Assembly (NCBI RefSeq): GCF_036417355.1
Contig: NZ_CP143889.1
Coordinates: forward strand, 2,604,001 to 2,668,000
Length of the DNA: 64,000 nucleotides
Direction: 5' to 3'
Source: Akkermansia sp. RCC_12PD
Lineage (GTDB): Bacteria; Verrucomicrobiota; Verrucomicrobiia; Verrucomicrobiales; Akkermansiaceae
In this document: positions 1 to 64,000 of the stretch, piece after piece
How positions within the stretch are numbered: the first letter of the stretch is position 1
How the letters are laid out: each line of letters begins with the position of its first letter
Made by a program: the position numbers and the translations under genes
Notes under the pieces: generated by a model
What the model was told of the DNA's origin: nothing
The model's database searches: none
Seen by the model: the letters and a program-made list of their open reading frames with translations, nothing else

Positions 1-280
1 TGCATTCCCGTCAATTGGTCTCGGAGGATATCCGGTATTCAAAATCCCGGAAGGGGAAAGATCAATAAATGCCGGGGGCGAGGGGGGCCGCAGCATTTAA
101 GTGTATAACGGCAGGTGGATACTCTTCATAATTGGACGGTATGATTTCCGGCCGGTGCCTCGCTGAAAGGCATCTCACTGCTTTTTACCTGGACGGCATG
201 GCGGCAAATATTTTTAGGGAATTTCCCGGATGGAAATCAGTATTGCCAGAAAAGGGGAATGGCAGTAACATTCCGCCGCT

Positions 281-1372
281 ATGAGTATTGAAAGTTTCGC
301 AAACCAGCATGTGCTTGAGCTGGTGGCTTATCAGCCGGGCAAGCCGATCGAGGAAACGGCCCGGGAACTGGGCCTGGACCCCCGTGACATTGTGAAACTG
401 GCCTCCAATGAAAATCCCCTGGGACCGTCCCCCCGGGCGGTGGAGGCCATCTCCCGGGCGGCTGCCGGAGTAAACATTTATCCGGACGGCGCGGCTTTCC
501 GGCTGCGTTCCGCCATTGCGGAATTCTGCGGCGTGGATTTTGGCCAGACGGTGGTGGGCACGGGCAGCAGCGAGGTAATCGAACTCATCTGCCACGCCCT
601 GCTGAACCCGCAGGCCGAGGTGGTGGCCGCCAGGCACGCCTTTTCCATGTACCCCATCATGGCCAGGCTGTTCGGCGCGGCGTACGTGGAAATTCCCAAT
701 AAGCCGGACTGGACCCATGACCTGAACGGGTTTCTGAACGCCATTACGGACCGCACGCGCATCGTATTCATCACCAACCCCACCAACCCGGTCGGCACCG
801 TCGTCGGCCAGCGGGAAATCGACGATTTCATGGCGAAGGTGCCGGACCATGTGCTGGTGTGCTTTGACGAGGCGTACCGGGAGTTTTCCGACAACCCGCC
901 GGATACCCTCAAATTCGTGAGGGAAGGGCGCAACGTGATCGTTTTGCGCACCTTTTCCAAGGCTTACGGCCTGGCGGGCCTGCGCGTGGGCTACGGCATT
1001 GCCCCGGAACCCGTGGCCAACATGCTGCACAAGGCGCGCGCGCCGTTCAACCTGCACGTTCTGGCGCAGGAAGCGGCCCTGGCCGCCCTGGAGGACCAGG
1101 AGCATGTGCGCCGCACGGTGGAAAACAATGCTGCGGGCATGCGCTTCTACGAACAGGCGTTCAGGGACATGGGGCTGGAATGGATTCCCAGCCAGGGGAA
1201 CTTCATCCTGGTGAAGGTGGGGCAGGGCAAAAAGGTGTTCAACGACATGCTTGCCAAAGGGGTGATCGTCCGCGCGCAGGACGGATACGGCCTGCCGGAG
1301 TGGATTCGCATCAGCATCGGCACCCCCGCGGAAAACGCGCGCTGCGTGGAAGTCCTGAAGGAAGTTCTTTAA
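281..1372 (+). CDS. hisC: Histidinol-phosphate aminotransferase
   Basis: Fold-type I PLP aminotransferase of 363 residues, the usual HisC length. It converts imidazole-acetol phosphate and glutamate to histidinol phosphate in cytoplasmic histidine synthesis. The N-terminal substrate region reads KLASNENPLGPSP, the PLP-phosphate region FITNPTNPVGT lies near residue 165, and the Schiff-base lysine is K227 in RTFSKAYGLAGLRVGYG. The ATG at 281 is the first start that keeps the whole conserved N-terminus. No other his gene is in the window, so the gene is isolated from the rest of the pathway. Related aminotransferases acting on aromatic amino acids have the same motifs, so the substrate is assigned by family resemblance. 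Confidence 0.93.
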   Translation: MSIESFANQHVLELVAYQPGKPIEETARELGLDPRDIVKLASNENPLGPSPRAVEAISRAAAGVNIYPDGAAFRLRSAIAEFCGVDFGQTVVGTGSSEVIELICHALLNPQAEVVAARHAFSMYPIMARLFGAAYVEIPNKPDWTHDLNGFLNAITDRTRIVFITNPTNPVGTVVGQREIDDFMAKVPDHVLVCFDEAYREFSDNPPDTLKFVREGRNVIVLRTFSKAYGLAGLRVGYGIAPEPVANMLHKARAPFNLHVLAQEAALAALEDQEHVRRTVENNAAGMRFYEQAFRDMGLEWIPSQGNFILVKVGQGKKVFNDMLAKGVIVRAQDGYGLPEWIRISIGTPAENARCVEVLKEVL

Positions 1373-1404
1373 ACAATTTCACCGTTGGATCTGTCATACC
1401 TTTT

Positions 1405-2049
1405 ATGATTTCACCGCAACAATACATTGACGGTCTTGAATGGCGCTATGCCTGCAAGAAATTTGATCCCCATGCCCGCATTGAAGAACCCGCCTGGCAC
1501 GCCCTGGCGGAAAGCCTGCGGCTCAGCCCGTCTTCCCTGGGACTCCAGCTCTGGAAATTCGTGGCCGTCACGAACAGGGAGCTGAAGGAGCGCCTGCGGG
1601 AGGTTTCCTGGAACCAGTCCCAGGTGGAGGACTGCTCCCACTATGTGGTGCTGTGCGCCCGGAGGGACGCCACCCAGAAGGACGTGGACCGCTATCTGGC
1701 CCAGATCGAATTCACACGCCATCCGTCTGCGGAAAAGCTGGCCGCCTCTGCGGATTTCTACGGCGGCTACGTGAAAGCCCTGACTCCGGAAAAAATGAAC
1801 ACATGGCTGGACTGCCAGGTATATATCGCCGTCGGATTTCTGCTCAGCGCGGCTGCGGCTCTGCGGGTGGACTCCTGCACCATTGGAGGCATGGACCGCC
1901 AGAAATACGATGAAATTTTAGGGCTGGACGGGACGCCGTACCGTTCCGTAGTGGGCGTGGCCCTCGGCTACCGCGCCCAGGATGACGCCTACGCCCGCGA
2001 AGCGAAGGTGCGCTTCCCCGCCGGAGAGGTGATTGACATACGCGCCTGA
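1405..2049 (+). CDS. Nitroreductase family protein (NfsB-like)
   Basis: FMN-dependent NAD(P)H oxidoreductase of 214 residues, the normal single-domain length. The N-terminal [10 protein letters not shown] segment is the usual FMN-phosphate-binding start. [13 protein letters not shown] is the second conserved block, and the C-terminal [16 protein letters not shown] is typical of the NfsB/YdgI branch. The frame is open further upstream, but that part overlaps the end of hisC and has no family character. The ATG at 1405 gives the conserved start and a 32-base gap from hisC, so co-transcription is likely. The natural substrate cannot be told from sequence; quinones, flavins and nitroaromatics are all possible. 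Confidence 0.88.
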
Positions 2050-2066
2050 ACCGGCTCCCCCTTCCG

Positions 2067-2104
2067 GGACCGGGCTGCCTCAAGGCAGTCCGGTCCTTTT
2101 CTTT
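2067..2104 (+). terminator. Rho-independent terminator after the nitroreductase gene
   Basis: GGACCGGGCTGCCT and AGGCAGTCCGGTCC form a long GC-rich stem with a very short loop, followed by TTTTCTTT. It starts 17 bases after the nitroreductase stop codon and should end the hisC-nitroreductase transcript. Confidence 0.8.
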
Positions 2105-2264
2105 CCGTAAAATCGGAAAATGCCCCTTCATCCCAGAGCCGTTCGTGCCGGAATGGCAAGAGGGCTTTCGGCCTCTTTTTTATTTCCTTGCAAGAAAGGA
2201 ACGGATGTTGCGTAATTCTTACAACAAATCGGGCATGCCATTCTTCCCGGAATCACATACGAAA

Positions 2265-4535
2265 ATGAACAAGAACATACTTTTAATGATGGCCGCATTT
2301 GCGGCGGGTCCGCTGGCGGGACAGGATGCCCGGCAAATAGCCGACTCCCTCTCCATCCCGGAAATCAAGGCCGGGACCAGGCAACTGCCGATGCCCAGCG
2401 CCTCCGGAGCCCAAATCAAGCTCCTGGGGGCCGACTACGAGGAACTCGTCAACAGCAAAGGGAAAATAGCTCCTGTCATTTCGGACACTCCGGTAAACCT
2501 CAGCTTCAAAGTGACCAAGGGCGGCAAGGAGGCCATCAGCAAGGATTATGAAATCATCCTGAAAGCCCCGGTAGCCACGCAGGGCAATCCCAAGCCCCGG
2601 GTTATCCCGGAAATCCTGCAATGGAAGGGCGGCAAGGGGGAATACAAGCTGGGTTCCTCCATCACTGTTTCCTGCCCAGACAAGGAATTTGCCCGTACTT
2701 TTGCCGCCGACCTGGAAGACGTGCTGGGCCGCAAGGTCAAACTCGTCTCTCCCGGAGGGAAGGCGGACATCTCCTTCTCCTTGTTCAAGGAAAGCAACGT
2801 CGGGAAGGAAGGGTACAGCCTTGCCGTGAATTCCGGCGGTATCCGCATCGGCGCCCTTACCCCTACGGGCCTCTACTGGGGCACCCGCACCCTGCTCCAG
2901 ATGCTGCGCCAGAACCCGGAGAGCGTGCCCTGCGGCACGGCCGTGGACTTTCCCCGCTATCCCGTGCGCGGCTTCATGCTGGACATTGCGCGCACGCCCT
3001 ATCCCCTCAGCTACCTCAAGGACCTGATCCGCACCATGTCCTGGTACAAGCTGAACGATCTTCACCTAGTCATCAACAACAACTACATTTTCCACGAACA
3101 CTACGTGGACAACGGGCATGACCCGTTCAAGGAATCCTACTCCGCCTTCCGCCTGGAATCCAACGTGAAGGGGAAAGACGGCACGCCCCTCACCGCGAAG
3201 GACCTTTCCTACACCAAGAAAGAATTTGCGGATCTGATCAGTTACGCCAAACACCACGGCGTCAACATCGTGCCGGAGTTCGACACCCCCGGCCACGCCC
3301 TCTCCTTTACCCGGGTGCGTCCGGATCTTATCTACAAAGGTCCCATGAACCATGAAAAACGCCGCTGCGAAATGCTGGACGCCGGCAACCCGGAGACGAT
3401 CAACTTCGTGACCAAGGTTTTTGACGAATACCTGCTGAAAGACCCCAAGCTGGGCCGCCCGGTATTTGCCGGCTGCAAGGTGTTCCACGTGGGAGCGGAT
3501 GAATTCTATGGAGACAAGGAAGACTATCGCCACTTTGCGGACGGTGTGCTCAGCCACGCCCTCAAACGCGGCTATACCCCACGCATCTGGGGCAGCCTCA
3601 GCGCCAAGCCCGGCAAGACCCCCGTGGTGAGCAAGGGCGTTCAAATGAACCTCTGGAGCACCGGCTGGATGAAGGCGTGGGAAGCCGTCAACCTTGGCTA
3701 CGATGTCATCAACACGAATGACGGCGCCCTTTACATCGTGCCCTATGCCAACTACTACCGCATGGACAGGAACCACAAGGGCCTCTATAGCAACTGGATT
3801 CCCAACCGCATCGGCAATGAAACGCTTCCTGCCGGGCATCCCCAGCTCCTGGGAGGCACCTTTGCCATCTGGAACGATGAAACGGATATCATGCACACGG
3901 GGTATAGTCCGTACGATATTTGGGGAATGCTTTCCGGTTCCATGGATGTCCTCAGCCAGAAGCTGTGGGGCAAGGCCAAGGCGCCCGACACGTTTGAACA
4001 GCATCGCGAACTGGTGGCGGCCATCGGCAACGCTCCGCGCACCAACCCCCTTCACAAATGGAAGGACACCCAGCCCTTTTCGGTCACTCCTTCCTCCCTG
4101 CCCCAGAAGCTGGACAAGCCTGCCCTGGGACCGAAGTACCGCCTGACCGCGGAACTGGAACTCAACGCCGCTCCGGAAGGGAAGGAACAGGTGCTGCTTT
4201 CCGCTCCGGAGGGCGAACTGCTCGCGGTTATGAAGGATGGTACCGTCGGATTCCGTCGTGATGACTCCCTGGAATTCTCCTTCGGCGTCAAACTGCCCGC
4301 AGGCAAAAAGGTCAAGGTGGAAATTGTGGGCGAGCCGGAAAAAACCAGCCTGTTCCTGGACGGGCAGCCTGCCGGAACTGCCGTGCTGAAAAGCTTTTCT
4401 GACAAATCCAAGGACTTTATTGAAAAATTCAAGAACCGTCCCAAGGTGCACCGTTCCACCTTCATCCTTCCGCTGAAGACCCTGGGTGAATCTTTTCAGG
4501 GCAAAGTGTATAACTTCAACGTCCAGCCCTTGTAA
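2265..4535 (+). CDS. Secreted GH20 beta-N-acetylhexosaminidase
   Basis: Exo-acting glycoside hydrolase of 756 residues that removes terminal beta-GlcNAc/GalNAc from glycans such as mucin. The start [19 protein letters not shown] is a signal peptide, so the enzyme is exported. A GH20b-type N-terminal domain (about 60-210) precedes the TIM barrel (about 215-590), which begins [14 protein letters not shown]. The catalytic pair is D412-E413 in [10 protein letters not shown]. The usual motif is HxGGDE, so the second glycine is alanine here. An [13 protein letters not shown] segment closes the barrel. The last 130 residues look like a beta-sandwich of the laminin-G/concanavalin type. The frame extends upstream to 2145, but only the ATG at 2265 gives a signal peptide. 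It fits a mucin-feeding lifestyle. Confidence 0.93.
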
Positions 4536-4543
4536 CACCTCGT

Positions 4544-4590
4544 GTTCCGTGCGTCCGCGCCTTTTAAAAGGCGTAGCGGACGCACGGAAC
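4544..4590. repeat. 47-base near-perfect inverted repeat between GH20 and hydrolase genes
   Basis: Fifteen-base arms GTTCCGTGCGTCCGC and GCGGACGCACGGAAC enclose a second palindrome, GCCTTTTAAAAGGC, plus GTA. The whole 47 bases can fold into one long stem or a cruciform. It starts 8 bases after the GH20 stop codon. There is no run of T on either side, so it is not a standard rho-independent terminator. It may be an RNA-stabilising 3' structure or a copy of a dispersed REP-like element. Confidence 0.75.
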
Positions 4591-4613
4591 CTTGGAAAAC
4601 CAGGTGATACAGG

Positions 4614-5153
4614 ATGAAGGCTCTCCTCATTATTGACGTTCAGAATGACTATTTTCCCGGAGGGAAGTGCGAGCTTTCCGGTCCGGAAAAGGCTCTGGGG
4701 AACATCGTCTCCGTTTTACGGCTTTTCAGGAAGGCCGGGCTGCCCGTGATCCATGTTCAACATGTCAACACCCGTCCGGATGCCACCTTCTTCCTGCCGG
4801 GGACGGATGGCGTAAACATCCACACCGGATTGACGCCGCTGCCGGGTGAGGATGTGCTCGTCAAGCACGCCCCCAACAGTTTTTACCGGACGGGCCTTGC
4901 GGACCTGCTCCGTGCGAAGGCGGTTGACGAATTGGTTGTGTGCGGCATGATGACGCACATGTGCATAGATACCACGGTCCGCGCGGCCTGGGATTATCAA
5001 ATTCCCGTGACCTTGCTGTACGATGCGTGCGCCACGAAGGACTTGTCCATCATGCGGGAGACGATACCGGCCAAAACCGTGCATAACGCCTACATGGCGG
5101 CCCTGGATGGAATATTTGCACGGGTCCTGACTGCCGGGGAAGTGGAAATCTAG
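4614..5153 (+). CDS. Isochorismatase-family cysteine hydrolase
   Basis: Cytoplasmic hydrolase of 179 residues with the full catalytic triad of the family: D8 in LLIIDVQNDYF, K84 in VLVKHAPNSF and C117 in CGMMTHMCIDTTVRAAWD. Members cleave amides or vinyl ethers (nicotinamidase, ureidoacrylate hydrolase, isochorismatase and others). HAPNSFYRTGL and the ending typical of PncA/YcaC relatives do not single out one substrate. The ATG at 4614 follows CAGGTGATACAGG, a plausible ribosome binding site. It lies directly after the 4544-4590 inverted repeat, which separates it from the hexosaminidase gene. Confidence 0.88.
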   Translation: MKALLIIDVQNDYFPGGKCELSGPEKALGNIVSVLRLFRKAGLPVIHVQHVNTRPDATFFLPGTDGVNIHTGLTPLPGEDVLVKHAPNSFYRTGLADLLRAKAVDELVVCGMMTHMCIDTTVRAAWDYQIPVTLLYDACATKDLSIMRETIPAKTVHNAYMAALDGIFARVLTAGEVEI

Positions 5154-5366
5154 CCCCGGAACACCTCCGCGGGGACAGGGAAGGGCCGTCCCGGCAGCAC
5201 ACATGCCGGAATGACCGGGATAAATGTGCAGGCATGTCCCTTCCGGCGCATGGCCCATGTGTTCAGATAATTCCCCGGCGGATTTCCCGCCATCCCGCCG
5301 GAGCCGTGCCCCGGCGTTCCGAAAAAACTGATCACGGCAGTTTGCGCATCGGACGCCCGGAAAGGC

Positions 5367-5753
5367 TTATCGATCCTCCGTATCCTCCCCCATGGGAACG
5401 AGGTTTTCAACAGGCACCCATCCTTCTTCCCCGGAAGCGGAATTCCGGCACCATATCCAGCCGTTGAGCACCTGGGAACCGGTCAGGACTTCTCCCTCCT
5501 CCGCATCCAATTCCCTGGCGGAATAATCTTCCAGCGCTTCCCCCTCGCTGCCGCCCAGCCATTGGATCACCTGTTTGGGAATCCAGCCCTTGTTCCGGTC
5601 TTCCGTCTCGCAGAAATACCAGTCGTTCCAAGCCTTGTTCTCCTCATATTTCTCTCCAATGACAAGTTTTTCCCCCCTGGAAATGATGACGGGGTTCGGA
5701 AACTCGCTTTGGTGTCTTTTTATTACCTGATACTTCATGTTCGTGTTATTCAT
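5367..5753 (-). CDS. Two-module bacterial SH3-like protein
   Basis: Cytoplasmic-looking protein of 128 residues with two SH3_3-like modules. The first (about 7-65) contains GEKLVIGEKYEENKAWNDWY, then GWIPKQVIQW. The second (about 72-120) contains GEVLTGSQVLNGWIWCRN, then GWVPVENLVP. The repeated pattern W-x-x-C/F followed by G-W-(I/V)-P is the usual SH3_3/variant-SH3 signature. No signal peptide is visible. It lies 43 bases downstream of the NlpC/P60-like lipoprotein gene on the same strand. SH3 modules commonly accompany NlpC/P60 peptidases within one chain, so a partnership is possible. No enzymatic function is suggested. Confidence 0.75.
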   Translation of the reverse strand: MNNTNMKYQVIKRHQSEFPNPVIISRGEKLVIGEKYEENKAWNDWYFCETEDRNKGWIPKQVIQWLGGSEGEALEDYSARELDAEEGEVLTGSQVLNGWIWCRNSASGEEGWVPVENLVPMGEDTEDR

Positions 5754-5796
5754 TTGAGTTTCCTTTTCCGGAAAAAACGGACTGCTGGGACATTTT

Positions 5797-6555
5797 TTAC
5801 GGCTTCGCTGTTTCGGAATCCGTCTCCTGTTCCCGCATTCCCTTGTACCTCATGGGGCGGTAGCCCCCGCGCTCCAGAATAGCCCGGCTGAAGAAATGTT
5901 CCGCGCATTTCCATACCGGCAGGGGGCCGGCTTCACTCCCCAGGAATACCTCCCTGCCGTCTCCGTACCACTCAATGAACATGAGTACGTGCCGCCCCGG
6001 TACGATCAGGATGTCGCCCGTTCGCAACTCTTCCCAGCCCAGCGGCGTGCACAGGGAGGGAAGCTCGCGCGTGGACCAGGGCCGGGACAGGCGCCAGCAC
6101 CGGGAGACGAAGCCGGAACAATCCACCCCGGCGGCAAACCTGCTGACCGCGTCATCTCCCTCCGCCTGCTTTTCCGGGGTGCCCATGTCTCCGGCAGCGG
6201 CGGGACGTCCTCCGTTTTCAGGGTCGCGGTTCAGGCGGCTGACGAATTGCCGCGGAGTATCGAACCCGCCCCATTTGTACGGCATTCCCGCGGACCGGGT
6301 GCCGGGCTTCCACCAGGCTCCTGCATGGGTGCCGGATGAGGAGGCGTCCGGGGTGTCTATCCTGATACCTTCGGGGTCCGTTCCGTGCCGGATGTTGCGT
6401 CGGGTTCCCCTCCAAGCCAGGTCCGTATAGGCACGGCTGGTGCGCAGGGCTTCCACCCTGGTGACCGTGGGCGCGGCAGACGGAATATCCGGTACAGGCG
6501 GGGAACAGGAAAAAAGGGTTGCGGAAAAGAGCACGCCTGCGGTACGGACATTCAT
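5797..6555 (-). CDS. NlpC/P60-like lipoprotein (putative cell-wall peptidase)
   Basis: Protein of 252 residues with a lipoprotein signal, MNVRTAGVLFSATLFSC, where C17 would be lipidated. The catalytic domain has MPYKWGG (91-97), catalytic C146 in GVDCSGFVSRCW and H189 in VPGRHVLMFI. These match the Cys-His pair of NlpC/P60 peptidases, which cut gamma-D-Glu-diamino-acid or related bonds in peptidoglycan stem peptides. About 48 residues separate the YKWGG strand from the DCSGF helix. Most family members have 10-20 there, so this is an insertion-bearing subtype. It probably works in the periplasm. The gene precedes the SH3-like gene and may share its transcript. Confidence 0.8.
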   Translation of the reverse strand: MNVRTAGVLFSATLFSCSPPVPDIPSAAPTVTRVEALRTSRAYTDLAWRGTRRNIRHGTDPEGIRIDTPDASSSGTHAGAWWKPGTRSAGMPYKWGGFDTPRQFVSRLNRDPENGGRPAAAGDMGTPEKQAEGDDAVSRFAAGVDCSGFVSRCWRLSRPWSTRELPSLCTPLGWEELRTGDILIVPGRHVLMFIEWYGDGREVFLGSEAGPLPVWKCAEHFFSRAILERGGYRPMRYKGMREQETDSETAKP

Positions 6556-6729
6556 GGGTAGTCTTTATGGCATCCGGCGGAGCCTTGTCAAGCCCCGGAG
6601 CGCATGTCTCTTGCAGCGGTTTAAAATATTGACTTGATAAGCAAAGCTATGAGAAAGTGCCAATAGTAGCGGCGTGAGGGAAATTCCCTGCATCCGCCGT
6701 AGCGATTTAATCCCGTATCAGAAACCATT

Positions 6730-7284
6730 ATGGAAGAAACCAATCAGTCATCCGAACCTGAAACTCCCCAGGAAACCGTGGTTCCTGCTCCTGTTCCACC
6801 CCCCACTCCCGCTCCCACCCCTGTTCCGCCGCCATCTCCTGGACCGGTTCCTCCTCCTTCCGCGGCTTCAGTTCCGCCTCCCCATCCCGAGCCGCCTCCA
6901 TCCCCCGAGCCGGCCGCTTCACCGCAGTCCAACAGTGACAATTTTGCGCTCGTTACGGCTATTTCTCCTCTGCTTTCCCTGTTCACCGGAGCCGTTCCTG
7001 GATTGAACATCATTGCTCCGCTCATCTGCTGGCTGATCTGGAAGCAGGACTACCCCCTGGTGAACCAGGTGGGCAAGAACGTTGTCAATGCCCAGATTTC
7101 CTGGGGAATCTACCTGTTTGCGTCCTGGGCGGTCTTCGGAATTCTGACCTTGATCTTCATTGGTTTCCTGTTCATTTGGATCATTCCCTTGGTGTGGATC
7201 ATCCTGTCCATCATATACACGATCAAGATCGCCAACAGGGAATACACGTATCAGATGCCTTTCACGATCACCTTCATCAAGTAA
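6730..7284 (+). CDS. Proline-rich DUF4870-like membrane protein
   Basis: Protein of 184 residues in two parts. Residues 5-68 are almost entirely Pro, Glu, Ser and Val in PPPSPGPVPPP-type repeats, a low-complexity tail probably exposed in the cytoplasm. Residues 75-184 resemble DUF4870: LLSLFTGAVPGLNIIAPLI, IWKQDYPLVNQVGKNVVNAQ, then two more hydrophobic helices and a short IKIANREYTYQMPFTITFIK end. That family is small, with three or four membrane helices and unknown function. Proline-rich extensions on DUF4870 proteins are known in several phyla. It stands alone, with its own terminator and divergent from the upstream lipoprotein gene. Confidence 0.78.
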   Translation: MEETNQSSEPETPQETVVPAPVPPPTPAPTPVPPPSPGPVPPPSAASVPPPHPEPPPSPEPAASPQSNSDNFALVTAISPLLSLFTGAVPGLNIIAPLICWLIWKQDYPLVNQVGKNVVNAQISWGIYLFASWAVFGILTLIFIGFLFIWIIPLVWIILSIIYTIKIANREYTYQMPFTITFIK

Positions 7285-7312
7285 TCTCCGGATTGCCTGT
7301 GAATATTCAACA

Positions 7313-7351
7313 GGGGCCGGCCTGCGGTGCAAGCGGGGCGGCCTCTTTTTT
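7313..7351 (+). terminator. Rho-independent terminator of the DUF4870-like gene
   Basis: GGGGCCGGCCTGC (7313-7325) pairs with GCGGGGCGGCCTC (7333-7345), with one mismatch and two wobble pairs, across a seven-base loop. Six T follow. It lies 28 bases after the stop codon at 7284. Confidence 0.8.
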
Positions 7352-7549
7352 GAATCATGTCTTCCTGCCGGATGGGGGGATGCCCCCTAAAATTTGCTGT
7401 TGCCCGCGGACTGTTTTCTGGCCGTGGCCCTCCAGGAGGGCCATAAGTGCCATCGGGGCCGGAAACTCCCGCTTGCAGGGAAACCGGCCATAAGAGGGAA
7501 GGCCGGTCCGCCGCGGGATGGGGCGGCAATCATTCCTGAACGCCTGTGT

Positions 7550-8497
7550 TCAGATGGGGATTTCCCGGTCGCTGCCGCCGTACATGAAAGTATGCAACAG
7601 GCGTGTGACCTGGTTCTGATCGGAATGAAGCTGGGCAGCAGGGCGCAGGGCGGCGTAGGTCAGGCTGTCATGCCCGGTAAATTCCCTCATGTGGAATCCC
7701 TGGAAATTGGTCATGGGCTCGCTGTCGTGGTACAGCTTGCCCCTTCTGAGCAATTCGTCAAAGACGTGTTCCGCCTCACGCGTGCGGGTCAGCGCCTTTT
7801 CCGGATGCGGCACGCGGATGACCAGGGCCCCTCCATCCCCACGGAAATTGATGCCTTCCCCGGCCATGACATCTGCGGAAGGCTGGCTGGTGGTGCTGCC
7901 GAGCAGCAGCACCCCGTTGTCCACCAAATGGATACGGTCGCAATGGGCCTGTTCCTTCACGTGAAGCACGCCTCCGTAAATGTGGGTGGAAACGCTGCCC
8001 GTCAGTTTTTTGATGCGCGCCAGACCGTGCCTGATGACGAACTCCGAGCCGTCGCAGGGCAGGTCTATGGCTGAGGCAAAAAGCCAGCCGTCCGTCATCG
8101 TGATACGTCCTTCATGCTCCCTGGCTCCCTGGATGCGCCCCTGTCCCATCAGAACGCGGCCTCCGTTGATCTCCAGGCTTCCGTTGGCCTTGTCCCCCAG
8201 AAACATGGTCATGTGGTCCGGCAGGTTGCCGATGAGCGTCAGGGCGCCTCCGTTGCGGACGACCAGGTGGGCGGTTCCGTGGCCGTGGTCCGGCTGATTG
8301 GGGCCGCCCACGTAAACGGGGGCGTTGATGATGTAAAGGCTGCCTCCGGCATCAATGGTCAGGGAGTCCTGAACATCCGTCTGCCCCTGGACCACGTCAT
8401 TGGTGATGGTGACCGGGCACATGTAGGAAACGCGGTTCATGGATGACGCTGAAAGCGGCATCATTCCCGTTAGGATGAATGGGTTGATATTGCTCAT
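7550..8497 (-). CDS. Hypothetical beta-helix-like protein
   Basis: Protein of 315 residues with short glycine-punctuated repeats such as LTIDAGGSLYI, LVVRNGGALTLIG, GDKANGSLEINGGRV and EGRITMTDGWL. These are typical of right-handed parallel beta-helix passengers of adhesins and autotransporters. No signal peptide, lipobox or autotransporter barrel is visible from the ATG at 8497, and the frame upstream of it is only the shadow of hypA. The last 90 residues are not repetitive. It lies 142 bases downstream of hypA on the same strand. I do not recognise the family. A cytoplasmic role, or export by an unrecognised signal, are both open. Confidence 0.65.
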   Translation of the reverse strand: MSNINPFILTGMMPLSASSMNRVSYMCPVTITNDVVQGQTDVQDSLTIDAGGSLYIINAPVYVGGPNQPDHGHGTAHLVVRNGGALTLIGNLPDHMTMFLGDKANGSLEINGGRVLMGQGRIQGAREHEGRITMTDGWLFASAIDLPCDGSEFVIRHGLARIKKLTGSVSTHIYGGVLHVKEQAHCDRIHLVDNGVLLLGSTTSQPSADVMAGEGINFRGDGGALVIRVPHPEKALTRTREAEHVFDELLRRGKLYHDSEPMTNFQGFHMREFTGHDSLTYAALRPAAQLHSDQNQVTRLLHTFMYGGSDREIPI

Positions 8498-8639
8498 GAT
8501 ATTGGTTCTACAGCTGGGTTGGCATTTGCGGCGTAATGAAAGTACGCCAATATGTTTGACCGTCCGGAAGTGAAAAATGTTCGGGTAAATTTTCTGATTT
8601 TTTCCGGGTGGGAGCGGAACGGAGAAAGGAGGATTGGGG

Positions 8640-8981
8640 TCATTCCCATTCCACGCGGGTAAGCTCCAGCTCCCGTCCCCGGAGGATGGCCAGGGCGGGT
8701 TCCCCGCAGCCGGGGCAGATGTAGCCGTGGTCCGTGAAGAGGAAATCCTCTTGGCAGTCGTCGCAGCGGCAGAGGGCCTCCACCCAGGTGATCTCCAGGG
8801 CGGCATTCCCTGCCGCGTAGGCGTCTCTCAGGGCCAGAAAGGCGGATTGCAGGGCGTCCGGCACCACGCCGCTCAGGCTGCCGATGGTCATGTGCACGCG
8901 CACCAGCCGGGAGCCGCCGTTTTCTTCCATGAGGCGGCGCGCCATGTCCAGCGCCCCTTCCATGATGCCTACTTCATGCAT
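8640..8981 (-). CDS. hypA: Hydrogenase nickel incorporation protein HypA
   Basis: HypA of 113 residues, the standard length. It delivers nickel, together with HypB, to the large subunit of [NiFe] hydrogenases. The N-terminal MHEVGIM carries the nickel ligands H2 and E3. The zinc site is C73-x2-C76 (CRCDDCQ) and C89-x2-C92 (CPGC). It is the last gene of the hydrogenase operon. Its ATG overlaps the end of the protease gene by eight bases, which suggests translational coupling. HypB, C, D, E and F are not in this window and must be encoded elsewhere if the enzyme is made. Confidence 0.93.
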   Translation of the reverse strand: MHEVGIMEGALDMARRLMEENGGSRLVRVHMTIGSLSGVVPDALQSAFLALRDAYAAGNAALEITWVEALCRCDDCQEDFLFTDHGYICPGCGEPALAILRGRELELTRVEWE

Positions 8982-9543
8982 GGGCGTTTTCCCGGTCCGC
9001 GCAGTCCTCTACCGCCCGGGCAATGAGATTTTCAATCAGTTCCAGGGCCTGCGGCATGGCCGCCCGTACCTCTGCGGACATGGGCTGGCAGAAATCCGTG
9101 TGCGCGGCCTCCACCCCCACCAGCGTGATGGCGCGCGGCAGGGTGCCGCAGAGCTGGGCGGCGCCCAGCACCTCCTTCATGCCTATCTGGTGCGGGGAAA
9201 TGACGCAGGAGAAATGGCGGGGGAGCTCCTCCTTGCTGCGCGTGACGAGCGTGCCCGGTGCGGCTCCCGTCTTCACGGCGTCCACCAGGATGACCGTGTC
9301 CGCGTCTTCCAGCAGGGGCAGCAGCGTCATGCCCAGTGTGCCTCCCTCCTCCACCTGCACCAGCGGGCCGTAATCCCGCTCCTGGAGCCGTTTCGCCAGT
9401 TCCACGCCCACTCCGTCGTCCCCCATGAGCGGGTTGCCCACGCACAGCACGAGCACGGGGTAGGCATTTCCCTTTACGGGGCAGCCACGCCGATCCTCCG
9501 TATATTCTTCAGCTTTCATGAATATTGATCCGGTATTATTCAT
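8974..9543 (-). CDS. hyaD: Hydrogenase maturation endopeptidase (HyaD/HupD type)
   Basis: Protease of 189 residues that cuts the C-terminal tail of the hydrogenase large subunit after nickel insertion. The conserved nickel-sensing start is VLCVGNPLMGDDGVGVELA. The second acidic ligand is in TVILVDAVKTG and the histidine is in SPHQIGMKEVL. These are the three ligand positions known in HybD/HyaD. The start MNNTGSIFMKAEEY adds some 25 residues before the conserved region, and an internal M9 is possible. The gene overlaps the cytochrome gene by eight bases and hypA by eight bases, so the maturation genes are locked to the structural genes they serve. Confidence 0.9.
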   Translation of the reverse strand: MNNTGSIFMKAEEYTEDRRGCPVKGNAYPVLVLCVGNPLMGDDGVGVELAKRLQERDYGPLVQVEEGGTLGMTLLPLLEDADTVILVDAVKTGAAPGTLVTRSKEELPRHFSCVISPHQIGMKEVLGAAQLCGTLPRAITLVGVEAAHTDFCQPMSAEVRAAMPQALELIENLIARAVEDCADRENAHA

Positions 9544-10708
9544 CCCTGAACTTCACTCCCTTGCGTAGCCAGCGGCCGCCGCTGAACATGGAGGAGATGG
9601 TGCCGTCCCGGTCCACGTTTCCGGAAAGAATGGAAAGATACACGTGGATCATGGCAAAGATGATGAAGCACCACATGCCGATCAGGTGGATCAGGCGCAC
9701 GTACGGGACCCCGATCAGGTCGTTCAGCGGCATGAACCAGTGGTAAAACCAGTGGCGCGGCTCGTACAGCGCGTACAGTGCCAGCCCGGTAACGATCATG
9801 GTGGTGAACAGGACGTATACGCCCGTATACGTCCACTGCTGGAGGGGGTTGTGGCCTATGTAGCGCGGACCGTCGTAGCTCCGCGCAAAAACGTAGTCCA
9901 CCGCCGTGGTGTACAGGTCCTTCCACTGTTGTCTGGAGACGGGGAACAGCGCCCGGAAGCTCTGGTACTTGTTGGAGGCCATGAAAAAGCAGGAAAAGCG
10001 GAGCATCATCACCACCACCAGCGTCCAGCCCAGGGCGTAATGGACGAAGCGGAGCGTGCCGAACTGGAAGGCTCCGTGCAGGTCCCCCATTTTCAGGAAC
10101 CAGCCTTCCGCGATGCAGATGCCCGTAACGGCCAGGCCGATGATGCAGAACACCCATGTCCAGTGCAGCACCCGCAGCGGCCAGTCCCAGACGTGGAAGT
10201 AGCGGAAATTGGCCTTGGCCTTGGAAAGATGGCGCACGTCCCGCATGGCGTGCATGGGCACCACGCCCAGCAGGCGCCACGGGGCACCGGAGCGATGCAC
10301 GGCAATCCCCACGGGCTGGAAGCCGGACGGATCATAGGCTTCAAAAGCCTTGTTCATGCGTTCCTTTTCCAGATTGCTGACCTCGCACAGTTTTTCCAGG
10401 GCGTTCAGGTTGCCGCGGGCCACCATGAAGGGGACGGCGTCTTCCTTGTCCGCGGCTTTCAGGATGGCGGTGCTGTAATGGCGTTCTCCGGACGGGGCCT
10501 CCCAGGAATCCGCCTGCTGGGCGTAATTCAGCTGGATGCCGCGTTCCCGTGCCGCGTGCAGCAGGGCCAGGTCCCCCGGGTCCGTGCTCCCGTTGGGGGA
10601 GGCGCACACGGCCAGCGCCAGGATTTCTTCCGGAGAGTAAACGGTACTGGCCGGAATGGCATCCTCCACCACCAAGGTGAGGTCTTCATTGATGAGGGTC
10701 GTTTTCAC
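9536..10708 (-). CDS. hyaC: [NiFe] hydrogenase cytochrome b subunit with P-type-ATPase-N-domain-like extension
   Basis: Protein of 390 residues; HyaC/HupC proteins are normally about 220-250. Residues 170-390 are the dihaem cytochrome b that passes electrons from the small subunit to quinone. They start YFHVWDWPLRVLHW, have four membrane spans (about 180-200, 221-243, 294-316, 339-361), and carry haem-ligand candidates H172, H182, H223, H341 and H355. Residues 20-165 precede it without a break and look like the nucleotide-binding domain of a P-type ATPase. STDPGDLALL, VARGNLNALEKLCE (compare the KGA-PE-LC block) and GFQPVGIAVHRSG with WRLLGVVPM occur in the expected order and spacing. The phosphorylation motif DKTGT and the GDG hinge are absent. 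The extension shares the frame, and the ATG at 10708 overlaps hyaB by four bases. Confidence 0.88.
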   Translation of the reverse strand: MKTTLINEDLTLVVEDAIPASTVYSPEEILALAVCASPNGSTDPGDLALLHAARERGIQLNYAQQADSWEAPSGERHYSTAILKAADKEDAVPFMVARGNLNALEKLCEVSNLEKERMNKAFEAYDPSGFQPVGIAVHRSGAPWRLLGVVPMHAMRDVRHLSKAKANFRYFHVWDWPLRVLHWTWVFCIIGLAVTGICIAEGWFLKMGDLHGAFQFGTLRFVHYALGWTLVVVMMLRFSCFFMASNKYQSFRALFPVSRQQWKDLYTTAVDYVFARSYDGPRYIGHNPLQQWTYTGVYVLFTTMIVTGLALYALYEPRHWFYHWFMPLNDLIGVPYVRLIHLIGMWCFIIFAMIHVYLSILSGNVDRDGTISSMFSGGRWLRKGVKFRDE

Positions 10709-12462
10709 GGGTCCTGTCTGGTCAGAATGGCCTCTCCCTCTTCGTCAAACAGATGGACGGCGCAGGATTGGCACGGATCATAGCTGTGAATGGTGCGCAG
10801 GGCCTCCACGGGGCGGGACGGGTCCACCAGCGGATGCGTTCCGGTATGGGCCAGGGAATACTCGTACGGCCCCATCTGGCCTTCCGCGTCCCGTCCGGAA
10901 CTGTTCCAGGTGCTGGGAACCACGGCCTGGTAATTCACCGTCTGGCCGTTTTCAATCCTTACCCAGTGGCTGAGGCTGCCGCGGGGGGCTTCCACCCAGC
11001 CCACCCCCTTGCAGGAGGAGGGCCATGTCTCGGGCTCCCATTTCTCCGGGTTGAAGGTGGCGGTTTCCCCGTTCTTGATGCGGTTTGTCATTTCCTGGAG
11101 CTGATTCACCATCATATCCACATTGATCATGGCGTCCAGGGCGCGGCCGTACACGCGGCCCAGCGTGGAATTCATGAAAGCGTTGTCGCGCGGCAATCCC
11201 AGCTTGTCGCAGGCGGCGTCCACCCGTTCCACGATGGCGGGAACGCCCTGGGCGTAGCCGATCATCATGCGGGCGTTCGGTCCCACGGCCATGGCGTGGC
11301 CGTCGTAGCGCGGAGCTTTCACCCAAGTGTACTGGGGGCGGTCGGAAAGCCATTTATAGGGCGGCCTGGGACCGTTGTAATCCGCGTCCGTCTGGCCGTC
11401 GTACGGGGCCAGTCCCGCATCCCGCCCTTCCGTGTACTTGTACCACGCGCTGGTGACGAATTCCTTGATCTTGTCCTGGTCAAAGGGAAGGACGTTCTTG
11501 TAATCCCCGTTCAGCAGGACGCCCGGCTTGATCATGCCTTTTCCGGCAGGGGCACCGGTATTGATTTCAGACGGGTCTCCGGTGCAGAACAGGTTGGGGT
11601 TGGACGCGCCGATGTGGGCGTAATCCTTGTAAAAACCGGCAATGGCCACGATGTCCGGGTAGTATACCTTGTGGATGAAATCGTGGCAGGTATCTACGAG
11701 CTGTTTCAGGTAGCTCAGAGAAAACTGGTTGATGGCCTGGTCGTTGTTCATGTTGATGGCGCAGGCCATGCCGCCCACCAGGAAATTGGGGTGCGGGTTC
11801 TTGCCGCCCAGGATGGTGTGGATCTTGATCATGTCCCGCTGCCAGACGAGGGCCTGGAGGTAATGCGCCACGCCCAGCAGGTTCACCGCCGGCGGCAGCT
11901 TGTAGGCGGGGTGGCCCCAGTACCCGTTCGTAAAAATGGAATACTGTCCGTGGGCGATGGAATCCTTCAGTTTCTTCTGCACTCCGGCAAAGTACGTAGC
12001 GGAGGAAAGGGGCCAGTCGGAAAGGGACTTGGCAATGGCGGCGGTTTCATTCGGGTTCGCCTTCAGGGCGGAAACCACGTCCACCCAGTCCATGGCCTGA
12101 AGCTGGTAGAAATGAATTACGTGGTCCTGAATGCCCAGAGCGCCGCTGACCAGGTCCCGCATAAGTTTGGCCTGGATGGGCACGGGGTATTGCAGGGCGT
12201 CTTCCACCGCGGCCAGGGCGGCAATGGCGTGGGTGCCCGTACAGACGCCGCAGATGCGTTCCACAAAGGCCCACACGTCCCGCGGATCGCGCTTGCAGGC
12301 GATCACTTCAATGCCGCGGTACTGCGTGGTGGACGTCCAGGCGTTTTTGATCACGCCGTCCCCGGCCTCCATCTCCACCCGCAGGTGGCCTTCAATGCGT
12401 GTCACGGGGTCGATGACCACGCGGCTGGATTCCGGAACGGCCGCTGATGTATAATTGCTCAT
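10705..12462 (-). CDS. hyaB: [NiFe] hydrogenase large subunit
   Basis: Catalytic subunit of 585 residues holding the Ni-Fe(CN)2CO centre that splits H2. The N-terminal ligand motif is ERICGVCTGTHA with C71 and C74, and the C-terminal one is DPCQSCAVH with C564 and C567. The HyaD-type protease would cut after H570, releasing a 15-residue tail. VVIDPVTRIEGHLRVE at the start is characteristic of membrane-bound uptake enzymes (group 1). It is co-transcribed after the small subunit (23-base gap) and overlaps hyaC by four bases (ATGA). Complete and undamaged. Confidence 0.96.
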   Translation of the reverse strand: MSNYTSAAVPESSRVVIDPVTRIEGHLRVEMEAGDGVIKNAWTSTTQYRGIEVIACKRDPRDVWAFVERICGVCTGTHAIAALAAVEDALQYPVPIQAKLMRDLVSGALGIQDHVIHFYQLQAMDWVDVVSALKANPNETAAIAKSLSDWPLSSATYFAGVQKKLKDSIAHGQYSIFTNGYWGHPAYKLPPAVNLLGVAHYLQALVWQRDMIKIHTILGGKNPHPNFLVGGMACAINMNNDQAINQFSLSYLKQLVDTCHDFIHKVYYPDIVAIAGFYKDYAHIGASNPNLFCTGDPSEINTGAPAGKGMIKPGVLLNGDYKNVLPFDQDKIKEFVTSAWYKYTEGRDAGLAPYDGQTDADYNGPRPPYKWLSDRPQYTWVKAPRYDGHAMAVGPNARMMIGYAQGVPAIVERVDAACDKLGLPRDNAFMNSTLGRVYGRALDAMINVDMMVNQLQEMTNRIKNGETATFNPEKWEPETWPSSCKGVGWVEAPRGSLSHWVRIENGQTVNYQAVVPSTWNSSGRDAEGQMGPYEYSLAHTGTHPLVDPSRPVEALRTIHSYDPCQSCAVHLFDEEGEAILTRQDP

Positions 12463-12485
12463 GGTAATCTGGTGTAAAAGGCTTC

Positions 12486-13706
12486 TTATTCTTCAGTTTC
12501 CTTGTCGGGGGAGCCGGGCTCGTCCCCAAAGGCGGGCAGGGAGACGTTCGCCTCCTCCTTCATGTGCTGCTGCCGGTAATGAATGGCGGACCCCACCGCA
12601 TGGGCGGCGATGGCCGTGCCCGCCGCGGCCACGCCCACGGCGCCGATCACGTTGGCGGAGGCTTCCACGCCGAAGCCGTTCACGTTGGGCAGCGTTTTGT
12701 AGAAGGGAGTCATGCGGTCAAAGAAATACAGCTCCGTGCATCCGATGCACGGGTGGCCGGACTGGATGGGGAAGCTAACGCCGCCGTTCCATTTGACGAT
12801 GGGGCAGGGGGAGAAGGTGTCCGGCCCCTTGCAGCCCACCTTATACAGGCAGAAGCATTCCCGCGCGTTCTCATCGTCAAACACGTTGACGAACTGGCCG
12901 GCGTCAAAGTGAGCCCGGCGCGGGCAGTTGTTGTGGATGCGCGTGCCGTACGCCATCAGGGGGCGCGTTTCCAGGTCGCACTCCGGTGCGCGGTCAAAGG
13001 TGAGGATGTACATGATCACGGCCGTGATCACGTCCCCGATGGGAGGGCAGCCCGGTACGTTGATGACCGTGCGGTCTGTCAGGATGTCCCGGATGCCTAC
13101 AGCCCCGGTAGGGTTGGGTCGGGCGGCCTGGATGGAGCCGAAGTAGGCGCAGGATCCCACGGCCAGGATGTAGGAGGCGTTTTCCGCGCAATGGCGCAGC
13201 ATGTTCTCCACCGTATCTCCGGCCACGGTGCAGTACACCCCGCCGTCGTTGACCGGGACGGACCCGTTGATGACAAGGATGTGGGGTTCCTTGATCGCCT
13301 CTTCCAGGGCCTGGTTGGCGGCCTCCCCGGAGGGGGCCATGAGCAGTTCCACATACGGCATGGACACGGCGGAAAGCACCATGTCCCCGATCTCCTCATT
13401 ATAGCTGCGGATGGTGCTTTCCAGGCACCCGGTGCATTCCTGAAGCTGGAGCCAGATGACCACGGGCCGTTTGAGATTCGCCATCTTGTCCGCAATTTCC
13501 TGGGCGTTGGAGACACCCCCCGTCACGGTGGCGACGCCCATCAGGGCAATCATTTTCAGGCACCATTTGTTGAATTCGCGTCGGCTGACGCCGCGGCGCT
13601 CCATATGTTCCCCCAGGGTTTCCCCGGGGCGCCATGTGGTTAAAATCTCATGGTTCAGGGAGGCCTGCTCCGCCTCCTTCAGGGAAGATAGCTCAGTGCG
13701 CTTCAT
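12486..13706 (-). CDS. hyaA: [NiFe] hydrogenase small subunit, Tat-exported
   Basis: Iron-sulfur subunit of 406 residues that conducts electrons from the active site to the cytochrome. It begins with a long 40-residue leader before the twin-arginine motif SRREFNKW (R42-R43), followed by a hydrophobic stretch, so the folded heterodimer goes out by the Tat route. QECTGCLESTIRS (C91, C94) supplies the proximal cluster, with further cysteine motifs at ILAVGSCAYFG, NVPGCPPIGD and CKGPDTFSPCP. A C-terminal hydrophobic helix (ANVIGAVGVAAAGTAIAAHA) anchors it next to HyaC. It is the first gene of the operon. The upstream gap of 87 bases should contain the promoter, but I see no clear boxes. Confidence 0.96.
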   Translation of the reverse strand: MKRTELSSLKEAEQASLNHEILTTWRPGETLGEHMERRGVSRREFNKWCLKMIALMGVATVTGGVSNAQEIADKMANLKRPVVIWLQLQECTGCLESTIRSYNEEIGDMVLSAVSMPYVELLMAPSGEAANQALEEAIKEPHILVINGSVPVNDGGVYCTVAGDTVENMLRHCAENASYILAVGSCAYFGSIQAARPNPTGAVGIRDILTDRTVINVPGCPPIGDVITAVIMYILTFDRAPECDLETRPLMAYGTRIHNNCPRRAHFDAGQFVNVFDDENARECFCLYKVGCKGPDTFSPCPIVKWNGGVSFPIQSGHPCIGCTELYFFDRMTPFYKTLPNVNGFGVEASANVIGAVGVAAAGTAIAAHAVGSAIHYRQQHMKEEANVSLPAFGDEPGSPDKETEE

Positions 13707-13793
13707 GTGCGTGGTCCGGGTAAATATGTTTCCATTTAGACACTATTTCCAGTAAATGCGATCAATATTTTCCAATATTTCCCGCACGGTCAC

Positions 13794-15275
13794 TTACCAG
13801 GACCACACGTTCTGAATCTGGAAAACCACGGCAGTCTGCCCCCGGCGCCCGTTGACGGGATTTTTCACGAGCTGAATGTCAGGCTGAAGCGTCATGGTAG
13901 GCGTTACCTGCATCACGTATGTCAGTTCAATGCCATATTCATTCTTGTTCACGTACGGGCCGTTCTTCCTGGCTCCCTGCTGCCAGAGGAATCCCAGGCC
14001 CAGGTAGCCGTCATTGGAGGCACCCTTCCCGTAAAAGGGGGAAAGGAGCACCAGCCCTGTGGTGGCCGCACATCGCACACCGGTCAACGCAGCTGCGTTG
14101 TCGCTGGCCCAGCCGCCGCGGAAGAACCAGCCCAGATGACTGTGGCGGCCGAGCTGCTGCTGGAAGTTGACGCCTACGCCGCCTCCGTTTTCACTGTCGC
14201 TGGTGGCGAAGAAGGGCTGGAGGCGGTACACGCCCGGTCCCCACCCGCAGAAATCCTCCGCCACGTAGCCGAATTCAAGCACGTTCGTCCAGTTGTCAGA
14301 GTTCAGGTTCTTGAACGGATTGTGGTTGGCGGTCATGTTGTTGGCGGCTGTGGCGCCCATCACATAAAAGGAGGAGGTGGGTTGCCACGCAAAATGGAAC
14401 CCCAGGGAGTTGTCCGTGAGCGGAAGCATGGGATTGTTGCCGAAAACGCTGTTGGTCAGGTTATTGTTGTGGGAATTGGCATACGCATTGTGGTCCATGT
14501 AATTGGTAGTGTCCAGTTGGCCCGCCATCAGCAGGAGCTTGCCGCCCGCGCCCACCCACGCCAGGCTCAGGTTGCTGAGGTGCGGGTCCGGCCCCTGGAA
14601 GGAGCTGGTGGGGTTCTGGAGGGAACCCAGGGTGGTGGCGGGGCCCTTGTTCCCTTCATTGAAGTCAAAGCCGTTGCCAAAGTCGAACTCGGAGGCCAGG
14701 TACAGGCCGCTGCCCGTGGAGTTGTTGCGGAAAATGGTGATATTGGTCAGAAGAGAACCGTTATAAGAGGGGAAATCCGTTTTCCCGTTCAGGCCGCCGC
14801 CCGTCAGGCCCGTGTAGTTGAAGCCGAACTGGGCGGAATAGGTGATGCCGTATTTGGACAGGGCCGTCTTGAGCTTTTGTGCTCCGGTGGAAATCATGTC
14901 CTCGCGGATCCAGGCATTCGGTTCCACGCAGGTATTGCCGAAGACGTAGGAACTGTCCAGATACGGCATCATCTTGAGGGGCTTGGAGGCAAAAAACTCA
15001 ATGCCGGGCTTGGATGGGCGGGAAAGGTGCTGAAGAAGAATGCTCGGCTTGGTAGGCACGCCGGGCGTGCGTTTGGTAATCTGTTCCTCCGGCCTCTGTC
15101 CCTTGATCAGGCTGGGGCTTATTTCTCTGCCTTCCAGCGGCTTGACCCGCAGGCCGCGTTCCGTGTTCAGATAAACGGCCTCCGGGGCCGGCTGGGGAAC
15201 CTGCTGGGCCAGGACGGGATCACAGGAAACAAGGGCGGCGGCGGCAAAAAAAGGAGGAAGCAATACATGTTTCAT
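13794..15275 (-). CDS. OprB-family carbohydrate porin (putative)
   Basis: Outer-membrane beta-barrel of 493 residues. The start MKHVLLPPFFAAAALVSC followed by DPVLAQQ is a signal peptide; the ACS-like segment could also be read as a weak lipobox. After a variable 110-residue N-terminus, alternating aromatic/glycine strands begin at ITYSAQFGFNYTGLTGGG. They include SGLYLASEFDFGNGFDF, LSLAWVGAGGKLLLMAGQLD and YLGLGFLWQQGARKNGPY. The chain ends VVFQIQNVWSW, an aromatic terminus as used by the BAM machinery. The pattern fits OprB-type porins, which pass sugars across the outer membrane. The frame is open further upstream, but only the ATG at 15275 gives the signal peptide. Substrate unknown. Confidence 0.75.
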   Translation of the reverse strand: MKHVLLPPFFAAAALVSCDPVLAQQVPQPAPEAVYLNTERGLRVKPLEGREISPSLIKGQRPEEQITKRTPGVPTKPSILLQHLSRPSKPGIEFFASKPLKMMPYLDSSYVFGNTCVEPNAWIREDMISTGAQKLKTALSKYGITYSAQFGFNYTGLTGGGLNGKTDFPSYNGSLLTNITIFRNNSTGSGLYLASEFDFGNGFDFNEGNKGPATTLGSLQNPTSSFQGPDPHLSNLSLAWVGAGGKLLLMAGQLDTTNYMDHNAYANSHNNNLTNSVFGNNPMLPLTDNSLGFHFAWQPTSSFYVMGATAANNMTANHNPFKNLNSDNWTNVLEFGYVAEDFCGWGPGVYRLQPFFATSDSENGGGVGVNFQQQLGRHSHLGWFFRGGWASDNAAALTGVRCAATTGLVLLSPFYGKGASNDGYLGLGFLWQQGARKNGPYVNKNEYGIELTYVMQVTPTMTLQPDIQLVKNPVNGRRGQTAVVFQIQNVWSW

Positions 15276-15478
15276 ATGACAGTCAGACAAGGCCGTACCC
15301 GGAATTGTCATAACGCGGGGGGCATGCTGACACGAATACCTGACAGGCCTTCGCAAAAAAAGATGAAAGCCCGGGCGCCTTCCGTAAAAGCCGGTAAATC
15401 CCGGAGCGGTTGCTTCTGTGGCACATCGCCGGGGCCGCAGGACCGGGCCGTCTGTGCGGAAATCCCGCATTTCCGGGA

Positions 15479-17065
15479 TCAGTCCTTTCCGTACAGCGGG
15501 GGAACGGGAGCCTTTGCCGGAAGCGTGTACAATTTTTCAATATCGTCCAGGTACCTGGCAATGGGCGTGTTGGCCGGAGCCTCTTGTTCCCGGATCATCT
15601 TCATGGTCGCCGCATAGGAATCAAACGTTTTTCCGGAACCGGTCCGGGTGTTGATTTCATACCAGTCCATATAATCCCGTACGCGCCGGGCCGTTTTCAT
15701 GGAAAGTTCCCGTATTTCCCGGAGCTGGCTGATTTTCAGTGCGGCTTTCCTGCGGTCCAGTTTGTCCGTCTGCATCAGGGCGACGAGTTTGGCGTATTCC
15801 ACGATAATGGGGCGGTAGGAGGGAAAGGAACGCCTGCTGAGGTTGAACAGGCTGCCGGATATGTTGGAAAGCTGCCTCTTCAGGTCGGGCAGGGAGGCGG
15901 CCTCTTCCAGATTGTCCACGGGGAAAGTGGTGGTGGTACGCGTGTCCGGATCATACTTGACCAGCGTAAGGGCTTCCTGCAGGTGCCTTTCCGTCTCCAT
16001 GATCGTGAGGGTTTCCGTCACGGGGGGGGTAGCCATGCGGGAAAGCTGGAGCGTCCACCATTTATGCAGGGAGGAAGGCGTCAGATTGAGCTGGGGAAAG
16101 TGGCGCTTGATGAGGTTTTTGGGATCATCCCCCCCCAGAATCGCCTGGTCCAGCAGATGTTTCATCCCTTCCGGTCCGTTTTTCTGGTTTAGCAGACAAA
16201 GCATCAGGGCACCGCAGGAAGTCTGGTAGGCGGCGTAGGAAGTAGCGTCCAGCTCCTTCTCCGGTTCCCGGCTTTTCAGGATATCTTCCGGGCTCATGAT
16301 GCCATCCTGCTGGAACAGGGTGGAATACAGCGCGCGGTCCGCTTCATTGGTGTGCCACAGAACTGCCTGTTCCAGTCCGGTGATAAGCCAGGGGGGAAGG
16401 CTGACCTGTTCCGGAAGCCCCTCCGGATCGACATTCCGCAGCATCATTTCATAAAGCAGGGTGGAAATGACCGCGTGCCGGAGCCTGTCCTGGTTGATGC
16501 CGCGACCCAGGTGGATGTAAATATTGTACGTGATGGCGTCCCCCAGAATCGTGGTCTGCATGCGGATGGGATTGGGCGGGACCGGGGTGCCCGGCTCCCC
16601 CATCAGGCGGATGATGATCCGGTTTTTCCATTCGTCCGGCTGCTTGAGGATTTTCAGGAGCGTCGTACGCATGGAATCTGCGCGGGAGGCGATTGCCCCG
16701 GCCAGCAGGGCGTCCTGTCCGATCACGTGGAACTGCTTGGAAGAGGAAATGCTGGTGAAGGGCTGCCGCCGTACCGGGGCTTCCGTGGCGAGAGCCGCAG
16801 CGGGCGGGGCTGCCGCTTCTCCGGACGGAGCCGCAGGAGCGGAAACGGGTTCGGCAACGGGCGCAACGTTGGACCGGCCCTGCAGGACGGGGCGGTCGGA
16901 GGAATCGTCCAGATGGTCCGTGTCCGGAACGGGCAAGGGAACTGTTTCTTCATGCGCGGCGGCAGGCGGCGCGCTTTCTCCCCGTTCCGCCTCCTGTCCG
17001 CAAACGCAGGGAACAAGGAGCAGGAGGGGCAGAAGAAAGCTGGTGCATGTTCCTCCGGAAATCAT
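15479..17065 (-). CDS. Exported protein of unknown function, possible degenerate peptidase-MA-like fold
   Basis: Protein of 528 residues starting with a signal peptide (MISGGTCTSFLLPLLLLVPC, then VCG). It continues with a 90-residue Pro/Ala/Glu-rich linker and a helical C-terminal part. Residues about 180-300 have the layout of gluzincin peptidase-MA proteins: LRHAVISTLLYEMMLRN where HExxH would sit, then SLPPWLITGLEQAVLW where such enzymes have LPxWLxEG. The zinc-binding histidines are not present, so I expect no protease activity. The rest is unrecognised. The ATG at 17065 leaves 14 bases from the dehydrogenase gene, so the two are probably one transcript. Confidence 0.65.
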   Translation of the reverse strand: MISGGTCTSFLLPLLLLVPCVCGQEAERGESAPPAAAHEETVPLPVPDTDHLDDSSDRPVLQGRSNVAPVAEPVSAPAAPSGEAAAPPAAALATEAPVRRQPFTSISSSKQFHVIGQDALLAGAIASRADSMRTTLLKILKQPDEWKNRIIIRLMGEPGTPVPPNPIRMQTTILGDAITYNIYIHLGRGINQDRLRHAVISTLLYEMMLRNVDPEGLPEQVSLPPWLITGLEQAVLWHTNEADRALYSTLFQQDGIMSPEDILKSREPEKELDATSYAAYQTSCGALMLCLLNQKNGPEGMKHLLDQAILGGDDPKNLIKRHFPQLNLTPSSLHKWWTLQLSRMATPPVTETLTIMETERHLQEALTLVKYDPDTRTTTTFPVDNLEEAASLPDLKRQLSNISGSLFNLSRRSFPSYRPIIVEYAKLVALMQTDKLDRRKAALKISQLREIRELSMKTARRVRDYMDWYEINTRTGSGKTFDSYAATMKMIREQEAPANTPIARYLDDIEKLYTLPAKAPVPPLYGKD

Positions 17066-17079
17066 CGGTCGGGATCGGG

Positions 17080-17913
17080 TTAATCGAATTGTTCCGCCAG
17101 GCAGCCGAAATCCTCTTCCGCATGACCTTCGCGGCACAGGCGGTCCATGATGGAAGAGACGAGCGCCGCTACGGGAGGCTGGATGCCCTTTTCCGCCGCC
17201 AGTTCCTGGGCGTAAACGCTGTCTTTCCGCATATTGTCCAGGGAAAAGTGGGTGGAAAAATCGCGTTCCGCCATCAGGGGAAGCTTGAACGCCGCCAGCG
17301 GGGAGGCGATGACGTTCCGGGAAATGGCCTGCCCCAGCAGTTGCGGGGAAATGCCGTAGGCCTGGGTGATGGCCAGGGCTTCGCTGAGGCTCTGGACCAT
17401 CGTGGCGGAAATCATGTTGGTGATCAGCTTCACGACGGTGCCGGCGCCCACGCCGCCCGCATGGAGAATATCCTTCGAGCTATGTTCCAGAACGGGACGC
17501 ATGCGGTCCAGCGTGGAGGAATCCGTCCCCGCGTAATAAACCAGTTCCCCCTTTTCCGCGGGCATGCGGGAACCGGTGAACGGGCAATCCACATAAGTGC
17601 AACCGATTCCGGAGCACATCAGGGAAAGCTTGTCCACCGTGGCAAGGTCGATCGTGGAATGGTTCAGGATCACGTGTTCCGGGGTGAGGGCTCCCCTCAT
17701 CTGTTCAAACACCTCCAGGCAGGCGTTTCTGTCCTTAAGGTAGATCTGGATAATTCTGGAAGCGCGGACGGCGTCCGCCGGGCTTGCGGCCACGCGGGGG
17801 TAACCTTCACGGGGCGTGCGGTTCCAGACGGTCACGTCGTCACCCAGGGAGATCATGTGCCGGGCAATGCGCGAGCCGATGATTCCCAAGCCGAGAATGG
17901 AAACTTGATGCAT
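17080..17913 (-). CDS. 3-hydroxyisobutyrate dehydrogenase-family oxidoreductase
   Basis: NAD(P)-dependent beta-hydroxyacid dehydrogenase of 277 residues. The N-terminal Rossmann motif is VSILGLGIIGSRIARHM with NRTP after strand two. The substrate loop VDCPFTGSRMPAEKGEL (about 108-124) corresponds to the family's D-x-PVSGG region. The catalytic lysine is K162 with N166 in GAGTVVKLITNMIS. Glyoxylate/succinic-semialdehyde reductases and 3-hydroxyisobutyrate dehydrogenases share these features, so the substrate is not fixed. Complete. It lies 27 bases after the coiled-coil/TPR gene and 14 bases before the 528-residue exported protein, so these three likely form an operon. Confidence 0.88.
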   Translation of the reverse strand: MHQVSILGLGIIGSRIARHMISLGDDVTVWNRTPREGYPRVAASPADAVRASRIIQIYLKDRNACLEVFEQMRGALTPEHVILNHSTIDLATVDKLSLMCSGIGCTYVDCPFTGSRMPAEKGELVYYAGTDSSTLDRMRPVLEHSSKDILHAGGVGAGTVVKLITNMISATMVQSLSEALAITQAYGISPQLLGQAISRNVIASPLAAFKLPLMAERDFSTHFSLDNMRKDSVYAQELAAEKGIQPPVAALVSSIMDRLCREGHAEEDFGCLAEQFD

Positions 17914-17940
17914 AACGGGATTCGGGAATGAAAAATGGGA

Positions 17941-20694
17941 TCAGGAACCGATGCGGAAACGGCTTCTTCTGCGCGGTTTTTCCGCGGCTTCCGCCTGTGC
18001 CTGTTCCTTGGCGGGCGCGGTCTCCGCCTGCTGGTTGGCGGCAGTGTGCGCGGGGCCTGCCTCCTTCACCTGGGAGGCCAGGGAAGCGGGTTCCGGTTCC
18101 GTACGGAGGCTCACGGCGATGTGCCGGGATGCCGGAGCGGGGCGTTCCTGGGCGTTCGGATCTTCCGCAATGCTGGCGGGAACTTCCCCGGCTTCGTGAG
18201 AAATGGCTTTCGGGTCGCTCACCGCAACGGCCATGTGGGTGTCGGGAACGTCCGGAGCCGGTGCGGCTTCCTTCTCTGCCTGCTTGCGGCGCGGCAGTGT
18301 GCTGGTGCCGGTGATGGCCAGTTCCAGGTCGGAATCCGGCAATCCTCCGCAGCGGATGGCGGCATCGTAACTCTTGCGGGCCTGCGCTGTGCGTCCCAGC
18401 CGGGAATAGGTCCATGCGAGGTTGAAATGGGCTTCGGAGGATTCCGGATGGATCTTCAGCGCTTTTTCAAAATGGTCAACCGCCTTTTCGTAATTCCCGG
18501 CGCTGCTTTCCAGGTTGCCCAGGTAAAGCAGGGCCGGAGCGTTGGCTGGGTTCAGCCTGACGGTCTCCGTCAGGGAGGCCAGCGCCTGCTGGTCGAGCCC
18601 GGCCCGGTACTGGGCCACTCCCATCATGAACCATGCAGGGGAGGAGCCGGCATCCAGCTCGGTGGCCTTTTTAAGATGTTCTATAGCTTCCTCCGCCTTG
18701 TTGCGCTGGAGCAGGATGGTTCCCAGGTTCACCAGGGCGGGTACATGGTTGGGCTGCAAATCCAGAAGAGTGCGGTAGAGCTGTTCGGCCGCTACGTAAC
18801 GTTTTTTGGCAAAGGCTTCCGCGGCTCCCTGGCCCAGGGCCTCCGCCTCCAGTTTTTTGCGCACGGCGGTTTTCATGCCTTGGTTTACCTGTTGCTGGTC
18901 CGGCGCAGCGGAGGAGGCTGAAAGGGCGGCCAGTTTCGCCTGTTCATTGAACTGGCGCGTCAAATCCTCCAGCTTTCTGCTGAGTTCCTCCACCTGGCGG
19001 TTTTTCTGTTCCACGGCTTCTTTGGCTTTTGCCAGGGCCTGGGTCTGAGCCTTGTTCGCCTTTCTGTTCTTGGACGCGTCATTTTTCATTTTGCTGCGCG
19101 CCAGTTCCAGTTCCTTGGAAAGCTGGGCAGCCTTTTCCCGTTCTGAGAAAAGTTCCTTGGCCAGCTTGTTCATGTCTTCCTTCTGCTGGTCCGTCAGGAA
19201 AAGTTTTAACTTGCTGTCCGCCGCAAGGGTATTGACGATTTGCTGTTCGGCGGGCGTCAGCTTGATGATCTCCCTGTTGCCCAGCAGGGCTGCAATATCC
19301 GCCGTGGCCGGGTTTTGCTGGAACTCCCTCATGTAAGTGCTGATGAGCAGGGAACGGCTTTGGTCCTGGATGGAAAGAATGCGGCTCTGCTTGGCGATGA
19401 TGGAGCGCATCAGCTTGACTTCCTCCGTAAGCAGGGGGCTTTTTTCCGGATGCTCGGACAATTTGGAAAGCTCCACATCCGCGTTGATCAGCTTGGTCAT
19501 CATCTCCGTGATGCGCTTGCGGTAGCCGATGTTCTCGTCGCTCATGGCAATCAGCTTCTGCTTGAGTCCGGCGGATTCTTCTCGGGCTTCTTCCAGAGCT
19601 TTCAGATTGGCCTTGCGCTGTTCCTCGGAATCGGAATTGGCCGTTTCCAGAGCGGCGATTCTGGCTTGTGCATCCTTGAGCTGGGCCATCAGGGTCATAT
19701 TGCGGTCCAGCAGGTTCCTGGTCTTGTCCGGATTGTTCAGTTCCAGCAGGGCCGCCAGCTGGTTGCGTTCATTCTGCAGGGCGTCTCTATCGTCCGTCGT
19801 TTTCTTCAGGGCATCTTTATATTCCTGAAGTTCCTGCCGGAGGGAAGCTATCAGTTCCAGATGCTGGGCTCTTTCCTTCCCCAGCCTGTCGACGGTCTGT
19901 TCCAGTTCGTCCACGCGCCGGGTCAGTGTCTGAAGAAGCTTGTTGTTCGTGGCCCTTTCTTCATTCATCTGTTTCTTGACCTTGATCAGCTCGTCGCGGT
20001 AAACGGACTCTCCTGTGGCGGCCACGGCCAGGTCTGACAACGCTTTCTCCAGTTGCCTGCGGGTGCGCTTGAGGGCATCGATCAGGGCCTTGTTTTCCAT
20101 TCTGGACTTGTCCAGGGCATTGAGGACGCGGTCGTAAGTACTTTCCACGACTACCGGAGGGGTTCCGGGAGATACGGACGATCCCGGAATGGGATTGATG
20201 GGAAGGGCTCCTGGCGTTGCCGGGAATTCCACGCCTTTGTACCCGGGGGGCAACGTGATGTTGGGTTTGAGCCTGGGACGGTCCGCGGAAGGAACGGCGG
20301 GAGGGTGCTCCACAGTCAGAGCGGGACCTGCCGGACGGGCTGCCGCCTGCTGCTGCGCCAGTTTTTGCCATCGGTCCAGGTTTTCCCTGTTGATCTGGCG
20401 GCGCTGTGTGAGCAGGTTGGGTCTCCATTGCGGATGAGATTTGACCAGTCGTGCGAGTTGTTCCTCCGCCTGCTGGGTGAGGCGGATGGCCCCCACATAG
20501 TCCCGCTTTTCCGCCAGTCCGGCGGACTTGTTGACCAGGCTGAGCGCCTCCACGTACATGTCCGAGGGGTCTTGCCACGTTCCGGAGGACGCGGACATGG
20601 AGCCCGGCACATAGATTTCCTGCGCCATAAGCGGCAGCGCGCCGCAGGAAAAGGCCATAGCAAGGGTAACGCCAACGGGGAGAGGAGTCATCAT
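17941..20694 (-). CDS. Exported coiled-coil and TPR repeat protein
   Basis: Protein of 917 residues with a signal peptide (MMTPLPVGVTLAMAFSCGAL, then PLMAQE). Segments in order are an N-terminal helical repeat region (about 30-110), a Pro-rich spacer (120-175), and a very long coiled coil (about 180-600) rich in Glu, Lys, Leu and Gln. At least four TPR units follow (about 640-790), for example YVAAEQLYRTLLDLQPNHVP and YEKAVDHFEKALKIHPESSE. An Ala/Pro/Glu-rich tail ends in the basic PRRRSRFRIGS. It is probably a periplasmic scaffold or tether; nothing enzymatic is visible. The ATG at 20691 is an equally possible start. The gene is divergent from pepT. Confidence 0.8.
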   Translation of the reverse strand: MMTPLPVGVTLAMAFSCGALPLMAQEIYVPGSMSASSGTWQDPSDMYVEALSLVNKSAGLAEKRDYVGAIRLTQQAEEQLARLVKSHPQWRPNLLTQRRQINRENLDRWQKLAQQQAAARPAGPALTVEHPPAVPSADRPRLKPNITLPPGYKGVEFPATPGALPINPIPGSSVSPGTPPVVVESTYDRVLNALDKSRMENKALIDALKRTRRQLEKALSDLAVAATGESVYRDELIKVKKQMNEERATNNKLLQTLTRRVDELEQTVDRLGKERAQHLELIASLRQELQEYKDALKKTTDDRDALQNERNQLAALLELNNPDKTRNLLDRNMTLMAQLKDAQARIAALETANSDSEEQRKANLKALEEAREESAGLKQKLIAMSDENIGYRKRITEMMTKLINADVELSKLSEHPEKSPLLTEEVKLMRSIIAKQSRILSIQDQSRSLLISTYMREFQQNPATADIAALLGNREIIKLTPAEQQIVNTLAADSKLKLFLTDQQKEDMNKLAKELFSEREKAAQLSKELELARSKMKNDASKNRKANKAQTQALAKAKEAVEQKNRQVEELSRKLEDLTRQFNEQAKLAALSASSAAPDQQQVNQGMKTAVRKKLEAEALGQGAAEAFAKKRYVAAEQLYRTLLDLQPNHVPALVNLGTILLQRNKAEEAIEHLKKATELDAGSSPAWFMMGVAQYRAGLDQQALASLTETVRLNPANAPALLYLGNLESSAGNYEKAVDHFEKALKIHPESSEAHFNLAWTYSRLGRTAQARKSYDAAIRCGGLPDSDLELAITGTSTLPRRKQAEKEAAPAPDVPDTHMAVAVSDPKAISHEAGEVPASIAEDPNAQERPAPASRHIAVSLRTEPEPASLASQVKEAGPAHTAANQQAETAPAKEQAQAEAAEKPRRRSRFRIGS

Positions 20695-20811
20695 GGGGAG
20701 AAGCTCTGTTTACATACTTCAACCAGAACTGAACTGCAAGGATAAACCGTGTCCTTGTGCTTGTGTTCGGAATACGGGGTGCTAGACTTTGAGCAATCCT
20801 TGATTTTCCTG

Positions 20812-22044
20812 ATGAATATATCTGTTTTGGACCGTTTTTTGAGATATGCGGGTGTGGATACTCAATCATCCCCGGACTCTGGAACCGTGCCGTCCACGCC
20901 CGGACAGACCGTTCTGAGCCAAATGCTGGCGGAGGAACTTCGGGAAATGGGCGCGCAGGCGGAGCTTGATGAAGCTTCCGGCATCGTGTACGCTTCCATC
21001 CCTTCCAATATCCGGAAAAAGGTTCCGGCCATCGGCTGGGTGGCGCATGTGGATACGGCTCCCGGAGTACCGGGCAGCGGCGTGAACCCTTCCATCGTGC
21101 ATTCCTATGACGGGGGTGATATTGTTCTGGACGGAGAGCGGGGAGTAGTGCTTTCACCGGACGTATTTCCGGAATTGAAGGAATATGTAGGCCAGAACCT
21201 GGTGGTGACGGACGGGAAAACCCTGCTTGGAGCGGACGACAAGGCGGGCATTGCGGAAATCATGGACATGGCCGCCTCCTTCCTGCTGCATCCGGAACGC
21301 CCCCACGGAGACATCAGGATTGCCTTCACCCCGGATGAGGAAATAGGGCGTGGCGCGGACAACTTCGACGTGGCGCGCTTCGGCGCGGACTTTGCCTACA
21401 CGGTGGACGGAGGACGGCTGGGAGAAATCGAATATGAAAACTTCAATGCCGCTTCCGCCGTGGTGACGGCGCACGGCAAGAGCATTCATCCCGGAAGCGC
21501 CAAGGGCAGAATGGTGAACGCCTCCCTTCTGCTCATGGAATTCCAGTTCATGCTGCCCACGTTCCAGAATCCGGCGTGTACGGAAGGCTACGAAGGATTT
21601 TATCATCTGGACTCGTTCCGCGGGGACGTGGAACAGGCCGTGGCGGAATACCTGATCCGGGATCACGACTCCGCGGAATTTGAGTGCAAAAAGGAATTCA
21701 TGCGCGACTGTGCCGCCCTGCTGAACCGGAAATACGGGGAGGGCTCCGTCATCGTGGAAATCGAGGATTCCTATTACAATATGCGGGGGAAAATTCTTCC
21801 GCATATGCACTTGGTGGACCACGCCCGCCAGGCCATGGAAGCGGTGGGAGTGCGGCCGGAAATCATCCCCGTGCGCGGAGGCACGGATGGCGCGCGTCTT
21901 TCCTTCATGGGGCTGCCCTGTCCCAATCTGTGTGCGGGAGGCCACAACTTCCATGGAAGATACGAGTATGTTCCCGTGCAGTCCATGGAGAAAATTTCCG
22001 CCATCCTTCAGGAAATCGTTTCAGGATACGCTCGCGGGAAATGA
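20812..22044 (+). CDS. pepT: Peptidase T (tripeptide aminopeptidase)
   Basis: M20 metallopeptidase of 410 residues, the same size as PepT. It removes the N-terminal residue from tripeptides in the cytoplasm with a two-zinc centre. The ligands line up: H79 and D81 in WVAHVDTAPG, D142 in LLGADDKAG, the catalytic/ligand pair E176-E177 in FTPDEEIGRG, D199 in YTVDGGRLGE and H381 in GGHNFHGRYE. The lid domain contains SIHPGSAKGRMVNA. The frame is open 21 codons upstream, but the ATG at 20812 gives the standard N-terminus and follows TTTTCCTG without a clear Shine-Dalgarno sequence. Single-gene unit facing away from the coiled-coil/TPR gene. Confidence 0.94.
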   Translation: MNISVLDRFLRYAGVDTQSSPDSGTVPSTPGQTVLSQMLAEELREMGAQAELDEASGIVYASIPSNIRKKVPAIGWVAHVDTAPGVPGSGVNPSIVHSYDGGDIVLDGERGVVLSPDVFPELKEYVGQNLVVTDGKTLLGADDKAGIAEIMDMAASFLLHPERPHGDIRIAFTPDEEIGRGADNFDVARFGADFAYTVDGGRLGEIEYENFNAASAVVTAHGKSIHPGSAKGRMVNASLLLMEFQFMLPTFQNPACTEGYEGFYHLDSFRGDVEQAVAEYLIRDHDSAEFECKKEFMRDCAALLNRKYGEGSVIVEIEDSYYNMRGKILPHMHLVDHARQAMEAVGVRPEIIPVRGGTDGARLSFMGLPCPNLCAGGHNFHGRYEYVPVQSMEKISAILQEIVSGYARGK

Positions 22045-22263
22045 GTGTCCGTTTGTGCCTGGAGACGGTCCGGGGCTGTTTTCTCCCGGAATGCTGCGGA
22101 GGCGTTTCTTCCCGTGCGGGTTTTTTCACGGGCGGAAAAGAGGGGCTTCCGCATGACTCCGGAAATTTCTTGACCGGGAAAGACGGCAGTTTTTTTTCTG
22201 GTTGCGGGAACGCAGATCAGTAGAAGACCGGATGCCGGGGGGACTTCTCCCTTCCGGTCCTTG

Positions 22264-22301
22264 AAAAAAGAAGGGGCCGGGCTCATGGCGAGCCGACCCC
22301 T
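22264..22301 (-). terminator. Rho-independent terminator of the 1459-residue protein gene
   Basis: Read on the minus strand, AGGGGTCGGCTC, a short loop and GAGCCCGGCCCCT form a GC stem with a small internal mismatch, followed by CTTTTTT. It begins 29 bases after the stop codon at 22330. The converging pepT gene has no equally clear terminator in 22045-22263. Confidence 0.75.
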
Positions 22302-22329
22302 GAAATTGATGGTCTGTCACGGGATGCCT

Positions 22330-25300
22330 TTATTTGGCCGCCGCTACCGCTGTTCTGGGAGCATCCTCCTTGTATACGTGCAGTTCCGCCAGGCGGACCT
22401 TGCCGCCTTTCTGTGAAAATTTGACACGCAACCTGTTTGTGGTGACCGGGTCGAACGTTCTCATGCACTTGATAAAGCCGTTGCCGGGGGCCTGGAGCAT
22501 GCGCAGAACTTCCGGCTCATCGGCATACATGGCCTTCTGTGCATCGCTTACTCCAGCGGTAGCCGGACCTACGGAACCCCAATGGACGGGAATCCACTTG
22601 CCGCTCTTGTAGGCTTCAATGATGATGCGGGAATTCCCTTTGTCCAGCTTGAGGTCCACCGCCCGCAGGGTGGCGGGGGATTTCAGGGTAAGCTCCAGTA
22701 CCAGGGGATTGTCTTCCCCGTTCGGCATGTCCAGCTCTTCCACGGTAGTGACGTCGCGGTCCAGAAGTTTGGCCGTGTCCACGCTGCCGCCGGTAGAAGC
22801 CTTCAGCTTGTAATCCGCGACTTCTTCAGACCCTTTGCTCAGCAGCTTGAGTTCGCGTACGCGGCATTCCAGGCCGTGCCAGTCCGTGGAAACACGGAAC
22901 AGGCAGCGGGACCCCTGGGTCAGGCAGGAATCGTTCGGGGAAACCCATGTCTTTTTGTTCTTCTTGTCCGTTTCGTCGTACACCTCGATCTGGTTGCCCT
23001 GGGAGGCCGCAGAAATATAAGTGCCATCCGGCAGGTGGAAGGAACAGCCCCAGTTGCCATGGTCGCGGATCAGGATGCCCGGAACCCACAAATGGTTGCA
23101 GTTGGTGACGGGGCGCGCTTTCTCCCCACATCCCACTTCAAAACCGCCGACGGCGATGGGGCGGTCATACTCCACGTCCAGATCGTTCACGCGCCATTTG
23201 ATTTTGGCCGTCATCTTGGGAACGCCCGGCTGGGTGGGGCCGCTGAGTTCCTTGCTGTAATTGTAAACATTCCATTGGCCTCCGAATTTGGTACCCGGCG
23301 TCCAGGAGATGGTTTCCATCGGGGAAAAGGTGGTGGTGTCGCTGAACTGGACGGTGCCGGCAAAGTCGTACTTGTACGCTTCATTGGCCTTGCTTTCCAG
23401 TTCCTTGTTGCGTTGCAGGCCCAGGGCACGGCCGCCCAGGGGCTGCTGGATGTCCAGGTTCAGGGAATATTCACCGGGCTGGAGTTTGTCGTCCTTGCGC
23501 TTGGGTTCAAAGAAAATGCGCACATCCATGCCCAGGATCATTTCCGCACAGGTGGCCTTGGTGAGTTGGTCCACGCCGGGAAGGGCCATGATGGCCTTGG
23601 AAATGGGGAGGGCCCGGGAATTGACCAGGTCCATGAGCTTGAAGCGGCAGCCCTGTTCCACGGGAATCTTCTTCATGTCCCGGATGGCGGACTTGAGGGA
23701 GGCCGGGGCCTTGGAGCCCAGAGCCGCACTGACCATGCTCCAGTTGCGGATGTAGGTATTCAGGAAGCGGGATTCCGTATCGTTAATGGGGGGAACCTTG
23801 CGGAAGGACTTGGCCTGGAACTCGGGCTTTCCGGTGATGGCCAGGTTCTGCCGTTCCGCACACAGCGCCGTGATCCACACGCCGGTGCGGATATAGGTGC
23901 CTATCACGGGATCCGCCGTCATCAGCTCCAGTCTGTTGGGATTCTGCATCATGCCTCCGTCAAACGGGCGCAGCAGGGTAAGCTTCCAGCGGAAAGCCTC
24001 CATGTTCTTGTAATAAACTTCCGGATTGACGCGCCAATAGGAGGGGAGGGCCCACATAATGGACAGCGTTTCGGAGGAGTGACCCTGGTCGCAGCCGCCG
24101 ATGGGGCCTTCGCTGTACATGATGCGGCTGTTTTTGGTGTATAATTCCGGTCCTCCGCAGATGAGGGAGGCGATGAAATAGGGACCGTGGCGCCCGGAAT
24201 AGGTGCCTCCGCAGTTGCGGTTGGGTTCAAAGGAGAAGGATTCCGTCATGCGGCCGTAGGGCCCCATCCCCGTGGGGCAGAGCTCCTGGGCGCGGTCCAT
24301 CATCTTGTCCAGCACGCCGTCTTCCACCCGGGCCGGGGTTTTGCTGGCCAGCGCCAGGAACAGGCACATATGGGAGCCGCCGATGCTGACCCCCGTGCCC
24401 GCATAGCCGGGATGGATGCCGTGCCCGGTGACGAAGTCCCCGTAAAGCACTTCGTTCTTCATGCGCTGCACGCCGTTACGGATGGCGGGCAGCACGGAAT
24501 TGTCCCGGTAGCGCAGCCAGTACTCGCACAGGAAGATGCCCGCGGAAGCCTGGGGAACCGCCCACCAGCACTGGGAGCCGGAAAAGGCGATGTAATGAGC
24601 GGCCTTCTTGATGACCGGATCATACTTGGGATTGCCGGTAGCCATCAGGGCCAGACCGGCCCATGCCGTATCGTAATGGTTGCCGCAGTAGCCGCCAGGG
24701 CGTTCCCAGGAGCCGTCCTCGCGCTGCTGGGCGGCGAGCCATTCGCTCATCATGTGGACCACGGCCTTGCTCTTGGCGCAATTTTTCGGGAAGCCGGGCG
24801 CATAGGACCCCAGCTGGGGAATCTTGAACGTGACGTTCTTCACGTACTTCTTGACGGCGTCCGGCAGGGTGGAGGCCCCTCCCGTGTACACGGTGACCCC
24901 TACGCTTGCGGCCCCTCCGGGGGTGCCGGTCCCTTTCAGCTTCCAGTTGCCTTTGGGGATGTCGAAAACAATAGAGGAGACGGCGTGCGCCAGCCAGACC
25001 TTGCGTTCGGGATCGTATTTGGCGGCGCCGTAGCCCACGCTGTACTGCAAGGGCCTGAGCTTTGTCAACGGAATGGGGCCTCCGGCCCCTTCCAGCCTCA
25101 GGTCCGACCATTCGAAACCGTCGCTGCCGATGCCGTTGCCGCCGTCGTCAACGTGCAGCCGGATCTGCTGGCCGCCCTGGACGGAGATGGAAAGATTGAC
25201 GGGCTTCTTCGCCTTTTCCTCCCTGAACACTTCCTTCCAAAGGGGCTGGAGGCCCTGGACTTTTTCCACGTTCTCCGCAGGAATCAGGTTCAGGGTAATT

Positions 25301-26709
25301 TTTCCGGCGCCTTCCGCCTTATCCACCAGCAGGCCGGCGTGCATGTCCAGGCCGCGGGAATCCTGGAACTGGTAGGGACCGTAGGGAACATCCAGGCTCA
25401 GGGAGGTTTTGAAGGGCTGGCCATCGATACCGAGGATCACGTCCCCCTTGTTCACATATTTTTCAGCGGGGGAGCCTTCGATCACCTGGGTGACCACGTA
25501 CACGTTCGCCACGGGGTCGCCGTTGGGGTCCAGCAGGGATTTGGGAAACATTCCCCTGAAATTGGGATTGGGCCAGGACGTATCCAGACCCCGGGCACGG
25601 AATCCGAGGGGGCCGAAAGTAGTGATCCACCCTTCGGCTATCTCTTCCTTGTTGCCGAACCAGCTTGTATAAAGCTGGGAGTACTGTTTCTTCCACTGGT
25701 TCAGGGGAAGCGCCTTGGCATACTTCTTGATGTACGCGTTGACGTCCCCCATATTGGTAGTTTGCCTGTGTGCCGTTGCGCGGGGCCTGCCTGCGGATGC
25801 GGTTGCGGCGGTATGTGCGTTGCGGGAAGGTGCGGCTACTCTGGCGGTGGTGGAAGACGGTTTTTCCTTTTCTACCGGAGCCGCTTCCTTAGCGTCGTCG
25901 GCGTCATCCGTTTCTGCAGGTTTTTCCGCCACTGCTTCGGGAACGGTTTCCTCGTCTCCTGCCTCTGCGGGCGCGTCCGCCTTGTCTTCAGCAGGTTGGA
26001 CGGCAGCGGGGGATGGTTCCTGCGGAGGCTGTTCTTCCGCGGTTGCGGTTTCCTCTTCAAAGGGATCTGCCGCTTCCGGGGTAGGCTGTGCGGCCTTGTT
26101 CCCGGCTTCCGGCTTGGGGGCCTTCTTCTTTTTGTGAAGCTTGGCCGGTTCCTGGGCCGGAGCGGTTTCTTGACTGCGGCTGTGGGTAGAATAGTGGTAC
26201 GCTGCGTAGCCTCCTCCCAGCAGGACCAGCAGCAGAATCCATATTCCCAGGGAATTTTTTTTCTGACGAGGCTGGGGCATGGCGACCGGAGAAACGGGTG
26301 CTTCCGCACCCGGTGTGGCCAGGGCCCGCTGGTCGCGCTGGAGGGAAACGGACTGGGCCTGGGGTTCTGCCGTTCCGGCCGCCGGATGGGCGCCGGGTAT
26401 GGCATAAACCAGATACAGCGTGCCCTGGGCCGGAATTTCCGCCAGGGCTCCGGTGCGGAACTGGGCCTCAAAATCGTTTTTGAGCGGAATCACCTCCTGC
26501 TCGATGTCGGTGCTTTCCGGATAGCGCAGCTTGCCGCTTTCCGGGTCGCGCACGGCCAGGCCCTGCGGGCAGAATTCCCGGACCAGGTATTGGACATGGC
26601 TGGAATCCGCCGCAAAATAAACGTGGCAGAGGGGATCCGTCTGCTTCAGCGACTGGATAAGATAGCCGTTGATATTGAATCCTGAGGGAAGGGGAGGAGT
26701 TGTTTCCAT
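22330..26709 (-). CDS. Very large membrane-anchored protein (DUF6288-like; kinase-N-lobe-like head, PDZ, alpha/alpha barrel, discoidin-like end)
   Basis: Protein of 1459 residues. Residues 1-112 resemble the N-lobe of bacterial Ser/Thr kinases (GFNINGYLIQSL, YLVREFCPQGLAVRDPES) but no catalytic lobe follows. One membrane span (SLGIWILLLVLLGGGYAAYH, about 150-170) is followed by a 150-residue Ala/Glu/Pro/Lys-rich spacer. The exported part has a PDZ-like domain (YVNKGDVILGIDGQPF) and an alpha/alpha-barrel region (DGSWERPGGYCGNHYDTAWA, GHGIHPGYAGTGVSIGGSHM). It ends in beta domains with a discoidin-like end (ATLRAVDLKLDKGNSRIII, NRLRVKFSQKGGKVRLAELH). The middle matches my memory of DUF6288 proteins, of unknown function. 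The ATG at 26709 is used because the earlier in-frame start is TTG. Confidence 0.75.
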   Translation of the reverse strand: METTPPLPSGFNINGYLIQSLKQTDPLCHVYFAADSSHVQYLVREFCPQGLAVRDPESGKLRYPESTDIEQEVIPLKNDFEAQFRTGALAEIPAQGTLYLVYAIPGAHPAAGTAEPQAQSVSLQRDQRALATPGAEAPVSPVAMPQPRQKKNSLGIWILLLVLLGGGYAAYHYSTHSRSQETAPAQEPAKLHKKKKAPKPEAGNKAAQPTPEAADPFEEETATAEEQPPQEPSPAAVQPAEDKADAPAEAGDEETVPEAVAEKPAETDDADDAKEAAPVEKEKPSSTTARVAAPSRNAHTAATASAGRPRATAHRQTTNMGDVNAYIKKYAKALPLNQWKKQYSQLYTSWFGNKEEIAEGWITTFGPLGFRARGLDTSWPNPNFRGMFPKSLLDPNGDPVANVYVVTQVIEGSPAEKYVNKGDVILGIDGQPFKTSLSLDVPYGPYQFQDSRGLDMHAGLLVDKAEGAGKITLNLIPAENVEKVQGLQPLWKEVFREEKAKKPVNLSISVQGGQQIRLHVDDGGNGIGSDGFEWSDLRLEGAGGPIPLTKLRPLQYSVGYGAAKYDPERKVWLAHAVSSIVFDIPKGNWKLKGTGTPGGAASVGVTVYTGGASTLPDAVKKYVKNVTFKIPQLGSYAPGFPKNCAKSKAVVHMMSEWLAAQQREDGSWERPGGYCGNHYDTAWAGLALMATGNPKYDPVIKKAAHYIAFSGSQCWWAVPQASAGIFLCEYWLRYRDNSVLPAIRNGVQRMKNEVLYGDFVTGHGIHPGYAGTGVSIGGSHMCLFLALASKTPARVEDGVLDKMMDRAQELCPTGMGPYGRMTESFSFEPNRNCGGTYSGRHGPYFIASLICGGPELYTKNSRIMYSEGPIGGCDQGHSSETLSIMWALPSYWRVNPEVYYKNMEAFRWKLTLLRPFDGGMMQNPNRLELMTADPVIGTYIRTGVWITALCAERQNLAITGKPEFQAKSFRKVPPINDTESRFLNTYIRNWSMVSAALGSKAPASLKSAIRDMKKIPVEQGCRFKLMDLVNSRALPISKAIMALPGVDQLTKATCAEMILGMDVRIFFEPKRKDDKLQPGEYSLNLDIQQPLGGRALGLQRNKELESKANEAYKYDFAGTVQFSDTTTFSPMETISWTPGTKFGGQWNVYNYSKELSGPTQPGVPKMTAKIKWRVNDLDVEYDRPIAVGGFEVGCGEKARPVTNCNHLWVPGILIRDHGNWGCSFHLPDGTYISAASQGNQIEVYDETDKKNKKTWVSPNDSCLTQGSRCLFRVSTDWHGLECRVRELKLLSKGSEEVADYKLKASTGGSVDTAKLLDRDVTTVEELDMPNGEDNPLVLELTLKSPATLRAVDLKLDKGNSRIIIEAYKSGKWIPVHWGSVGPATAGVSDAQKAMYADEPEVLRMLQAPGNGFIKCMRTFDPVTTNRLRVKFSQKGGKVRLAELHVYKEDAPRTAVAAAK

Positions 26710-26820
26710 GAACAAAGACAGTTGATATTCCTTAAAACTACTACCATATTTCTGCGCCTCTTTCAATTTAAAAGAAATGTCGTCCGAACATGGGTCTTGT
26801 GACGCGATTAAATGATTATT

Positions 26821-26854
26821 TGCTTGAATGCACGCTAATTATGTGGTGCAAGCA
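26821..26854. promoter_or_regulatory. Possible operator: inverted repeat upstream of malic enzyme gene
   Basis: TGCTTG-AATG-CAC and GTG-GTG-CAAGCA form an imperfect inverted repeat around an AT-rich centre, 30 bases before the malic enzyme ATG in the 174-base divergent spacer. The symmetric arms suggest a dimeric repressor site. No clear promoter boxes are seen, and no regulator gene lies nearby. Confidence 0.3.
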
Positions 26855-26883
26855 AGGCTCGATTTTCCGTTCCCCCTACAACC

Positions 26884-28194
26884 ATGAGTTCCGACATCAG
26901 ACTAGACGCCTTGCAGTACCACTCCCAGCCCCGTCCCGGAAAGATGGAGACGCTGCCCTGCAAGCCCTGCTTTTCACAACGGGATTTGACGCTTGCCTAT
27001 TCCCCGGGCGTTGCCGAACCCTGTCTCCGCATTAAGGAAGACCCTTCCCAGAGCGCCCTGTACACCGGCCGTTCGAACCTGGTGGGTGTCATTACCAACG
27101 GCACGGCCGTACTCGGCCTGGGCAACATAGGCCCGGACGCCGCCAAGCCGGTGATGGAAGGCAAGGGACTTTTATTCAAGGTATTCGCGGATATCGACGT
27201 TTTTGACATTGAGCTGAACATCAAGGAGCCTGAAAAACTCATCGAGGTCATCAAGACCATGGAACCTACCTTCGGCGCGATCAATCTGGAAGACATCAAG
27301 GCACCGGAATGCTTCATGGTGGAGGAACGCCTGCGCGAAGAAATGAACATTCCCGTGTTTCATGACGACCAGCACGGCACGGCCGTGATTTCCGGCGCGG
27401 CCCTGCTGAACGCCGCGGAATTGACGGGACGCAAGCTGGAAGACCTGAAAGTCGTCGTCGTCGGGGCCGGCGCCGCGGGCATTTCCTGCGCCAAATTCTA
27501 TATGACCCTGGGCGTGCGCCGCGAGCATATTTACATGTTCGACTCCAAGGGGCTGATCCATACGGGCCGCATTGACCTGCATGCCACGAAGGCGCAATTC
27601 TCCCAGTCGGAAGACTGCACGCTGGAAGAAGCCCTGACCGGGGCGGACGTCTTCCTGGGCCTCTCCACCAAGGGGCTTCTGACCCAGGACATGGTGAAGC
27701 TGATGGCCCCCTCCCCCATTATCTTCGCCTGTGCGAACCCGGACCCGGAAATCACCTACCAGGACGCCAAAAAGGCACGCCCGGACTGCATCATGGGCTC
27801 CGGCCGTTCCGACTGGCCCAACCAGGTGAACAACGTCTCCTGCTTCCCCTTCATTTTCCGCGCCGCGCTGGACGTGCGCGCCTCCGTCATCAACGAACAG
27901 ATGAAAATCGCCGCCGCGCGCGCCCTGGCGGACCTGGCGAAGGAACCCGTTCCCCAGGAAGTGGTGGACATGTACGGCGGAGAACCCCTCAGCTTCGGCA
28001 TCGACTACGTGATTCCCAAGCCCATTGATCCCCGCATCATCGAATGGGAATGCCCGGCCGTGGCGCAGGCAGCCATGATCTCCGGTGTGGCGCAGGCTCC
28101 CATCCGTGACATGGAAGCGTACAGAATGGAATTGAGCAAGCGCATTGCTGCCGTTAGGGAACGCGCCTCCGGCGTTGTGCGCAGTTATCTGTAA
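26884..28194 (+). CDS. Malic enzyme (oxaloacetate-decarboxylating malate dehydrogenase)
   Basis: NAD(P)-dependent malic enzyme of 436 residues, the short bacterial form without the phosphotransacetylase-like domain of MaeB. It converts malate to pyruvate and CO2. Landmarks are LTLAYSPGVAEPC, YTGRSNLVGVITNGTAVLGL with GNIGP, the catalytic lysine region EGKGLLFKVFADIDVFD, the metal-binding INLEDIKAPECF and FHDDQHGTAVISGAALLNA, and the Rossmann motif VVVGAGAAGISCAKF. It ends with a family-typical AEAYRMELSKR-like helix. ATG at 26884. Single gene with its own terminator. Cofactor preference (NAD or NADP) cannot be settled by eye. Confidence 0.93.
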   Translation: MSSDIRLDALQYHSQPRPGKMETLPCKPCFSQRDLTLAYSPGVAEPCLRIKEDPSQSALYTGRSNLVGVITNGTAVLGLGNIGPDAAKPVMEGKGLLFKVFADIDVFDIELNIKEPEKLIEVIKTMEPTFGAINLEDIKAPECFMVEERLREEMNIPVFHDDQHGTAVISGAALLNAAELTGRKLEDLKVVVVGAGAAGISCAKFYMTLGVRREHIYMFDSKGLIHTGRIDLHATKAQFSQSEDCTLEEALTGADVFLGLSTKGLLTQDMVKLMAPSPIIFACANPDPEITYQDAKKARPDCIMGSGRSDWPNQVNNVSCFPFIFRAALDVRASVINEQMKIAAARALADLAKEPVPQEVVDMYGGEPLSFGIDYVIPKPIDPRIIEWECPAVAQAAMISGVAQAPIRDMEAYRMELSKRIAAVRERASGVVRSYL

Positions 28195-28239
28195 GGCCGG
28201 AATGGCGCACCTTCGGGCTCTTGACGGTAAAATATCCCC

Positions 28240-28274
28240 AACCGGGAGGAACACCTGGTTCCTCCCGGTTTTTT
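28240..28274 (+). terminator. Rho-independent terminator of malic enzyme gene
   Basis: A perfect 13-base stem, AACCGGGAGGAAC and GTTCCTCCCGGTT, closes a five-base loop and is followed by TTTT. It sits 45 bases after the stop codon. Confidence 0.9.
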
Positions 28275-28405
28275 GACAGGCTTTCATTCTCTGTTCCTTC
28301 ATTCTCCCCTTACGGTACGGACCAGAAGGGAAAGGGGATAATTTTGGGCGCATATGAGGGAGGCGGGATTTTTTAAATGTCTTGAACAGGAGCGGATCAT
28401 GATGT

Positions 28406-29443
28406 ATGCGACATGAAAATGGATTTCTATGGAATTTTTCAGCATGGAATGATCTTTGCCGCATGTGCCACGGGGCCTATGCGAAGGCCCTTGTTCCGCC
28501 GGAAGCGATACCTGCGGAACATTTGCCCATGAAAAAGATGCTGGAGGGACCGGCCCCAGTGGGGAAAAAACTTCCTTCTTTCCGGGATGTCTGCGACCGT
28601 TATCTCGTATCGGGCCTTTTGTCCCGGGACCCGTGCATTCTGAAAACGGCGAGGTACGGCCTGGATATGGTGCCTGACGCCGCGTGGAAGGTGGAAGAGG
28701 AATGGAGATGGAAGGCCCTGAAAGTCTATCTGGACGGTTCCGTAGCGTGGGTTTCCTTTGACGGCAGGGGAACGCCGGAAGATGGGGAACTGGGATTCGG
28801 CCGGGTAAAGGTGAATCACGGTTTCATGACGGTCTCCATCCAGGAATATGAGAACTGGAAGACGGGAAAAACCAAGGTTCTTTCTGAAATGTCCTGCCTG
28901 TTTGACCCCTGCGGAGAATGGATGAGGGAAATGAGGCACCTCTCTTTCCCCAATGGGAGAGACTTTGTTGACTGGTCGCTTTCTCATCATCCGGACGGAC
29001 CGTTCAGGTTCAGGAATGACAACCGGGTTCTGGCGGGCAGTCCGAATTATACCCTGCATTCCTGGAAAGTGGAAAATGATCGGCTGCTCTGGTGGAAAAA
29101 TGAGGAAATTCCCGCCCCTGAAAAGGAAAACGAAACAAGGCGGACCCTGGACTGGCATGGAGACGTGGCTGACCCTGTTCTGGAAAATGCCGCCGTGTAC
29201 GCAGCCACCATGTATTTCCCGGGAGGGGAAAGCTCCCATCCTTCCCGCAAAATCATGGAAGACATGGAAAAAAAGGAAGTCAGGTGCCTTTATTACGACG
29301 CCTCCGGGCATGGAACGGCCCTGCTGGTGTACCGGAACGGGAATCTGGACAAAAAACAGTCCTGGTTCTTGCAGCCGCGCATGGATGCCCGGGCCGTGGC
29401 GGAAAAGGAAAAAAGGCGCGAAATGACGAAGAAAGGCGCCTGA
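28406..29443 (+). CDS. Hypothetical protein
   Basis: Protein of 345 residues that I do not recognise. It is rich in Trp and charged residues. Segments such as YLDGSVAWVSFDGRGTPEDG and FRNDNRVLAGSPNYTLHSW suggest beta-sheet repeats of the MORN/WG type, with a very basic end (AEKEKRREMTKKGA). From the ATG at 28406 there is no signal peptide. A second ATG six bases later, in another frame, begins MKMDFYGIFQHGMIFAAC, which resembles a lipoprotein signal but runs into a stop after about 38 codons. The true start could therefore be elsewhere, or a one-base error or mutation may have split a lipoprotein leader from this body. Convergent with menD. Confidence 0.6.
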   Translation: MRHENGFLWNFSAWNDLCRMCHGAYAKALVPPEAIPAEHLPMKKMLEGPAPVGKKLPSFRDVCDRYLVSGLLSRDPCILKTARYGLDMVPDAAWKVEEEWRWKALKVYLDGSVAWVSFDGRGTPEDGELGFGRVKVNHGFMTVSIQEYENWKTGKTKVLSEMSCLFDPCGEWMREMRHLSFPNGRDFVDWSLSHHPDGPFRFRNDNRVLAGSPNYTLHSWKVENDRLLWWKNEEIPAPEKENETRRTLDWHGDVADPVLENAAVYAATMYFPGGESSHPSRKIMEDMEKKEVRCLYYDASGHGTALLVYRNGNLDKKQSWFLQPRMDARAVAEKEKRREMTKKGA

Positions 29444-29526
29444 TAAGGTATCTTACCGTTTTTCTCCGTATGCGGAAAGACAGAAAACGGGCGGTTCCTC
29501 TTCACCGGAAGCCGGAGCCCGGTTCA

Positions 29527-31122
29527 TTAACCCTGGGCCAGGGCGTTCCGTACCTGTTCCGTCTGCGACGGGTCTGGAATAAGCTCCACAAGGATGGCAA
29601 CGTTTTTTTCAAGCGCCTCAAGCTGGTCGAATTCATCCGCCGTGCGGATGCACACGTAGCACATGCCCCACTGTTCCGCAATGGCCTTGAAGGAATGGTC
29701 GTGCGGCTGGATGAGCAATTTTCCCAGGGCTTCCGGGTGTTTGTCCCCTCCGGGAAGGGAGCGGAAAATGCCGCCGCCTCCGTTGTTGATGACGCCCAGG
29801 ACACGAGTTCCGGGATCCAGTTGCGGGAGCATGGCCAGCGCATTGGAATCATACAGGGTGGTCAGGTCCCCTAGAAGAGCCCAGGCGCGGGCGCACCGGG
29901 CGGAAGCGCCCAGGAATGTGGAAATCTGGCCGTCAATGCCGTTGGCTCCCCGGTTGGCGCGTACGTTTTCCGTAGGTACCGCCGTCTGGGCGAAGCTGTT
30001 CCAGTAGCGTACGGGCATGGAATTGCCCAGGTAAATGCAGTCGCCGTCCGCGGCAAAGCAGGAAAAGGCGCGCACCATGGCCTGTTCGCTGTCCGGGCAG
30101 GTGATGAGCAGCTCCTCCATTTGAGCCTTGTGGCGCTTGTTCATGGCGCGCAGGCCGTTGACGTCGCCGACGGAATCCACATCCCCCAGGGCGCGCAGGA
30201 CGGCGTCCAGATCCCCCGTCACCACGGAGGAAGGCCGCGCCAGTCCGGAAAAGCCGGTGCGGGTGATGGAAAACACCTCCGTGGAGGGAATATCCTCCAG
30301 GTCCCGCCAGAAGCGGGCCACGGGAACGTCCCCTACTCTCAGCAGAACGGCGGGCGGATTCTGTTTCAGCAACCGGTCCGCATCCGTCAGGGCCAGATGC
30401 TCCAGTTCCTCCCGGAGCCCGGAGGTGGCGTCCGCCACAACGGGAGCTTTTAATTCATTGGCCAGCCACAGGGCGGGGGCCTGTTCCGTGGGGTCCAGGC
30501 CGCCGATCATCAGAACAAGGCCGCGGCGCGCCTTGAAGCGCAGGGCCTGGGCCAGATCGGACAGGGAACCGCGGAACTCGTTCTCTTCCGGCGGTTCCGC
30601 CGGGTAAAGGTCGCAATGGCCCGGATTCCACGCGGGGTCCGGGTCCGGCAGGCAGACGTTGATATGGAGGGGGGACGCGTAATCCCAGTCTTCCAGGATA
30701 TCTTCCGGCAGTTCGTCCGACGTCTGAAGATCAATCGTGGGAGCGTAAATGCCGAACATGTCCGCCTGCTCGATAGCCTGCGGGGCGGCGGAACCGCGGT
30801 AGTCCGCCGGACGGTCCGCCGTGAGCAGGAGCAGGGGCCTGCGCTGGTAGTACGCTTCCACCACGGCAGGGAGCAATTCCGCCGCAGCCGTGCCGGACGT
30901 GGTCACCACGGCTGCGGGCAGCCCCATGTCCTGAATGCGCCCCAGCGCGAAAAACGCGGCGGAACGTTCGTCAAAATGGGTCCATTTCACCAAATCCTCC
31001 GCGGCGGCCAGCACCTGCAGCAGCGCCATGTTGCGCGCGCCGGGGCAGACCACCCATTCACAAATGCCGCCCAGGCAGCACTGGGCCAGCAGGGACTTGA
31101 CGAAGGACGTGGAGGCGTTCAC
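29527..31122 (-). CDS. menD: 2-succinyl-5-enolpyruvyl-6-hydroxy-3-cyclohexene-1-carboxylate synthase
   Basis: ThDP-dependent enzyme of 531 residues joining isochorismate and 2-oxoglutarate in menaquinone synthesis. The N-terminal domain has ICEWVVCPGARNMALLQ and HFDERSAAFFALG. The middle has LLLTADRPADYRGSAAPQAI. The ThDP-binding region (about 416-450) has ALLGDLTTLYDSNAL and GVINNGGGGIFRSLPGG. The start is taken as GTG at 31122, five bases after the metG stop codon, giving the normal N-terminus NASTSFVKSLLAQ. Any earlier start would lie inside metG. Such close spacing suggests translational coupling to metG. Menaquinone would serve the hydrogenase encoded upstream in this window. Confidence 0.9.
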   Translation of the reverse strand: MNASTSFVKSLLAQCCLGGICEWVVCPGARNMALLQVLAAAEDLVKWTHFDERSAAFFALGRIQDMGLPAAVVTTSGTAAAELLPAVVEAYYQRRPLLLLTADRPADYRGSAAPQAIEQADMFGIYAPTIDLQTSDELPEDILEDWDYASPLHINVCLPDPDPAWNPGHCDLYPAEPPEENEFRGSLSDLAQALRFKARRGLVLMIGGLDPTEQAPALWLANELKAPVVADATSGLREELEHLALTDADRLLKQNPPAVLLRVGDVPVARFWRDLEDIPSTEVFSITRTGFSGLARPSSVVTGDLDAVLRALGDVDSVGDVNGLRAMNKRHKAQMEELLITCPDSEQAMVRAFSCFAADGDCIYLGNSMPVRYWNSFAQTAVPTENVRANRGANGIDGQISTFLGASARCARAWALLGDLTTLYDSNALAMLPQLDPGTRVLGVINNGGGGIFRSLPGGDKHPEALGKLLIQPHDHSFKAIAEQWGMCYVCIRTADEFDQLEALEKNVAILVELIPDPSQTEQVRNALAQG

Positions 31123-31127
31123 GGGAG

Positions 31128-32741
31128 CTAGCCTTGTTTTTTGGCCGCCTTGGCCGCTTTTTCCGCCAGCTTGGCCTTCTCCTCTTCGGAAAGGATGCGC
31201 GGGAAAACGGGAGCGGGATCGTTGATGCGGTGGCCTGCGGGAAGAACCCCCCAGGCGAGCACGGATGGCGTCAGTCCCTGGAACAGGGAATCCGCGTTCA
31301 GTTGCTCCAGAATGCGGGAAGAGGCGCCGGGAAGCACGCAGCCGATGAGATAGCCCGTCTGGGCGCAGCATTCCAGCAGGTGGCGCAGCACGCAGCCCAG
31401 CCGCGGAGCGCTGGCCTCGTCCTTGGCGAGTTGCCAGGGCTGCTGCTGTTCAATATAGGCGTTGCAGGCGGAAACCTGCGCGTTCAGGGCCGCCAGCGCG
31501 TCGGAGACCATGTTCTCGTCCATGAATCTGGAAAACTGGACCACCGCCTGGTCCATGGTCGCGCGCAGGGCCTTGGAAGCGTCATCGTCATATTCACCGG
31601 GTGCGGGAAGGACGGACTCACAATAACGGCGGGTCATGTTGATGGAGCGGTTGCACAGGTTGCCCAGGTCGTTGGCCAGCTCCGTATTGTACAGCATGAC
31701 CAGGCGGTCCGCGTCAAAATTGGCGTCCTTTCCGGTGGTGATGTCGCGCACCAGGTAATAGCGCACGGGCTCGGGGCCGAATTCCTCCACCAGCAGGTTG
31801 GGGTCCACCACGTTGCCAATGGATTTGGACATCTTCTCCCCATTAATGTTCCACCAGCCGTGCACGAGCAGGGTGGGCATTTCCTCGTCGGAAAAGCCCA
31901 TGGCGTGCAGCATGGCGGGCCAGTACACGCCGTGGGCGGGCACCAGGATATCCTTGCCGATCACCTCGCAATCGGCGGGCCAGAGTCTGGAAAATTCCGG
32001 CAGTCCGCTTCCCGGTTCCGCCAGATAGCCGGCGAAGGAAACGTAATTGATCAGGGCGTCAAACCAGACGTAGGTGACGAAATCCGGGTCAAAAGGCAAT
32101 TCAATGCCCCAGGAAAGGCGTTCCTTGGGGCGGGAAATGCAGAGGTCCGCGTCGAAGGAGCGTTCGATCGCGTTGAGCACCTCCGCCTTGCGGAAGGCGG
32201 GAAGGACGAAGGAACCGCTCTTTTCCACAAACTGCTTCATCCATTCCGCCTGGTCGGCCAGGCGGAAATACCAGTTTTCTTCCTCCAGTTCCACCACTTC
32301 CCCCCATTCCGGGCCGAAATTGCCGTCTTCATCCCGTTCCTTGTCCGTAAGGAACTGTTCCTGCCGGACGGAATAAAAGCCCCTGTAGGATTTTTTGTAA
32401 AGCTGGCCCTTGTCCTTCAGGCTGGTGAGGATCTTCTGCACGCACGCCTTGTGGCGCGGGTCCGTGGTGGCGGCCCAGCCGTCGTAGCTGATGCCCAGCC
32501 GTTCCCAGAGCGCCAGGAACCTGGCCGTGATGTTGTCCACATGTTCCTGCGGAGTAATGCCCAGTTTCTCCGCCGTCTGCTGTACTTTCTGGCCGTGCTG
32601 GTCCACCCCGGTCAGAAAATAGACTTCCTCCCCCTTCATCCGGTGCCAGCGCGCAAGAACGTCCGCAAGGACTTTTTCATAAGCGTGCCCGATGTGGGGC
32701 GGTCCGTTGGTGTAATCAATGGCCGTGGTGATATAATACAT
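31128..32741 (-). CDS. metG: Methionyl-tRNA synthetase
   Basis: Class I aminoacyl-tRNA synthetase of 537 residues charging tRNA-Met. It has HIGH at 16-19 in GPPHIGHAYEKVLAD and KMSKS at 303-307 in KMSKSIGNVVDPN. DGWAATTDPRHK replaces part of the zinc-knuckle domain. No CxxC pair is present, so it belongs to the zinc-free short type and lacks the C-terminal tRNA-binding domain. The chain ends in a Lys/Ala-rich tail (KAKLAEKAAKAAKKQG). The ATG at 32741 gives the canonical MYYITTAIDYTNG start; the frame upstream of it is not conserved in character. menD follows after five bases. Confidence 0.94.
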   Translation of the reverse strand: MYYITTAIDYTNGPPHIGHAYEKVLADVLARWHRMKGEEVYFLTGVDQHGQKVQQTAEKLGITPQEHVDNITARFLALWERLGISYDGWAATTDPRHKACVQKILTSLKDKGQLYKKSYRGFYSVRQEQFLTDKERDEDGNFGPEWGEVVELEEENWYFRLADQAEWMKQFVEKSGSFVLPAFRKAEVLNAIERSFDADLCISRPKERLSWGIELPFDPDFVTYVWFDALINYVSFAGYLAEPGSGLPEFSRLWPADCEVIGKDILVPAHGVYWPAMLHAMGFSDEEMPTLLVHGWWNINGEKMSKSIGNVVDPNLLVEEFGPEPVRYYLVRDITTGKDANFDADRLVMLYNTELANDLGNLCNRSINMTRRYCESVLPAPGEYDDDASKALRATMDQAVVQFSRFMDENMVSDALAALNAQVSACNAYIEQQQPWQLAKDEASAPRLGCVLRHLLECCAQTGYLIGCVLPGASSRILEQLNADSLFQGLTPSVLAWGVLPAGHRINDPAPVFPRILSEEEKAKLAEKAAKAAKKQG

Positions 32742-32806
32742 GCGGCAAAAGATACCCCTTTCCGTCCATTTTGCAAGCAAAGTCATTTTCTACGCGGCGC
32801 GTACAA

Positions 32807-33817
32807 TTATGCCGCAGGGCTTTCTTTGACAGGAGTTTGATTTTCGTTTTCATCAAATTCTTCAGAAGACAGGATGGACTTTATGGAATCAAGAGTCCCG
32901 TTTTCCTTAATACACATGTAATATAGTGCGTAAAGCCTTTCTACATAAATCCATCTGTTGCGCAGGTACATTTTATAGGACATGTAGGCAATGGCTGCGT
33001 AAATGAGAGCGACAAACAAGGGATTCTCATACCAGAATGTTGTATTTAAATTTAAGCATGCCGGATCAAGACAATGCACCATAGCTATAATAAATACCAG
33101 AATTCCTGCAAGCATCATGCTGGCAAACATTTTTTCTTTAGCCTGGGAGGATTTTAGTTCGGAAGCAAAGCTGGTGTTGTGTTGGATGATAGTTTGTTTG
33201 ATATGTTGGTAATAATTCTGTAAAAGCCTGCGTGTCAGATTATTATTTTCATTTTTTGCTGTGCCGGCAGATATATCTGCAGTCAATTGTTTCATGATGT
33301 TGAACAGGTATTTTTTATTTTTCATCCCGGTACTTTCTTTTTGGAACATTATTTTTTCTCCGTATTCTTCCAATAAAATTGATGCAAAAATAAATTTCAA
33401 TCTTGTCAAAGATATAATTTTGTTTTTCCGATTGATCATATAATTGCGAGCAAAAAGAACGTGTTTAGTTCCTTCTACATGGTCAGAGCAGATAAGAACA
33501 TTATAATAGGGACGATCAGTTAGATCAATGATCCAAGCAGGTTTGTTTTTCAGGAGATTGGTATGTCTGAGAGAATAGCGTATCCATTCCGATAGACCAG
33601 AAAGAACTTCTCCAATAACATAAGCCAAAATAATGAGGACAATTAATGAAGCAAAACTAAGGTTATTCGCGATTTGTGTATATTCTGTCGAGAAAATTTT
33701 TCCATTTATCCCCCAAACGCATCCTGTAATAAATACGGTTCCCGGAACAATGAATCCAATCAGTTGAAAACGGTCGGGATATGGAATAGAGCGTTCCAAA
33801 GTAGAATTATCTGTCAT
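32807..33817 (-). CDS. Unknown membrane protein 1 of an AT-rich pair
   Basis: Protein of 336 residues with hydrophobic helices near 20-37 (FQLIGFIVPGTVFITGCVWG), 52-72 (LSFASLIVLIILAYVIGEVL), about 232-250 (MFASMMLAGILVFIIAMVH) and 265-285 (PLFVALIYAAIAYMSYKMYL). The charged segment between the pairs, about 150 residues, is probably cytoplasmic. It starts with MTDNSTLERSIPYPDRFQL and has no signal peptide. No family is recognised. Codon use is strongly A/T-ending, unlike metG on one side and malY on the other, which suggests acquisition. The next gene, 33860-34696, is similar in composition and architecture and lies 42 bases upstream, so the two probably act together. Confidence 0.7.
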   Translation of the reverse strand: MTDNSTLERSIPYPDRFQLIGFIVPGTVFITGCVWGINGKIFSTEYTQIANNLSFASLIVLIILAYVIGEVLSGLSEWIRYSLRHTNLLKNKPAWIIDLTDRPYYNVLICSDHVEGTKHVLFARNYMINRKNKIISLTRLKFIFASILLEEYGEKIMFQKESTGMKNKKYLFNIMKQLTADISAGTAKNENNNLTRRLLQNYYQHIKQTIIQHNTSFASELKSSQAKEKMFASMMLAGILVFIIAMVHCLDPACLNLNTTFWYENPLFVALIYAAIAYMSYKMYLRNRWIYVERLYALYYMCIKENGTLDSIKSILSSEEFDENENQTPVKESPAA

Positions 33818-33859
33818 AGAAATGAGATAATAGGTGGTGAAAAGAGATGCTGGTAATTA

Positions 33860-34696
33860 TTATAATTTTAAAAACCATGGTTTTGTTTGAGGTTTTTTCA
33901 AAAATAGTGAATAAGTCGCTATGTTGATTTTTCTATTTTGTCGTGCATACCCTATGCCGCCGACAAAGAGTAACATTGCAAAGAGAGGATATATAAAAGT
34001 AAAGGGGAGTGTTGGATTATAGGTTTCATCTGATAATACAAACTGCTCTTTATGAATATGATATAGGAATATTGAAAATAAAAATATGAATGAACAAATC
34101 ATTATTTTTCTATAAAATATACGGTTTTTATCAAGAAAATATAAATATTCTTTATAAGATTTGCTTTCCATTTTTAGTTTTTCTTTCTCTTTTTTAAAGG
34201 CGATTATAAATTCTGATTTCAGGCATATACATTGGTGGAATCCTAAATATTTAAAAATATTTTCACTGTCTTTAAGAGTCATAAGCTCGGAATGATTTGG
34301 CTCTATAATAGGATGATCATGAATGGAATGATGCCTTACATTTGTAAGAATACTCTTTAAATCCTCTTCTTTTTTTTGTTGTGTGAGAATAGTAAGGGGC
34401 CTTGTAATTTGAAGGAATGATGGCTCTGTAAGTTGGACATAATGCAAGAAATAATAACAGAATGCATCCACCAGACATATCAGCACTAGGATGATGCAGA
34501 TACATAAAAAATAGGGCAATATTTCATGCAGGTAGACTGGAAAGATATTTTTTAAAGTTCCTATCTTGTCAGCTACTATCTGATGCAAATTGTTCTTTAG
34601 GGCTGTGGGAATGGAGAAGAAGATGAGCATTGCATAGAAAAATGAAAGAATATAATTACCTAATAATTGGATAATATTTATAAAGGAAGAAATCAT
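33860..34696 (-). CDS. Unknown membrane protein 2 of an AT-rich pair
   Basis: Protein of 278 residues with helices near 5-30 (QLLGNYILSFFYAMLIFF), 58-82 (ILPYFLCICIILVLICLVDA), about 195-215 (IMICSFIFLFSIFLYHI) and 232-250 (PFTFIYPLFAMLLFVGGIG). The central soluble part, about 105 residues, is Lys/Glu/His-rich (KKEEDLKSILTNVRHHSIHD). The two-plus-two helix layout with a central soluble domain is the same as in its neighbour, although I see no clear sequence identity. It is the first gene of the pair and is preceded by about 400 bases of AT-rich non-coding DNA. No family is recognised. A two-component membrane complex is an inference from architecture only. Confidence 0.68.
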   Translation of the reverse strand: MISSFINIIQLLGNYILSFFYAMLIFFSIPTALKNNLHQIVADKIGTLKNIFPVYLHEILPYFLCICIILVLICLVDAFCYYFLHYVQLTEPSFLQITRPLTILTQQKKEEDLKSILTNVRHHSIHDHPIIEPNHSELMTLKDSENIFKYLGFHQCICLKSEFIIAFKKEKEKLKMESKSYKEYLYFLDKNRIFYRKIMICSFIFLFSIFLYHIHKEQFVLSDETYNPTLPFTFIYPLFAMLLFVGGIGYARQNRKINIATYSLFLKKPQTKPWFLKL

Positions 34697-35108
34697 TTGT
34701 AATAAAATAATTATTTTGTTTTTATAAAATTTTTAATATGGAATAAATTTAGTGAAATAATAATATATTTTTATTTATTTGTCAATATATGTTAGAAAAT
34801 ATTGTTTTTTGAATTTATTATAATTATTTTTAAATTGATTGAAATTTGAACGGATTGCATGGACTTCCAGTATTGTGCACTGTCCCATTGTTCTACTAAT
34901 GAAAAAGTGTAATGATAATTTTGGGACCTATCTACTTGATTAACCATATGATGAGAAATCCTTGTAACAACAAGGCTATTCGAGGCCAAGGCGCGATTCC
35001 TGCCGGTTACCTTTCCATGCACCGGATTTGTGTAAAAGGGAAAGGCCGTTTGCTGAACGGTTAATCAGCTATATAGGCCCCATAATTTTCTTCCTTCAGA
35101 TCAATTAA
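34697..35108. other. AT-rich spacer without a supported gene
   Basis: The first 150 bases are almost entirely A and T and probably hold the promoter of the AT-rich gene pair, but so many TATAAT-like strings occur that none can be singled out. Bases 34860-35040 are less AT-rich. They contain a GTG-initiated 76-codon minus-strand frame without coding character. No tRNA, repeat array or attachment-site duplication is visible by eye. Confidence 0.5.
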
Positions 35109-35136
35109 AAACCGTTCTCTGATTTGAGAACGGTTT
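35107..35136 (-). terminator. Rho-independent terminator of the malY-like gene
   Basis: Read on the minus strand, AAACCGTTCTC and GAGAACGGTTT form an 11-base perfect stem around a six-base loop, and the sequence continues with two more T and then AATTGA. It lies 33 bases after the stop of the aminotransferase gene at 35169. The stem also ends in A/T runs on the other strand, so it could work in both directions. Confidence 0.78.
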
Positions 35137-35168
35137 AAGAGATGGAAGGTATCTATTTTATTTCCCAT

Positions 35169-36350
35169 TTACTGGGAAAGAATAATATAAGCCTTCTCCA
35201 GCTGGTTGAGGGCCCGGGCCAGCACGGAACGGGGGCAGCCCGCATTCAGGCGCATGAAACCTTCCCCCTCCTTGCCGAAGATGGCGCCGTTGTTCAGGGC
35301 CAGACGGGCGCCGTTCACGAAGAAATCCTCCAGTTCCTGCCGGGACAGGTTCAATTCCCGGCAGTCCAGGAACACCAGATAGGAGGCGTCCGGAAGAAGG
35401 GCCTTGATCCTGGGCATGCGGCTGCGCAATTCCGCGTCAAGGTAGCGGATGTTTTTCTGGATGTAGTCCAGCGCCTGGCGCAGCCATTCCTCTCCTTCCG
35501 GCTCCGTATAGGCGCTGATGAGCCCCGCATACGCAAAAACGTGGCCTTCCGCCATTTCCCGCCCGTTCACAAAATTCTGGTACTTCTCAAACAGGGCCGG
35601 ATTCTGGCAGAGCAGGTAGGAACTGGCCAGACCCGGCACGTTAAACGCCTTGCTGGCCGCCATGTATGTGACGGAATTGTCTCGGGCTTTCTCCGAGACG
35701 GTGGCAAAAACGGTGTGCCGGCGGCCGGGGAGGGTGAGGTCCGCATGAATTTCATCGGAAATGACCAGGGTTCCGCTTTCCGCGCAAATTTCCGCTACCT
35801 GCTCCAGTTCTTCCGGACTCCAGACCCGGCCTCCCGGATTGTGGGGATTGCACAGGATGAACATGCCGCATCCGCGCACGGCCTCCCGCATATGCTCGAA
35901 ATCCATCCGGTAGCGCCCGTTTTCCAGTACCAGCGGATTGTTGACGATTTCCCGCCCGTTTTCGCGGATAATCATCGCAAAGGGATGGTAAACCGGGGGC
36001 TGAATCATGATCCTGTCCCCCAGTTTGGTGAAGCACTGAATGGCGCTGGAAATACCCGGAACAATGCCGGGGGCGAACCCGATCTGGTCCGTTTCCACCT
36101 GCCAGCCGTGGCGGCGGCCCACCCAGCCCCGGATGGCCTCGAAAAAGGCGGGGGGCTTCACCGTGTAGCCCAGCAGTTCGTGTTCACAGCGGCGGCGCAG
36201 GGCTTCCATGATGAACGGGGGGGTTTTGAAGTCCATGTCTGCCACCCACAGGGGCAGCAGGTCATCCCGGCCCCAGCGCGGCAGCAGGGCTTCGTATTTT
36301 AGCGCGCCGGTGCCGCGGCGGTCGATGATTTCATCAAAATCGTACTGCAT
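35169..36350 (-). CDS. MalY/PatB-type aminotransferase (putative cystathionine beta-lyase)
   Basis: Fold-type I PLP enzyme of 393 residues, typical MalY/PatB size. Members cleave C-S bonds of cystathionine or cysteine conjugates, releasing pyruvate and ammonia. LPLWVADMDFKTPPFI is the group's N-terminal signature and LGYT follows it. The middle has FILCNPHNPGGRVW, then VISDEIHADL. The PLP lysine is K234 in YMAASKAFNVPGL. A TTG lies five codons upstream, but the ATG at 36350 gives the regular start MQYDFDEIIDR. It lies 20 bases after fucU on the same strand, so they may be co-transcribed. Whether it acts in methionine synthesis or regulation is unknown. Confidence 0.88.
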   Translation of the reverse strand: MQYDFDEIIDRRGTGALKYEALLPRWGRDDLLPLWVADMDFKTPPFIMEALRRRCEHELLGYTVKPPAFFEAIRGWVGRRHGWQVETDQIGFAPGIVPGISSAIQCFTKLGDRIMIQPPVYHPFAMIIRENGREIVNNPLVLENGRYRMDFEHMREAVRGCGMFILCNPHNPGGRVWSPEELEQVAEICAESGTLVISDEIHADLTLPGRRHTVFATVSEKARDNSVTYMAASKAFNVPGLASSYLLCQNPALFEKYQNFVNGREMAEGHVFAYAGLISAYTEPEGEEWLRQALDYIQKNIRYLDAELRSRMPRIKALLPDASYLVFLDCRELNLSRQELEDFFVNGARLALNNGAIFGKEGEGFMRLNAGCPRSVLARALNQLEKAYIILSQ

Positions 36351-36370
36351 GGGAATAGCGCTCAAGGCTT

Positions 36371-36790
36371 TCAGGCGGCAGGAGTCACGCCTTTTTTCAG
36401 AATGATGTTGCCGTATTTGGCGGTTTCCCCGGTGATGACCACGGCATAGGCTTTTTTGGCGCGTTCATAAAATGCGTAGCGTTCCATTTGTTCGATTTCG
36501 CCGTCGTAGCCCAGCGCCTTGCGGTATCTGGCTTCTACGGCGGGGTCCAGAGAATCGCCGGGAACCGGGGCCATCATGATCACCGGGGTGGCGTAGGCGT
36601 CCAGTTCAAAAAGGGGAATGACGGCGCCCAGCAGGGAGTCCGCGTTCAGGCCGTCCGCCCTGAGAACGGTGTGATTGAAGGTATGGCCGGGGAAGTGGGC
36701 GTCTGAAAAGACGATTTCATCTCCGTGGCCCATTTCCGCAAGAATTTTCAGCAGGGACGGGCTGATCAGGGGGGAAATATTTTTTAACAT
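36371..36790 (-). CDS. fucU: L-fucose mutarotase (RbsD/FucU family)
   Basis: Sugar mutarotase of 139 residues interconverting the alpha and beta anomers of fucose, or of ribose for Rbs[20 protein letters not shown] carries the catalytic H22 and the neighbouring D24, and the C-terminal [12 protein letters not shown] is the family signature. Its length is the usual one for FucU. The sequence [17 protein letters not shown] fits FucU better than RbsD. Fucose is abundant in mucin, so the gene agrees with the secreted hexosaminidase and the neighbouring hexosamine-kinase-like gene. No fucose isomerase, kinase or permease is in the window. Confidence 0.88.
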
Positions 36791-36871
36791 GCGCGGCAGT
36801 ATAGCAAACCCGCAGAGGGGGAAGCCATCATAAAAATCAGCCAGCCGGGGACTGCCGCTAGCCGTTGAACA

Positions 36872-38020
36872 TCAGACCTTGACCGCCTTGAAAACGTCCG
36901 CGCACAGCTTTTCCATTTCCGGCATTTGCTGTTCCATGCTTTTTACCAGCGCGAGCTGGGTGCGCGCCCGGTGCAGGTTGTGCCGGTCTTTTTCCGTCTT
37001 GAAATAAACGTCCCCTTCCAGATAGTCCGTCAGGAAGCGGATGCCGGTTTCCAGCGTGATCAGTTTGCCGGAAAAGGGGAGCAGGGAAACCTCCAGGGGA
37101 GTGATGAAATCTTTGGCGGTTTCCAGGTAGCCCTTCACGACGGCCTCAAACATGGGCATGCGCATGAAGGTCTTTTCCAGGTCTTCTTCATCCTCCGCCG
37201 CGGGAGAAGTCATCGTGCGTGCCATGTCCCCGAAGTCGTAAAGAATGCTGCCGGGCATGACCGTATCCAGGTCAATGACGCATACGGCCCGGTCCGTTTC
37301 CGTATCCAGCATGACGTTGTTGATTTTCGTGTCGTTGTGCACGATTCTGACCGGGAGTTCCCCCTTTTCCTGAAGGTTCAGGAGAAGGTCCACTTCCTGT
37401 TCATGTTTCCTGATGAATTCCAGTTCCTTCCGGCAGGAGGCCAGACGGCCGGAGGAATCCTTCCGTGCTGCTTCCATCAGGCGGTTGAACCGTTTGCGGG
37501 TGTGGTGGAAGAAGGGGATGGTTTCATGGATGTCCTCCGGATTCATATCGCACAGAAGCTGCTGAAAGGCCCCGAAGGCCCTAGCGGCTTCATAGGCCTG
37601 GCGCGGGTGTTCCGCTACGTCGCACGTGTAGGTATTTTCAATGCAGTTGTAGCAGCGCCAGTATCCTGATCCTTGGAGTTTCAGGTATTTGCGGCCTCCG
37701 CGGGCGGAGTACAGGTTCAGCGTCTGGCGGAAGGGGGTTTTCAGCACCCGGAGCATTTTCCACCGGATGTGGTTGGTCACCTTTTCCACATTGTGCATCA
37801 CGTCCCTGGGGCATTGGAACACGGCGTCATTCACCCGCTGAAAGATGTAGCGGTCCGTGGAACCGTCCTCCCGGCGGTAGGCGGCCCGGAAAGTCAGGTT
37901 GATGTGCCCGCTGTTGATGGTGTCGCAATGGAGGAATTCCCCGGCGATGGCGAATGCGTCACCGAGTGCGGCGACCTGTTCCTGTACGGAATGGGTATGG
38001 AAGACGGCGGACAGGGGCAT
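36872..38020 (-). CDS. NahK-like N-acetylhexosamine kinase (APH fold)
   Basis: Small-molecule kinase of 382 residues with the aminoglycoside-phosphotransferase fold. The catalytic loop is VRIVHNDTKINNVMLD with D230 and N235. The metal-binding segment is CVIDLDTVMPGSILYDFGDM with D250/D252. FINSGHINLTF-like glycine-loop residues (here DTINSGHINLTF) lie near 33-44. These features match NahK, which phosphorylates GlcNAc/GalNAc at C1 in the lacto-N-biose/galacto-N-biose pathway. NahK is about 360 residues long. It lies 81 bases upstream of fucU in transcription order, supporting a mucin-sugar salvage unit. Substrate is inferred from family and context. Confidence 0.85.
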   Translation of the reverse strand: MPLSAVFHTHSVQEQVAALGDAFAIAGEFLHCDTINSGHINLTFRAAYRREDGSTDRYIFQRVNDAVFQCPRDVMHNVEKVTNHIRWKMLRVLKTPFRQTLNLYSARGGRKYLKLQGSGYWRCYNCIENTYTCDVAEHPRQAYEAARAFGAFQQLLCDMNPEDIHETIPFFHHTRKRFNRLMEAARKDSSGRLASCRKELEFIRKHEQEVDLLLNLQEKGELPVRIVHNDTKINNVMLDTETDRAVCVIDLDTVMPGSILYDFGDMARTMTSPAAEDEEDLEKTFMRMPMFEAVVKGYLETAKDFITPLEVSLLPFSGKLITLETGIRFLTDYLEGDVYFKTEKDRHNLHRARTQLALVKSMEQQMPEMEKLCADVFKAVKV

Positions 38021-38035
38021 GGGAAAGGAATAAAT

Positions 38036-38071
38036 GCGGGCTCCAGCATGTTCATGGACGCCTGAGCCCGC
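38036..38071 (-). terminator. Hairpin between the outer-membrane protein gene and the kinase gene
   Basis: GCGGGCTC and GAGCCCGC form a perfect eight-base GC stem with a 20-base loop in the 66-base gap between the two minus-strand genes. On the minus strand ATTTATTCC follows, which is a poor T-run. It could attenuate transcription into the kinase gene or protect the upstream mRNA end. Confidence 0.4.
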
Positions 38072-38086
38072 TGGAAAGATGGGGCT

Positions 38087-39004
38087 TTAGAAGGAATAGG
38101 CCACGCCCACCCCCGCAACGAAGGTGAAATTACGGTATACCTTGGAGGGTGTTCTCCAGGGAAACCGTTCGGAGGCGCCGCGATGATTGGCGGCCATGCC
38201 GCCGTTGCCCAGCCAGACCGTGCCGGCAAAGGGTGTGACGACGAGACGTTCCATAGCCTTGAAAGGTACGGCCACAGTCAGGGAAATACCCTGCGTTCCG
38301 TTGGCATTGAGGGAATTGCGGTCAAAATATCCTGCCGTGGCATTCCAGGTTCCGGACACGATCAGGGAGGTGGAGCGGTTGAAGTCATATTTGTAGCCCA
38401 GCGTGTTGGAGAACCACCAGCCGGACATCCAGCGGAACGTGTACTGCACGCGGCTATCCCAGAAGAAGTTTTCCAGCCCCTTGCCGAAGTTATGGTGGAT
38501 GTCCAGCACGAAGCTGTGTTCTTCCGCCCGGCCATGGTCAAAGGCCGGAAAGCCGGAGGTGTTTCCCTTGTGGATGTTCAGCGCGCCGGGAAGGCCGCCG
38601 TTCACGAACTGGTAGCTCAGGGCCGCTGTCGTGTAATTGCTGAATTTGCGGGAGATTCCCAGCAGCCCCGTGGATTCGTCGGAAATACCGGTGCTGTCAT
38701 GATCCAGATTGTTCTGGGTCAGCCACTGGTATTTCAGCCCGGCCAGAATGGAATATTTGCTGTTCAGGTCATAGGCACCTACGGCTTCCACGGGAACGAC
38801 ATGGTCGCTGCCGGACTGCTGGAAGGCCAGGCCGCGGCTGACGTACTTGGTGGCGTAACCGGTTCCCACAGTGGCGGAGAACGGACGGGAGGCCTCGTAA
38901 GGGGAATTCAGCGATTCCAGCGGAGGAGTAATGTCCGCAGAAGCTGTTCCGGAGAGAGAACCCATGATGGCACATGCCGCTGTAATAATATTCTTGTATT
39001 GCAT
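38087..39004 (-). CDS. Outer-membrane beta-barrel protein
   Basis: Protein of 305 residues with a signal peptide (MQYKNIITAACAIMGSLSG, then TASA). It has a barrel-type body of alternating strands rich in Tyr, Phe and Gly, for example FSATVGTGYATKYVSRGLAF, YSILAGLKYQWLTQNNLD, LGYKYDFNRSTSLIVSGTW and TFVAGVGVAYSF at the end. The terminal phenylalanine is the usual signal for BAM-mediated insertion. The N-terminal GYATKYVSRG resembles the start of the TorF/'Gcw_chp' and MltA-interacting groups of bacterial barrels, but I cannot place it firmly. It probably sits upstream in the sugar-salvage transcript, although a hairpin follows it. Confidence 0.75.
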   Translation of the reverse strand: MQYKNIITAACAIMGSLSGTASADITPPLESLNSPYEASRPFSATVGTGYATKYVSRGLAFQQSGSDHVVPVEAVGAYDLNSKYSILAGLKYQWLTQNNLDHDSTGISDESTGLLGISRKFSNYTTAALSYQFVNGGLPGALNIHKGNTSGFPAFDHGRAEEHSFVLDIHHNFGKGLENFFWDSRVQYTFRWMSGWWFSNTLGYKYDFNRSTSLIVSGTWNATAGYFDRNSLNANGTQGISLTVAVPFKAMERLVVTPFAGTVWLGNGGMAANHRGASERFPWRTPSKVYRNFTFVAGVGVAYSF

Positions 39005-39321
39005 GATTGGTGGTTTGTGAAGGCGATTATATTAATATTCTTCAATAAGGAAAGTCTTTAAAAGAAAAATATGTTTATATTTAAAACGAATGCCTGTTTA
39101 AATGGAGCCCGGAATGGGAAATGCTCCTGTTTTAAAGGAAAATATTCAATGCTTCCTCTTTCTGATTAAGATAATGAATTCGGAAATGGTTCCTTGTCAG
39201 CAGGTTGCAGGAACATTCCGGATTGCCTGTGTCAACGGCGGACAAGACAGTGGTATACCTTGGCCAGCAGCCTTTTTCCTTTTCTTTTCATGAGCTGCCA
39301 CTTTGTAGAAGGGATTTCCGG
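39005..39321. other. Upstream region of the outer-membrane protein gene, no gene seen
   Basis: The first 100 bases are AT-rich and likely contain the promoter of the barrel gene. A small hairpin at 39189-39214 has arms GTTCCT and AGGAAC with an inner GCA/TGC pair and no T-run. A 63-codon plus-strand frame in this stretch has no coding character. The rest appears to be non-coding flank of the decayed pyruvyl transferase gene. Confidence 0.45.
39026..39031 (-). promoter_or_regulatory. Possible -10 box for the outer-membrane protein gene
   Basis: The minus strand reads TATAAT 21 bases before the ATG at 39004, inside an AT-rich stretch. The bases at the expected -35 spacing (around TTTCC/TTATTG) are poor matches, so this rests on the -10 alone. 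Confidence 0.3.
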
Positions 39322-40406
39322 TTAATTTTTCTCTGTGGAGTAGGGTGTATGTTCCAGCGCTTCAGGACGTTTTTTGGAAAGCGCGTCCCGAAGCCATTGG
39401 CCGGATTGTTCAATGTGCGCCTGAAGTATCTTGTTTACGGCTCCATAATCCATCTCCAAGCTTGTTTCATCCGGAATCCTATCTGCGTATTCCGGTAACC
39501 ATGCACTCCCTTAAATGAAAAAGCTCCAGAAGAGAGATGAAGCGGCCGGAACCTCGCAGGAGATTGTCGATGCAGATGAACGGCCTTTTGAAAATAAGTG
39601 CAAAGCAAATACCGAGACAGGAATCCGTGATGAAATTCTTGCAATGGGCGATGTTGCCGAGCCAGTCGTTCAGCGTTGCTTCCTCCATCGTGCCGGGCAG
39701 ATTGAGAAGTTCCCGGTTGTTGATCTCCTTCTTTGAATGTCCACCATGTTCAGCAGCGGAGCTTGCAGTCTGGAAGATATGTCCAGAAGCAGTTTCCGCT
39801 TGGACTCCGTGGGGTCCAGGATGTAGGAGACGACGAAATTTCAGGCACCTTCCAGCTGGCTACGCCAGTTTAAGCCACTGCTCCCGGCTGTGCAGGAATA
39901 CGGGGTCCATGACCCAGGTGCTGTCCGCAGCCGAAATGCTGCCGCAGGTGGTCAACCATGCCCTGTTCCCGGACGGATATGGGGTCGAACCGTTTCAGCA
40001 GCCTGGAGATTTTCCGGAGGTAGCGCTCCGAAGGTTTGTCGTGCCGGGCCATGGACGGCCCGTAGGCGATTTTTCTCTTTTCCCCTTTCGCGAAGTCGAG
40101 GAAAAACAGGGACCCCAGGAATCCCGGATTCCAAACCTGGTCCGATCCCACCATGAACGTGTCGAAATGGTCGTTCATGTAATACGCATGGTCCAGGTTG
40201 TGCATGGGAATGATGGAGAGCTTTTCCTGTGCCAGAAATTTTCTGAAAACCGTGCAGGTGCCCTTTTGCCGGTCGGGTATAGGAAAAATCAAGCAGGGAC
40301 ACTTTCTTCCCCATCCGTTCCAGCGTGCGGTAGGAGGGTATAGGAGGTCAGGACGGCTCCGTAATTGCAGGTCATCCACATCCCCAGCAGTCCGATATTT
40401 GTGCAT
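39322..40406 (-). pseudogene. Decayed polysaccharide pyruvyl transferase gene
   Basis: A complete but heavily frameshifted pyruvyl transferase can be followed from the ATG at 40406 to the TAA at 39322, about 361 codons, matching the intact paralogs (369 and 383). Recognisable pieces in order are TNIGLLGMWMTCNYGAVLTSY, MGKKVSLLDFSYT, FMVGSDQVWNPGF, FDPISVREQGMVDHL, WVMDPVFLHSREQWLKLA, VSYILDPTESKRKLLLDIS, ATLNDWLGNIAHCKNFITDS, CFALIFKRPFICIDNLLRGS and EMDYGAVNKILQAHIEQSG. These lie in different frames. Extra bases are visible after the ATG (40403) and in CTCC near 40333; further shifts occur near 40262, 39918 and 39860, with in-frame stops. The gene is certainly inactive and lies at the 3' edge of the polysaccharide locus. 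Confidence 0.88.
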
Positions 40407-40465
40407 TCAGCCCCGCAATGAGCCGGAGCGGAGCCTGGGAGGGACGGGTGGTGGAGGGAACATTT

Positions 40466-40678
40466 ATGGACGGCCAAAGAGGCCGTTTCTACCTCAAACG
40501 AGGTAACTTCCCTCATTATCTCCCTCTTAGTAACCGGGTTATCAATCTCGCCATGAAAGCCGCCGCTCAGAAAAACGTCACGATGGAAGAGTTTATGGGG
40601 TGGGCTGTTGAAGAGGTCGCAAAGAAAATTGTTGAGGAGAGTGGGTGTAATCTCAATAGAGAATCACCGGCTACTTAA
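40466..40678 (+). CDS. Small hypothetical protein
   Basis: A 70-codon frame from the ATG at 40466, preceded at good distance by GGAGGG, an unusually strong ribosome binding site for this window. The product begins MDGQRGRFYLKRGNFPHYLP and continues into a helical, charged segment, VINLAMKAAAQKNVTMEEFM, then WAVEEVAKKIVEESG. That is plausible protein composition. No family is recognised, but the beta-strand-then-two-helices layout is reminiscent of small DNA-binding or antitoxin-type proteins. It is divergent from the pseudogene and faces the end of the polysaccharide operon. It may be real or a remnant. Confidence 0.4.
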   Translation: MDGQRGRFYLKRGNFPHYLPLSNRVINLAMKAAAQKNVTMEEFMGWAVEEVAKKIVEESGCNLNRESPAT

Positions 40679-40752
40679 GTATATAGGTTCCTTTATTTTT
40701 TGTTTCATGTCAGTGTCTGAAGAGGTAGGGAGAAAAGAAAATGGAGTTCATG

Positions 40753-41712
40753 TTACTTAAAAAGCCCGCTCCTGCGACATACTTTGCATACTAGTTTCCA
40801 AAAAGTATTCGGCATGCCGTTGCTCCAATAACAAAGCCGCAATATTACATGCAGTGGAAAACTTTGAAGATTTCTCGTACGCGGCATGAACTCCGTCCAT
40901 CGAAACAGGCTGCCGCCTGCGATACTTTGCTCCCAGGCATATTCTACAAAATCCCTCAGGCTGCGGGTGGTTTCCCTGTCGAATTTCCTGTCCCGAGCGA
41001 GCTCACTGTAGAAAGCTGCCGTTTCAAAAAGAGCCGTAAATTTCTCGGGGCCGTTGCTCATAATGACGGTGGAAGCGGAAAAACGGCGTTGTCGGTAATA
41101 GACCGTTACGGCAGAACAGTTGCCGAAATACAATTGAGTGCTTGCAAATTTCGCCCAAGCCATTTCGTCTTCTCCATTTTTGATGCCGGGAGGAAACAGT
41201 GATTCTGGAATGTAGCTCCGTTCCATGACGATAGCTGAAGTCCAAACCGCCGTCCAGTCCTGCATGCGCACAATGAAATAATTGCATACTTCCCATGGCG
41301 GCGTGCCGTTTATTGTTCGTTGCATATCCTCCTTGGTGATATGTTGCCGATATTCAAAGGCAGACGAGTACCAATGGATGTCCGGATAAGCTTCAAAGAA
41401 ACGAAGGGCTGTTTCCAAATGAAATGGAAGCCACACATCATCTCCATCCAAAAAAGCCACATATTTTCCTCGGGCTTCGGCGATAGCGCGGTTGCGTGCT
41501 GCGGAAACTCCTGCATTGGCTTGATGAATTAGGCGAATTCGGGGATCGGTAAAGGAATGGACAACCTCAGTCGTTTTGTCTGATGACCCATCGTCCACGA
41601 CGACAATTTCCAGATCCTGGATGGTCTGCGCCAGAGCGCTTTCCAGCGTTTGCCGAATTAGGGATTCTATATTATAAGCGGGAACCAGAACGCTGAATAA
41701 AGGTGTATGCAT
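40753..41712 (-). CDS. Family 2 glycosyltransferase
   Basis: Inverting GT-A glycosyltransferase of 319 residues. The nucleotide-binding start is FSVLVPAYNIESLIRQTLES, with VVVDDGSSDKT, AGVSAARNRAIAEARGKYV and the metal-binding DGDD in AFLDGDDVWLPFH. The C-terminal half (about 130-319) is helical and not specific for one sugar. It is closely similar over the first 120 residues to both halves of the tandem transferase at 49698-51665, so the three share a recent origin. It is the last intact gene of the polysaccharide operon, 25 bases after a pyruvyl transferase gene. Acts at the cytoplasmic face; donor unknown. Confidence 0.9.
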   Translation of the reverse strand: MHTPLFSVLVPAYNIESLIRQTLESALAQTIQDLEIVVVDDGSSDKTTEVVHSFTDPRIRLIHQANAGVSAARNRAIAEARGKYVAFLDGDDVWLPFHLETALRFFEAYPDIHWYSSAFEYRQHITKEDMQRTINGTPPWEVCNYFIVRMQDWTAVWTSAIVMERSYIPESLFPPGIKNGEDEMAWAKFASTQLYFGNCSAVTVYYRQRRFSASTVIMSNGPEKFTALFETAAFYSELARDRKFDRETTRSLRDFVEYAWEQSIAGGSLFRWTEFMPRTRNLQSFPLHVILRLCYWSNGMPNTFWKLVCKVCRRSGLFK

Positions 41713-41737
41713 CTTTTCCTATTTCTAAATTCAATTG

Positions 41738-42889
41738 TTACGACAGTGCTTTCAAGAGGAAATCCGCCGATTGTTTTCTAAAGACCGCCAAACGGGCATC
41801 AACGTCATTCCAGTCAATGGAGGAGGACATCTGGGCAAACAGGGGCTGGGCCGGATCGCAGATACGGTCTTCGAGTCCCAGGATATGTAGCAGACTTTCA
41901 AATCTGGCATGCTCGGCTGATTCCTTATTGGTTTGAGGCATCACTAAAAACGGAGTATGCATCAATATTGAAAAAATGGTGCCATGATAGGAATTCGTCA
42001 GCACGTATTGAGCTTGATCAATGGCTGAACACCATTCCAGAGGGGCAGGTTCATACAGGTGTAGCGAGGCGATGTAGGGGCGGCTGCCTTGGCATGGCAC
42101 CATGCGAATTTCTGTACCTGATTGTTGCGACAATGCCTGAATGGCCTGTTGGTGCATTTGTTGCCCATTTTTGATGTTCAACAGATAGACAAGCAATGTA
42201 TGTTCCGGGATGGAAGCAGATATGCATTGGGATTTGATTTCGGTTCGGTACTGGTCGGGCATCAGCAAAAGTGTAGGGTCGCAAACCAGTACCCCGTCTT
42301 TCCTGCCCATCTCCCGGCACACAGACAATCCTGCGTCTTCCCGTACTGAGACATGCTGAGGAATGTGTATGAGTGTTTTGACCGTATTTTTCCAAGTTTT
42401 GTCCAAACTGGTCCACGCAGAGCTTGCGGCATAAATAATCGTTTTTTTTCCGGGAGGTGCGAATGAAAGGAAGTTAAGAGCATTTACGCCTTGCCATATC
42501 TGGTCACTGCCGGCGATATAGGCATCCGCCTCCGGAGGGGCGCTTTCCACCTGTTCCCCGCTCATTTCGTCCGTATGAGGCACGCAGGAGTCCAGAAATT
42601 TTGTAAAAGCGAGATTCTTTTCGGGTGGTTCCGGATTTTGCCGGGAAAGTCCGGAGCGGCGGTTAACCCAAGATTGTAATGCTATATAATAACGGTAAAT
42701 ATAATGTCCGCAACGGGAGAAAAATCCCGAATATTTCAGTTCCGGGTAAATTCCGGTCGTATTGCATATCAGGAAGGCGTCATGTCCTTTTTTCCGCAAG
42801 AAATATATCATCGCATATGTTTGCAGGCCGGAGCCGTAATTATGCGTTGATTTAAACCATGAGTATGTAGTAATGATGCCTATTTTCAT
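41738..42889 (-). CDS. Polysaccharide pyruvyl transferase family protein
   Basis: Protein of 383 residues of the PS_pyruv_trans family (CsaB, WcaK, GumL and relatives), which puts ketal-linked pyruvate from phosphoenolpyruvate on sugars. The GT-B-like start has HNYGSGLQTYAMIYFLRKKG. The middle has YIAGSDQIWQGVNA, SVREDAGLSV and CDPTLLLMPDQY. The C-terminal active-site region has YVLTNSYHGTIFSILMHTPF with the conserved histidine. Its ATG overlaps the preceding nitroreductase-like gene by four bases (ATGA), so both are translated together. Pyruvate would add negative charge to the polymer. Confidence 0.9.
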   Translation of the reverse strand: MKIGIITTYSWFKSTHNYGSGLQTYAMIYFLRKKGHDAFLICNTTGIYPELKYSGFFSRCGHYIYRYYIALQSWVNRRSGLSRQNPEPPEKNLAFTKFLDSCVPHTDEMSGEQVESAPPEADAYIAGSDQIWQGVNALNFLSFAPPGKKTIIYAASSAWTSLDKTWKNTVKTLIHIPQHVSVREDAGLSVCREMGRKDGVLVCDPTLLLMPDQYRTEIKSQCISASIPEHTLLVYLLNIKNGQQMHQQAIQALSQQSGTEIRMVPCQGSRPYIASLHLYEPAPLEWCSAIDQAQYVLTNSYHGTIFSILMHTPFLVMPQTNKESAEHARFESLLHILGLEDRICDPAQPLFAQMSSSIDWNDVDARLAVFRKQSADFLLKALS

Positions 42890-43920
42890 TGTGATTCCTC
42901 TTCCTCAAAAAAGCAAATTTCAGACAACTCCTTCCGATACCCCATGGGTACCGAAAATTCATCCGGCAGACAGCCTACGCTGATAAAACATGAAACGGTC
43001 CAGTTTTCCGGAAATTGTATCAATTTCCGGAGTTTAAGATCATGCTCCTTTCCCCAAAACCAATGCAAGGGGCATGTCCCGTAGCCTAAATATTGAAGTC
43101 CATAAAGAAGGTTCATGCAAAAGATGCCGTTATCAATAAAAACCTGATTTCTTTCATGAGGGGAGGAGAAAGACTTCAAATCACCCGCCACCATGATCAA
43201 GGCTCCTATGGTGTCCGTAAATCCTCCCGTTCCCTTTTGCAGGGAAAGTACCTGCCTGATCTTTTCCTTGTTGTATATGATCTTGAGTCTTGTACTTTGC
43301 CTGTTGCAGACGGAAGGAGATTTCATCGCCCATTGAACCGCCTTGCATATGTCCTCCTTGGGAATTGGCTGGCCCGTATAGTGTCTTACGCTAAAGCGTG
43401 ATGCGGACAAAAAGGGCCAGGGCTGCCGCGCGTCGTCCATGTATTTGGAACGGGTGAACGTGAGCGTACCCCCTTTGCAAATGGTGTGTTCAGATGACCT
43501 GTACTTTTTTACAAGCCCGGAGATATGTTCAAGATAAGTCTCATTCTCCTTTAAAAGTTCCTCTGATGCATGAGTTTGATTGAAGAGAACATATGCAGTC
43601 AGGACATCCAGGCAGCATTGTATTTCCGGTACGTTTTTCTTACCTCCCAATTTTTCAATATGCATCAGAAAGTGTTCGATATCCGCAATAACGGCCTTAC
43701 CGAAAAAGAGCCGTGTTTTTTCAAGAGACAACCCCTTTTCAATGATATGCGTATACCACTGCAACAGGGGAATGAGTTTATCAATTTCATTTTGTTCCCG
43801 GTATGCCGAGTAGTTGCGGAAGCGGGCAAAGTCGTATGCAGTATTTGCAAGATGCTGTTTCAGGGGGCGTATTTGCCGGATAAAATACCCTATTTTACTT
43901 TTCAATGTGCGTAAAAACAT
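42886..43920 (-). CDS. Nitroreductase-like flavoprotein of a polysaccharide locus
   Basis: Protein of 344 residues in two parts. Residues 1-150 form a helical N-terminal domain (YTHIIEKGLSLEKTRLFFGK, LDVLTAYVLFNQTHASEEL). Residues 170-335 form a nitroreductase domain with the FMN-binding SRFSVRHYTGQPIPKEDI, SPSVCNRQSTRLKI, DTIGALIMVAGDLK and DNGIFCMNLLYGLQYLGYG with CPLHW. Two-part proteins of this kind occur in many polysaccharide clusters beside pyruvyl transferases, and their reaction is not established to my knowledge. It sits exactly between two pyruvyl transferase genes (four-base overlap downstream, three-base gap upstream), so a role in the same modification is likely. Confidence 0.85.
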   Translation of the reverse strand: MFLRTLKSKIGYFIRQIRPLKQHLANTAYDFARFRNYSAYREQNEIDKLIPLLQWYTHIIEKGLSLEKTRLFFGKAVIADIEHFLMHIEKLGGKKNVPEIQCCLDVLTAYVLFNQTHASEELLKENETYLEHISGLVKKYRSSEHTICKGGTLTFTRSKYMDDARQPWPFLSASRFSVRHYTGQPIPKEDICKAVQWAMKSPSVCNRQSTRLKIIYNKEKIRQVLSLQKGTGGFTDTIGALIMVAGDLKSFSSPHERNQVFIDNGIFCMNLLYGLQYLGYGTCPLHWFWGKEHDLKLRKLIQFPENWTVSCFISVGCLPDEFSVPMGYRKELSEICFFEEEESQ

Positions 43921-43923
43921 TGC

Positions 43924-45033
43924 TTATTCCTCTCTATTGGTTACGGCATTTTTCAAAAAGGCGAGGGAGTCGGCCCTCTGTTGTTCAATCACACGATCCA
44001 CTTTTTTCCAATCAATTTCTTCTGACAGCAAGGAAAGCGCCTGTTCGTTCAGCTTCGACAAATGGCGGTCTTGCAAGCCCAGCATTCCCAGCAGGGACAA
44101 GAGACGCGCGTTCCCCGTCTTCTGGTTTTCAGGACAAATGTAAACAAATGGCTTGTGAAAGATGAGAGCAAAAACGACGGCATGAAAAGAACTGCAAATA
44201 ATGCATTGAGAATTTTTTATATAGCACAGCCATTTTTCCGGGGTGACTCTCGTATTGAGAGCTTTTTTGAAATGTTCCCCAGAGGCTGAATTGACGAGAT
44301 TCACCCAGCGCAGGTGATGCTCCCGCGCATATTTTTTCATATAGCCTTCGGAATCACCTATGGGGTATAAGACATAGCTGGCAAGATAGGGGGAGGGGCA
44401 TGTGTCCTTGTCCGTTTCTCTTTGCACAAGATCGCTGTAGTCGTGAGCGAAAAGAAGAAGGGTAGGGTCCATGCATACTGATACTTTCCTGCCTATGACC
44501 TCTTCCAGTTTTTCCGCAATATTGACCTCTCTTATGCTGATGGCATCGTATCGCGCCAAATATTGCCGGAGCTGGTCGGGATGCCGCGCCAGGTCAATTC
44601 CCTGGCCCATGCTGGCGGCATAAGAGACAAGTCTGGAAGAGGATGGAGCAAAGGTTCCAAAATAAACAGGGTCCAGCTCCCCGTCTGCGGTAATGCCGCT
44701 GTTCCATATCTGGTCGCTTCCGGTAATATAGAGATCATAGCGCAGCTTTCCGTTTTCCAATTCGGATAGTGAATGATATTTGCGGCACGACAATGTCAGG
44801 CAGCGTATATTTTTTTGTTGATATAATCTTTTCAGCACATGGGATTTCCAAAGAGAAAGCGTGGCTGCCGGAGATTTCCGCAGGTAGTTCCGCAAATGGA
44901 AGGGGAATTGTTTTCTATATTGAATAATTTCGGAAGAATGCCCCAGGCTACGTAAAACCTGTTGAAGGGCGTAGGCTTGAAGGACTGCTCCACAATTCGA
45001 TGCTCCCAAAAACGTAAGGATACCTATATTCAT
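43924..45033 (-). CDS. Polysaccharide pyruvyl transferase family protein
   Basis: Second intact PS_pyruv_trans protein, 369 residues. Landmarks are ASNCGAVLQAYALQQVLRSL, YITGSDQIWNSGI, YDAISIREVNIAEKL, CMDPTLLLFAHDY, then SQCIICSSFHAVVFALIFHK with the conserved histidine, and KPFVYICPENQK. It shares the family layout with the protein at 41738-42889 but clearly differs in sequence, so the two likely act on different acceptors. It lies 17 bases after the fucosyltransferase-like gene and three bases before the nitroreductase-like gene. Complete. Confidence 0.9.
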   Translation of the reverse strand: MNIGILTFLGASNCGAVLQAYALQQVLRSLGHSSEIIQYRKQFPFHLRNYLRKSPAATLSLWKSHVLKRLYQQKNIRCLTLSCRKYHSLSELENGKLRYDLYITGSDQIWNSGITADGELDPVYFGTFAPSSSRLVSYAASMGQGIDLARHPDQLRQYLARYDAISIREVNIAEKLEEVIGRKVSVCMDPTLLLFAHDYSDLVQRETDKDTCPSPYLASYVLYPIGDSEGYMKKYAREHHLRWVNLVNSASGEHFKKALNTRVTPEKWLCYIKNSQCIICSSFHAVVFALIFHKPFVYICPENQKTGNARLLSLLGMLGLQDRHLSKLNEQALSLLSEEIDWKKVDRVIEQQRADSLAFLKNAVTNREE

Positions 45034-45050
45034 GTTTTTCGGTGAATCAA

Positions 45051-46091
45051 CTATTTTTTTCTAAAAAAGCGGGGCATGTTTTTTATGAATTTCATGCAAT
45101 TCGAACTGATATTTTCATTGAGTAATCGCAATCCCATTCCTGCTTTCATCTGATTCCTGTACATGTCTTCAAAGTATCCGTTTCCCTTTCGGAAAGCTTT
45201 CTCAATTGGCTGCTTGAATATATTACCGTATCTTTTCACGTAATGCTCAAATATCCTGTCATCTTCCTCTATCTGTTTTTTCAGTCTCCATGGTTCGTCC
45301 ATGATACGGCACCATAATTCATCATCGAGATCTACCCTGATAATAAATTCCAGAAGTTCATTAAGATTGGAATAATGATCAACATGGATAAAAGAATCGG
45401 GATTAAATTCATTGGATATCTCGGGATTGCCCCAGTAGATAGGCAACGTATCCGCCAGCATGCTGGTAAGGAGTTTTTCTGAAGTATATCCGGGAAACCA
45501 GGCGTTTTCCGCCGAAATGGAGAATTTATAGGGATTCTTTAAGTCAATGCTTTCAGAAAGCCAGTCTTTGTTATGACGGGAGGTCAGTATATCTATGTTG
45601 TGTTTATAGCGTCCTGGGGCATCTACTTTCCGGTAATGGGAAAGGAGGTCGAACAGCTGGCCTCTCATGGGATGCCCTTTTCCGTTAGAGTAGATAAAAT
45701 TGCAAAATGCTTTCTTTTCTTTGAGTATTTGAACGGCAGGTCTTTTTTTGCATTCGGAAATTTTCCGCCGCAACTCCCTTTCATACAGTCTTTGAATAAT
45801 ACGGTCTCCGCAGGCTTCCGGATAAAACCCGATGTAATAATCAAAAATATTTAAATCGGGCATAATAGCTTCTCCTACACAATGCATGATTGTGATTGCA
45901 GAAGGTGCTTTGTCTAGAAAATCGGAAAACGAAACGAATGATGAGTACATGAAAGGAGTGGCGAACAAATAGTCCCCTCCTTCTTTAAGATGATGGAATT
46001 TTATCCCTTCAATATCGGAAAGCCCCGAGATGACATTTTCAATGAGCCAGGATGGAGTATTCCTGACAAAGGATATTTTGCAGTTTTTCAT
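45051..46091 (-). CDS. Family 10 glycosyltransferase (alpha-1,3/4-fucosyltransferase-like)
   Basis: Protein of 346 residues whose C-terminal half carries the GT10 donor-binding motif. KFSISAENAWFPGYTSEKLL is followed by LADTLPIYWGNPEISNEFNP and DSFIHVDHYSNLNELL, the region that binds GDP-fucose in Helicobacter and animal alpha-1,3-fucosyltransferases. The N-terminal half is the variable acceptor domain. ICKGKGHPMRGQLF-like residues (here YSNGKGHPMRGQLFDLLSHY) also match bacterial GT10. No membrane anchor or C-terminal heptad repeats are seen. The gene lies three bases after the DUF1796-like gene. Fucose is the expected donor sugar; the acceptor, possibly a GlcNAc-containing chain, is inferred. 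Confidence 0.88.
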   Translation of the reverse strand: MKNCKISFVRNTPSWLIENVISGLSDIEGIKFHHLKEGGDYLFATPFMYSSFVSFSDFLDKAPSAITIMHCVGEAIMPDLNIFDYYIGFYPEACGDRIIQRLYERELRRKISECKKRPAVQILKEKKAFCNFIYSNGKGHPMRGQLFDLLSHYRKVDAPGRYKHNIDILTSRHNKDWLSESIDLKNPYKFSISAENAWFPGYTSEKLLTSMLADTLPIYWGNPEISNEFNPDSFIHVDHYSNLNELLEFIIRVDLDDELWCRIMDEPWRLKKQIEEDDRIFEHYVKRYGNIFKQPIEKAFRKGNGYFEDMYRNQMKAGMGLRLLNENISSNCMKFIKNMPRFFRKK

Positions 46092-46094
46092 TTT

Positions 46095-46916
46095 TCAGAA
46101 ATCTATATTTTGATGCCGGACAGAACTGAGCAGCTCGTTCAATAAAGGGAAGTTCCAGGGGTAAAGGTGTCTCTTCCAGCGTTTTACATGAAATTCACTT
46201 AAAATCAATTTCAGCCACATATCCCTGTTTCCCAGCCATTCTGGGTTATTTGCGGGAGTGTCGTCAAATGTATATTCATACAAGGATACATTATTTGATT
46301 CAAAAACAGTGCGTTTGTTAATCCCCTGCATACCAGGGCTGCTTTTAATATTCAGGACTTTGAAGGTTGCATGGGGGAATTTTTTAGAAAGTACCATGCA
46401 AAAATTTCTTATGCTATCATCATCTTCCTCTCTGTTCATCACGCAGCCGATGTTTTTTCCCTTTTCCAGTCTATCACAAAGAGCGGAGGTTCTTCGCGAC
46501 ATTTTGGAGTGGAAAAGTGCCATTCCCTCATCCACGGAAGATGTTTTCAAAAAGTCATGAGAAGAAATCATGCCGGTTTCCATATCCTGAACTACTCGGA
46601 AATGATGGTTAGATGGAAGCTCCATCCATGTATTGAACAGAGAAAATGTCCGGGAGAAAATAAGTTGTCCATAAGTTTTCAGACTGTAATTCGTCATCCA
46701 GTCACATGGGCACGACATTTGGCGCATTCCAAGGTACTTGAGCATCTCGGCGCTTCTGCATGCTCTCCCTGCCGAAAAGATAAAATCGCAATGCAGGCAT
46801 GAAGCGCTTTTCCGTGTAATGATGCGATAAAACAGGTTTTTCCATACCATTTGGCAATATTCATGTACAATCACTTGTATACATTTGAATGCGGAACGCA
46901 ATTTTAAGGCTTTCAT
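46095..46916 (-). CDS. DUF1796-like (papain-like cysteine peptidase fold) protein
   Basis: Protein of 273 residues. After about 45 residues comes FIFSAGRACRSAEMLKYLG, then MRQMSCPCDWM, which fits the family opening 'SLG-x-x-C ... LR-x-x-S-x-P-FDW'. Further on are SSHDFLKTS with a conserved-looking histidine and KGKNIGCVMNREEDDDSIRN. The DUF1796 group is annotated as putative cysteine peptidase and is often found among polysaccharide or sugar-modification genes. The candidate cysteine is C52 in GRACR. Its role here could be in processing or carrying a sugar modification rather than proteolysis. It sits between the flippase and fucosyltransferase-like genes. Confidence 0.65.
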   Translation of the reverse strand: MKALKLRSAFKCIQVIVHEYCQMVWKNLFYRIITRKSASCLHCDFIFSAGRACRSAEMLKYLGMRQMSCPCDWMTNYSLKTYGQLIFSRTFSLFNTWMELPSNHHFRVVQDMETGMISSHDFLKTSSVDEGMALFHSKMSRRTSALCDRLEKGKNIGCVMNREEDDDSIRNFCMVLSKKFPHATFKVLNIKSSPGMQGINKRTVFESNNVSLYEYTFDDTPANNPEWLGNRDMWLKLILSEFHVKRWKRHLYPWNFPLLNELLSSVRHQNIDF

Positions 46917-46934
46917 TATTTGTCTCTCTTATTG

Positions 46935-48461
46935 TTAAAAAGGAAGTTTTCTCCGCAATGTATCAAAAAGAAAAATTCTTTCTTGTCTGTTCATTCCGAA
47001 AAAAATAATGGAAAGGCAGCCCAGGACGATTGCGGAAATAATCAATAAAATATTACCGAGATCATCGGGCGACAATATGCCTGTTTGTTGGATACCTATG
47101 ACTGTAAAAGAAGAAATTAAAACGGTCATGGCGATTCGGGGGAATACATTTCGGGCAAATGCTCCGAAGGGGAATTGTATAAACCTTTTTAGGAGAGGGA
47201 ATCGGGAAATAAAGGCTATAAGCGACAATAGTATGCTTATCATATAGGCGGATTCAGGATTTCCCGTGTATTTGAAACACAAATAGGATAGCGGTACGTT
47301 AAGTAACAGGATGGAACTGATCCAAATCTGGTACAACGCAATTTTTCCGACGGCGAGCATAATGACAACCAGGGGGGTCGCCATGGTATCAATGATGATA
47401 TTTAAAATAATCAGGCGTGAAAAGGAAACGGCATATTCCGGGTATTCTCCTAGCCAAAGGCTCAAAACTGCAGGCATCCCTACAATCAGCGGAAATCCTA
47501 TTGCATATAAGAGAAGAAAAGAATAACGGGCTTCCATATAGGCCAGTTTGTTCATTGTGGCGTAATCGGCCCTGGCGAACGCCTTGGTGATCTGAGGATG
47601 AATGGCGGTCGTAAAATTACCGGCAAGACTGCAAGCCGCATTTGTAATTTGAGACGCAACGCCAATTGCCGCATTCAGCGTGACTCCGAAAAACAAATTA
47701 ATCAAAATATTGATGCCGTTTGTTTTCAAAATATATGAACTGCTTCCGAGAAAATTCCACAATGAAAAGGCAAACATCTTTTTCAACAATGGAATATCCA
47801 GTATGAACGAATATTTGCACTCTTCAAAATGCCGGGTACAGTAGGCCGCATAAATATACCTGACGCAAAATGCGGCAAGCATCACAAGAACCGCATAGAT
47901 GACCAGGCGGTTGGAATCAAGAAAGCTGATCGTTAGTGCAATAGCCAGTTTCAAGATGACTTCAAAGATGCCTATGTAGGCAAATTTGTCAAAATGCTCA
48001 TGAGCCGTTAACGCCGCATTATAGGGAATGCTGAGAACCCCCAATACGAACGTGACGACTGAAAACTGGTAAACCCAATTGATGGTAGAAAAACTGTCGG
48101 CGGGAAAAACCATTTTGTGATTCAGGAACCAGAGTCCAATACTTTCCGCAAATACCACGGTCACTAATGAAATGATCAACATGATATTGATGGAAGTTCT
48201 AAAAATCCGGCTTTGTTCCATCATGTCCGACTTGCCCAGACCCAAGGTCAAATAGCGCTGGATGCATGAGGTCATCCCTGCATTTAAAAGGGCGAAAGTG
48301 GCTATCATGCCGCCCACGGCATTGTAAATGCCGAAGTCTTCTATGCCGAGCGCGTTCAGGATGACCCGTGCCGTATAGAGCGAGACCAGAATGGAAAAGG
48401 CTGTTCTCAGATAAAGGAAAACCGTATTCCGGGCAATGCGTTTTGTATCTGCCTGTTCCAT
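46935..48461 (-). CDS. wzx: Wzx-type oligosaccharide flippase
   Basis: Integral membrane protein of 508 residues with about 12-14 hydrophobic helices, belonging to the MATE-like/PST polysaccharide transporter group. It begins with FLYLRTAFSILVSLYTARVI and NALGIEDFGIYNAVGGMI, typical of Wzx. It has TNGINILINLFFGVTLNAAI and a conserved HPQITKAFARADY loop. It flips lipid-linked repeat units across the inner membrane. The start codon overlaps the stop of the FrhB-like gene by one base (TAATG). Only one flippase is present in the locus, which suits one repeat unit. Confidence 0.9.
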   Translation of the reverse strand: MEQADTKRIARNTVFLYLRTAFSILVSLYTARVILNALGIEDFGIYNAVGGMIATFALLNAGMTSCIQRYLTLGLGKSDMMEQSRIFRTSINIMLIISLVTVVFAESIGLWFLNHKMVFPADSFSTINWVYQFSVVTFVLGVLSIPYNAALTAHEHFDKFAYIGIFEVILKLAIALTISFLDSNRLVIYAVLVMLAAFCVRYIYAAYCTRHFEECKYSFILDIPLLKKMFAFSLWNFLGSSSYILKTNGINILINLFFGVTLNAAIGVASQITNAACSLAGNFTTAIHPQITKAFARADYATMNKLAYMEARYSFLLLYAIGFPLIVGMPAVLSLWLGEYPEYAVSFSRLIILNIIIDTMATPLVVIMLAVGKIALYQIWISSILLLNVPLSYLCFKYTGNPESAYMISILLSLIAFISRFPLLKRFIQFPFGAFARNVFPRIAMTVLISSFTVIGIQQTGILSPDDLGNILLIISAIVLGCLSIIFFGMNRQERIFLFDTLRRKLPF

Positions 48462-49630
48462 TATTGATTCCGGGAATTGAGTTTTGATGCCACCATCCTG
48501 ATAAAACGCCCCAGCCTGGTTCTGTAACGGGTAGCGCGACTTGAACGGAAACTGCGCGCATGAGACATGAATCCTTTTGAACTCAAGGAATTCATGACGG
48601 ATGAACGCCCTTCCGGCATCTTGACTGGAACCGAAAGAGATGATTGTATGGCTTCTTTTTCCGACAGGGGCTCCGTTTTGAAGTTACCCTTGATGTGGGA
48701 AAAGACCTCCCTCCCCATTTCCGTGTTAAGTAAAACCAGAGACACTCCATTAGGATTGAAGATGTCCGGCTTGATGTTCTGAACCGCCCAAAAATCCCCC
48801 AGGGAAATATCACCCGTTCTTTGAAAGGAAGTATAAGGGCAGCGATAACATGACGGGCGCATGTACAAAGCGCTATTATATGCCCTCTGCCATACCTGGG
48901 TTTCATCAGAACCGTTAAGTTCTTTTCCATTGGAGAATTCGACTCGTATTTGAGGGTTCAACCATCCATGGGTTTTGTCCTTCATGCAGATAGAGGCAAT
49001 ACGTTTTTTTTGATAACCTTCAAGCCACTTGACATATCCTTCAAAAGCAAGAGGACTGGCCACTCCATGGCAGACTAGGTCGCACGTCAGCAGGTTAGGG
49101 TGGCTTTTTTTCAAATAACGCCTCAATCCGGCAATTTGGCAAGGCGTACCGCTGAATAAAACCAAGCGTCCTGTTTTTAGCGTTTCCTTAATTTCAGAGA
49201 ATATATCTCCAAGGCTGCTTTGCGCATATTTGGAGCCAGCAAAGGCGAGACAATCCTCCATTCTTTCCCTCAGCACATGACGAATGGTCATCTCATCATC
49301 ATAAATGGCGCCAGCCACCATTCCTCCTTGCGCGATGACATATGTGCATAGTTCCAGAAAAACTCCTCCGGATGAACTTTTGTTCAGCAGGGCGGGGTCT
49401 TGATTGGTTGCTGCAATTATTTCCTGGCCATTGCCGCCATGGCGGATTTCATCTGCATGCCGCCCGGGGCAAGTCTTTTGGCATATATGGCAGTCAATGC
49501 AATCGTCTTGATTGATGTCGGGGTATAAAAAGCCTTCTGCATCAGCAACCATCTTAATGCAATGACGCGGACACGCCCAGGCGCAAGCTCCACATCCGCA
49601 GCAATCGTCCTTTTCTATAATCTGGTCCAT
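48461..49630 (-). CDS. FrhB-type Fe-S flavoprotein of a polysaccharide locus
   Basis: Protein of 389 residues. The N-terminus has two [4Fe-4S] motifs, C10-x2-C13-x2-C16-x3-C20 and C44-x2-C47-x2-C50-x3-C54. They are followed by an FrhB/coenzyme F420 hydrogenase beta-subunit domain (SSSGGVFLELCTYVIAQGGM, GTPCQIAGLRRYLKK, RPSCYRCPYTSFQRTGDIS, LGDFWAV). Such proteins commonly stand next to pyruvyl transferases in exopolysaccharide clusters of bacteria that have no F420. It is therefore unlikely to act in hydrogen metabolism, and probably reduces or oxidises a sugar or its substituent with FAD. It begins the second half of the locus, with a 67-base gap from the upstream glycosyltransferase gene. 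Confidence 0.85.
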   Translation of the reverse strand: MDQIIEKDDCCGCGACAWACPRHCIKMVADAEGFLYPDINQDDCIDCHICQKTCPGRHADEIRHGGNGQEIIAATNQDPALLNKSSSGGVFLELCTYVIAQGGMVAGAIYDDEMTIRHVLRERMEDCLAFAGSKYAQSSLGDIFSEIKETLKTGRLVLFSGTPCQIAGLRRYLKKSHPNLLTCDLVCHGVASPLAFEGYVKWLEGYQKKRIASICMKDKTHGWLNPQIRVEFSNGKELNGSDETQVWQRAYNSALYMRPSCYRCPYTSFQRTGDISLGDFWAVQNIKPDIFNPNGVSLVLLNTEMGREVFSHIKGNFKTEPLSEKEAIQSSLSVPVKMPEGRSSVMNSLSSKGFMSHARSFRSSRATRYRTRLGRFIRMVASKLNSRNQ

Positions 49631-49697
49631 TGCAATCGACTAATTAATTTATGCCGTTTCGGCCGTCAATTGGCGGCATCGTGAAACAGGCTCGCAT

Positions 49698-51665
49698 TTA
49701 AGAAGGTCTACCATTTTTTAACAAATAAGGGAGCGCAAATATGTTCGCCGTCATATTTGAGGCCGCAATGTAAAGGCGCACCCATAGATAAGGGGCAATT
49801 CCCATGAGCGGTCGTGTGGGTTTCAGCGTCGGCAGCCAGCATGCCGGGCTGTTGCGAAGTATTTGATACATCCATTTGGACAAGATGCTGGAACGCATGC
49901 TTCGTACCGCCTCGGGAGTCATGGGGCACTCGCGTGACATCATGGCATATTGATGGAATATCTCCCAATCCGACTCAAGGCACTTACGGGCATTGGGAAC
50001 CACACGGGCCGTCGCGGATCCGGGGCGCCGGCGATAAAAGGCTGATTCTACATGAGAAACCCCATAATCCAAATGAGTAAGGGCAAAGCGGATGAAAGCG
50101 CTCGTGTCTTCTGAATATTCCATGCTCTCAGGAAAGAACGGCAGTTCTTTTATGGCTTCCCGGCGAATGCACAAGCTGGAACTGCTCATATACCGGATGC
50201 GCCTGTCTTTGAAAAAATGTATGGCGGAGCTGTGCGTGTCTTCCGGCATGGCGGAAGACAAGTAATCACCCGGTATTTTTTCTACGATTTCGCATTTGGA
50301 GGAATGCCAGCATACTTCGGGATGTGATATGAAGAACCGGCGTGCCAGTTCCAAATGCCAGGGCTTCCATAGATCATCACTATCCAGCATAGCTATGTAT
50401 TTGCCCCGTGCTACGGCAAACCCGGCGTTTCGGGCCGCGGACACGCCTTTGTTCTTTTGGCGTATCACTCTGAGACGAGGATCTTTGAGTTCGGCAAGAA
50501 TCCTGGCCGTATCGTCTGTAGAACCATCCTCCACGACAATAATCTCGAAGTCGGCACATGTTTGGCAAAAAACACTTTGCAACGTGTCTCCTATGTATTC
50601 CTGTACATTATACGCTGGAATAACAACGGAGAAGAGCGGGGCGCCGTTCTCCGGCGGCTGAATCTCCCATCTTTGCCCTGGAACGGCGGAATGCTGTTTT
50701 TGAGCTGCATTCTCTTCGGGCGGGGGAACCCGGTTTCCTTTGAGCCAGAAATGCAGACAAAGCGGAAGTGAAAAAATAAAAGAAAGACCTTCGGACAATA
50801 GATGATAGGCGGTGGTCCAGCTTCGGCAAGGCCACCCCAGAAGAGAATGCAGCTCCCGTAAATGGGGGCTCCATTCCCGTCCATTGTTCAGATAAATACT
50901 GCGTATCCATTTACCGACAAGATGTTTGCGGCAGAATGACAGGGCTTGGTCCAGCCTTCCTTCTTCATATAAAGCGTTCCATTTCTCATAGAGGCCGCGG
51001 CTGGAGACGATTTCCGTATTGATATCTGCCGCCCGCGTCGCCACCGCTGAAGAAGCGTGAAAACGATAAATGCAATCGGCTTTCCTTCCCATTCCGATCA
51101 AGGGAGATTGCAGGGCAAAGCTCAACCAGGCCAGGACGTCTTCTCCGTAAGCCATGTCCGTCGGAAAAAGTTCTTTTCCTGGAATGGCCTTTTTCGCCAG
51201 AATGGCGGTGGAAGAGCATACCCATGCGTTGCCGGAAAAGTAATCCACGACATCGTATCCCGGATCCGGTTCAAGACCGGCAAGACTTTCCTTGACACAG
51301 TCGGAACGTAAAAATGGGGAGGCATACCAATGAACTTCCGGATGTTCCTCAAAAAAATGACAGGCATGCTCCAAATGCCATGGCGCCCAGATGTCGTCGC
51401 CATCTAAAAACGCGATGAATGTTCCCTGGGCCGCTGCAATTCCTGTATTGCGGGCCGCTGAAACGCCTGCGTTTTGTTGACGTATCACACGGAGGCGGGG
51501 ATCATTCTGCCGGGCCAGCATTTCGGGAGTGCCATCCGTTGATCCGTCATCAACGACAATGATTTCATATTTGTCGAATGTCTGGGCATAAACCGAATCA
51601 AGAGTTTCCTGGAGATAAAGTTCGACATTGTATGCCGGGATCACAATGGAAAAAAACGGAGTCAT
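49698..51665 (-). CDS. Double-domain family 2 glycosyltransferase
   Basis: Protein of 655 residues containing two complete GT2 domains. Domain 1 (about 1-300) has FSIVIPAYNVELYLQETLDS, VVDDGSTDGTPEML, NAGVSAARNTGIAAAQGTFI and FLDGDDIWAPWHLE. Domain 2 (about 340-655) has FSVVIPAYNVQEYIGDTLQS, VEDGSTDDTARIL, NKGVSAARNAGFAVARGKYI and MLDSDDLWKPWHLE. A short Pro/Gln-rich linker (EENAAQKQHSAVPGQRW) joins them. The near-identity of the halves shows internal duplication. Both keep the metal-binding D-x-D, so both may be active, adding two sugars in sequence. The ATG at 51665 is used rather than the TTG seven codons earlier. Confidence 0.9.
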   Translation of the reverse strand: MTPFFSIVIPAYNVELYLQETLDSVYAQTFDKYEIIVVDDGSTDGTPEMLARQNDPRLRVIRQQNAGVSAARNTGIAAAQGTFIAFLDGDDIWAPWHLEHACHFFEEHPEVHWYASPFLRSDCVKESLAGLEPDPGYDVVDYFSGNAWVCSSTAILAKKAIPGKELFPTDMAYGEDVLAWLSFALQSPLIGMGRKADCIYRFHASSAVATRAADINTEIVSSRGLYEKWNALYEEGRLDQALSFCRKHLVGKWIRSIYLNNGREWSPHLRELHSLLGWPCRSWTTAYHLLSEGLSFIFSLPLCLHFWLKGNRVPPPEENAAQKQHSAVPGQRWEIQPPENGAPLFSVVIPAYNVQEYIGDTLQSVFCQTCADFEIIVVEDGSTDDTARILAELKDPRLRVIRQKNKGVSAARNAGFAVARGKYIAMLDSDDLWKPWHLELARRFFISHPEVCWHSSKCEIVEKIPGDYLSSAMPEDTHSSAIHFFKDRRIRYMSSSSLCIRREAIKELPFFPESMEYSEDTSAFIRFALTHLDYGVSHVESAFYRRRPGSATARVVPNARKCLESDWEIFHQYAMMSRECPMTPEAVRSMRSSILSKWMYQILRNSPACWLPTLKPTRPLMGIAPYLWVRLYIAASNMTANIFALPYLLKNGRPS

Positions 51666-51732
51666 GAGTTGGTTCACTTCATTCAAATGTTAAAACAGCG
51701 GTAAATAGCATGGCCGTGGCCGTCATTCCGGT

Positions 51733-52827
51733 TCATTTCTTGGCTGTTCGGGGGTGAAAGGATAATCTGCCCAGTAAAAACGGGCAAAATCTGGAAATAA
51801 GGAAGTAACAGGCAACGCATAGCAATAAGCATGCAAGCGCCACGCTTGTTCCGACCACATAGTTCATTCTGGCCAGCGGCATGGCCGTAAACGGCAGGCA
51901 GGTCTGGAAAAAAACAACGGGGAATTTGTGCAGGCACATAATAACCAGAGAAGCCCGCCCGGCGTATTCAATGGGTCTTCCTGCCAGAAGGGCCGCGCTT
52001 AAGCCCACATAGCCGAGGGAACTGACGAGGGCGACGATAGCCGTGAAAGGAGCAAAGATCGTAAACCCGATTTCCCTGTTGTAATGGACGGGACATAAGA
52101 TCCAAAGCCACAGTCCCAGTCCGACAAGAGCCGCTCCGGTTATAAACGCAGCAAACCGCATGCGGAACTCTGCAAAAGGAATGCGGAGGACGGGGACCAG
52201 AAGCATGCCTGCGAATAAATAGGGCAACATGGCAATTTCCACTTGGAAGCGTTGTATGCCCAATGGCCATGCATGACCGGCAACACTCCAAGCAAGAATG
52301 AATACGGCCAGGAAAGCCAATGCCCTGAAACAAGAATTTTCCCGTCCCCACACAGCGTCTTCCCATTTTAAGAAAGGCCATGCCAACAACTCCATCAGCA
52401 ACAGGCAGGGAAGGAACCAGAGAGAACGGTTGAATTGCAAGTCACCCAGAATAAAAAGGTTGAGCAGATTGCTTGCCAGAGAAAAATCCCCGTCGCTATG
52501 CATCAAAGCCGAATGGGCAAATGCTCCCGCCAACCGGAAAATGATGATACTCAATATTCCGAATACAAGATAAGGGATGAACAGAGTTTTCAGCTTTTTG
52601 ATCAAAAAACCGCTGAATTCGTTTTGACCGCATTTGGCTGTCAATCCCGAGAGAATGAAAAAAAACGGCACATGGAAAGAGTACAGGTATTCATGCAGGG
52701 TTCCACAACCGGGAACAGAAGGATCAGACAAGGTGTGCCCCAGGATAATGAAATAAATTCCAATGCCCTTGGCGATATCCAGCCACGATATTCTTTGTTT
52801 TTGCATCAATTGAATGACCTGTGACAT
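51733..52827 (-). CDS. Acyltransferase family 3 membrane protein
   Basis: Integral membrane O-acyltransferase of 364 residues with about ten helices. The opening RISWLDIAKGIGIYFIILGH carries the conserved arginine-then-histidine motif of the OatA/WecH/NodX group. YLYSFHVPFFFILSGLTAK is the second signature, with the catalytic-region histidine. It probably transfers an acetyl group to a hydroxyl of the surface polymer at the inner membrane. The ATG at 52827 overlaps the stop codon of the upstream GT2 gene (TGATG), showing coupling. A TTG start one codon earlier is possible. The donor is assumed to be acetyl-CoA. Confidence 0.9.
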   Translation of the reverse strand: MSQVIQLMQKQRISWLDIAKGIGIYFIILGHTLSDPSVPGCGTLHEYLYSFHVPFFFILSGLTAKCGQNEFSGFLIKKLKTLFIPYLVFGILSIIIFRLAGAFAHSALMHSDGDFSLASNLLNLFILGDLQFNRSLWFLPCLLLMELLAWPFLKWEDAVWGRENSCFRALAFLAVFILAWSVAGHAWPLGIQRFQVEIAMLPYLFAGMLLVPVLRIPFAEFRMRFAAFITGAALVGLGLWLWILCPVHYNREIGFTIFAPFTAIVALVSSLGYVGLSAALLAGRPIEYAGRASLVIMCLHKFPVVFFQTCLPFTAMPLARMNYVVGTSVALACLLLCVACYFLISRFCPFLLGRLSFHPRTAKK

Positions 52828-53672
52828 CAAAAATTACCGTTTTTTTTCATTTCATATACCTTGGCGTCCACTAGGGTGCGGTACCACCATCCTTGGAGAA
52901 AATGCCAAAGGAACCCTTCCTTGCCGTCCAAAAAGCCCAACTTAAAGCAATAGCGGTAGATAAAGTAGGCAAAAGCGCGCCAAAACAAAGGCAGGCGTGC
53001 ATAATACGCCTTTTGATGCCGTTTGCGTCGGGCATGTTGACTCAAATGACCGGATTCGGATTGAGACTCTACCTGTTTGATTAACATGGCTGCCTCGCGC
53101 CGGGCATAACCAAGGTGTTTTGTCGTCCATTGCTCCAAATTCAGTAAACTGTGATCTGCAAACCAATGCTGCATTTCAACGGAACGGCCTTCCAACAGCG
53201 CCATGTATTCATCCATCGCACGTGTTTCACAACAGGCTTTTCCATGGCGCCATGCTCGCATCAGCAAAATCCGGGGAAGGCCATGTTTCATTTCACGGCC
53301 CATGAAAATCCGCCGCAATGGGAATATCAGCCCCGTGACATCGTCAGGCATACTCGGCAGCTTGGCCTGCAATTCTTCCTTGAGTTCATCTGAAAGATAT
53401 TCATCCGCATCCAGACGCAGGACCCATGAGGTTTCCATGTTCAGATGGTCCAGGGCCCAGTTGAGCTGTGCCGCCTGGTTTCCCGGCCATTCATGATCAA
53501 TAACTTTGACATTGTTGAACTCTTCGCATATCTGCCGAGTCGCATCGGAGGAATGGCAGTCAATGACATAGATGCATTTTGCCATGGGGCATACATTTTC
53601 CAGACAACGGCGTATGTGCAATTGTTCGTTATATGTTAAAATAATAACGGAAAGATCAAGTTTGGTCTTCAT
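52827..53672 (-). CDS. Family 2 glycosyltransferase, WaaE/KdtX-like
   Basis: GT-A glycosyltransferase of 281 residues. LSVIILTYNEQLHIRRCLEN, VIDCHSSDATRQICEEF and LNWALDHLNMETSWVLRLDA with ADEYLSDEL match the WaaE/KdtX branch (LPS core beta-1,4-glucosyltransferase and relatives), in which the second aspartate motif is DADEY. The basic C-terminal part (KHLGYARREAAMLIKQ, YARLPLFWRAFAYFIYRY) probably sits at the membrane. The donor sugar is not determined. It overlaps the upstream GT4 gene by four bases and the acyltransferase gene by one base. Confidence 0.9.
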   Translation of the reverse strand: MKTKLDLSVIILTYNEQLHIRRCLENVCPMAKCIYVIDCHSSDATRQICEEFNNVKVIDHEWPGNQAAQLNWALDHLNMETSWVLRLDADEYLSDELKEELQAKLPSMPDDVTGLIFPLRRIFMGREMKHGLPRILLMRAWRHGKACCETRAMDEYMALLEGRSVEMQHWFADHSLLNLEQWTTKHLGYARREAAMLIKQVESQSESGHLSQHARRKRHQKAYYARLPLFWRAFAYFIYRYCFKLGFLDGKEGFLWHFLQGWWYRTLVDAKVYEMKKNGNF

Positions 53673-54808
53673 ATTACAAAATCGGGTTTGGGGCCTTTCC
53701 CTGTAATATATTGGTAAAGGGTTATCATTCTATCGGCAATGATGGAAGAATGATACTCCCGTTCAATGAATGTTCTTCCTCTTCTGCCCATGGCGGACAG
53801 CTCTTCGGCGTTCTTGTCCGCACAGGCGGAAATGGCGTGGCTTAAACCATCAACGGTATTATCCGTCCAATAACCGCATCGTTCTGTTTCCAAGCTCTGC
53901 CATGGAGTATGGCGTGAAGCAATAACGGGCGTTCCCGCCAAAAGGGCTTCCGCAACGACAAGCCCGAAATTTTCCGAATCACTTGGCAGGCACAGAACCG
54001 ACAGGGCCGCCAGTTCTTCAAATTTACGTTTGCCGGAAAGGAAGCCTGTGAAACGAACATTGGCCAATCCCAGTTGCTTGACGAGTTCGTGCAGCATGGC
54101 CGTATAAGCTTCATCCCCGCCGCCAATGATGCAAAGCTCTCCCTCGCGCACGGCGTGACCCGCTGATGCCCACGCACGGATCAAATGATCTATTTTTTTC
54201 AAGGGGTGAATTCTTCCCAGATAACCAAGCCTGAAACGGGATTGCTGACGCGGCAAAGTATCCAGATAATCAGGGATGGGAACGGGATTGCCTATCAAAG
54301 CTACGTTATTTGTAAACCCCAAAGCCCTGTAGGCGTCAGCCTCCTGTTTGCTGGTCGCATGCACGCAGGCCGCCATGTGTAAATCCTTGTTTAATACAAG
54401 ACGCAGCATGATGCGCTTGCGCCAGGGATTGTGGAGCAGGGCATTCGCGCCAATGCCCCCGTGCAGGCTGATGATATAGGGTTTCCTGTGGCGCCGGGCA
54501 TAAAGGGCGGTCGCATGCGGTACATCAGACCAAATGGCGTTTGCGTGATAAATGTCATATTCATCATGAGATTTCAAAAAACATCTTATATTTTTTGAAT
54601 AACACCAAGGTGTTCGGGCATCATAAGGGACGCCGTAAAATCCCTGTTCCTGTTTGCCTATTACCTTTTCTCCCCGTGAAGAAGTGTCAAGGCTCAGTAC
54701 GTCTGCGGAGCATCCTGCCTGATTCAAGCCCCTTACCAGGGAAGAAACGGCATGGGTAGTTCCTCCACTATTTTCACCCATCGTCAATACGGAATGCAAG
54801 ATTTTCAT
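53669..54808 (-). CDS. Family 4 glycosyltransferase
   Basis: Retaining GT-B glycosyltransferase of 379 residues. The N-terminal domain has SGGTTHAVSSLVRGLNQAGC and KPYIISLHGGIGANALLHNP. The C-terminal nucleotide-sugar domain has RLGYLGRIHPLKKIDHLIRA, CIIGGGDEAYTAMLHEL, and the E-x7-E motif in LPSDSENFGLVVAEALLAGT followed by PVIASRHTPW. Resembles WcaI/Bme-type capsule transferases; the sugar is not determined. One base separates it from the stop codon of the next transferase gene upstream. Complete. Confidence 0.9.
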   Translation of the reverse strand: MKILHSVLTMGENSGGTTHAVSSLVRGLNQAGCSADVLSLDTSSRGEKVIGKQEQGFYGVPYDARTPWCYSKNIRCFLKSHDEYDIYHANAIWSDVPHATALYARRHRKPYIISLHGGIGANALLHNPWRKRIMLRLVLNKDLHMAACVHATSKQEADAYRALGFTNNVALIGNPVPIPDYLDTLPRQQSRFRLGYLGRIHPLKKIDHLIRAWASAGHAVREGELCIIGGGDEAYTAMLHELVKQLGLANVRFTGFLSGKRKFEELAALSVLCLPSDSENFGLVVAEALLAGTPVIASRHTPWQSLETERCGYWTDNTVDGLSHAISACADKNAEELSAMGRRGRTFIEREYHSSIIADRMITLYQYITGKGPKPDFVI

Positions 54809-54809
54809 A

Positions 54810-55946
54810 TCATTTTTCCTCTTTAAGCCACGGAGCGGTGGGTTTTGGTCCGGACTTTTTCACATAATTTACAATTTCAACAAGATATGAGGCGGCTTTT
54901 TTTCCGGAAAGATTATCGAATGCCCATGAATGGATACGCTGGCGCAACTCATTACGCACTTTCCCATGAAGCAGTTGCTTTTTGAGAACATTGTACAGGT
55001 CGTCTTTTTTTTTCCAGGAAAAGGTCTCTCCCCTCCATTTATCTTTCAACAAGGTGGAAGCTCCGCAATCCTCCGAACAAACGACGGGAGTTCCCTGAAT
55101 CAAAGCCTCGTTTACGACAGCTCCCCAACCGTCATAGACACTGGGGAGGACCAGAATATCACAATTCGCTATAAAAGACTGTACTTGTTTGTTTTCCATT
55201 GTACCACAGTATTCAATGGACAATTCGCCGTTACTTCTGAAATTTTCACTGTTGATTAAGGCGTTCAGCTCGTTTTTCAAAGGGCCTGATCCAATCACAT
55301 ACAGCTTATTGAAAAAGCCGGTCATTTTTTTCAGTGTTTGGACAAGGGACAATATCCTTTTCCGGTGATCCAGTCGCCCCACATACACAATATCCGGAAG
55401 GGAAGAAACCTCCTTATTCTTTCCGGAAAAATTGTGACACTCGGTGACGGGAATTTCCGTAAAATATCCCCAGTCAAATATCCTGTCCTTATGATATCCT
55501 GCCGCTTGATAAGCTTGTACCGCCGTATTTCCTGTGGCCAATATTCCCTTGATATATCGTCCATAACGGAGACGAAGCAAAGTATATTTCAGACAGCGCA
55601 GCCTGCCGGAGAATCCCAAATATTTGTATGTCTCAAGATAATTCAGAATGAAGCATCCTTGTTTGCAAGCCCGTTTGAATTGACGGTAGATGAGGGGATA
55701 AGCGTTGATTCCTGAAAAAACATGAACTGCATCCCTGTAATCATCCAAAATTTTGTCCGCTTCCTCTTCAGAGGGGCTTATAATGACCAAAGCCTTGCCC
55801 ATATCGGGAACGGACCATCCCGTACCAATCCTGTCGGCGTCCATCGTGTGCTCGGCAACAAGTAAAACCTTATGATCATCAGCCAGGGCCGAGATAAGCG
55901 CTGATTGATGAATAGACAGCATATTTTGCCAAAATAAAAATTGCAT
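54810..55946 (-). CDS. Family 4 glycosyltransferase
   Basis: GT-B transferase of 378 residues, distinct from its neighbour. The acceptor domain begins MQFLFWQNMLSIHQSALISA, typical of a group that uses lipid-linked substrates. The donor domain has PDIVYVGRLDHRKRILSLVQ, KLYVIGSGPLKNELNALIN, LVLPSVYDGWGAVVNEALIQ and GTPVVCSEDCGASTLL, where DGWGAVVNEAL replaces the common E-x7-E spacing. The frame is open upstream, but that part belongs to the shadow of the polymerase gene, so the ATG at 55946 is taken, five bases after it. Sugar unknown. Confidence 0.88.
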   Translation of the reverse strand: MQFLFWQNMLSIHQSALISALADDHKVLLVAEHTMDADRIGTGWSVPDMGKALVIISPSEEEADKILDDYRDAVHVFSGINAYPLIYRQFKRACKQGCFILNYLETYKYLGFSGRLRCLKYTLLRLRYGRYIKGILATGNTAVQAYQAAGYHKDRIFDWGYFTEIPVTECHNFSGKNKEVSSLPDIVYVGRLDHRKRILSLVQTLKKMTGFFNKLYVIGSGPLKNELNALINSENFRSNGELSIEYCGTMENKQVQSFIANCDILVLPSVYDGWGAVVNEALIQGTPVVCSEDCGASTLLKDKWRGETFSWKKKDDLYNVLKKQLLHGKVRNELRQRIHSWAFDNLSGKKAASYLVEIVNYVKKSGPKPTAPWLKEEK

Positions 55947-55950
55947 GGTC

Positions 55951-57183
55951 TTAATTGAAAAAAGGAATGGAAGCAGGCTGCAATTTGTATCTCTCCAACG
56001 AGAAGATGACGCCGACACATAACCAAAACATGAAGTTCAAGGGCGACCCGCCTGCAAAAATATACCCCTCCGCAATAAAATGAAAAAGAAAGATGATAAG
56101 CACACCGCCCAAAAACGAAGACCAGTTATCCTCTTTTTTAACCATCTGCCATACCTTTGACAGGCTAATCAAAACAATGCATACAAAAGAAAGGCCGCCT
56201 ACCAGCCCCGTCATGGAAAAAACAGCTCCCCAAGAAGTGCCGGGCTCTATCTTGCCCGATAGTAAATTGATAGCCCCGGAATCTTTGCTTACCGTCTGTG
56301 AGGAAAAGCCTATTCCCACAATCGGACTGTTTGAAAACTCATGGATTCTTGTTTGCCATGCTTTGTTTCGTGATGCAGTGATAGAACCCATATTCTCATT
56401 GCCTATCTGCTTGTTGACCAGCCCTTCAGAAAATACCTCCATCAGCGGCAATGAGATAAAGACGGAGATGCTGGCAATAAAGGCATATTTTACTAATTTG
56501 GATTGCCGTTTTCTGAACAAGAAAAATACGATGGATATAGCCCCGGCCAGAGTAGCCATATTCGCGGCCCGGGAAGAAGAAAGCAATGTCGTGGCAATAC
56601 AGCATGCAAGAATGATATATTTCCAATATTCGACTTTTTGAGCAGCTATTTTTTGGGATAGAATGCCCCAAAGCATATAACACATTCCTATGCCGGCAAA
56701 CGGACCCATCAGCATAGAATGCAAGGTGATGCCACCAAAGGAACCGGCATTGACGGCGAAGGCAAAGTCAATATCATTGCGTGCCAAATTGATGCCCAGA
56801 AAATAGGCTAGCAGAGAACCTGTGCCAATGAGCAGGGAAAGCCAGATCATCCATATGAACATGTTTTGGCGTAAATTAGTCAGGGATTGGGAGGTAAGCA
56901 AAGGAGAGGCAACAATCAGAAGCAGCGAAAAGTAAATAAAACGGGATTCCGCATGAAACAGGCTGGGAATATTGTTGAAGAGGATGCTGAGCGCGCAGCC
57001 GATCAAAAGAGACAAAATGCAGAACGTAATTCTTGTTGCCTTAAAAAATACATATCCGGAAGCCAGAAATAGCACTAAATAATAAATGATGACAGGATAG
57101 CTGAAAAACGCGAGGACATTACACGCAATGCACACGCTTATTGCGAATGCAACGGTATTGTGCTGTCGTATATACTGAAACAT
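55951..57183 (-). CDS. O-antigen ligase/polymerase family membrane protein
   Basis: Protein of 410 residues with about eleven or twelve hydrophobic helices and a large periplasmic loop near 260-340, which contains SRNKAWQTRIHEFSNSPIVG. It then has GIGFSSQTVSKDSG. This R-x-x-x-W ... PIxGxG pattern is the signature of the Wzy_C/WaaL superfamily. In a Wzx/Wzy-type locus the expected role is polymerisation of repeat units in the periplasm. Ligase and polymerase members cannot be told apart by sequence alone. No other polymerase candidate is present, which supports Wzy. The start is the ATG at 57183, two bases after the acyltransferase stop. Confidence 0.85.
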   Translation of the reverse strand: MFQYIRQHNTVAFAISVCIACNVLAFFSYPVIIYYLVLFLASGYVFFKATRITFCILSLLIGCALSILFNNIPSLFHAESRFIYFSLLLIVASPLLTSQSLTNLRQNMFIWMIWLSLLIGTGSLLAYFLGINLARNDIDFAFAVNAGSFGGITLHSMLMGPFAGIGMCYMLWGILSQKIAAQKVEYWKYIILACCIATTLLSSSRAANMATLAGAISIVFFLFRKRQSKLVKYAFIASISVFISLPLMEVFSEGLVNKQIGNENMGSITASRNKAWQTRIHEFSNSPIVGIGFSSQTVSKDSGAINLLSGKIEPGTSWGAVFSMTGLVGGLSFVCIVLISLSKVWQMVKKEDNWSSFLGGVLIIFLFHFIAEGYIFAGGSPLNFMFWLCVGVIFSLERYKLQPASIPFFN

Positions 57184-57185
57184 AT

Positions 57186-57710
57186 TCAGCTTTCCCGGGG
57201 TTGCTCTCTTAAATCTCGCAGAATTGTGGCCGGAACTCCTGCTGCAAACATATAATCGGGAACGTCCTTCGCAACGCAGGCGCAAGGAGCAACCAGGGCC
57301 ATTTTGCCTATGGTCACTCCCGGTTGAATAAAGGCCCGCGCTAAAACGCAACTGCCCGTTCCGATGCGAATATTCCCGAAACACCCTTCTTTCGCAACGC
57401 TTTCGCCATCGGCAGACCAGCGATGATAGCCTGTGCATAAAACGACAAACGAACTGATTGTAGAGTGGCTTTCAAGAATAATGGAACTACCTTCGGAACC
57501 GAGAAAGTAAGTATGTCCCCCAATGAAAACATGATCTCCTATCTCAAGATTTAACGCTCCGTTGATTGTAACGGAAGATGTAATGCGGACGTTTCGTCCC
57601 ACTTTGGCGCCCGCCCAGCGGAGAAGCATATTCTTGAATTTAAAGAAACAGCTTTCGGGTAAAAGGTGCCAGACAAGATTCAGCAAGTATAATTTTTTTG
57701 TATTGAGCAT
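57186..57710 (-). CDS. Hexapeptide-repeat acyltransferase (WbbJ-like)
   Basis: Left-handed beta-helix acetyltransferase of 174 residues with the pattern [LIV]-G-x4 repeated: VGRNVRITSSVTINGALNLE, IGDHVFIGGHTYFLGSEGS, IRIGTGSCVLARAFIQPGVT and IGKMALVAPCACVAKDVPDY. It ends MFAAGVPATILRDLREQ, the family-typical last turn. It uses acetyl-CoA to acetylate a hydroxyl or amino group of a sugar in the cytoplasm. CTGYHRWSADG provides a plausible catalytic histidine. A longer frame is open to 57830, but it overlaps the upstream GT2 gene, so the ATG at 57710 is preferred. Confidence 0.85.
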   Translation of the reverse strand: MLNTKKLYLLNLVWHLLPESCFFKFKNMLLRWAGAKVGRNVRITSSVTINGALNLEIGDHVFIGGHTYFLGSEGSSIILESHSTISSFVVLCTGYHRWSADGESVAKEGCFGNIRIGTGSCVLARAFIQPGVTIGKMALVAPCACVAKDVPDYMFAAGVPATILRDLREQPRES

Positions 57711-57736
57711 AAGAGAAAATTCGGGAAAAAACTGCA

Positions 57737-58525
57737 CTATCGAAACCATCCCCATGCATTGCGAATGTATAGCAAAGGTGATTGAAGAGAAAAAATTTTT
57801 GTGTAAAATCTTGATAAGGGATAATGCCATGGGCAGTAGAGATTATTTTTTTTAAATGAATCTCTGTTTTGCCTGGTATTGCGCAGGACTGCACTGAGTC
57901 CGGCCGTGCTAGAGCCACCCGTGCGCATGAAGACCATGAAGTGGTTTAGGTAATGAGTGGAAATGCGGTGCTTTTCAATGAAGCGGAGCATGAGCTCGAA
58001 ATCCGCCGCACTGCCGATAGAGGGATCAAACATGCCGTACTGCTCAAAGCACCGCCTGGTGCAGTAAAAGGTGGGATGGGCGGGATTCCAGCCTTTCTGG
58101 AATGCTCCGGGGCGGTAGGGGAAACCCTGCCAGGTGCGGACAACCTGGCGTCTGGAATTGACGTAGGACAGATTGCCGTGCACGGCATCCGGTCGGTTCA
58201 GGGCAAAGGCACGGGCAATGTCTTCCAGAACCAGGTTGTCCTGGTAGTAATCGTCTCCGTTGAGGAAGCCGATCACGTCTCCCTCAGCCATGCGGATGCC
58301 TTTGTTCATGGCATCGTAGATTCCCTGGTCCGGTTCGGATATCCATTTCATGCGGCCGGAGAATTTGGGAGCATATTTTTCAATGAGCTCTTTTGTCCCA
58401 TCCTTGCTGGCCCCGTCCACCACAATGTATTCCACGTCCGGGTAGGTTTGTCGCAGAACGCTCTCCAGTGTGTCTTGCAGTGTTGTCACACTGTTGTAAC
58501 AAACCGTGATAACTGAAATCTTCAT
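57737..58525 (-). CDS. Family 2 glycosyltransferase
   Basis: GT-A transferase of 262 residues. The start ISVITVCYNSVTTLQDTLES, then YIVVDGASKDGTKELIEKYA, SEPDQGIYDAMNKGIRMAEG and IGFLNGDDYYQDN belong to the branch typical of colanic-acid WcaE and PGL-type transferases that act early on repeat units. NGDD provides the metal-binding aspartates. The gene follows the second initiating sugar transferase after 15 bases, so this enzyme may add the second sugar. The acceptor and donor are not known. Confidence 0.92.
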   Translation of the reverse strand: MKISVITVCYNSVTTLQDTLESVLRQTYPDVEYIVVDGASKDGTKELIEKYAPKFSGRMKWISEPDQGIYDAMNKGIRMAEGDVIGFLNGDDYYQDNLVLEDIARAFALNRPDAVHGNLSYVNSRRQVVRTWQGFPYRPGAFQKGWNPAHPTFYCTRRCFEQYGMFDPSIGSAADFELMLRFIEKHRISTHYLNHFMVFMRTGGSSTAGLSAVLRNTRQNRDSFKKNNLYCPWHYPLSRFYTKIFSLQSPLLYIRNAWGWFR

Positions 58526-58540
58526 TTTGGGAAAATCACG

Positions 58541-59275
58541 TTAAAGGGTCTCCGTTTGATGGCTCCCATTATAAAATCCACTGTTCCCCCGCAGCCCCCT
58601 GGTATGCGGGTCTTTGGGCATTACGGTAAGGGCGGGTTTACCCAGGGCGTCCGGGCGCTGGTGAATGCCTTCCTCTTTGATGACCTTGTAGAAGGTATAA
58701 AGAAGGATGTTCAGGTCATACCGGAAGGAGAGGTGACGTTTGTAGCGCAGGTCGTAGCACACCCGTTGGCGGAAGGTGAGGTTGTTGCGGCCGTGGATCT
58801 GGGCCAATCCCGTGATGCCCGGGGGCAGGGCCATTCTTTTTTTCCGGGTAGAGGGGGTAAAGATGGCCATTTGCTCCGGAATCCACGGGCGGGGGCCGAT
58901 GAAACTCATGTCACCCAGCAGGACGTTGACGAGTTCCGGCAGTTCATCCAGGGAAGTGCGGCGTAGCAGGGAGCCCAGAAAGGTGGTGCGCTGTTCGTCC
59001 GGCAACAGGCGCCCCTCCGCGTCCCTGGTGTCTTTCATGGTTTTGAATTTGATGATATAAAAGGGTTTGAGGCCGCGCCCGATGCGCTTTTGCAGGAAAA
59101 AGGGCGGCGTCCGTTGAATGACGACCAGCAGGACGGCCAGGATGGCGAATAACGGAATCAGGCACACCAGGCTGAGCAGCGCGACCGTGAAGTCCAGGAC
59201 GCGTTTGCCACAGCGGCCGTAAAAGTCGGCGGGCAGCGGGTTGCCTGAGGAGGCCTTGGTTGCAGAGCGTGGCAT
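58541..59275 (-). CDS. Initiating sugar (phosphoglycosyl) transferase
   Basis: Monotopic phosphoglycosyltransferase of 244 residues that starts a repeat unit by moving a sugar-1-phosphate onto undecaprenyl phosphate. It has KRVLDFTVALLSLVCLIPLF (re-entrant helix), FLQKRIGRGLKPFYIIKFKT, RRTSLDELPELVNVLLGDMS with the catalytic Asp-Glu pair, FIGPRPWIPEQM and PPGITGLAQIHGRNNLTF. It is the short PglC-like form without the four-helix N-terminal domain of WbaP or WcaJ. A Gly/Asn-rich tail of about 25 residues follows. It is closely related to the second sugar transferase at the window end. Confidence 0.92.
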   Translation of the reverse strand: MPRSATKASSGNPLPADFYGRCGKRVLDFTVALLSLVCLIPLFAILAVLLVVIQRTPPFFLQKRIGRGLKPFYIIKFKTMKDTRDAEGRLLPDEQRTTFLGSLLRRTSLDELPELVNVLLGDMSFIGPRPWIPEQMAIFTPSTRKKRMALPPGITGLAQIHGRNNLTFRQRVCYDLRYKRHLSFRYDLNILLYTFYKVIKEEGIHQRPDALGKPALTVMPKDPHTRGLRGNSGFYNGSHQTETL

Positions 59276-59312
59276 GGGATTTGGTACGGGGGAGATGGAG
59301 GGTAAGGAGATA

Positions 59313-59984
59313 CTAGATTTTCAGGGGCATGCGGCCTGCCATGGCGGCGCTGTGGCTGTCGGTTCCCCACCAGGAGTAAATCCCGGCGGAGAAGAGGTCT
59401 TTTGCCCTGGCGGCGGCGGATTTGCCGTAAAAACCGCCAAGGGAGCCCACATTGCCTTGAAATTTGACTTTTTCCTTTTGTGCAAGGTCCAGGAGTTCTT
59501 CCTGGGGAAGGAGGCGCCCGTAACGTTCCGGATGAGCCAGCACCGGGGCATATCCTTTGTCCCGGATGGCTGTGAACATGTCTTTCCATGTGCCGGGGAG
59601 ATAGTGCTGGGGCAGTTCTACAAGCAGGTGCGTGCCGTCATACGTGAGCGGGGCATATCGGCTGATTTGTTCCTCAAACCGATCGTCCAGCATATATTCG
59701 GCGGCCAGTTTGAGTTCAAATTGTTCATTTATAACGGAGGCCAGCAGTTGTTCGAAGCGGCGGCGGAGGAAGTCCGGCGTGTTTTCCGGATAACAGGCCT
59801 TGATGTGGGGGGTACAGTAGGCCCCCTTCAGGCCGAAGGATTTAAGACGCCGTATGATGCCCAGGCTTTCCTGCAGGGAGGATGCTCCGTCGTCTACTCC
59901 CCACAGGATATGGGTATGCATGTCCATGCCGTCCGGGAAGAGGCTGGAGGTCGTATGCCTGGGGGTAAACAGGTTGCGGAACAT
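59313..59984 (-). CDS. cpsB: CpsB-type tyrosine-protein phosphatase (PHP family)
   Basis: Manganese-dependent phosphatase of 223 residues, the CpsB/YwqE size. It opens MDMHTHILWGVDDGASSLQE, the DxHxHxLxGVDDG metal-binding motif, followed by GLKGAYCTPHIK. PVLAHPERYGRLLPQEELL and SWWGTDSHSAAM (histidine and aspartate ligands) complete the metal site. It removes phosphate from the tyrosine cluster of the Wzc autokinase encoded just upstream (33-base gap), so the pair controls chain export and length. This PHP type is less common in Gram-negatives, where Wzb-type phosphatases dominate. Confidence 0.92.
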   Translation of the reverse strand: MFRNLFTPRHTTSSLFPDGMDMHTHILWGVDDGASSLQESLGIIRRLKSFGLKGAYCTPHIKACYPENTPDFLRRRFEQLLASVINEQFELKLAAEYMLDDRFEEQISRYAPLTYDGTHLLVELPQHYLPGTWKDMFTAIRDKGYAPVLAHPERYGRLLPQEELLDLAQKEKVKFQGNVGSLGGFYGKSAAARAKDLFSAGIYSWWGTDSHSAAMAGRMPLKI

Positions 59985-60017
59985 GGTTTCACAGGTGGAG
60001 TGCCACAGGGAGGGGGG

Positions 60018-62405
60018 CTAGTTTTTCCCGGCGGCTTCTCTGCCGGAGCCATAGCTGTACCGGTAACCGTAGTTGTAACCGTAATAGCTGTAGCTTGAGG
60101 ACTTGAAGTCCACGGCGTTGATGATGTAAGCGAGATTCGGCAGTTTGCCGCTATCCGCCAGTTTTTGTATTTGGTTGAAATACCGTTTGTCTATCATTCC
60201 GCTGCGGATGAGATACAGGGAAATATCGCTCAAAGCCGCAAGGATGGCTGTATCTGCCAGTATGCCGTAAGGTGGTGTGTCAATGATGACGGCATCGTAT
60301 TTTTTTCTGAAACATTCCAATATCTGTGCCAGGAGAGGCTGGCTAAGCAACGTGACGGGGTTGGGCGCGGCAGGGCCCGTGCCCAGGAAGTCGAATGGGG
60401 TGTTGTTTTCTCCGGCCTGACGGATGATATGGAAAGGATCGTCCACTTGGTTGAGCAGAATGGAGGTGAGTCCGCGGCGGCCATGGCCGCCCATTTGACG
60501 GGTTAGGGAGAATTTGCGCAAGTCCCCGTCAATGAGCAGGACTTTTCTTCCGGCTTTAGCAAAGGTTGCGGCCAGGTTGGCAGAGGTGAAGGTTTTGCCT
60601 TCTCCGGGGGTGGTGGAAGTGAGCATAATCACATGCCCCCCTTCATCGGGACGGGGAAGAAGGGAGTCTACGTTGTTGCGCAGGATATGGAAGCATTCCG
60701 CCATCACAGACTGTTCCTCCTTAATGAAGAGCGAGGTGTTTTTGCGCTCTTTTTTGCTCATCCGGGGCAGTTCCGCGATGATGGGCTGTCTGGTTTGGCC
60801 TGTCAGGTCATGCTTGTTTTTCACCTTGTTGTTCATCATGCCCAGACCCAGGAAGGCAAAAAAGCACAGAGCTGCACCGCCAAGGGTGCCGGCCGCGATA
60901 TATTGTTCCGTTTTAGGGGCGATGGGGAGATCCGACCCGTGGGCGGTTTCCAGGACTCTGGCGCTGGATTCTGCGGCTGCCAGGGCCATGGCGTTTTCCT
61001 GCTCCTTGCTCAGCAGGTTCAGGTAAAGTTCTTCCTTGACCTTGTGTTCCCGGATCAGGGGGGTAAATTCCTGTTCCTTGGTAGCCGTCTTGGTCAGGCG
61101 TTCCGAAAGAGTCTCGCGTTTTTTCTTGAGTTCTTCAAGTTTAAGGTTTTGATTGCTGCGGTAGTTGGCCAGGGCTTTATTGGCGGCGGAGAGGGTGGAA
61201 TCCATCCGTTCCCGCAGTCCTACGGCGATGGGGTTTTGGGAGCCCGCACTCCCCGCTATTTTCTGATATTCCAGAAAGGCTTCATTGTAGCCTTCTATCT
61301 GGCGGGAAATGCCGTTGTCCGCCAGCCCGGTATCCACGGAGATGAGGCCATCGTTGCGGACGGTTTTCTTCAGGTTGTCTGCCAGGACGGCCGCCAGCTT
61401 GATCTGGGTTTCCAAGTCAAAGATTTCCTTTTCCAGCGCCTGGGCTGAACTGAAGTCCGCGCTTATGGTGGTTTCCGCGTTTCCGGCGATATCGTTTTTT
61501 GTTTTAAAATCCGTAAGTTCCTTGCCTGCCTTGTTCAGGCTTTTTTCCAGTTCCTCCAGGCGCCCTTCAATGAATTTCTTCGTCTTTTGGGCAGCCAGTT
61601 TTTTTTCATCAATGGAAACCTGGTTGTAAACGGCGATCAGCTGGTTGAGAACGTCGGCAGCTTTCTGCGGGTTATTTGCCGTAAGCGTCATTTCCAGCAG
61701 GCTGGATTCCTTGACGTCCGGTCTGGTAACGGAGAAGTTTTTTAAGAGGCCATGGGCAGTTTCCAGAACGGTAAGGTGGTTAATGATGATAGGTTTGCCG
61801 TCCCATTCCTCGTTCATCAGGGAAGTAGGATGGATGGAGACGGTGGCGAAGGGAAGGGCGATGGATTGTCCGTACGTTCCTTCTAAAGTTGTTGTCTTTT
61901 TCTGGCTGGTGGTATAGGCCAGAATGAAGTTTTGTTCTCCCCGGGGAGTGATGGAGAAGGAGCAGGAGCGCTGTTTTCCAATTTCTTCAAAGACGGCCAG
62001 GATGGGGCTGCTGTTGTAAAGCTCTATTTTCCGGAAATCTTGGGAGTACCAGTAAGAAGTGTTGAGTTTGAGGTCTTCCACCACTTTTTTCATGACGGCG
62101 GTGGATTTGAGGATGAAACTTTCATTGGCCAGATTGGCGGCGCCGGAATCAATGCCCAGCTCTGACATGATCCGGTCAGAGGAAGCGTCCGTTCCCGATT
62201 TTGCATCCCGCATGATGATGCTGGCCGTTTTCTGGTAAACGTAGTTTTGTCTTCCCGCCAGATAAAAGGCCAGCATTCCTCCCGCTACGGCAGCCAACAT
62301 GATGATGAACCAGTAGCGGCGCAGGATGGCGAGGGCCAGATCCAGGGAAAGATTTGATTCTTCCTCCTCCATAACGGGAGGCGAGGGAGAGGGACGGTTT
62401 ACCAT
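60018..62405 (-). CDS. wzc: Wzc-type polysaccharide co-polymerase and tyrosine autokinase
   Basis: Protein of 795 residues. The N-terminal Wzz domain has membrane spans at about 31-51 (YWFIIMLAAVAGGMLAFYLA) and 505-525 (AAGTLGGAALCFFAFLGLGM) around a coiled periplasmic loop. The cytoplasmic BY-kinase has Walker A in STTPGEGKTFTSANLA (K604), Walker A' in VLLIDGDLRKFSLTRQ and Walker B in DAVIIDTPPYG. The tail SSSYSYYGYNYGYRYSYG holds eight tyrosines (772-785) for autophosphorylation. It controls polymer length and export with Wza, encoded upstream, and is dephosphorylated by CpsB. Full length, with a single-polypeptide Gram-negative layout. Confidence 0.95.
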   Translation of the reverse strand: MVNRPSPSPPVMEEEESNLSLDLALAILRRYWFIIMLAAVAGGMLAFYLAGRQNYVYQKTASIIMRDAKSGTDASSDRIMSELGIDSGAANLANESFILKSTAVMKKVVEDLKLNTSYWYSQDFRKIELYNSSPILAVFEEIGKQRSCSFSITPRGEQNFILAYTTSQKKTTTLEGTYGQSIALPFATVSIHPTSLMNEEWDGKPIIINHLTVLETAHGLLKNFSVTRPDVKESSLLEMTLTANNPQKAADVLNQLIAVYNQVSIDEKKLAAQKTKKFIEGRLEELEKSLNKAGKELTDFKTKNDIAGNAETTISADFSSAQALEKEIFDLETQIKLAAVLADNLKKTVRNDGLISVDTGLADNGISRQIEGYNEAFLEYQKIAGSAGSQNPIAVGLRERMDSTLSAANKALANYRSNQNLKLEELKKKRETLSERLTKTATKEQEFTPLIREHKVKEELYLNLLSKEQENAMALAAAESSARVLETAHGSDLPIAPKTEQYIAAGTLGGAALCFFAFLGLGMMNNKVKNKHDLTGQTRQPIIAELPRMSKKERKNTSLFIKEEQSVMAECFHILRNNVDSLLPRPDEGGHVIMLTSTTPGEGKTFTSANLAATFAKAGRKVLLIDGDLRKFSLTRQMGGHGRRGLTSILLNQVDDPFHIIRQAGENNTPFDFLGTGPAAPNPVTLLSQPLLAQILECFRKKYDAVIIDTPPYGILADTAILAALSDISLYLIRSGMIDKRYFNQIQKLADSGKLPNLAYIINAVDFKSSSYSYYGYNYGYRYSYGSGREAAGKN

Positions 62406-62537
62406 AAGGGAGAGAGGGTAAAAAATGTTGGGAGAGAATACTGGAAATTTGGGGCATTGGCCCGATTGAACCGGACTGTTCTCCGTATTTCTATTTCCGA
62501 TATAATCGGCTTCGAAGAGGGAGCAGGGTGAGGTTCG

Positions 62538-63320
62538 TTATAAGCATAAAGCGATTACGGCCAGAGTGACGCCGAGTCCGGAAAGCCCCCAGCCGTACCA
62601 CTGGGCGGCGTCGCTGCGCGTATTGACCTTGCGTTCCGAAGGCGTTACATAAATGATGTCGTTCTGCTGGATGTAGTAATAGGGAGAGGTGAACAGATCC
62701 TTGCTACGCAAGTCAATGCTGGCGATCTGGCGGGTTCCGTTGGTTTCTCGAATCAGCGTAACGTCCCGGTTGCCGTCAATGTTCAAGTCGCCTGCCCGGC
62801 TGATGGCCTCCAGAATCGTGAGGCGTTGCCCTTCAATGGTGTAGGTTCCGGGGGAGTTGACTTCCCCCAGCACGGAGAATTTGAAATTCATGATCTGCAC
62901 GTTGACGGAGGCATCCCGGATGTAGTCGTTATTCTTGAGAGTCGCGGCAATATCGGTTGCCAGCTGGGAGCAGGTCTTGCCCGCGGCCTTCATCTTGCCG
63001 ATGACGGGCAGAACAATGTAGCCTTGAGCGTCCACCAGGTACCCTTTAGGCTTGTTGTTATTGTTGTTGTTGGTGGCGCCGATCTCGGACATGGCGAAGG
63101 GCGCCGTGAGTTCCGGCTGCTTGCTGCTGACTGCGATGTAGAGCTGGTCATCCTTCTGGATGGTCGTTTGGTAGTTTGCCTTGATTCTTTCCTTGGAGTT
63201 GTCGGAAACGTCTTGGATGTAAAGGACTTCCTTGGGGCTAACGCAGGAAGGAAGGAGGCTGGCTCCTGCCAGGGCTACGGAACACAGGAGAGCTTTGCTG
63301 AAGAGATGGTGTTTGTTCAT
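62538..63320 (-). CDS. wza: Wza-type polysaccharide export lipoprotein
   Basis: Outer-membrane export protein of 260 residues. The signal MNKHHLFSKALLCSVALAGA ends with the lipobox LLPSC, with C26 lipidated. The Poly_export domain has VLYIQDVSDNSK, IQKDDQLYIAV, YIVLPVIGKMKAAGKTCSQL and DASVNVQIMNFKFSVLGEVN. SLBB-like residues YTIEGQRLTILEAISRAGDL follow. The C-terminal hydrophobic helix (WYGWGLSGLGVTLAVIALCL) fits the membrane-spanning ring of Wza. A run of six asparagines (about 84-89) lies in a loop. It lies 132 bases upstream of wzc, a gap that could hold a promoter. Confidence 0.92.
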   Translation of the reverse strand: MNKHHLFSKALLCSVALAGASLLPSCVSPKEVLYIQDVSDNSKERIKANYQTTIQKDDQLYIAVSSKQPELTAPFAMSEIGATNNNNNNKPKGYLVDAQGYIVLPVIGKMKAAGKTCSQLATDIAATLKNNDYIRDASVNVQIMNFKFSVLGEVNSPGTYTIEGQRLTILEAISRAGDLNIDGNRDVTLIRETNGTRQIASIDLRSKDLFTSPYYYIQQNDIIYVTPSERKVNTRSDAAQWYGWGLSGLGVTLAVIALCL

Positions 63321-63359
63321 TAGTTGAAATAATAATAGGAATAATGGAAGGGGGGGATG

Positions 63360-64000
63360 TTAGAAGGATCTGGTCGCCTCCGTGGTAGAGGGGAGGGAAA
63401 GATCGTTCTGCAGAAGGGTTTTCCCCAGTTTGTTCTGGAAGGCTTCGTTGCATTGCTGGATGCCTTCCCGGACCAGGACTTTCCGGGCTGTCCGGAAGAC
63501 CAGGGAAATATCCAGCAGGAAGGAAACGCGGCGCACGTAAAGTACGTCGTAGCACAGGCGGCGGCAGAAGGGAATTCCGTTGCGTCCGTGGATCTGAGCC
63601 ATGCCGGTGATGCCCGGCCGGACGGAATAGCGCTGGCGGCAATAATGAGGAGGAAGGGTTTTCATCTGGGAGGGAATCCAGGGGCGGGGGCCTACGATGA
63701 CCATGTCTCCTTTCAGGATGTTGATCAGTTGGGGAAGCTCATCCAGCGAATTGGTGCGGAGGAAGTTGCCGAGCGGGAACAGTCTCTGGTTGTCCGGAAG
63801 GAGGCACCCATATTCGTCACGCGCATCCGTCATCGTTTTGAATTTGATGATTTTGAACAATTTTCCCTGATATCCAACGCGCGTTTGAAGAAAGAAGGGG
63901 GATTTTCGCGTGAATAAAAGAAGAAGCACAGATATCGTTAGCAGCAGCGGGCTGAGAATGACAAGCGCTATCCCGGCGAACAGGCTACTGATGACAGGTT
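63360..64000 (-). CDS. Initiating sugar (phosphoglycosyl) transferase, cut by the window end
   Basis: Partial gene; the frame stays open to the right edge, so the start lies beyond base 64000. The visible part, 213 codons, begins FAGIALVILSPLLLTISVLL (re-entrant membrane helix). It goes on with FFLQTRVGYQGKLFKIIKFK, RTNSLDELPQLINILKGDMV with the Asp-Glu catalytic pair, IVGPRPWIPSQM and RPGITGMAQIHGRNGIPF. This is the same enzyme family as the gene at 58541-59275. It comes first in the visible operon order, 39 bases before wza. Which of the two initiates this polymer is open. Confidence 0.9.
   Translation of the reverse strand, partial: PVISSLFAGIALVILSPLLLTISVLLLLFTRKSPFFLQTRVGYQGKLFKIIKFKTMTDARDEYGCLLPDNQRLFPLGNFLRTNSLDELPQLINILKGDMVIVGPRPWIPSQMKTLPPHYCRQRYSVRPGITGMAQIHGRNGIPFCRRLCYDVLYVRRVSFLLDISLVFRTARKVLVREGIQQCNEAFQNKLGKTLLQNDLSLPSTTEATRSF

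Follow-up and report, generated by a model that had tools for sequence, protein, structure and literature searches.

A P-type ATPase N-domain-like extension on the hydrogenase cytochrome b of Akkermansia

The HyaC-type hydrogenase cytochrome b of Akkermansia sp. RCC_12PD carries at its N-terminal end an extension whose resemblance to the nucleotide-binding domain (N-domain) of P-type ATPases is far above chance, and the original prediction of this extension, made on a window of 64,000 nucleotides, is confirmed. That the extension has the fold of such a domain, is related to the P3A proton pumps and is held under purifying selection can be taken as nearly certain. Our best reading, to which we would give a probability of about one half, is that an N-domain captured from a pump may lie in the cytosol and regulate hydrogen oxidation in response to adenine nucleotides.

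Reading frame and relationship of the extension to P3A pumps

The extended gene (positions 9536 to 10708, minus strand) starts with GTG and codes for a protein of 390 residues; it is accompanied on the same strand by the genes for the large (hyaB, 10705 to 12462) and small (hyaA, 12486 to 13706) subunits of a [NiFe]-hydrogenase, for a HyaD-type hydrogenase maturation protease (8974 to 9543) and for the nickel metallochaperone HypA (8640 to 8981); HypD is also encoded in the same genome. Its second part is a Ni-hydrogenase cytochrome b561 domain (residues 173-377, 9578 to 10192, minus strand) with four hydrophobic segments (residues 186-204, 225-243, 296-314 and 342-360), which matches PF01292 with an E of 4.9e-26 and 92 bits, against a cut-off of 30.1. 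The score with TIGR02125 is 119.2 bits against a curated cut-off of 121.5, a value passed in three of 12 Akkermansia genomes. Residues H182, H223, H341 and H355, the putative haem ligands of HyaC, are invariant in the 13 aligned fusions; the alignment comprises 13 of the 14 fusions found, the fourteenth (G318) having been read for its first part alone.

As had been predicted, the protein is much longer than the usual HyaC of about 235 residues (the hyaC gene of E. coli measures 708 bases), and its frame is continuous: none of the 390 codons is an internal stop, and the start of the gene and the end of hyaB have four bases in common. The start codon stands at the same place in all 13 aligned fusions, as GTG in 11 and as ATG in the two most divergent ones (L004, 59% identical, and L005, 54% identical), and in all 13 an AGGA lies a few bases upstream. 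The long start is thus supported by the relatives, which share both the position of the start codon and the AGGA.

Some features of the neighbourhood were also recorded. The first cluster motif of HyaA (12486 to 13706) reads CTGC and not CTCC, so that this subunit presumably is without the extra cysteines of oxygen-tolerant hydrogenases. The hyaA gene is adjoined by an OprB-type porin gene (13794 to 15470) and then by a frame of 552 aa (15479 to 17137), both of which match DNA beside hyaA in locus L021. Downstream of hypA, an ORF of 418 aa (7550 to 8806) has no Pfam or NCBIfam match at the limits used, while a relative of it occupies the same place in all five loci that reach that far (L021-L025). 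In four of these five the similarity sets in somewhere from residue 58 to residue 92, so that the true start of this ORF is probably further in.

The N-domain-like segment covers residues 8-165 (10214 to 10687, minus strand), and the sequence blocks quoted in the original prediction lie where it had placed them, with codon 20 beginning at position 10651 and codon 165 ending at 10214. Comparison of the extension alone (residues 1-166) with NCBIfam rendered a single match, TIGR01647, the family of plasma-membrane proton-efflux P-type ATPases (E 5.8e-8), in which residues 11-152 are aligned with positions 301-439 of the 755 of the model; the same residues align with positions 345-475 of the AHA2 chain, after its DKTG at 318. 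TIGR01647 was matched by all eight extension members scanned, with a best E of 7.9e-11, whereas three other families appeared with one or two members each at best E values of 0.014-0.15, and no other P-type ATPase model in NCBIfam matched any of the eight at E up to 1. The whole-protein cut-off of TIGR01647, 615.5 bits, is not reached by the extension, as expected for one domain. A Pfam scan gave no match for the extension of the window and chance-level matches for other members (best E 0.078), so that Pfam alone would miss the relationship to P3A pumps.

A profile built from eight extensions matched three P3A ATPases of other Verrucomicrobiota with E values of 6e-13 to 6e-10, these three pumps (L018-L020) having been fetched with the extension as the query, and the other 21 of the 24 DKTGT open frames among the collected loci gave no match at E up to 10. 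When the extension profile was compared by hhalign, in one comparison, with 14 verrucomicrobial P3A N-domains, the two were matched at 99.1% with an E of 2e-18 over 138 columns. A profile search of the PDB gave AHA2 as the best match (E 0.0056), with Pma1 at E 0.037; the ankyrin protein 2aja, second in this search (E 0.013), matched over some 40 residues and was taken as chance, and MotX and a ferredoxin, found in a single-sequence search of the PDB, were at chance level (E 0.55 and above).

The predicted structure of the extension also matched the P-type fold. An AlphaFold2 model based on seven sequences had a mean pLDDT of 84.1 and a pTM of 0.81, two of the five models being at pLDDT 83-84 and three at 69-71. 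Foldseek placed Pma1 first among PDB structures (E 1.9e-6); 16 of its 970 matches had an E up to 0.001, and the best 50 of the 970 were P-type ATPases. With VIA-align, Pma1 was again the best (Z 16.9, rmsd 3.4, 152 residues aligned), and AHA2 (Z 15.2) and the isolated N-domain of HMA8 (Z 15.0, rmsd 2.1, 117 residues) were also aligned; the range of AHA2 involved, 331 to 522, corresponds to the N-domain plus the edge of its flanks. The model of full-length HyaC (pLDDT 56, pTM 0.41) was of too low a quality to show where the domain sits relative to the membrane part. The family match, the profile comparison and the match to the Pma1 fold bear out the original identification of the extension as a P-type ATPase N-domain.

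Distribution and selection of the fusion

Extended HyaC proteins are present in relatives: the fusion was found in 14 of 76 Akkermansia genomes, and in 13 of the 55 with a completeness of 90% or more and a contamination of 5% or less. All 14 fusions are without an internal stop, and the named loci that carry one include A. muciniphila and A. glycaniphila. This recurrence, together with the fact that six of the 14 assemblies consist of a single contig, indicates that the extension is not an assembly error. The presence of HyaC is patchy among the 76 genomes of the genus: all 14 carriers have 2.7 Mb or more, none of the genomes listed at 2.6 Mb or less has HyaC, and five of 2.7-2.8 Mb are also without it.

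In the phylum, TIGR02125 was matched in 33 of 288 genomes. Twelve of these are Akkermansia, and all of them have the extension, in frames of 398-402 aa. An ordinary HyaC was found in eight other verrucomicrobial genomes (L048-L054 and L067), none with the extension; four of them (L048, L051, L053 and L067) were read, and the other four were judged by the length of the frame, 248-262 aa. The long frames of L053 (427 codons) and L067 (386 codons) were considered as extended HyaC proteins and discarded, since they are open frames upstream of an ordinary HyaC and hold no N-domain sequence. A further 13 genomes with weak TIGR02125 matches were taken as containing other cytochromes, two of them (L068 and L077) having been read.

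When 387 genomes of the phylum were searched with the extension profile, 29 of them gave matches with an E of 0.01 or less. Those below 1e-8 were 12 Akkermansia fusions and eight frames of 831-896 aa, the size of a P3A pump; the remaining matches had E values between 2.2e-4 and 0.008, and two of these covered a short part of a small frame, one of 168 aa that contains a stop and one of 142 aa. No P3A pump at the TIGR01647 cut-off was found in 59 relatives, 37 of them of the genus, and this cut-off was reached in 14 of the 288 genomes of the phylum, none of them Akkermansia. One genus of the same class has P3A-like ATPases (L126-L128) that score 596-614 bits, slightly under the cut-off of 615.5, and in them the PFDP motif is changed and the lysine of KGA/KGS is kept. 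One Akkermansia genome contains a P-type ATPase-like match (L110, G015:C1:518887-520113) with one internal TAA stop.

Coverage outside the Verrucomicrobiota, where group 1f hydrogenases have other carriers such as Geobacter, consisted of plasmid records and two narrow peptide patterns. The extension alone matched four of 72,556 plasmid records, three annotated as proton-efflux P-type ATPases and one unannotated. Six matches in E. coli plasmids that seem to span residues 1-379 were discarded: in the one examined (H1), hyaC has 708 bases and the rest of the match overlies hyaB. The peptide patterns rendered 27 loci, namely six Akkermansia fusions and 21 proteobacterial cytochromes, and no N-domain was present in the eight of these 21 that were read.

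The extension is under purifying selection, less tight than that on the cytochrome part. Nei-Gojobori dN/dS values were obtained for ten pairs, a selection from the 28 that eight sequences can form. The seven closer pairs had a ratio of 0.13-0.28 for the extension and of 0.017-0.075 for the cytochrome part, and the dN of the extension was 1.7 to 15 times that of the cytochrome. The three deep pairs had a dS near saturation, and their ratios of 0.26, 0.53 and 0.29 are not reliable.

Nucleotide pocket and possible roles

According to PMC5387105, adenine is contacted in AHA2 by Asp372 and Asp375 and ribose by Ser457, and the Asp of DKTG is residue 329, which is position 318 of the PDB chain, so that the two numberings differ by 11. 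With this offset and the PDB profile alignment, the two aspartates of the DPGD motif of the extension (residues 43-46, 10571 to 10582, minus strand), D43 and D46, correspond to Asp372 and Asp375. Both are invariant in the 13 aligned fusions and are kept in the fourteenth too (14/14).

Other parts of the pocket have changed. The FxPFDPxxKR motif of P3A pumps is mostly lost, and at its place stands WxxPxxxR (W69 to R76, 10481 to 10504, minus strand), in which W69, P72 and R76 are invariant in the 13 fusions. Of the pump motif, P72 and R76 alone are kept in all eight rows compared with the pumps, and W69 sits one column off the second F of FxPFDP. At the place of residue-K-G of KGAP stands ARG (residues 97-99, 10412 to 10420, minus strand), so that the KGA lysine, present in 14 of 14 P3A N-domains, is replaced by R98 in 13 of 13 fusions. 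The pump residues that are changed are, in fusion numbering, F67, P69, F70, D71 and A100; the GYR arginine, R131, is Q or E in six of the eight rows and R in two, and the hinge DPPR is missing. On the side of what is kept, A36, S37, A48, P72, R76, G99, G129, A136, W144 and G148, each conserved in 12 or more of 14 P3A pumps, are also found in all eight rows. The columns that are invariant in the eight extensions and identical to a P3A-conserved residue, defined as conserved in at least 12 of 14 P3A pumps, number 12, against 0.9 expected; a shuffle of columns reached at most 6 in 20000 rounds, and since it involved no realignment the observed value of 12 is flattered. Invariant columns make up 18 of the 44 P3A-conserved columns and 19 of the 105 others (Fisher p 0.004). 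From its sequence, then, the cleft combines conservative and non-conservative changes and appears neither intact nor plainly dead, and binding of a nucleotide by it is plausible. Among isolated N-domains, PMC5089723 gives affinities for ATP of 0.7-25 mM, and binding that was not measurable for those of HMA6 and HMA8.

Neither the DKTG phosphorylation site nor the GDG of the P-domain is present in any of the 13 fusions, so that no pump activity is to be expected, in agreement with the original prediction; a TGD string in L005 lies within the N-domain, before ARG, and is not the P-domain motif. Because the P-domain is missing, no phosphate transfer by the extension is expected either.

The preferred reading can be laid out as follows. 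The fusion would have arisen once, in the ancestor of the hydrogenase-bearing Akkermansia lineages. The four membrane segments put the N- and C-terminus of HyaC on one side, from which the domain is probably cytosolic, and in other HyaC proteins both ends are cytosolic. Charge is distributed as 6 K/R against 3 D/E in loop 244-295 and 6 against 4 in the C-terminus; the N-terminal part, taken together, has a slight excess of acidic residues (19 K/R against 23 D/E), so that it is from the even number of membrane segments that the N-domain is assigned to the cytosol. The first membrane helix starts some 20 residues past the end of the N-domain. The captured domain would bind an adenine nucleotide, and this binding might pass a change of shape to the first helix, or displace the quinone/haem end of HyaC, and in this way hydrogen oxidation would respond to cytosolic adenine nucleotides. 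Cellular ATP levels are near the N-domain affinities of 0.7-25 mM, which would suit a sensor of the bulk nucleotide. A lone N-domain would distinguish ATP from ADP poorly, since, as PMC5387105 describes, only Mg and residues of the P-domain hold the gamma-phosphate in AHA2. That the extension binds a nucleotide and regulates by this means, along the lines of the ATP-binding sensor suggested in the original prediction, is possible, at somewhat less than even chances, and the fullest version, in which a proton-pump N-domain captured as a detached sensor would let cytosolic adenine nucleotides gate a respiratory hydrogenase, we consider less likely than not.

It can also be the case that a degenerate N-domain is kept for its fold and not for its ligand, and that it serves in the cytosol for docking or stabilisation, keeping a partner protein or the hydrogenase complex in place. 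This is a close rival of the regulator and nearly as likely: the KGA lysine and the PFDP motif are changed, as is the GYR arginine in most rows, the extension evolves faster than the cytochrome part, isolated N-domains bind ATP poorly even when intact (PMC5089723), and the ORF at 7550-8806, with its relative at the same place in five of five loci (L021-L025), could be a candidate partner. On the other hand, the adenine-contact aspartates are invariant together with P72, R76, G99 and G129, and W69 and R98, which differ from the pumps, are yet fixed in 13 of 13 fusions, which looks more like a selected site than like free decay.

Two further explanations have far less to recommend them. Internal starts near M152 or M155 could in addition yield ordinary HyaC of the standard length, about 236 residues, so that the extension would be present on part of the subunits; a Met is found at column 155 in 12 of 13 rows and at column 152 in 12 of 13, but neither is universal, since L004 has the one at column 152 alone and L005 the one at column 155 alone, and no AGGA-like site was seen by eye at the right distance before either, whereas one precedes the long start in 13 of 13. 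We regard such a dual start as improbable. The faster evolution of the extension, and nothing else that was found, would fit an artefact of assembly or annotation or a functionless, decaying remnant of a pump, an explanation made extremely improbable by the 14 stop-free fusions among 76 Akkermansia genomes and by the dN/dS of 0.13-0.28 in the seven closer pairs.

Comparison with known systems

To our knowledge, P-type ATPase N-domains are known only inside pumps, and among the papers searched none was found to describe N-domain fusions or a hydrogenase cytochrome that bears a domain of a P-type ATPase. The N-domain and HyaC are both known families, and it is their combination that is new as far as searched. 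In the fullest version of the preferred reading, the nucleotide domain of a P-type ATPase would have found a use away from pumps, in the control of an electron-transport complex. An N-domain on the electron-exit subunit of a hydrogenase would connect energy state with hydrogen use, in a concrete and testable way, in Akkermansia, a human gut commensal. The fused domain is selected across the genus, including strains named A. muciniphila, and even without nucleotide binding it is a clear case of a pump domain reused as a separate module.

The hydrogenase genes of Akkermansia have been assigned to group 1f in PMC12578642, a label that is the paper's own, and in its available part hydrogen metabolism is said to remain to be investigated and an extension of the cytochrome is not mentioned. 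With the P3A H+-ATPases (AHA2, Pma1; TIGR01647) the extension shares the predicted fold, the order of elements, the pair of adenine-contact aspartates and, towards the end of the N-domain, a W and a G that are conserved; it differs from them in the absence of DKTG, GDG and the hinge DPPR, in the arginine that replaces the KGA lysine, in the loss of most of PFDP and in being fused to a cytochrome. With the HyaC/HupC proteins of group 1 [NiFe]-hydrogenases (TIGR02125, PF01292), Akkermansia HyaC shares the gene order hyaA-hyaB-hyaC-hyaD-hypA, the four hydrophobic segments and a PF01292 match above the cut-off, whereas it departs from them in its length, 390 against about 235 residues, and in the extra N-domain that it carries.
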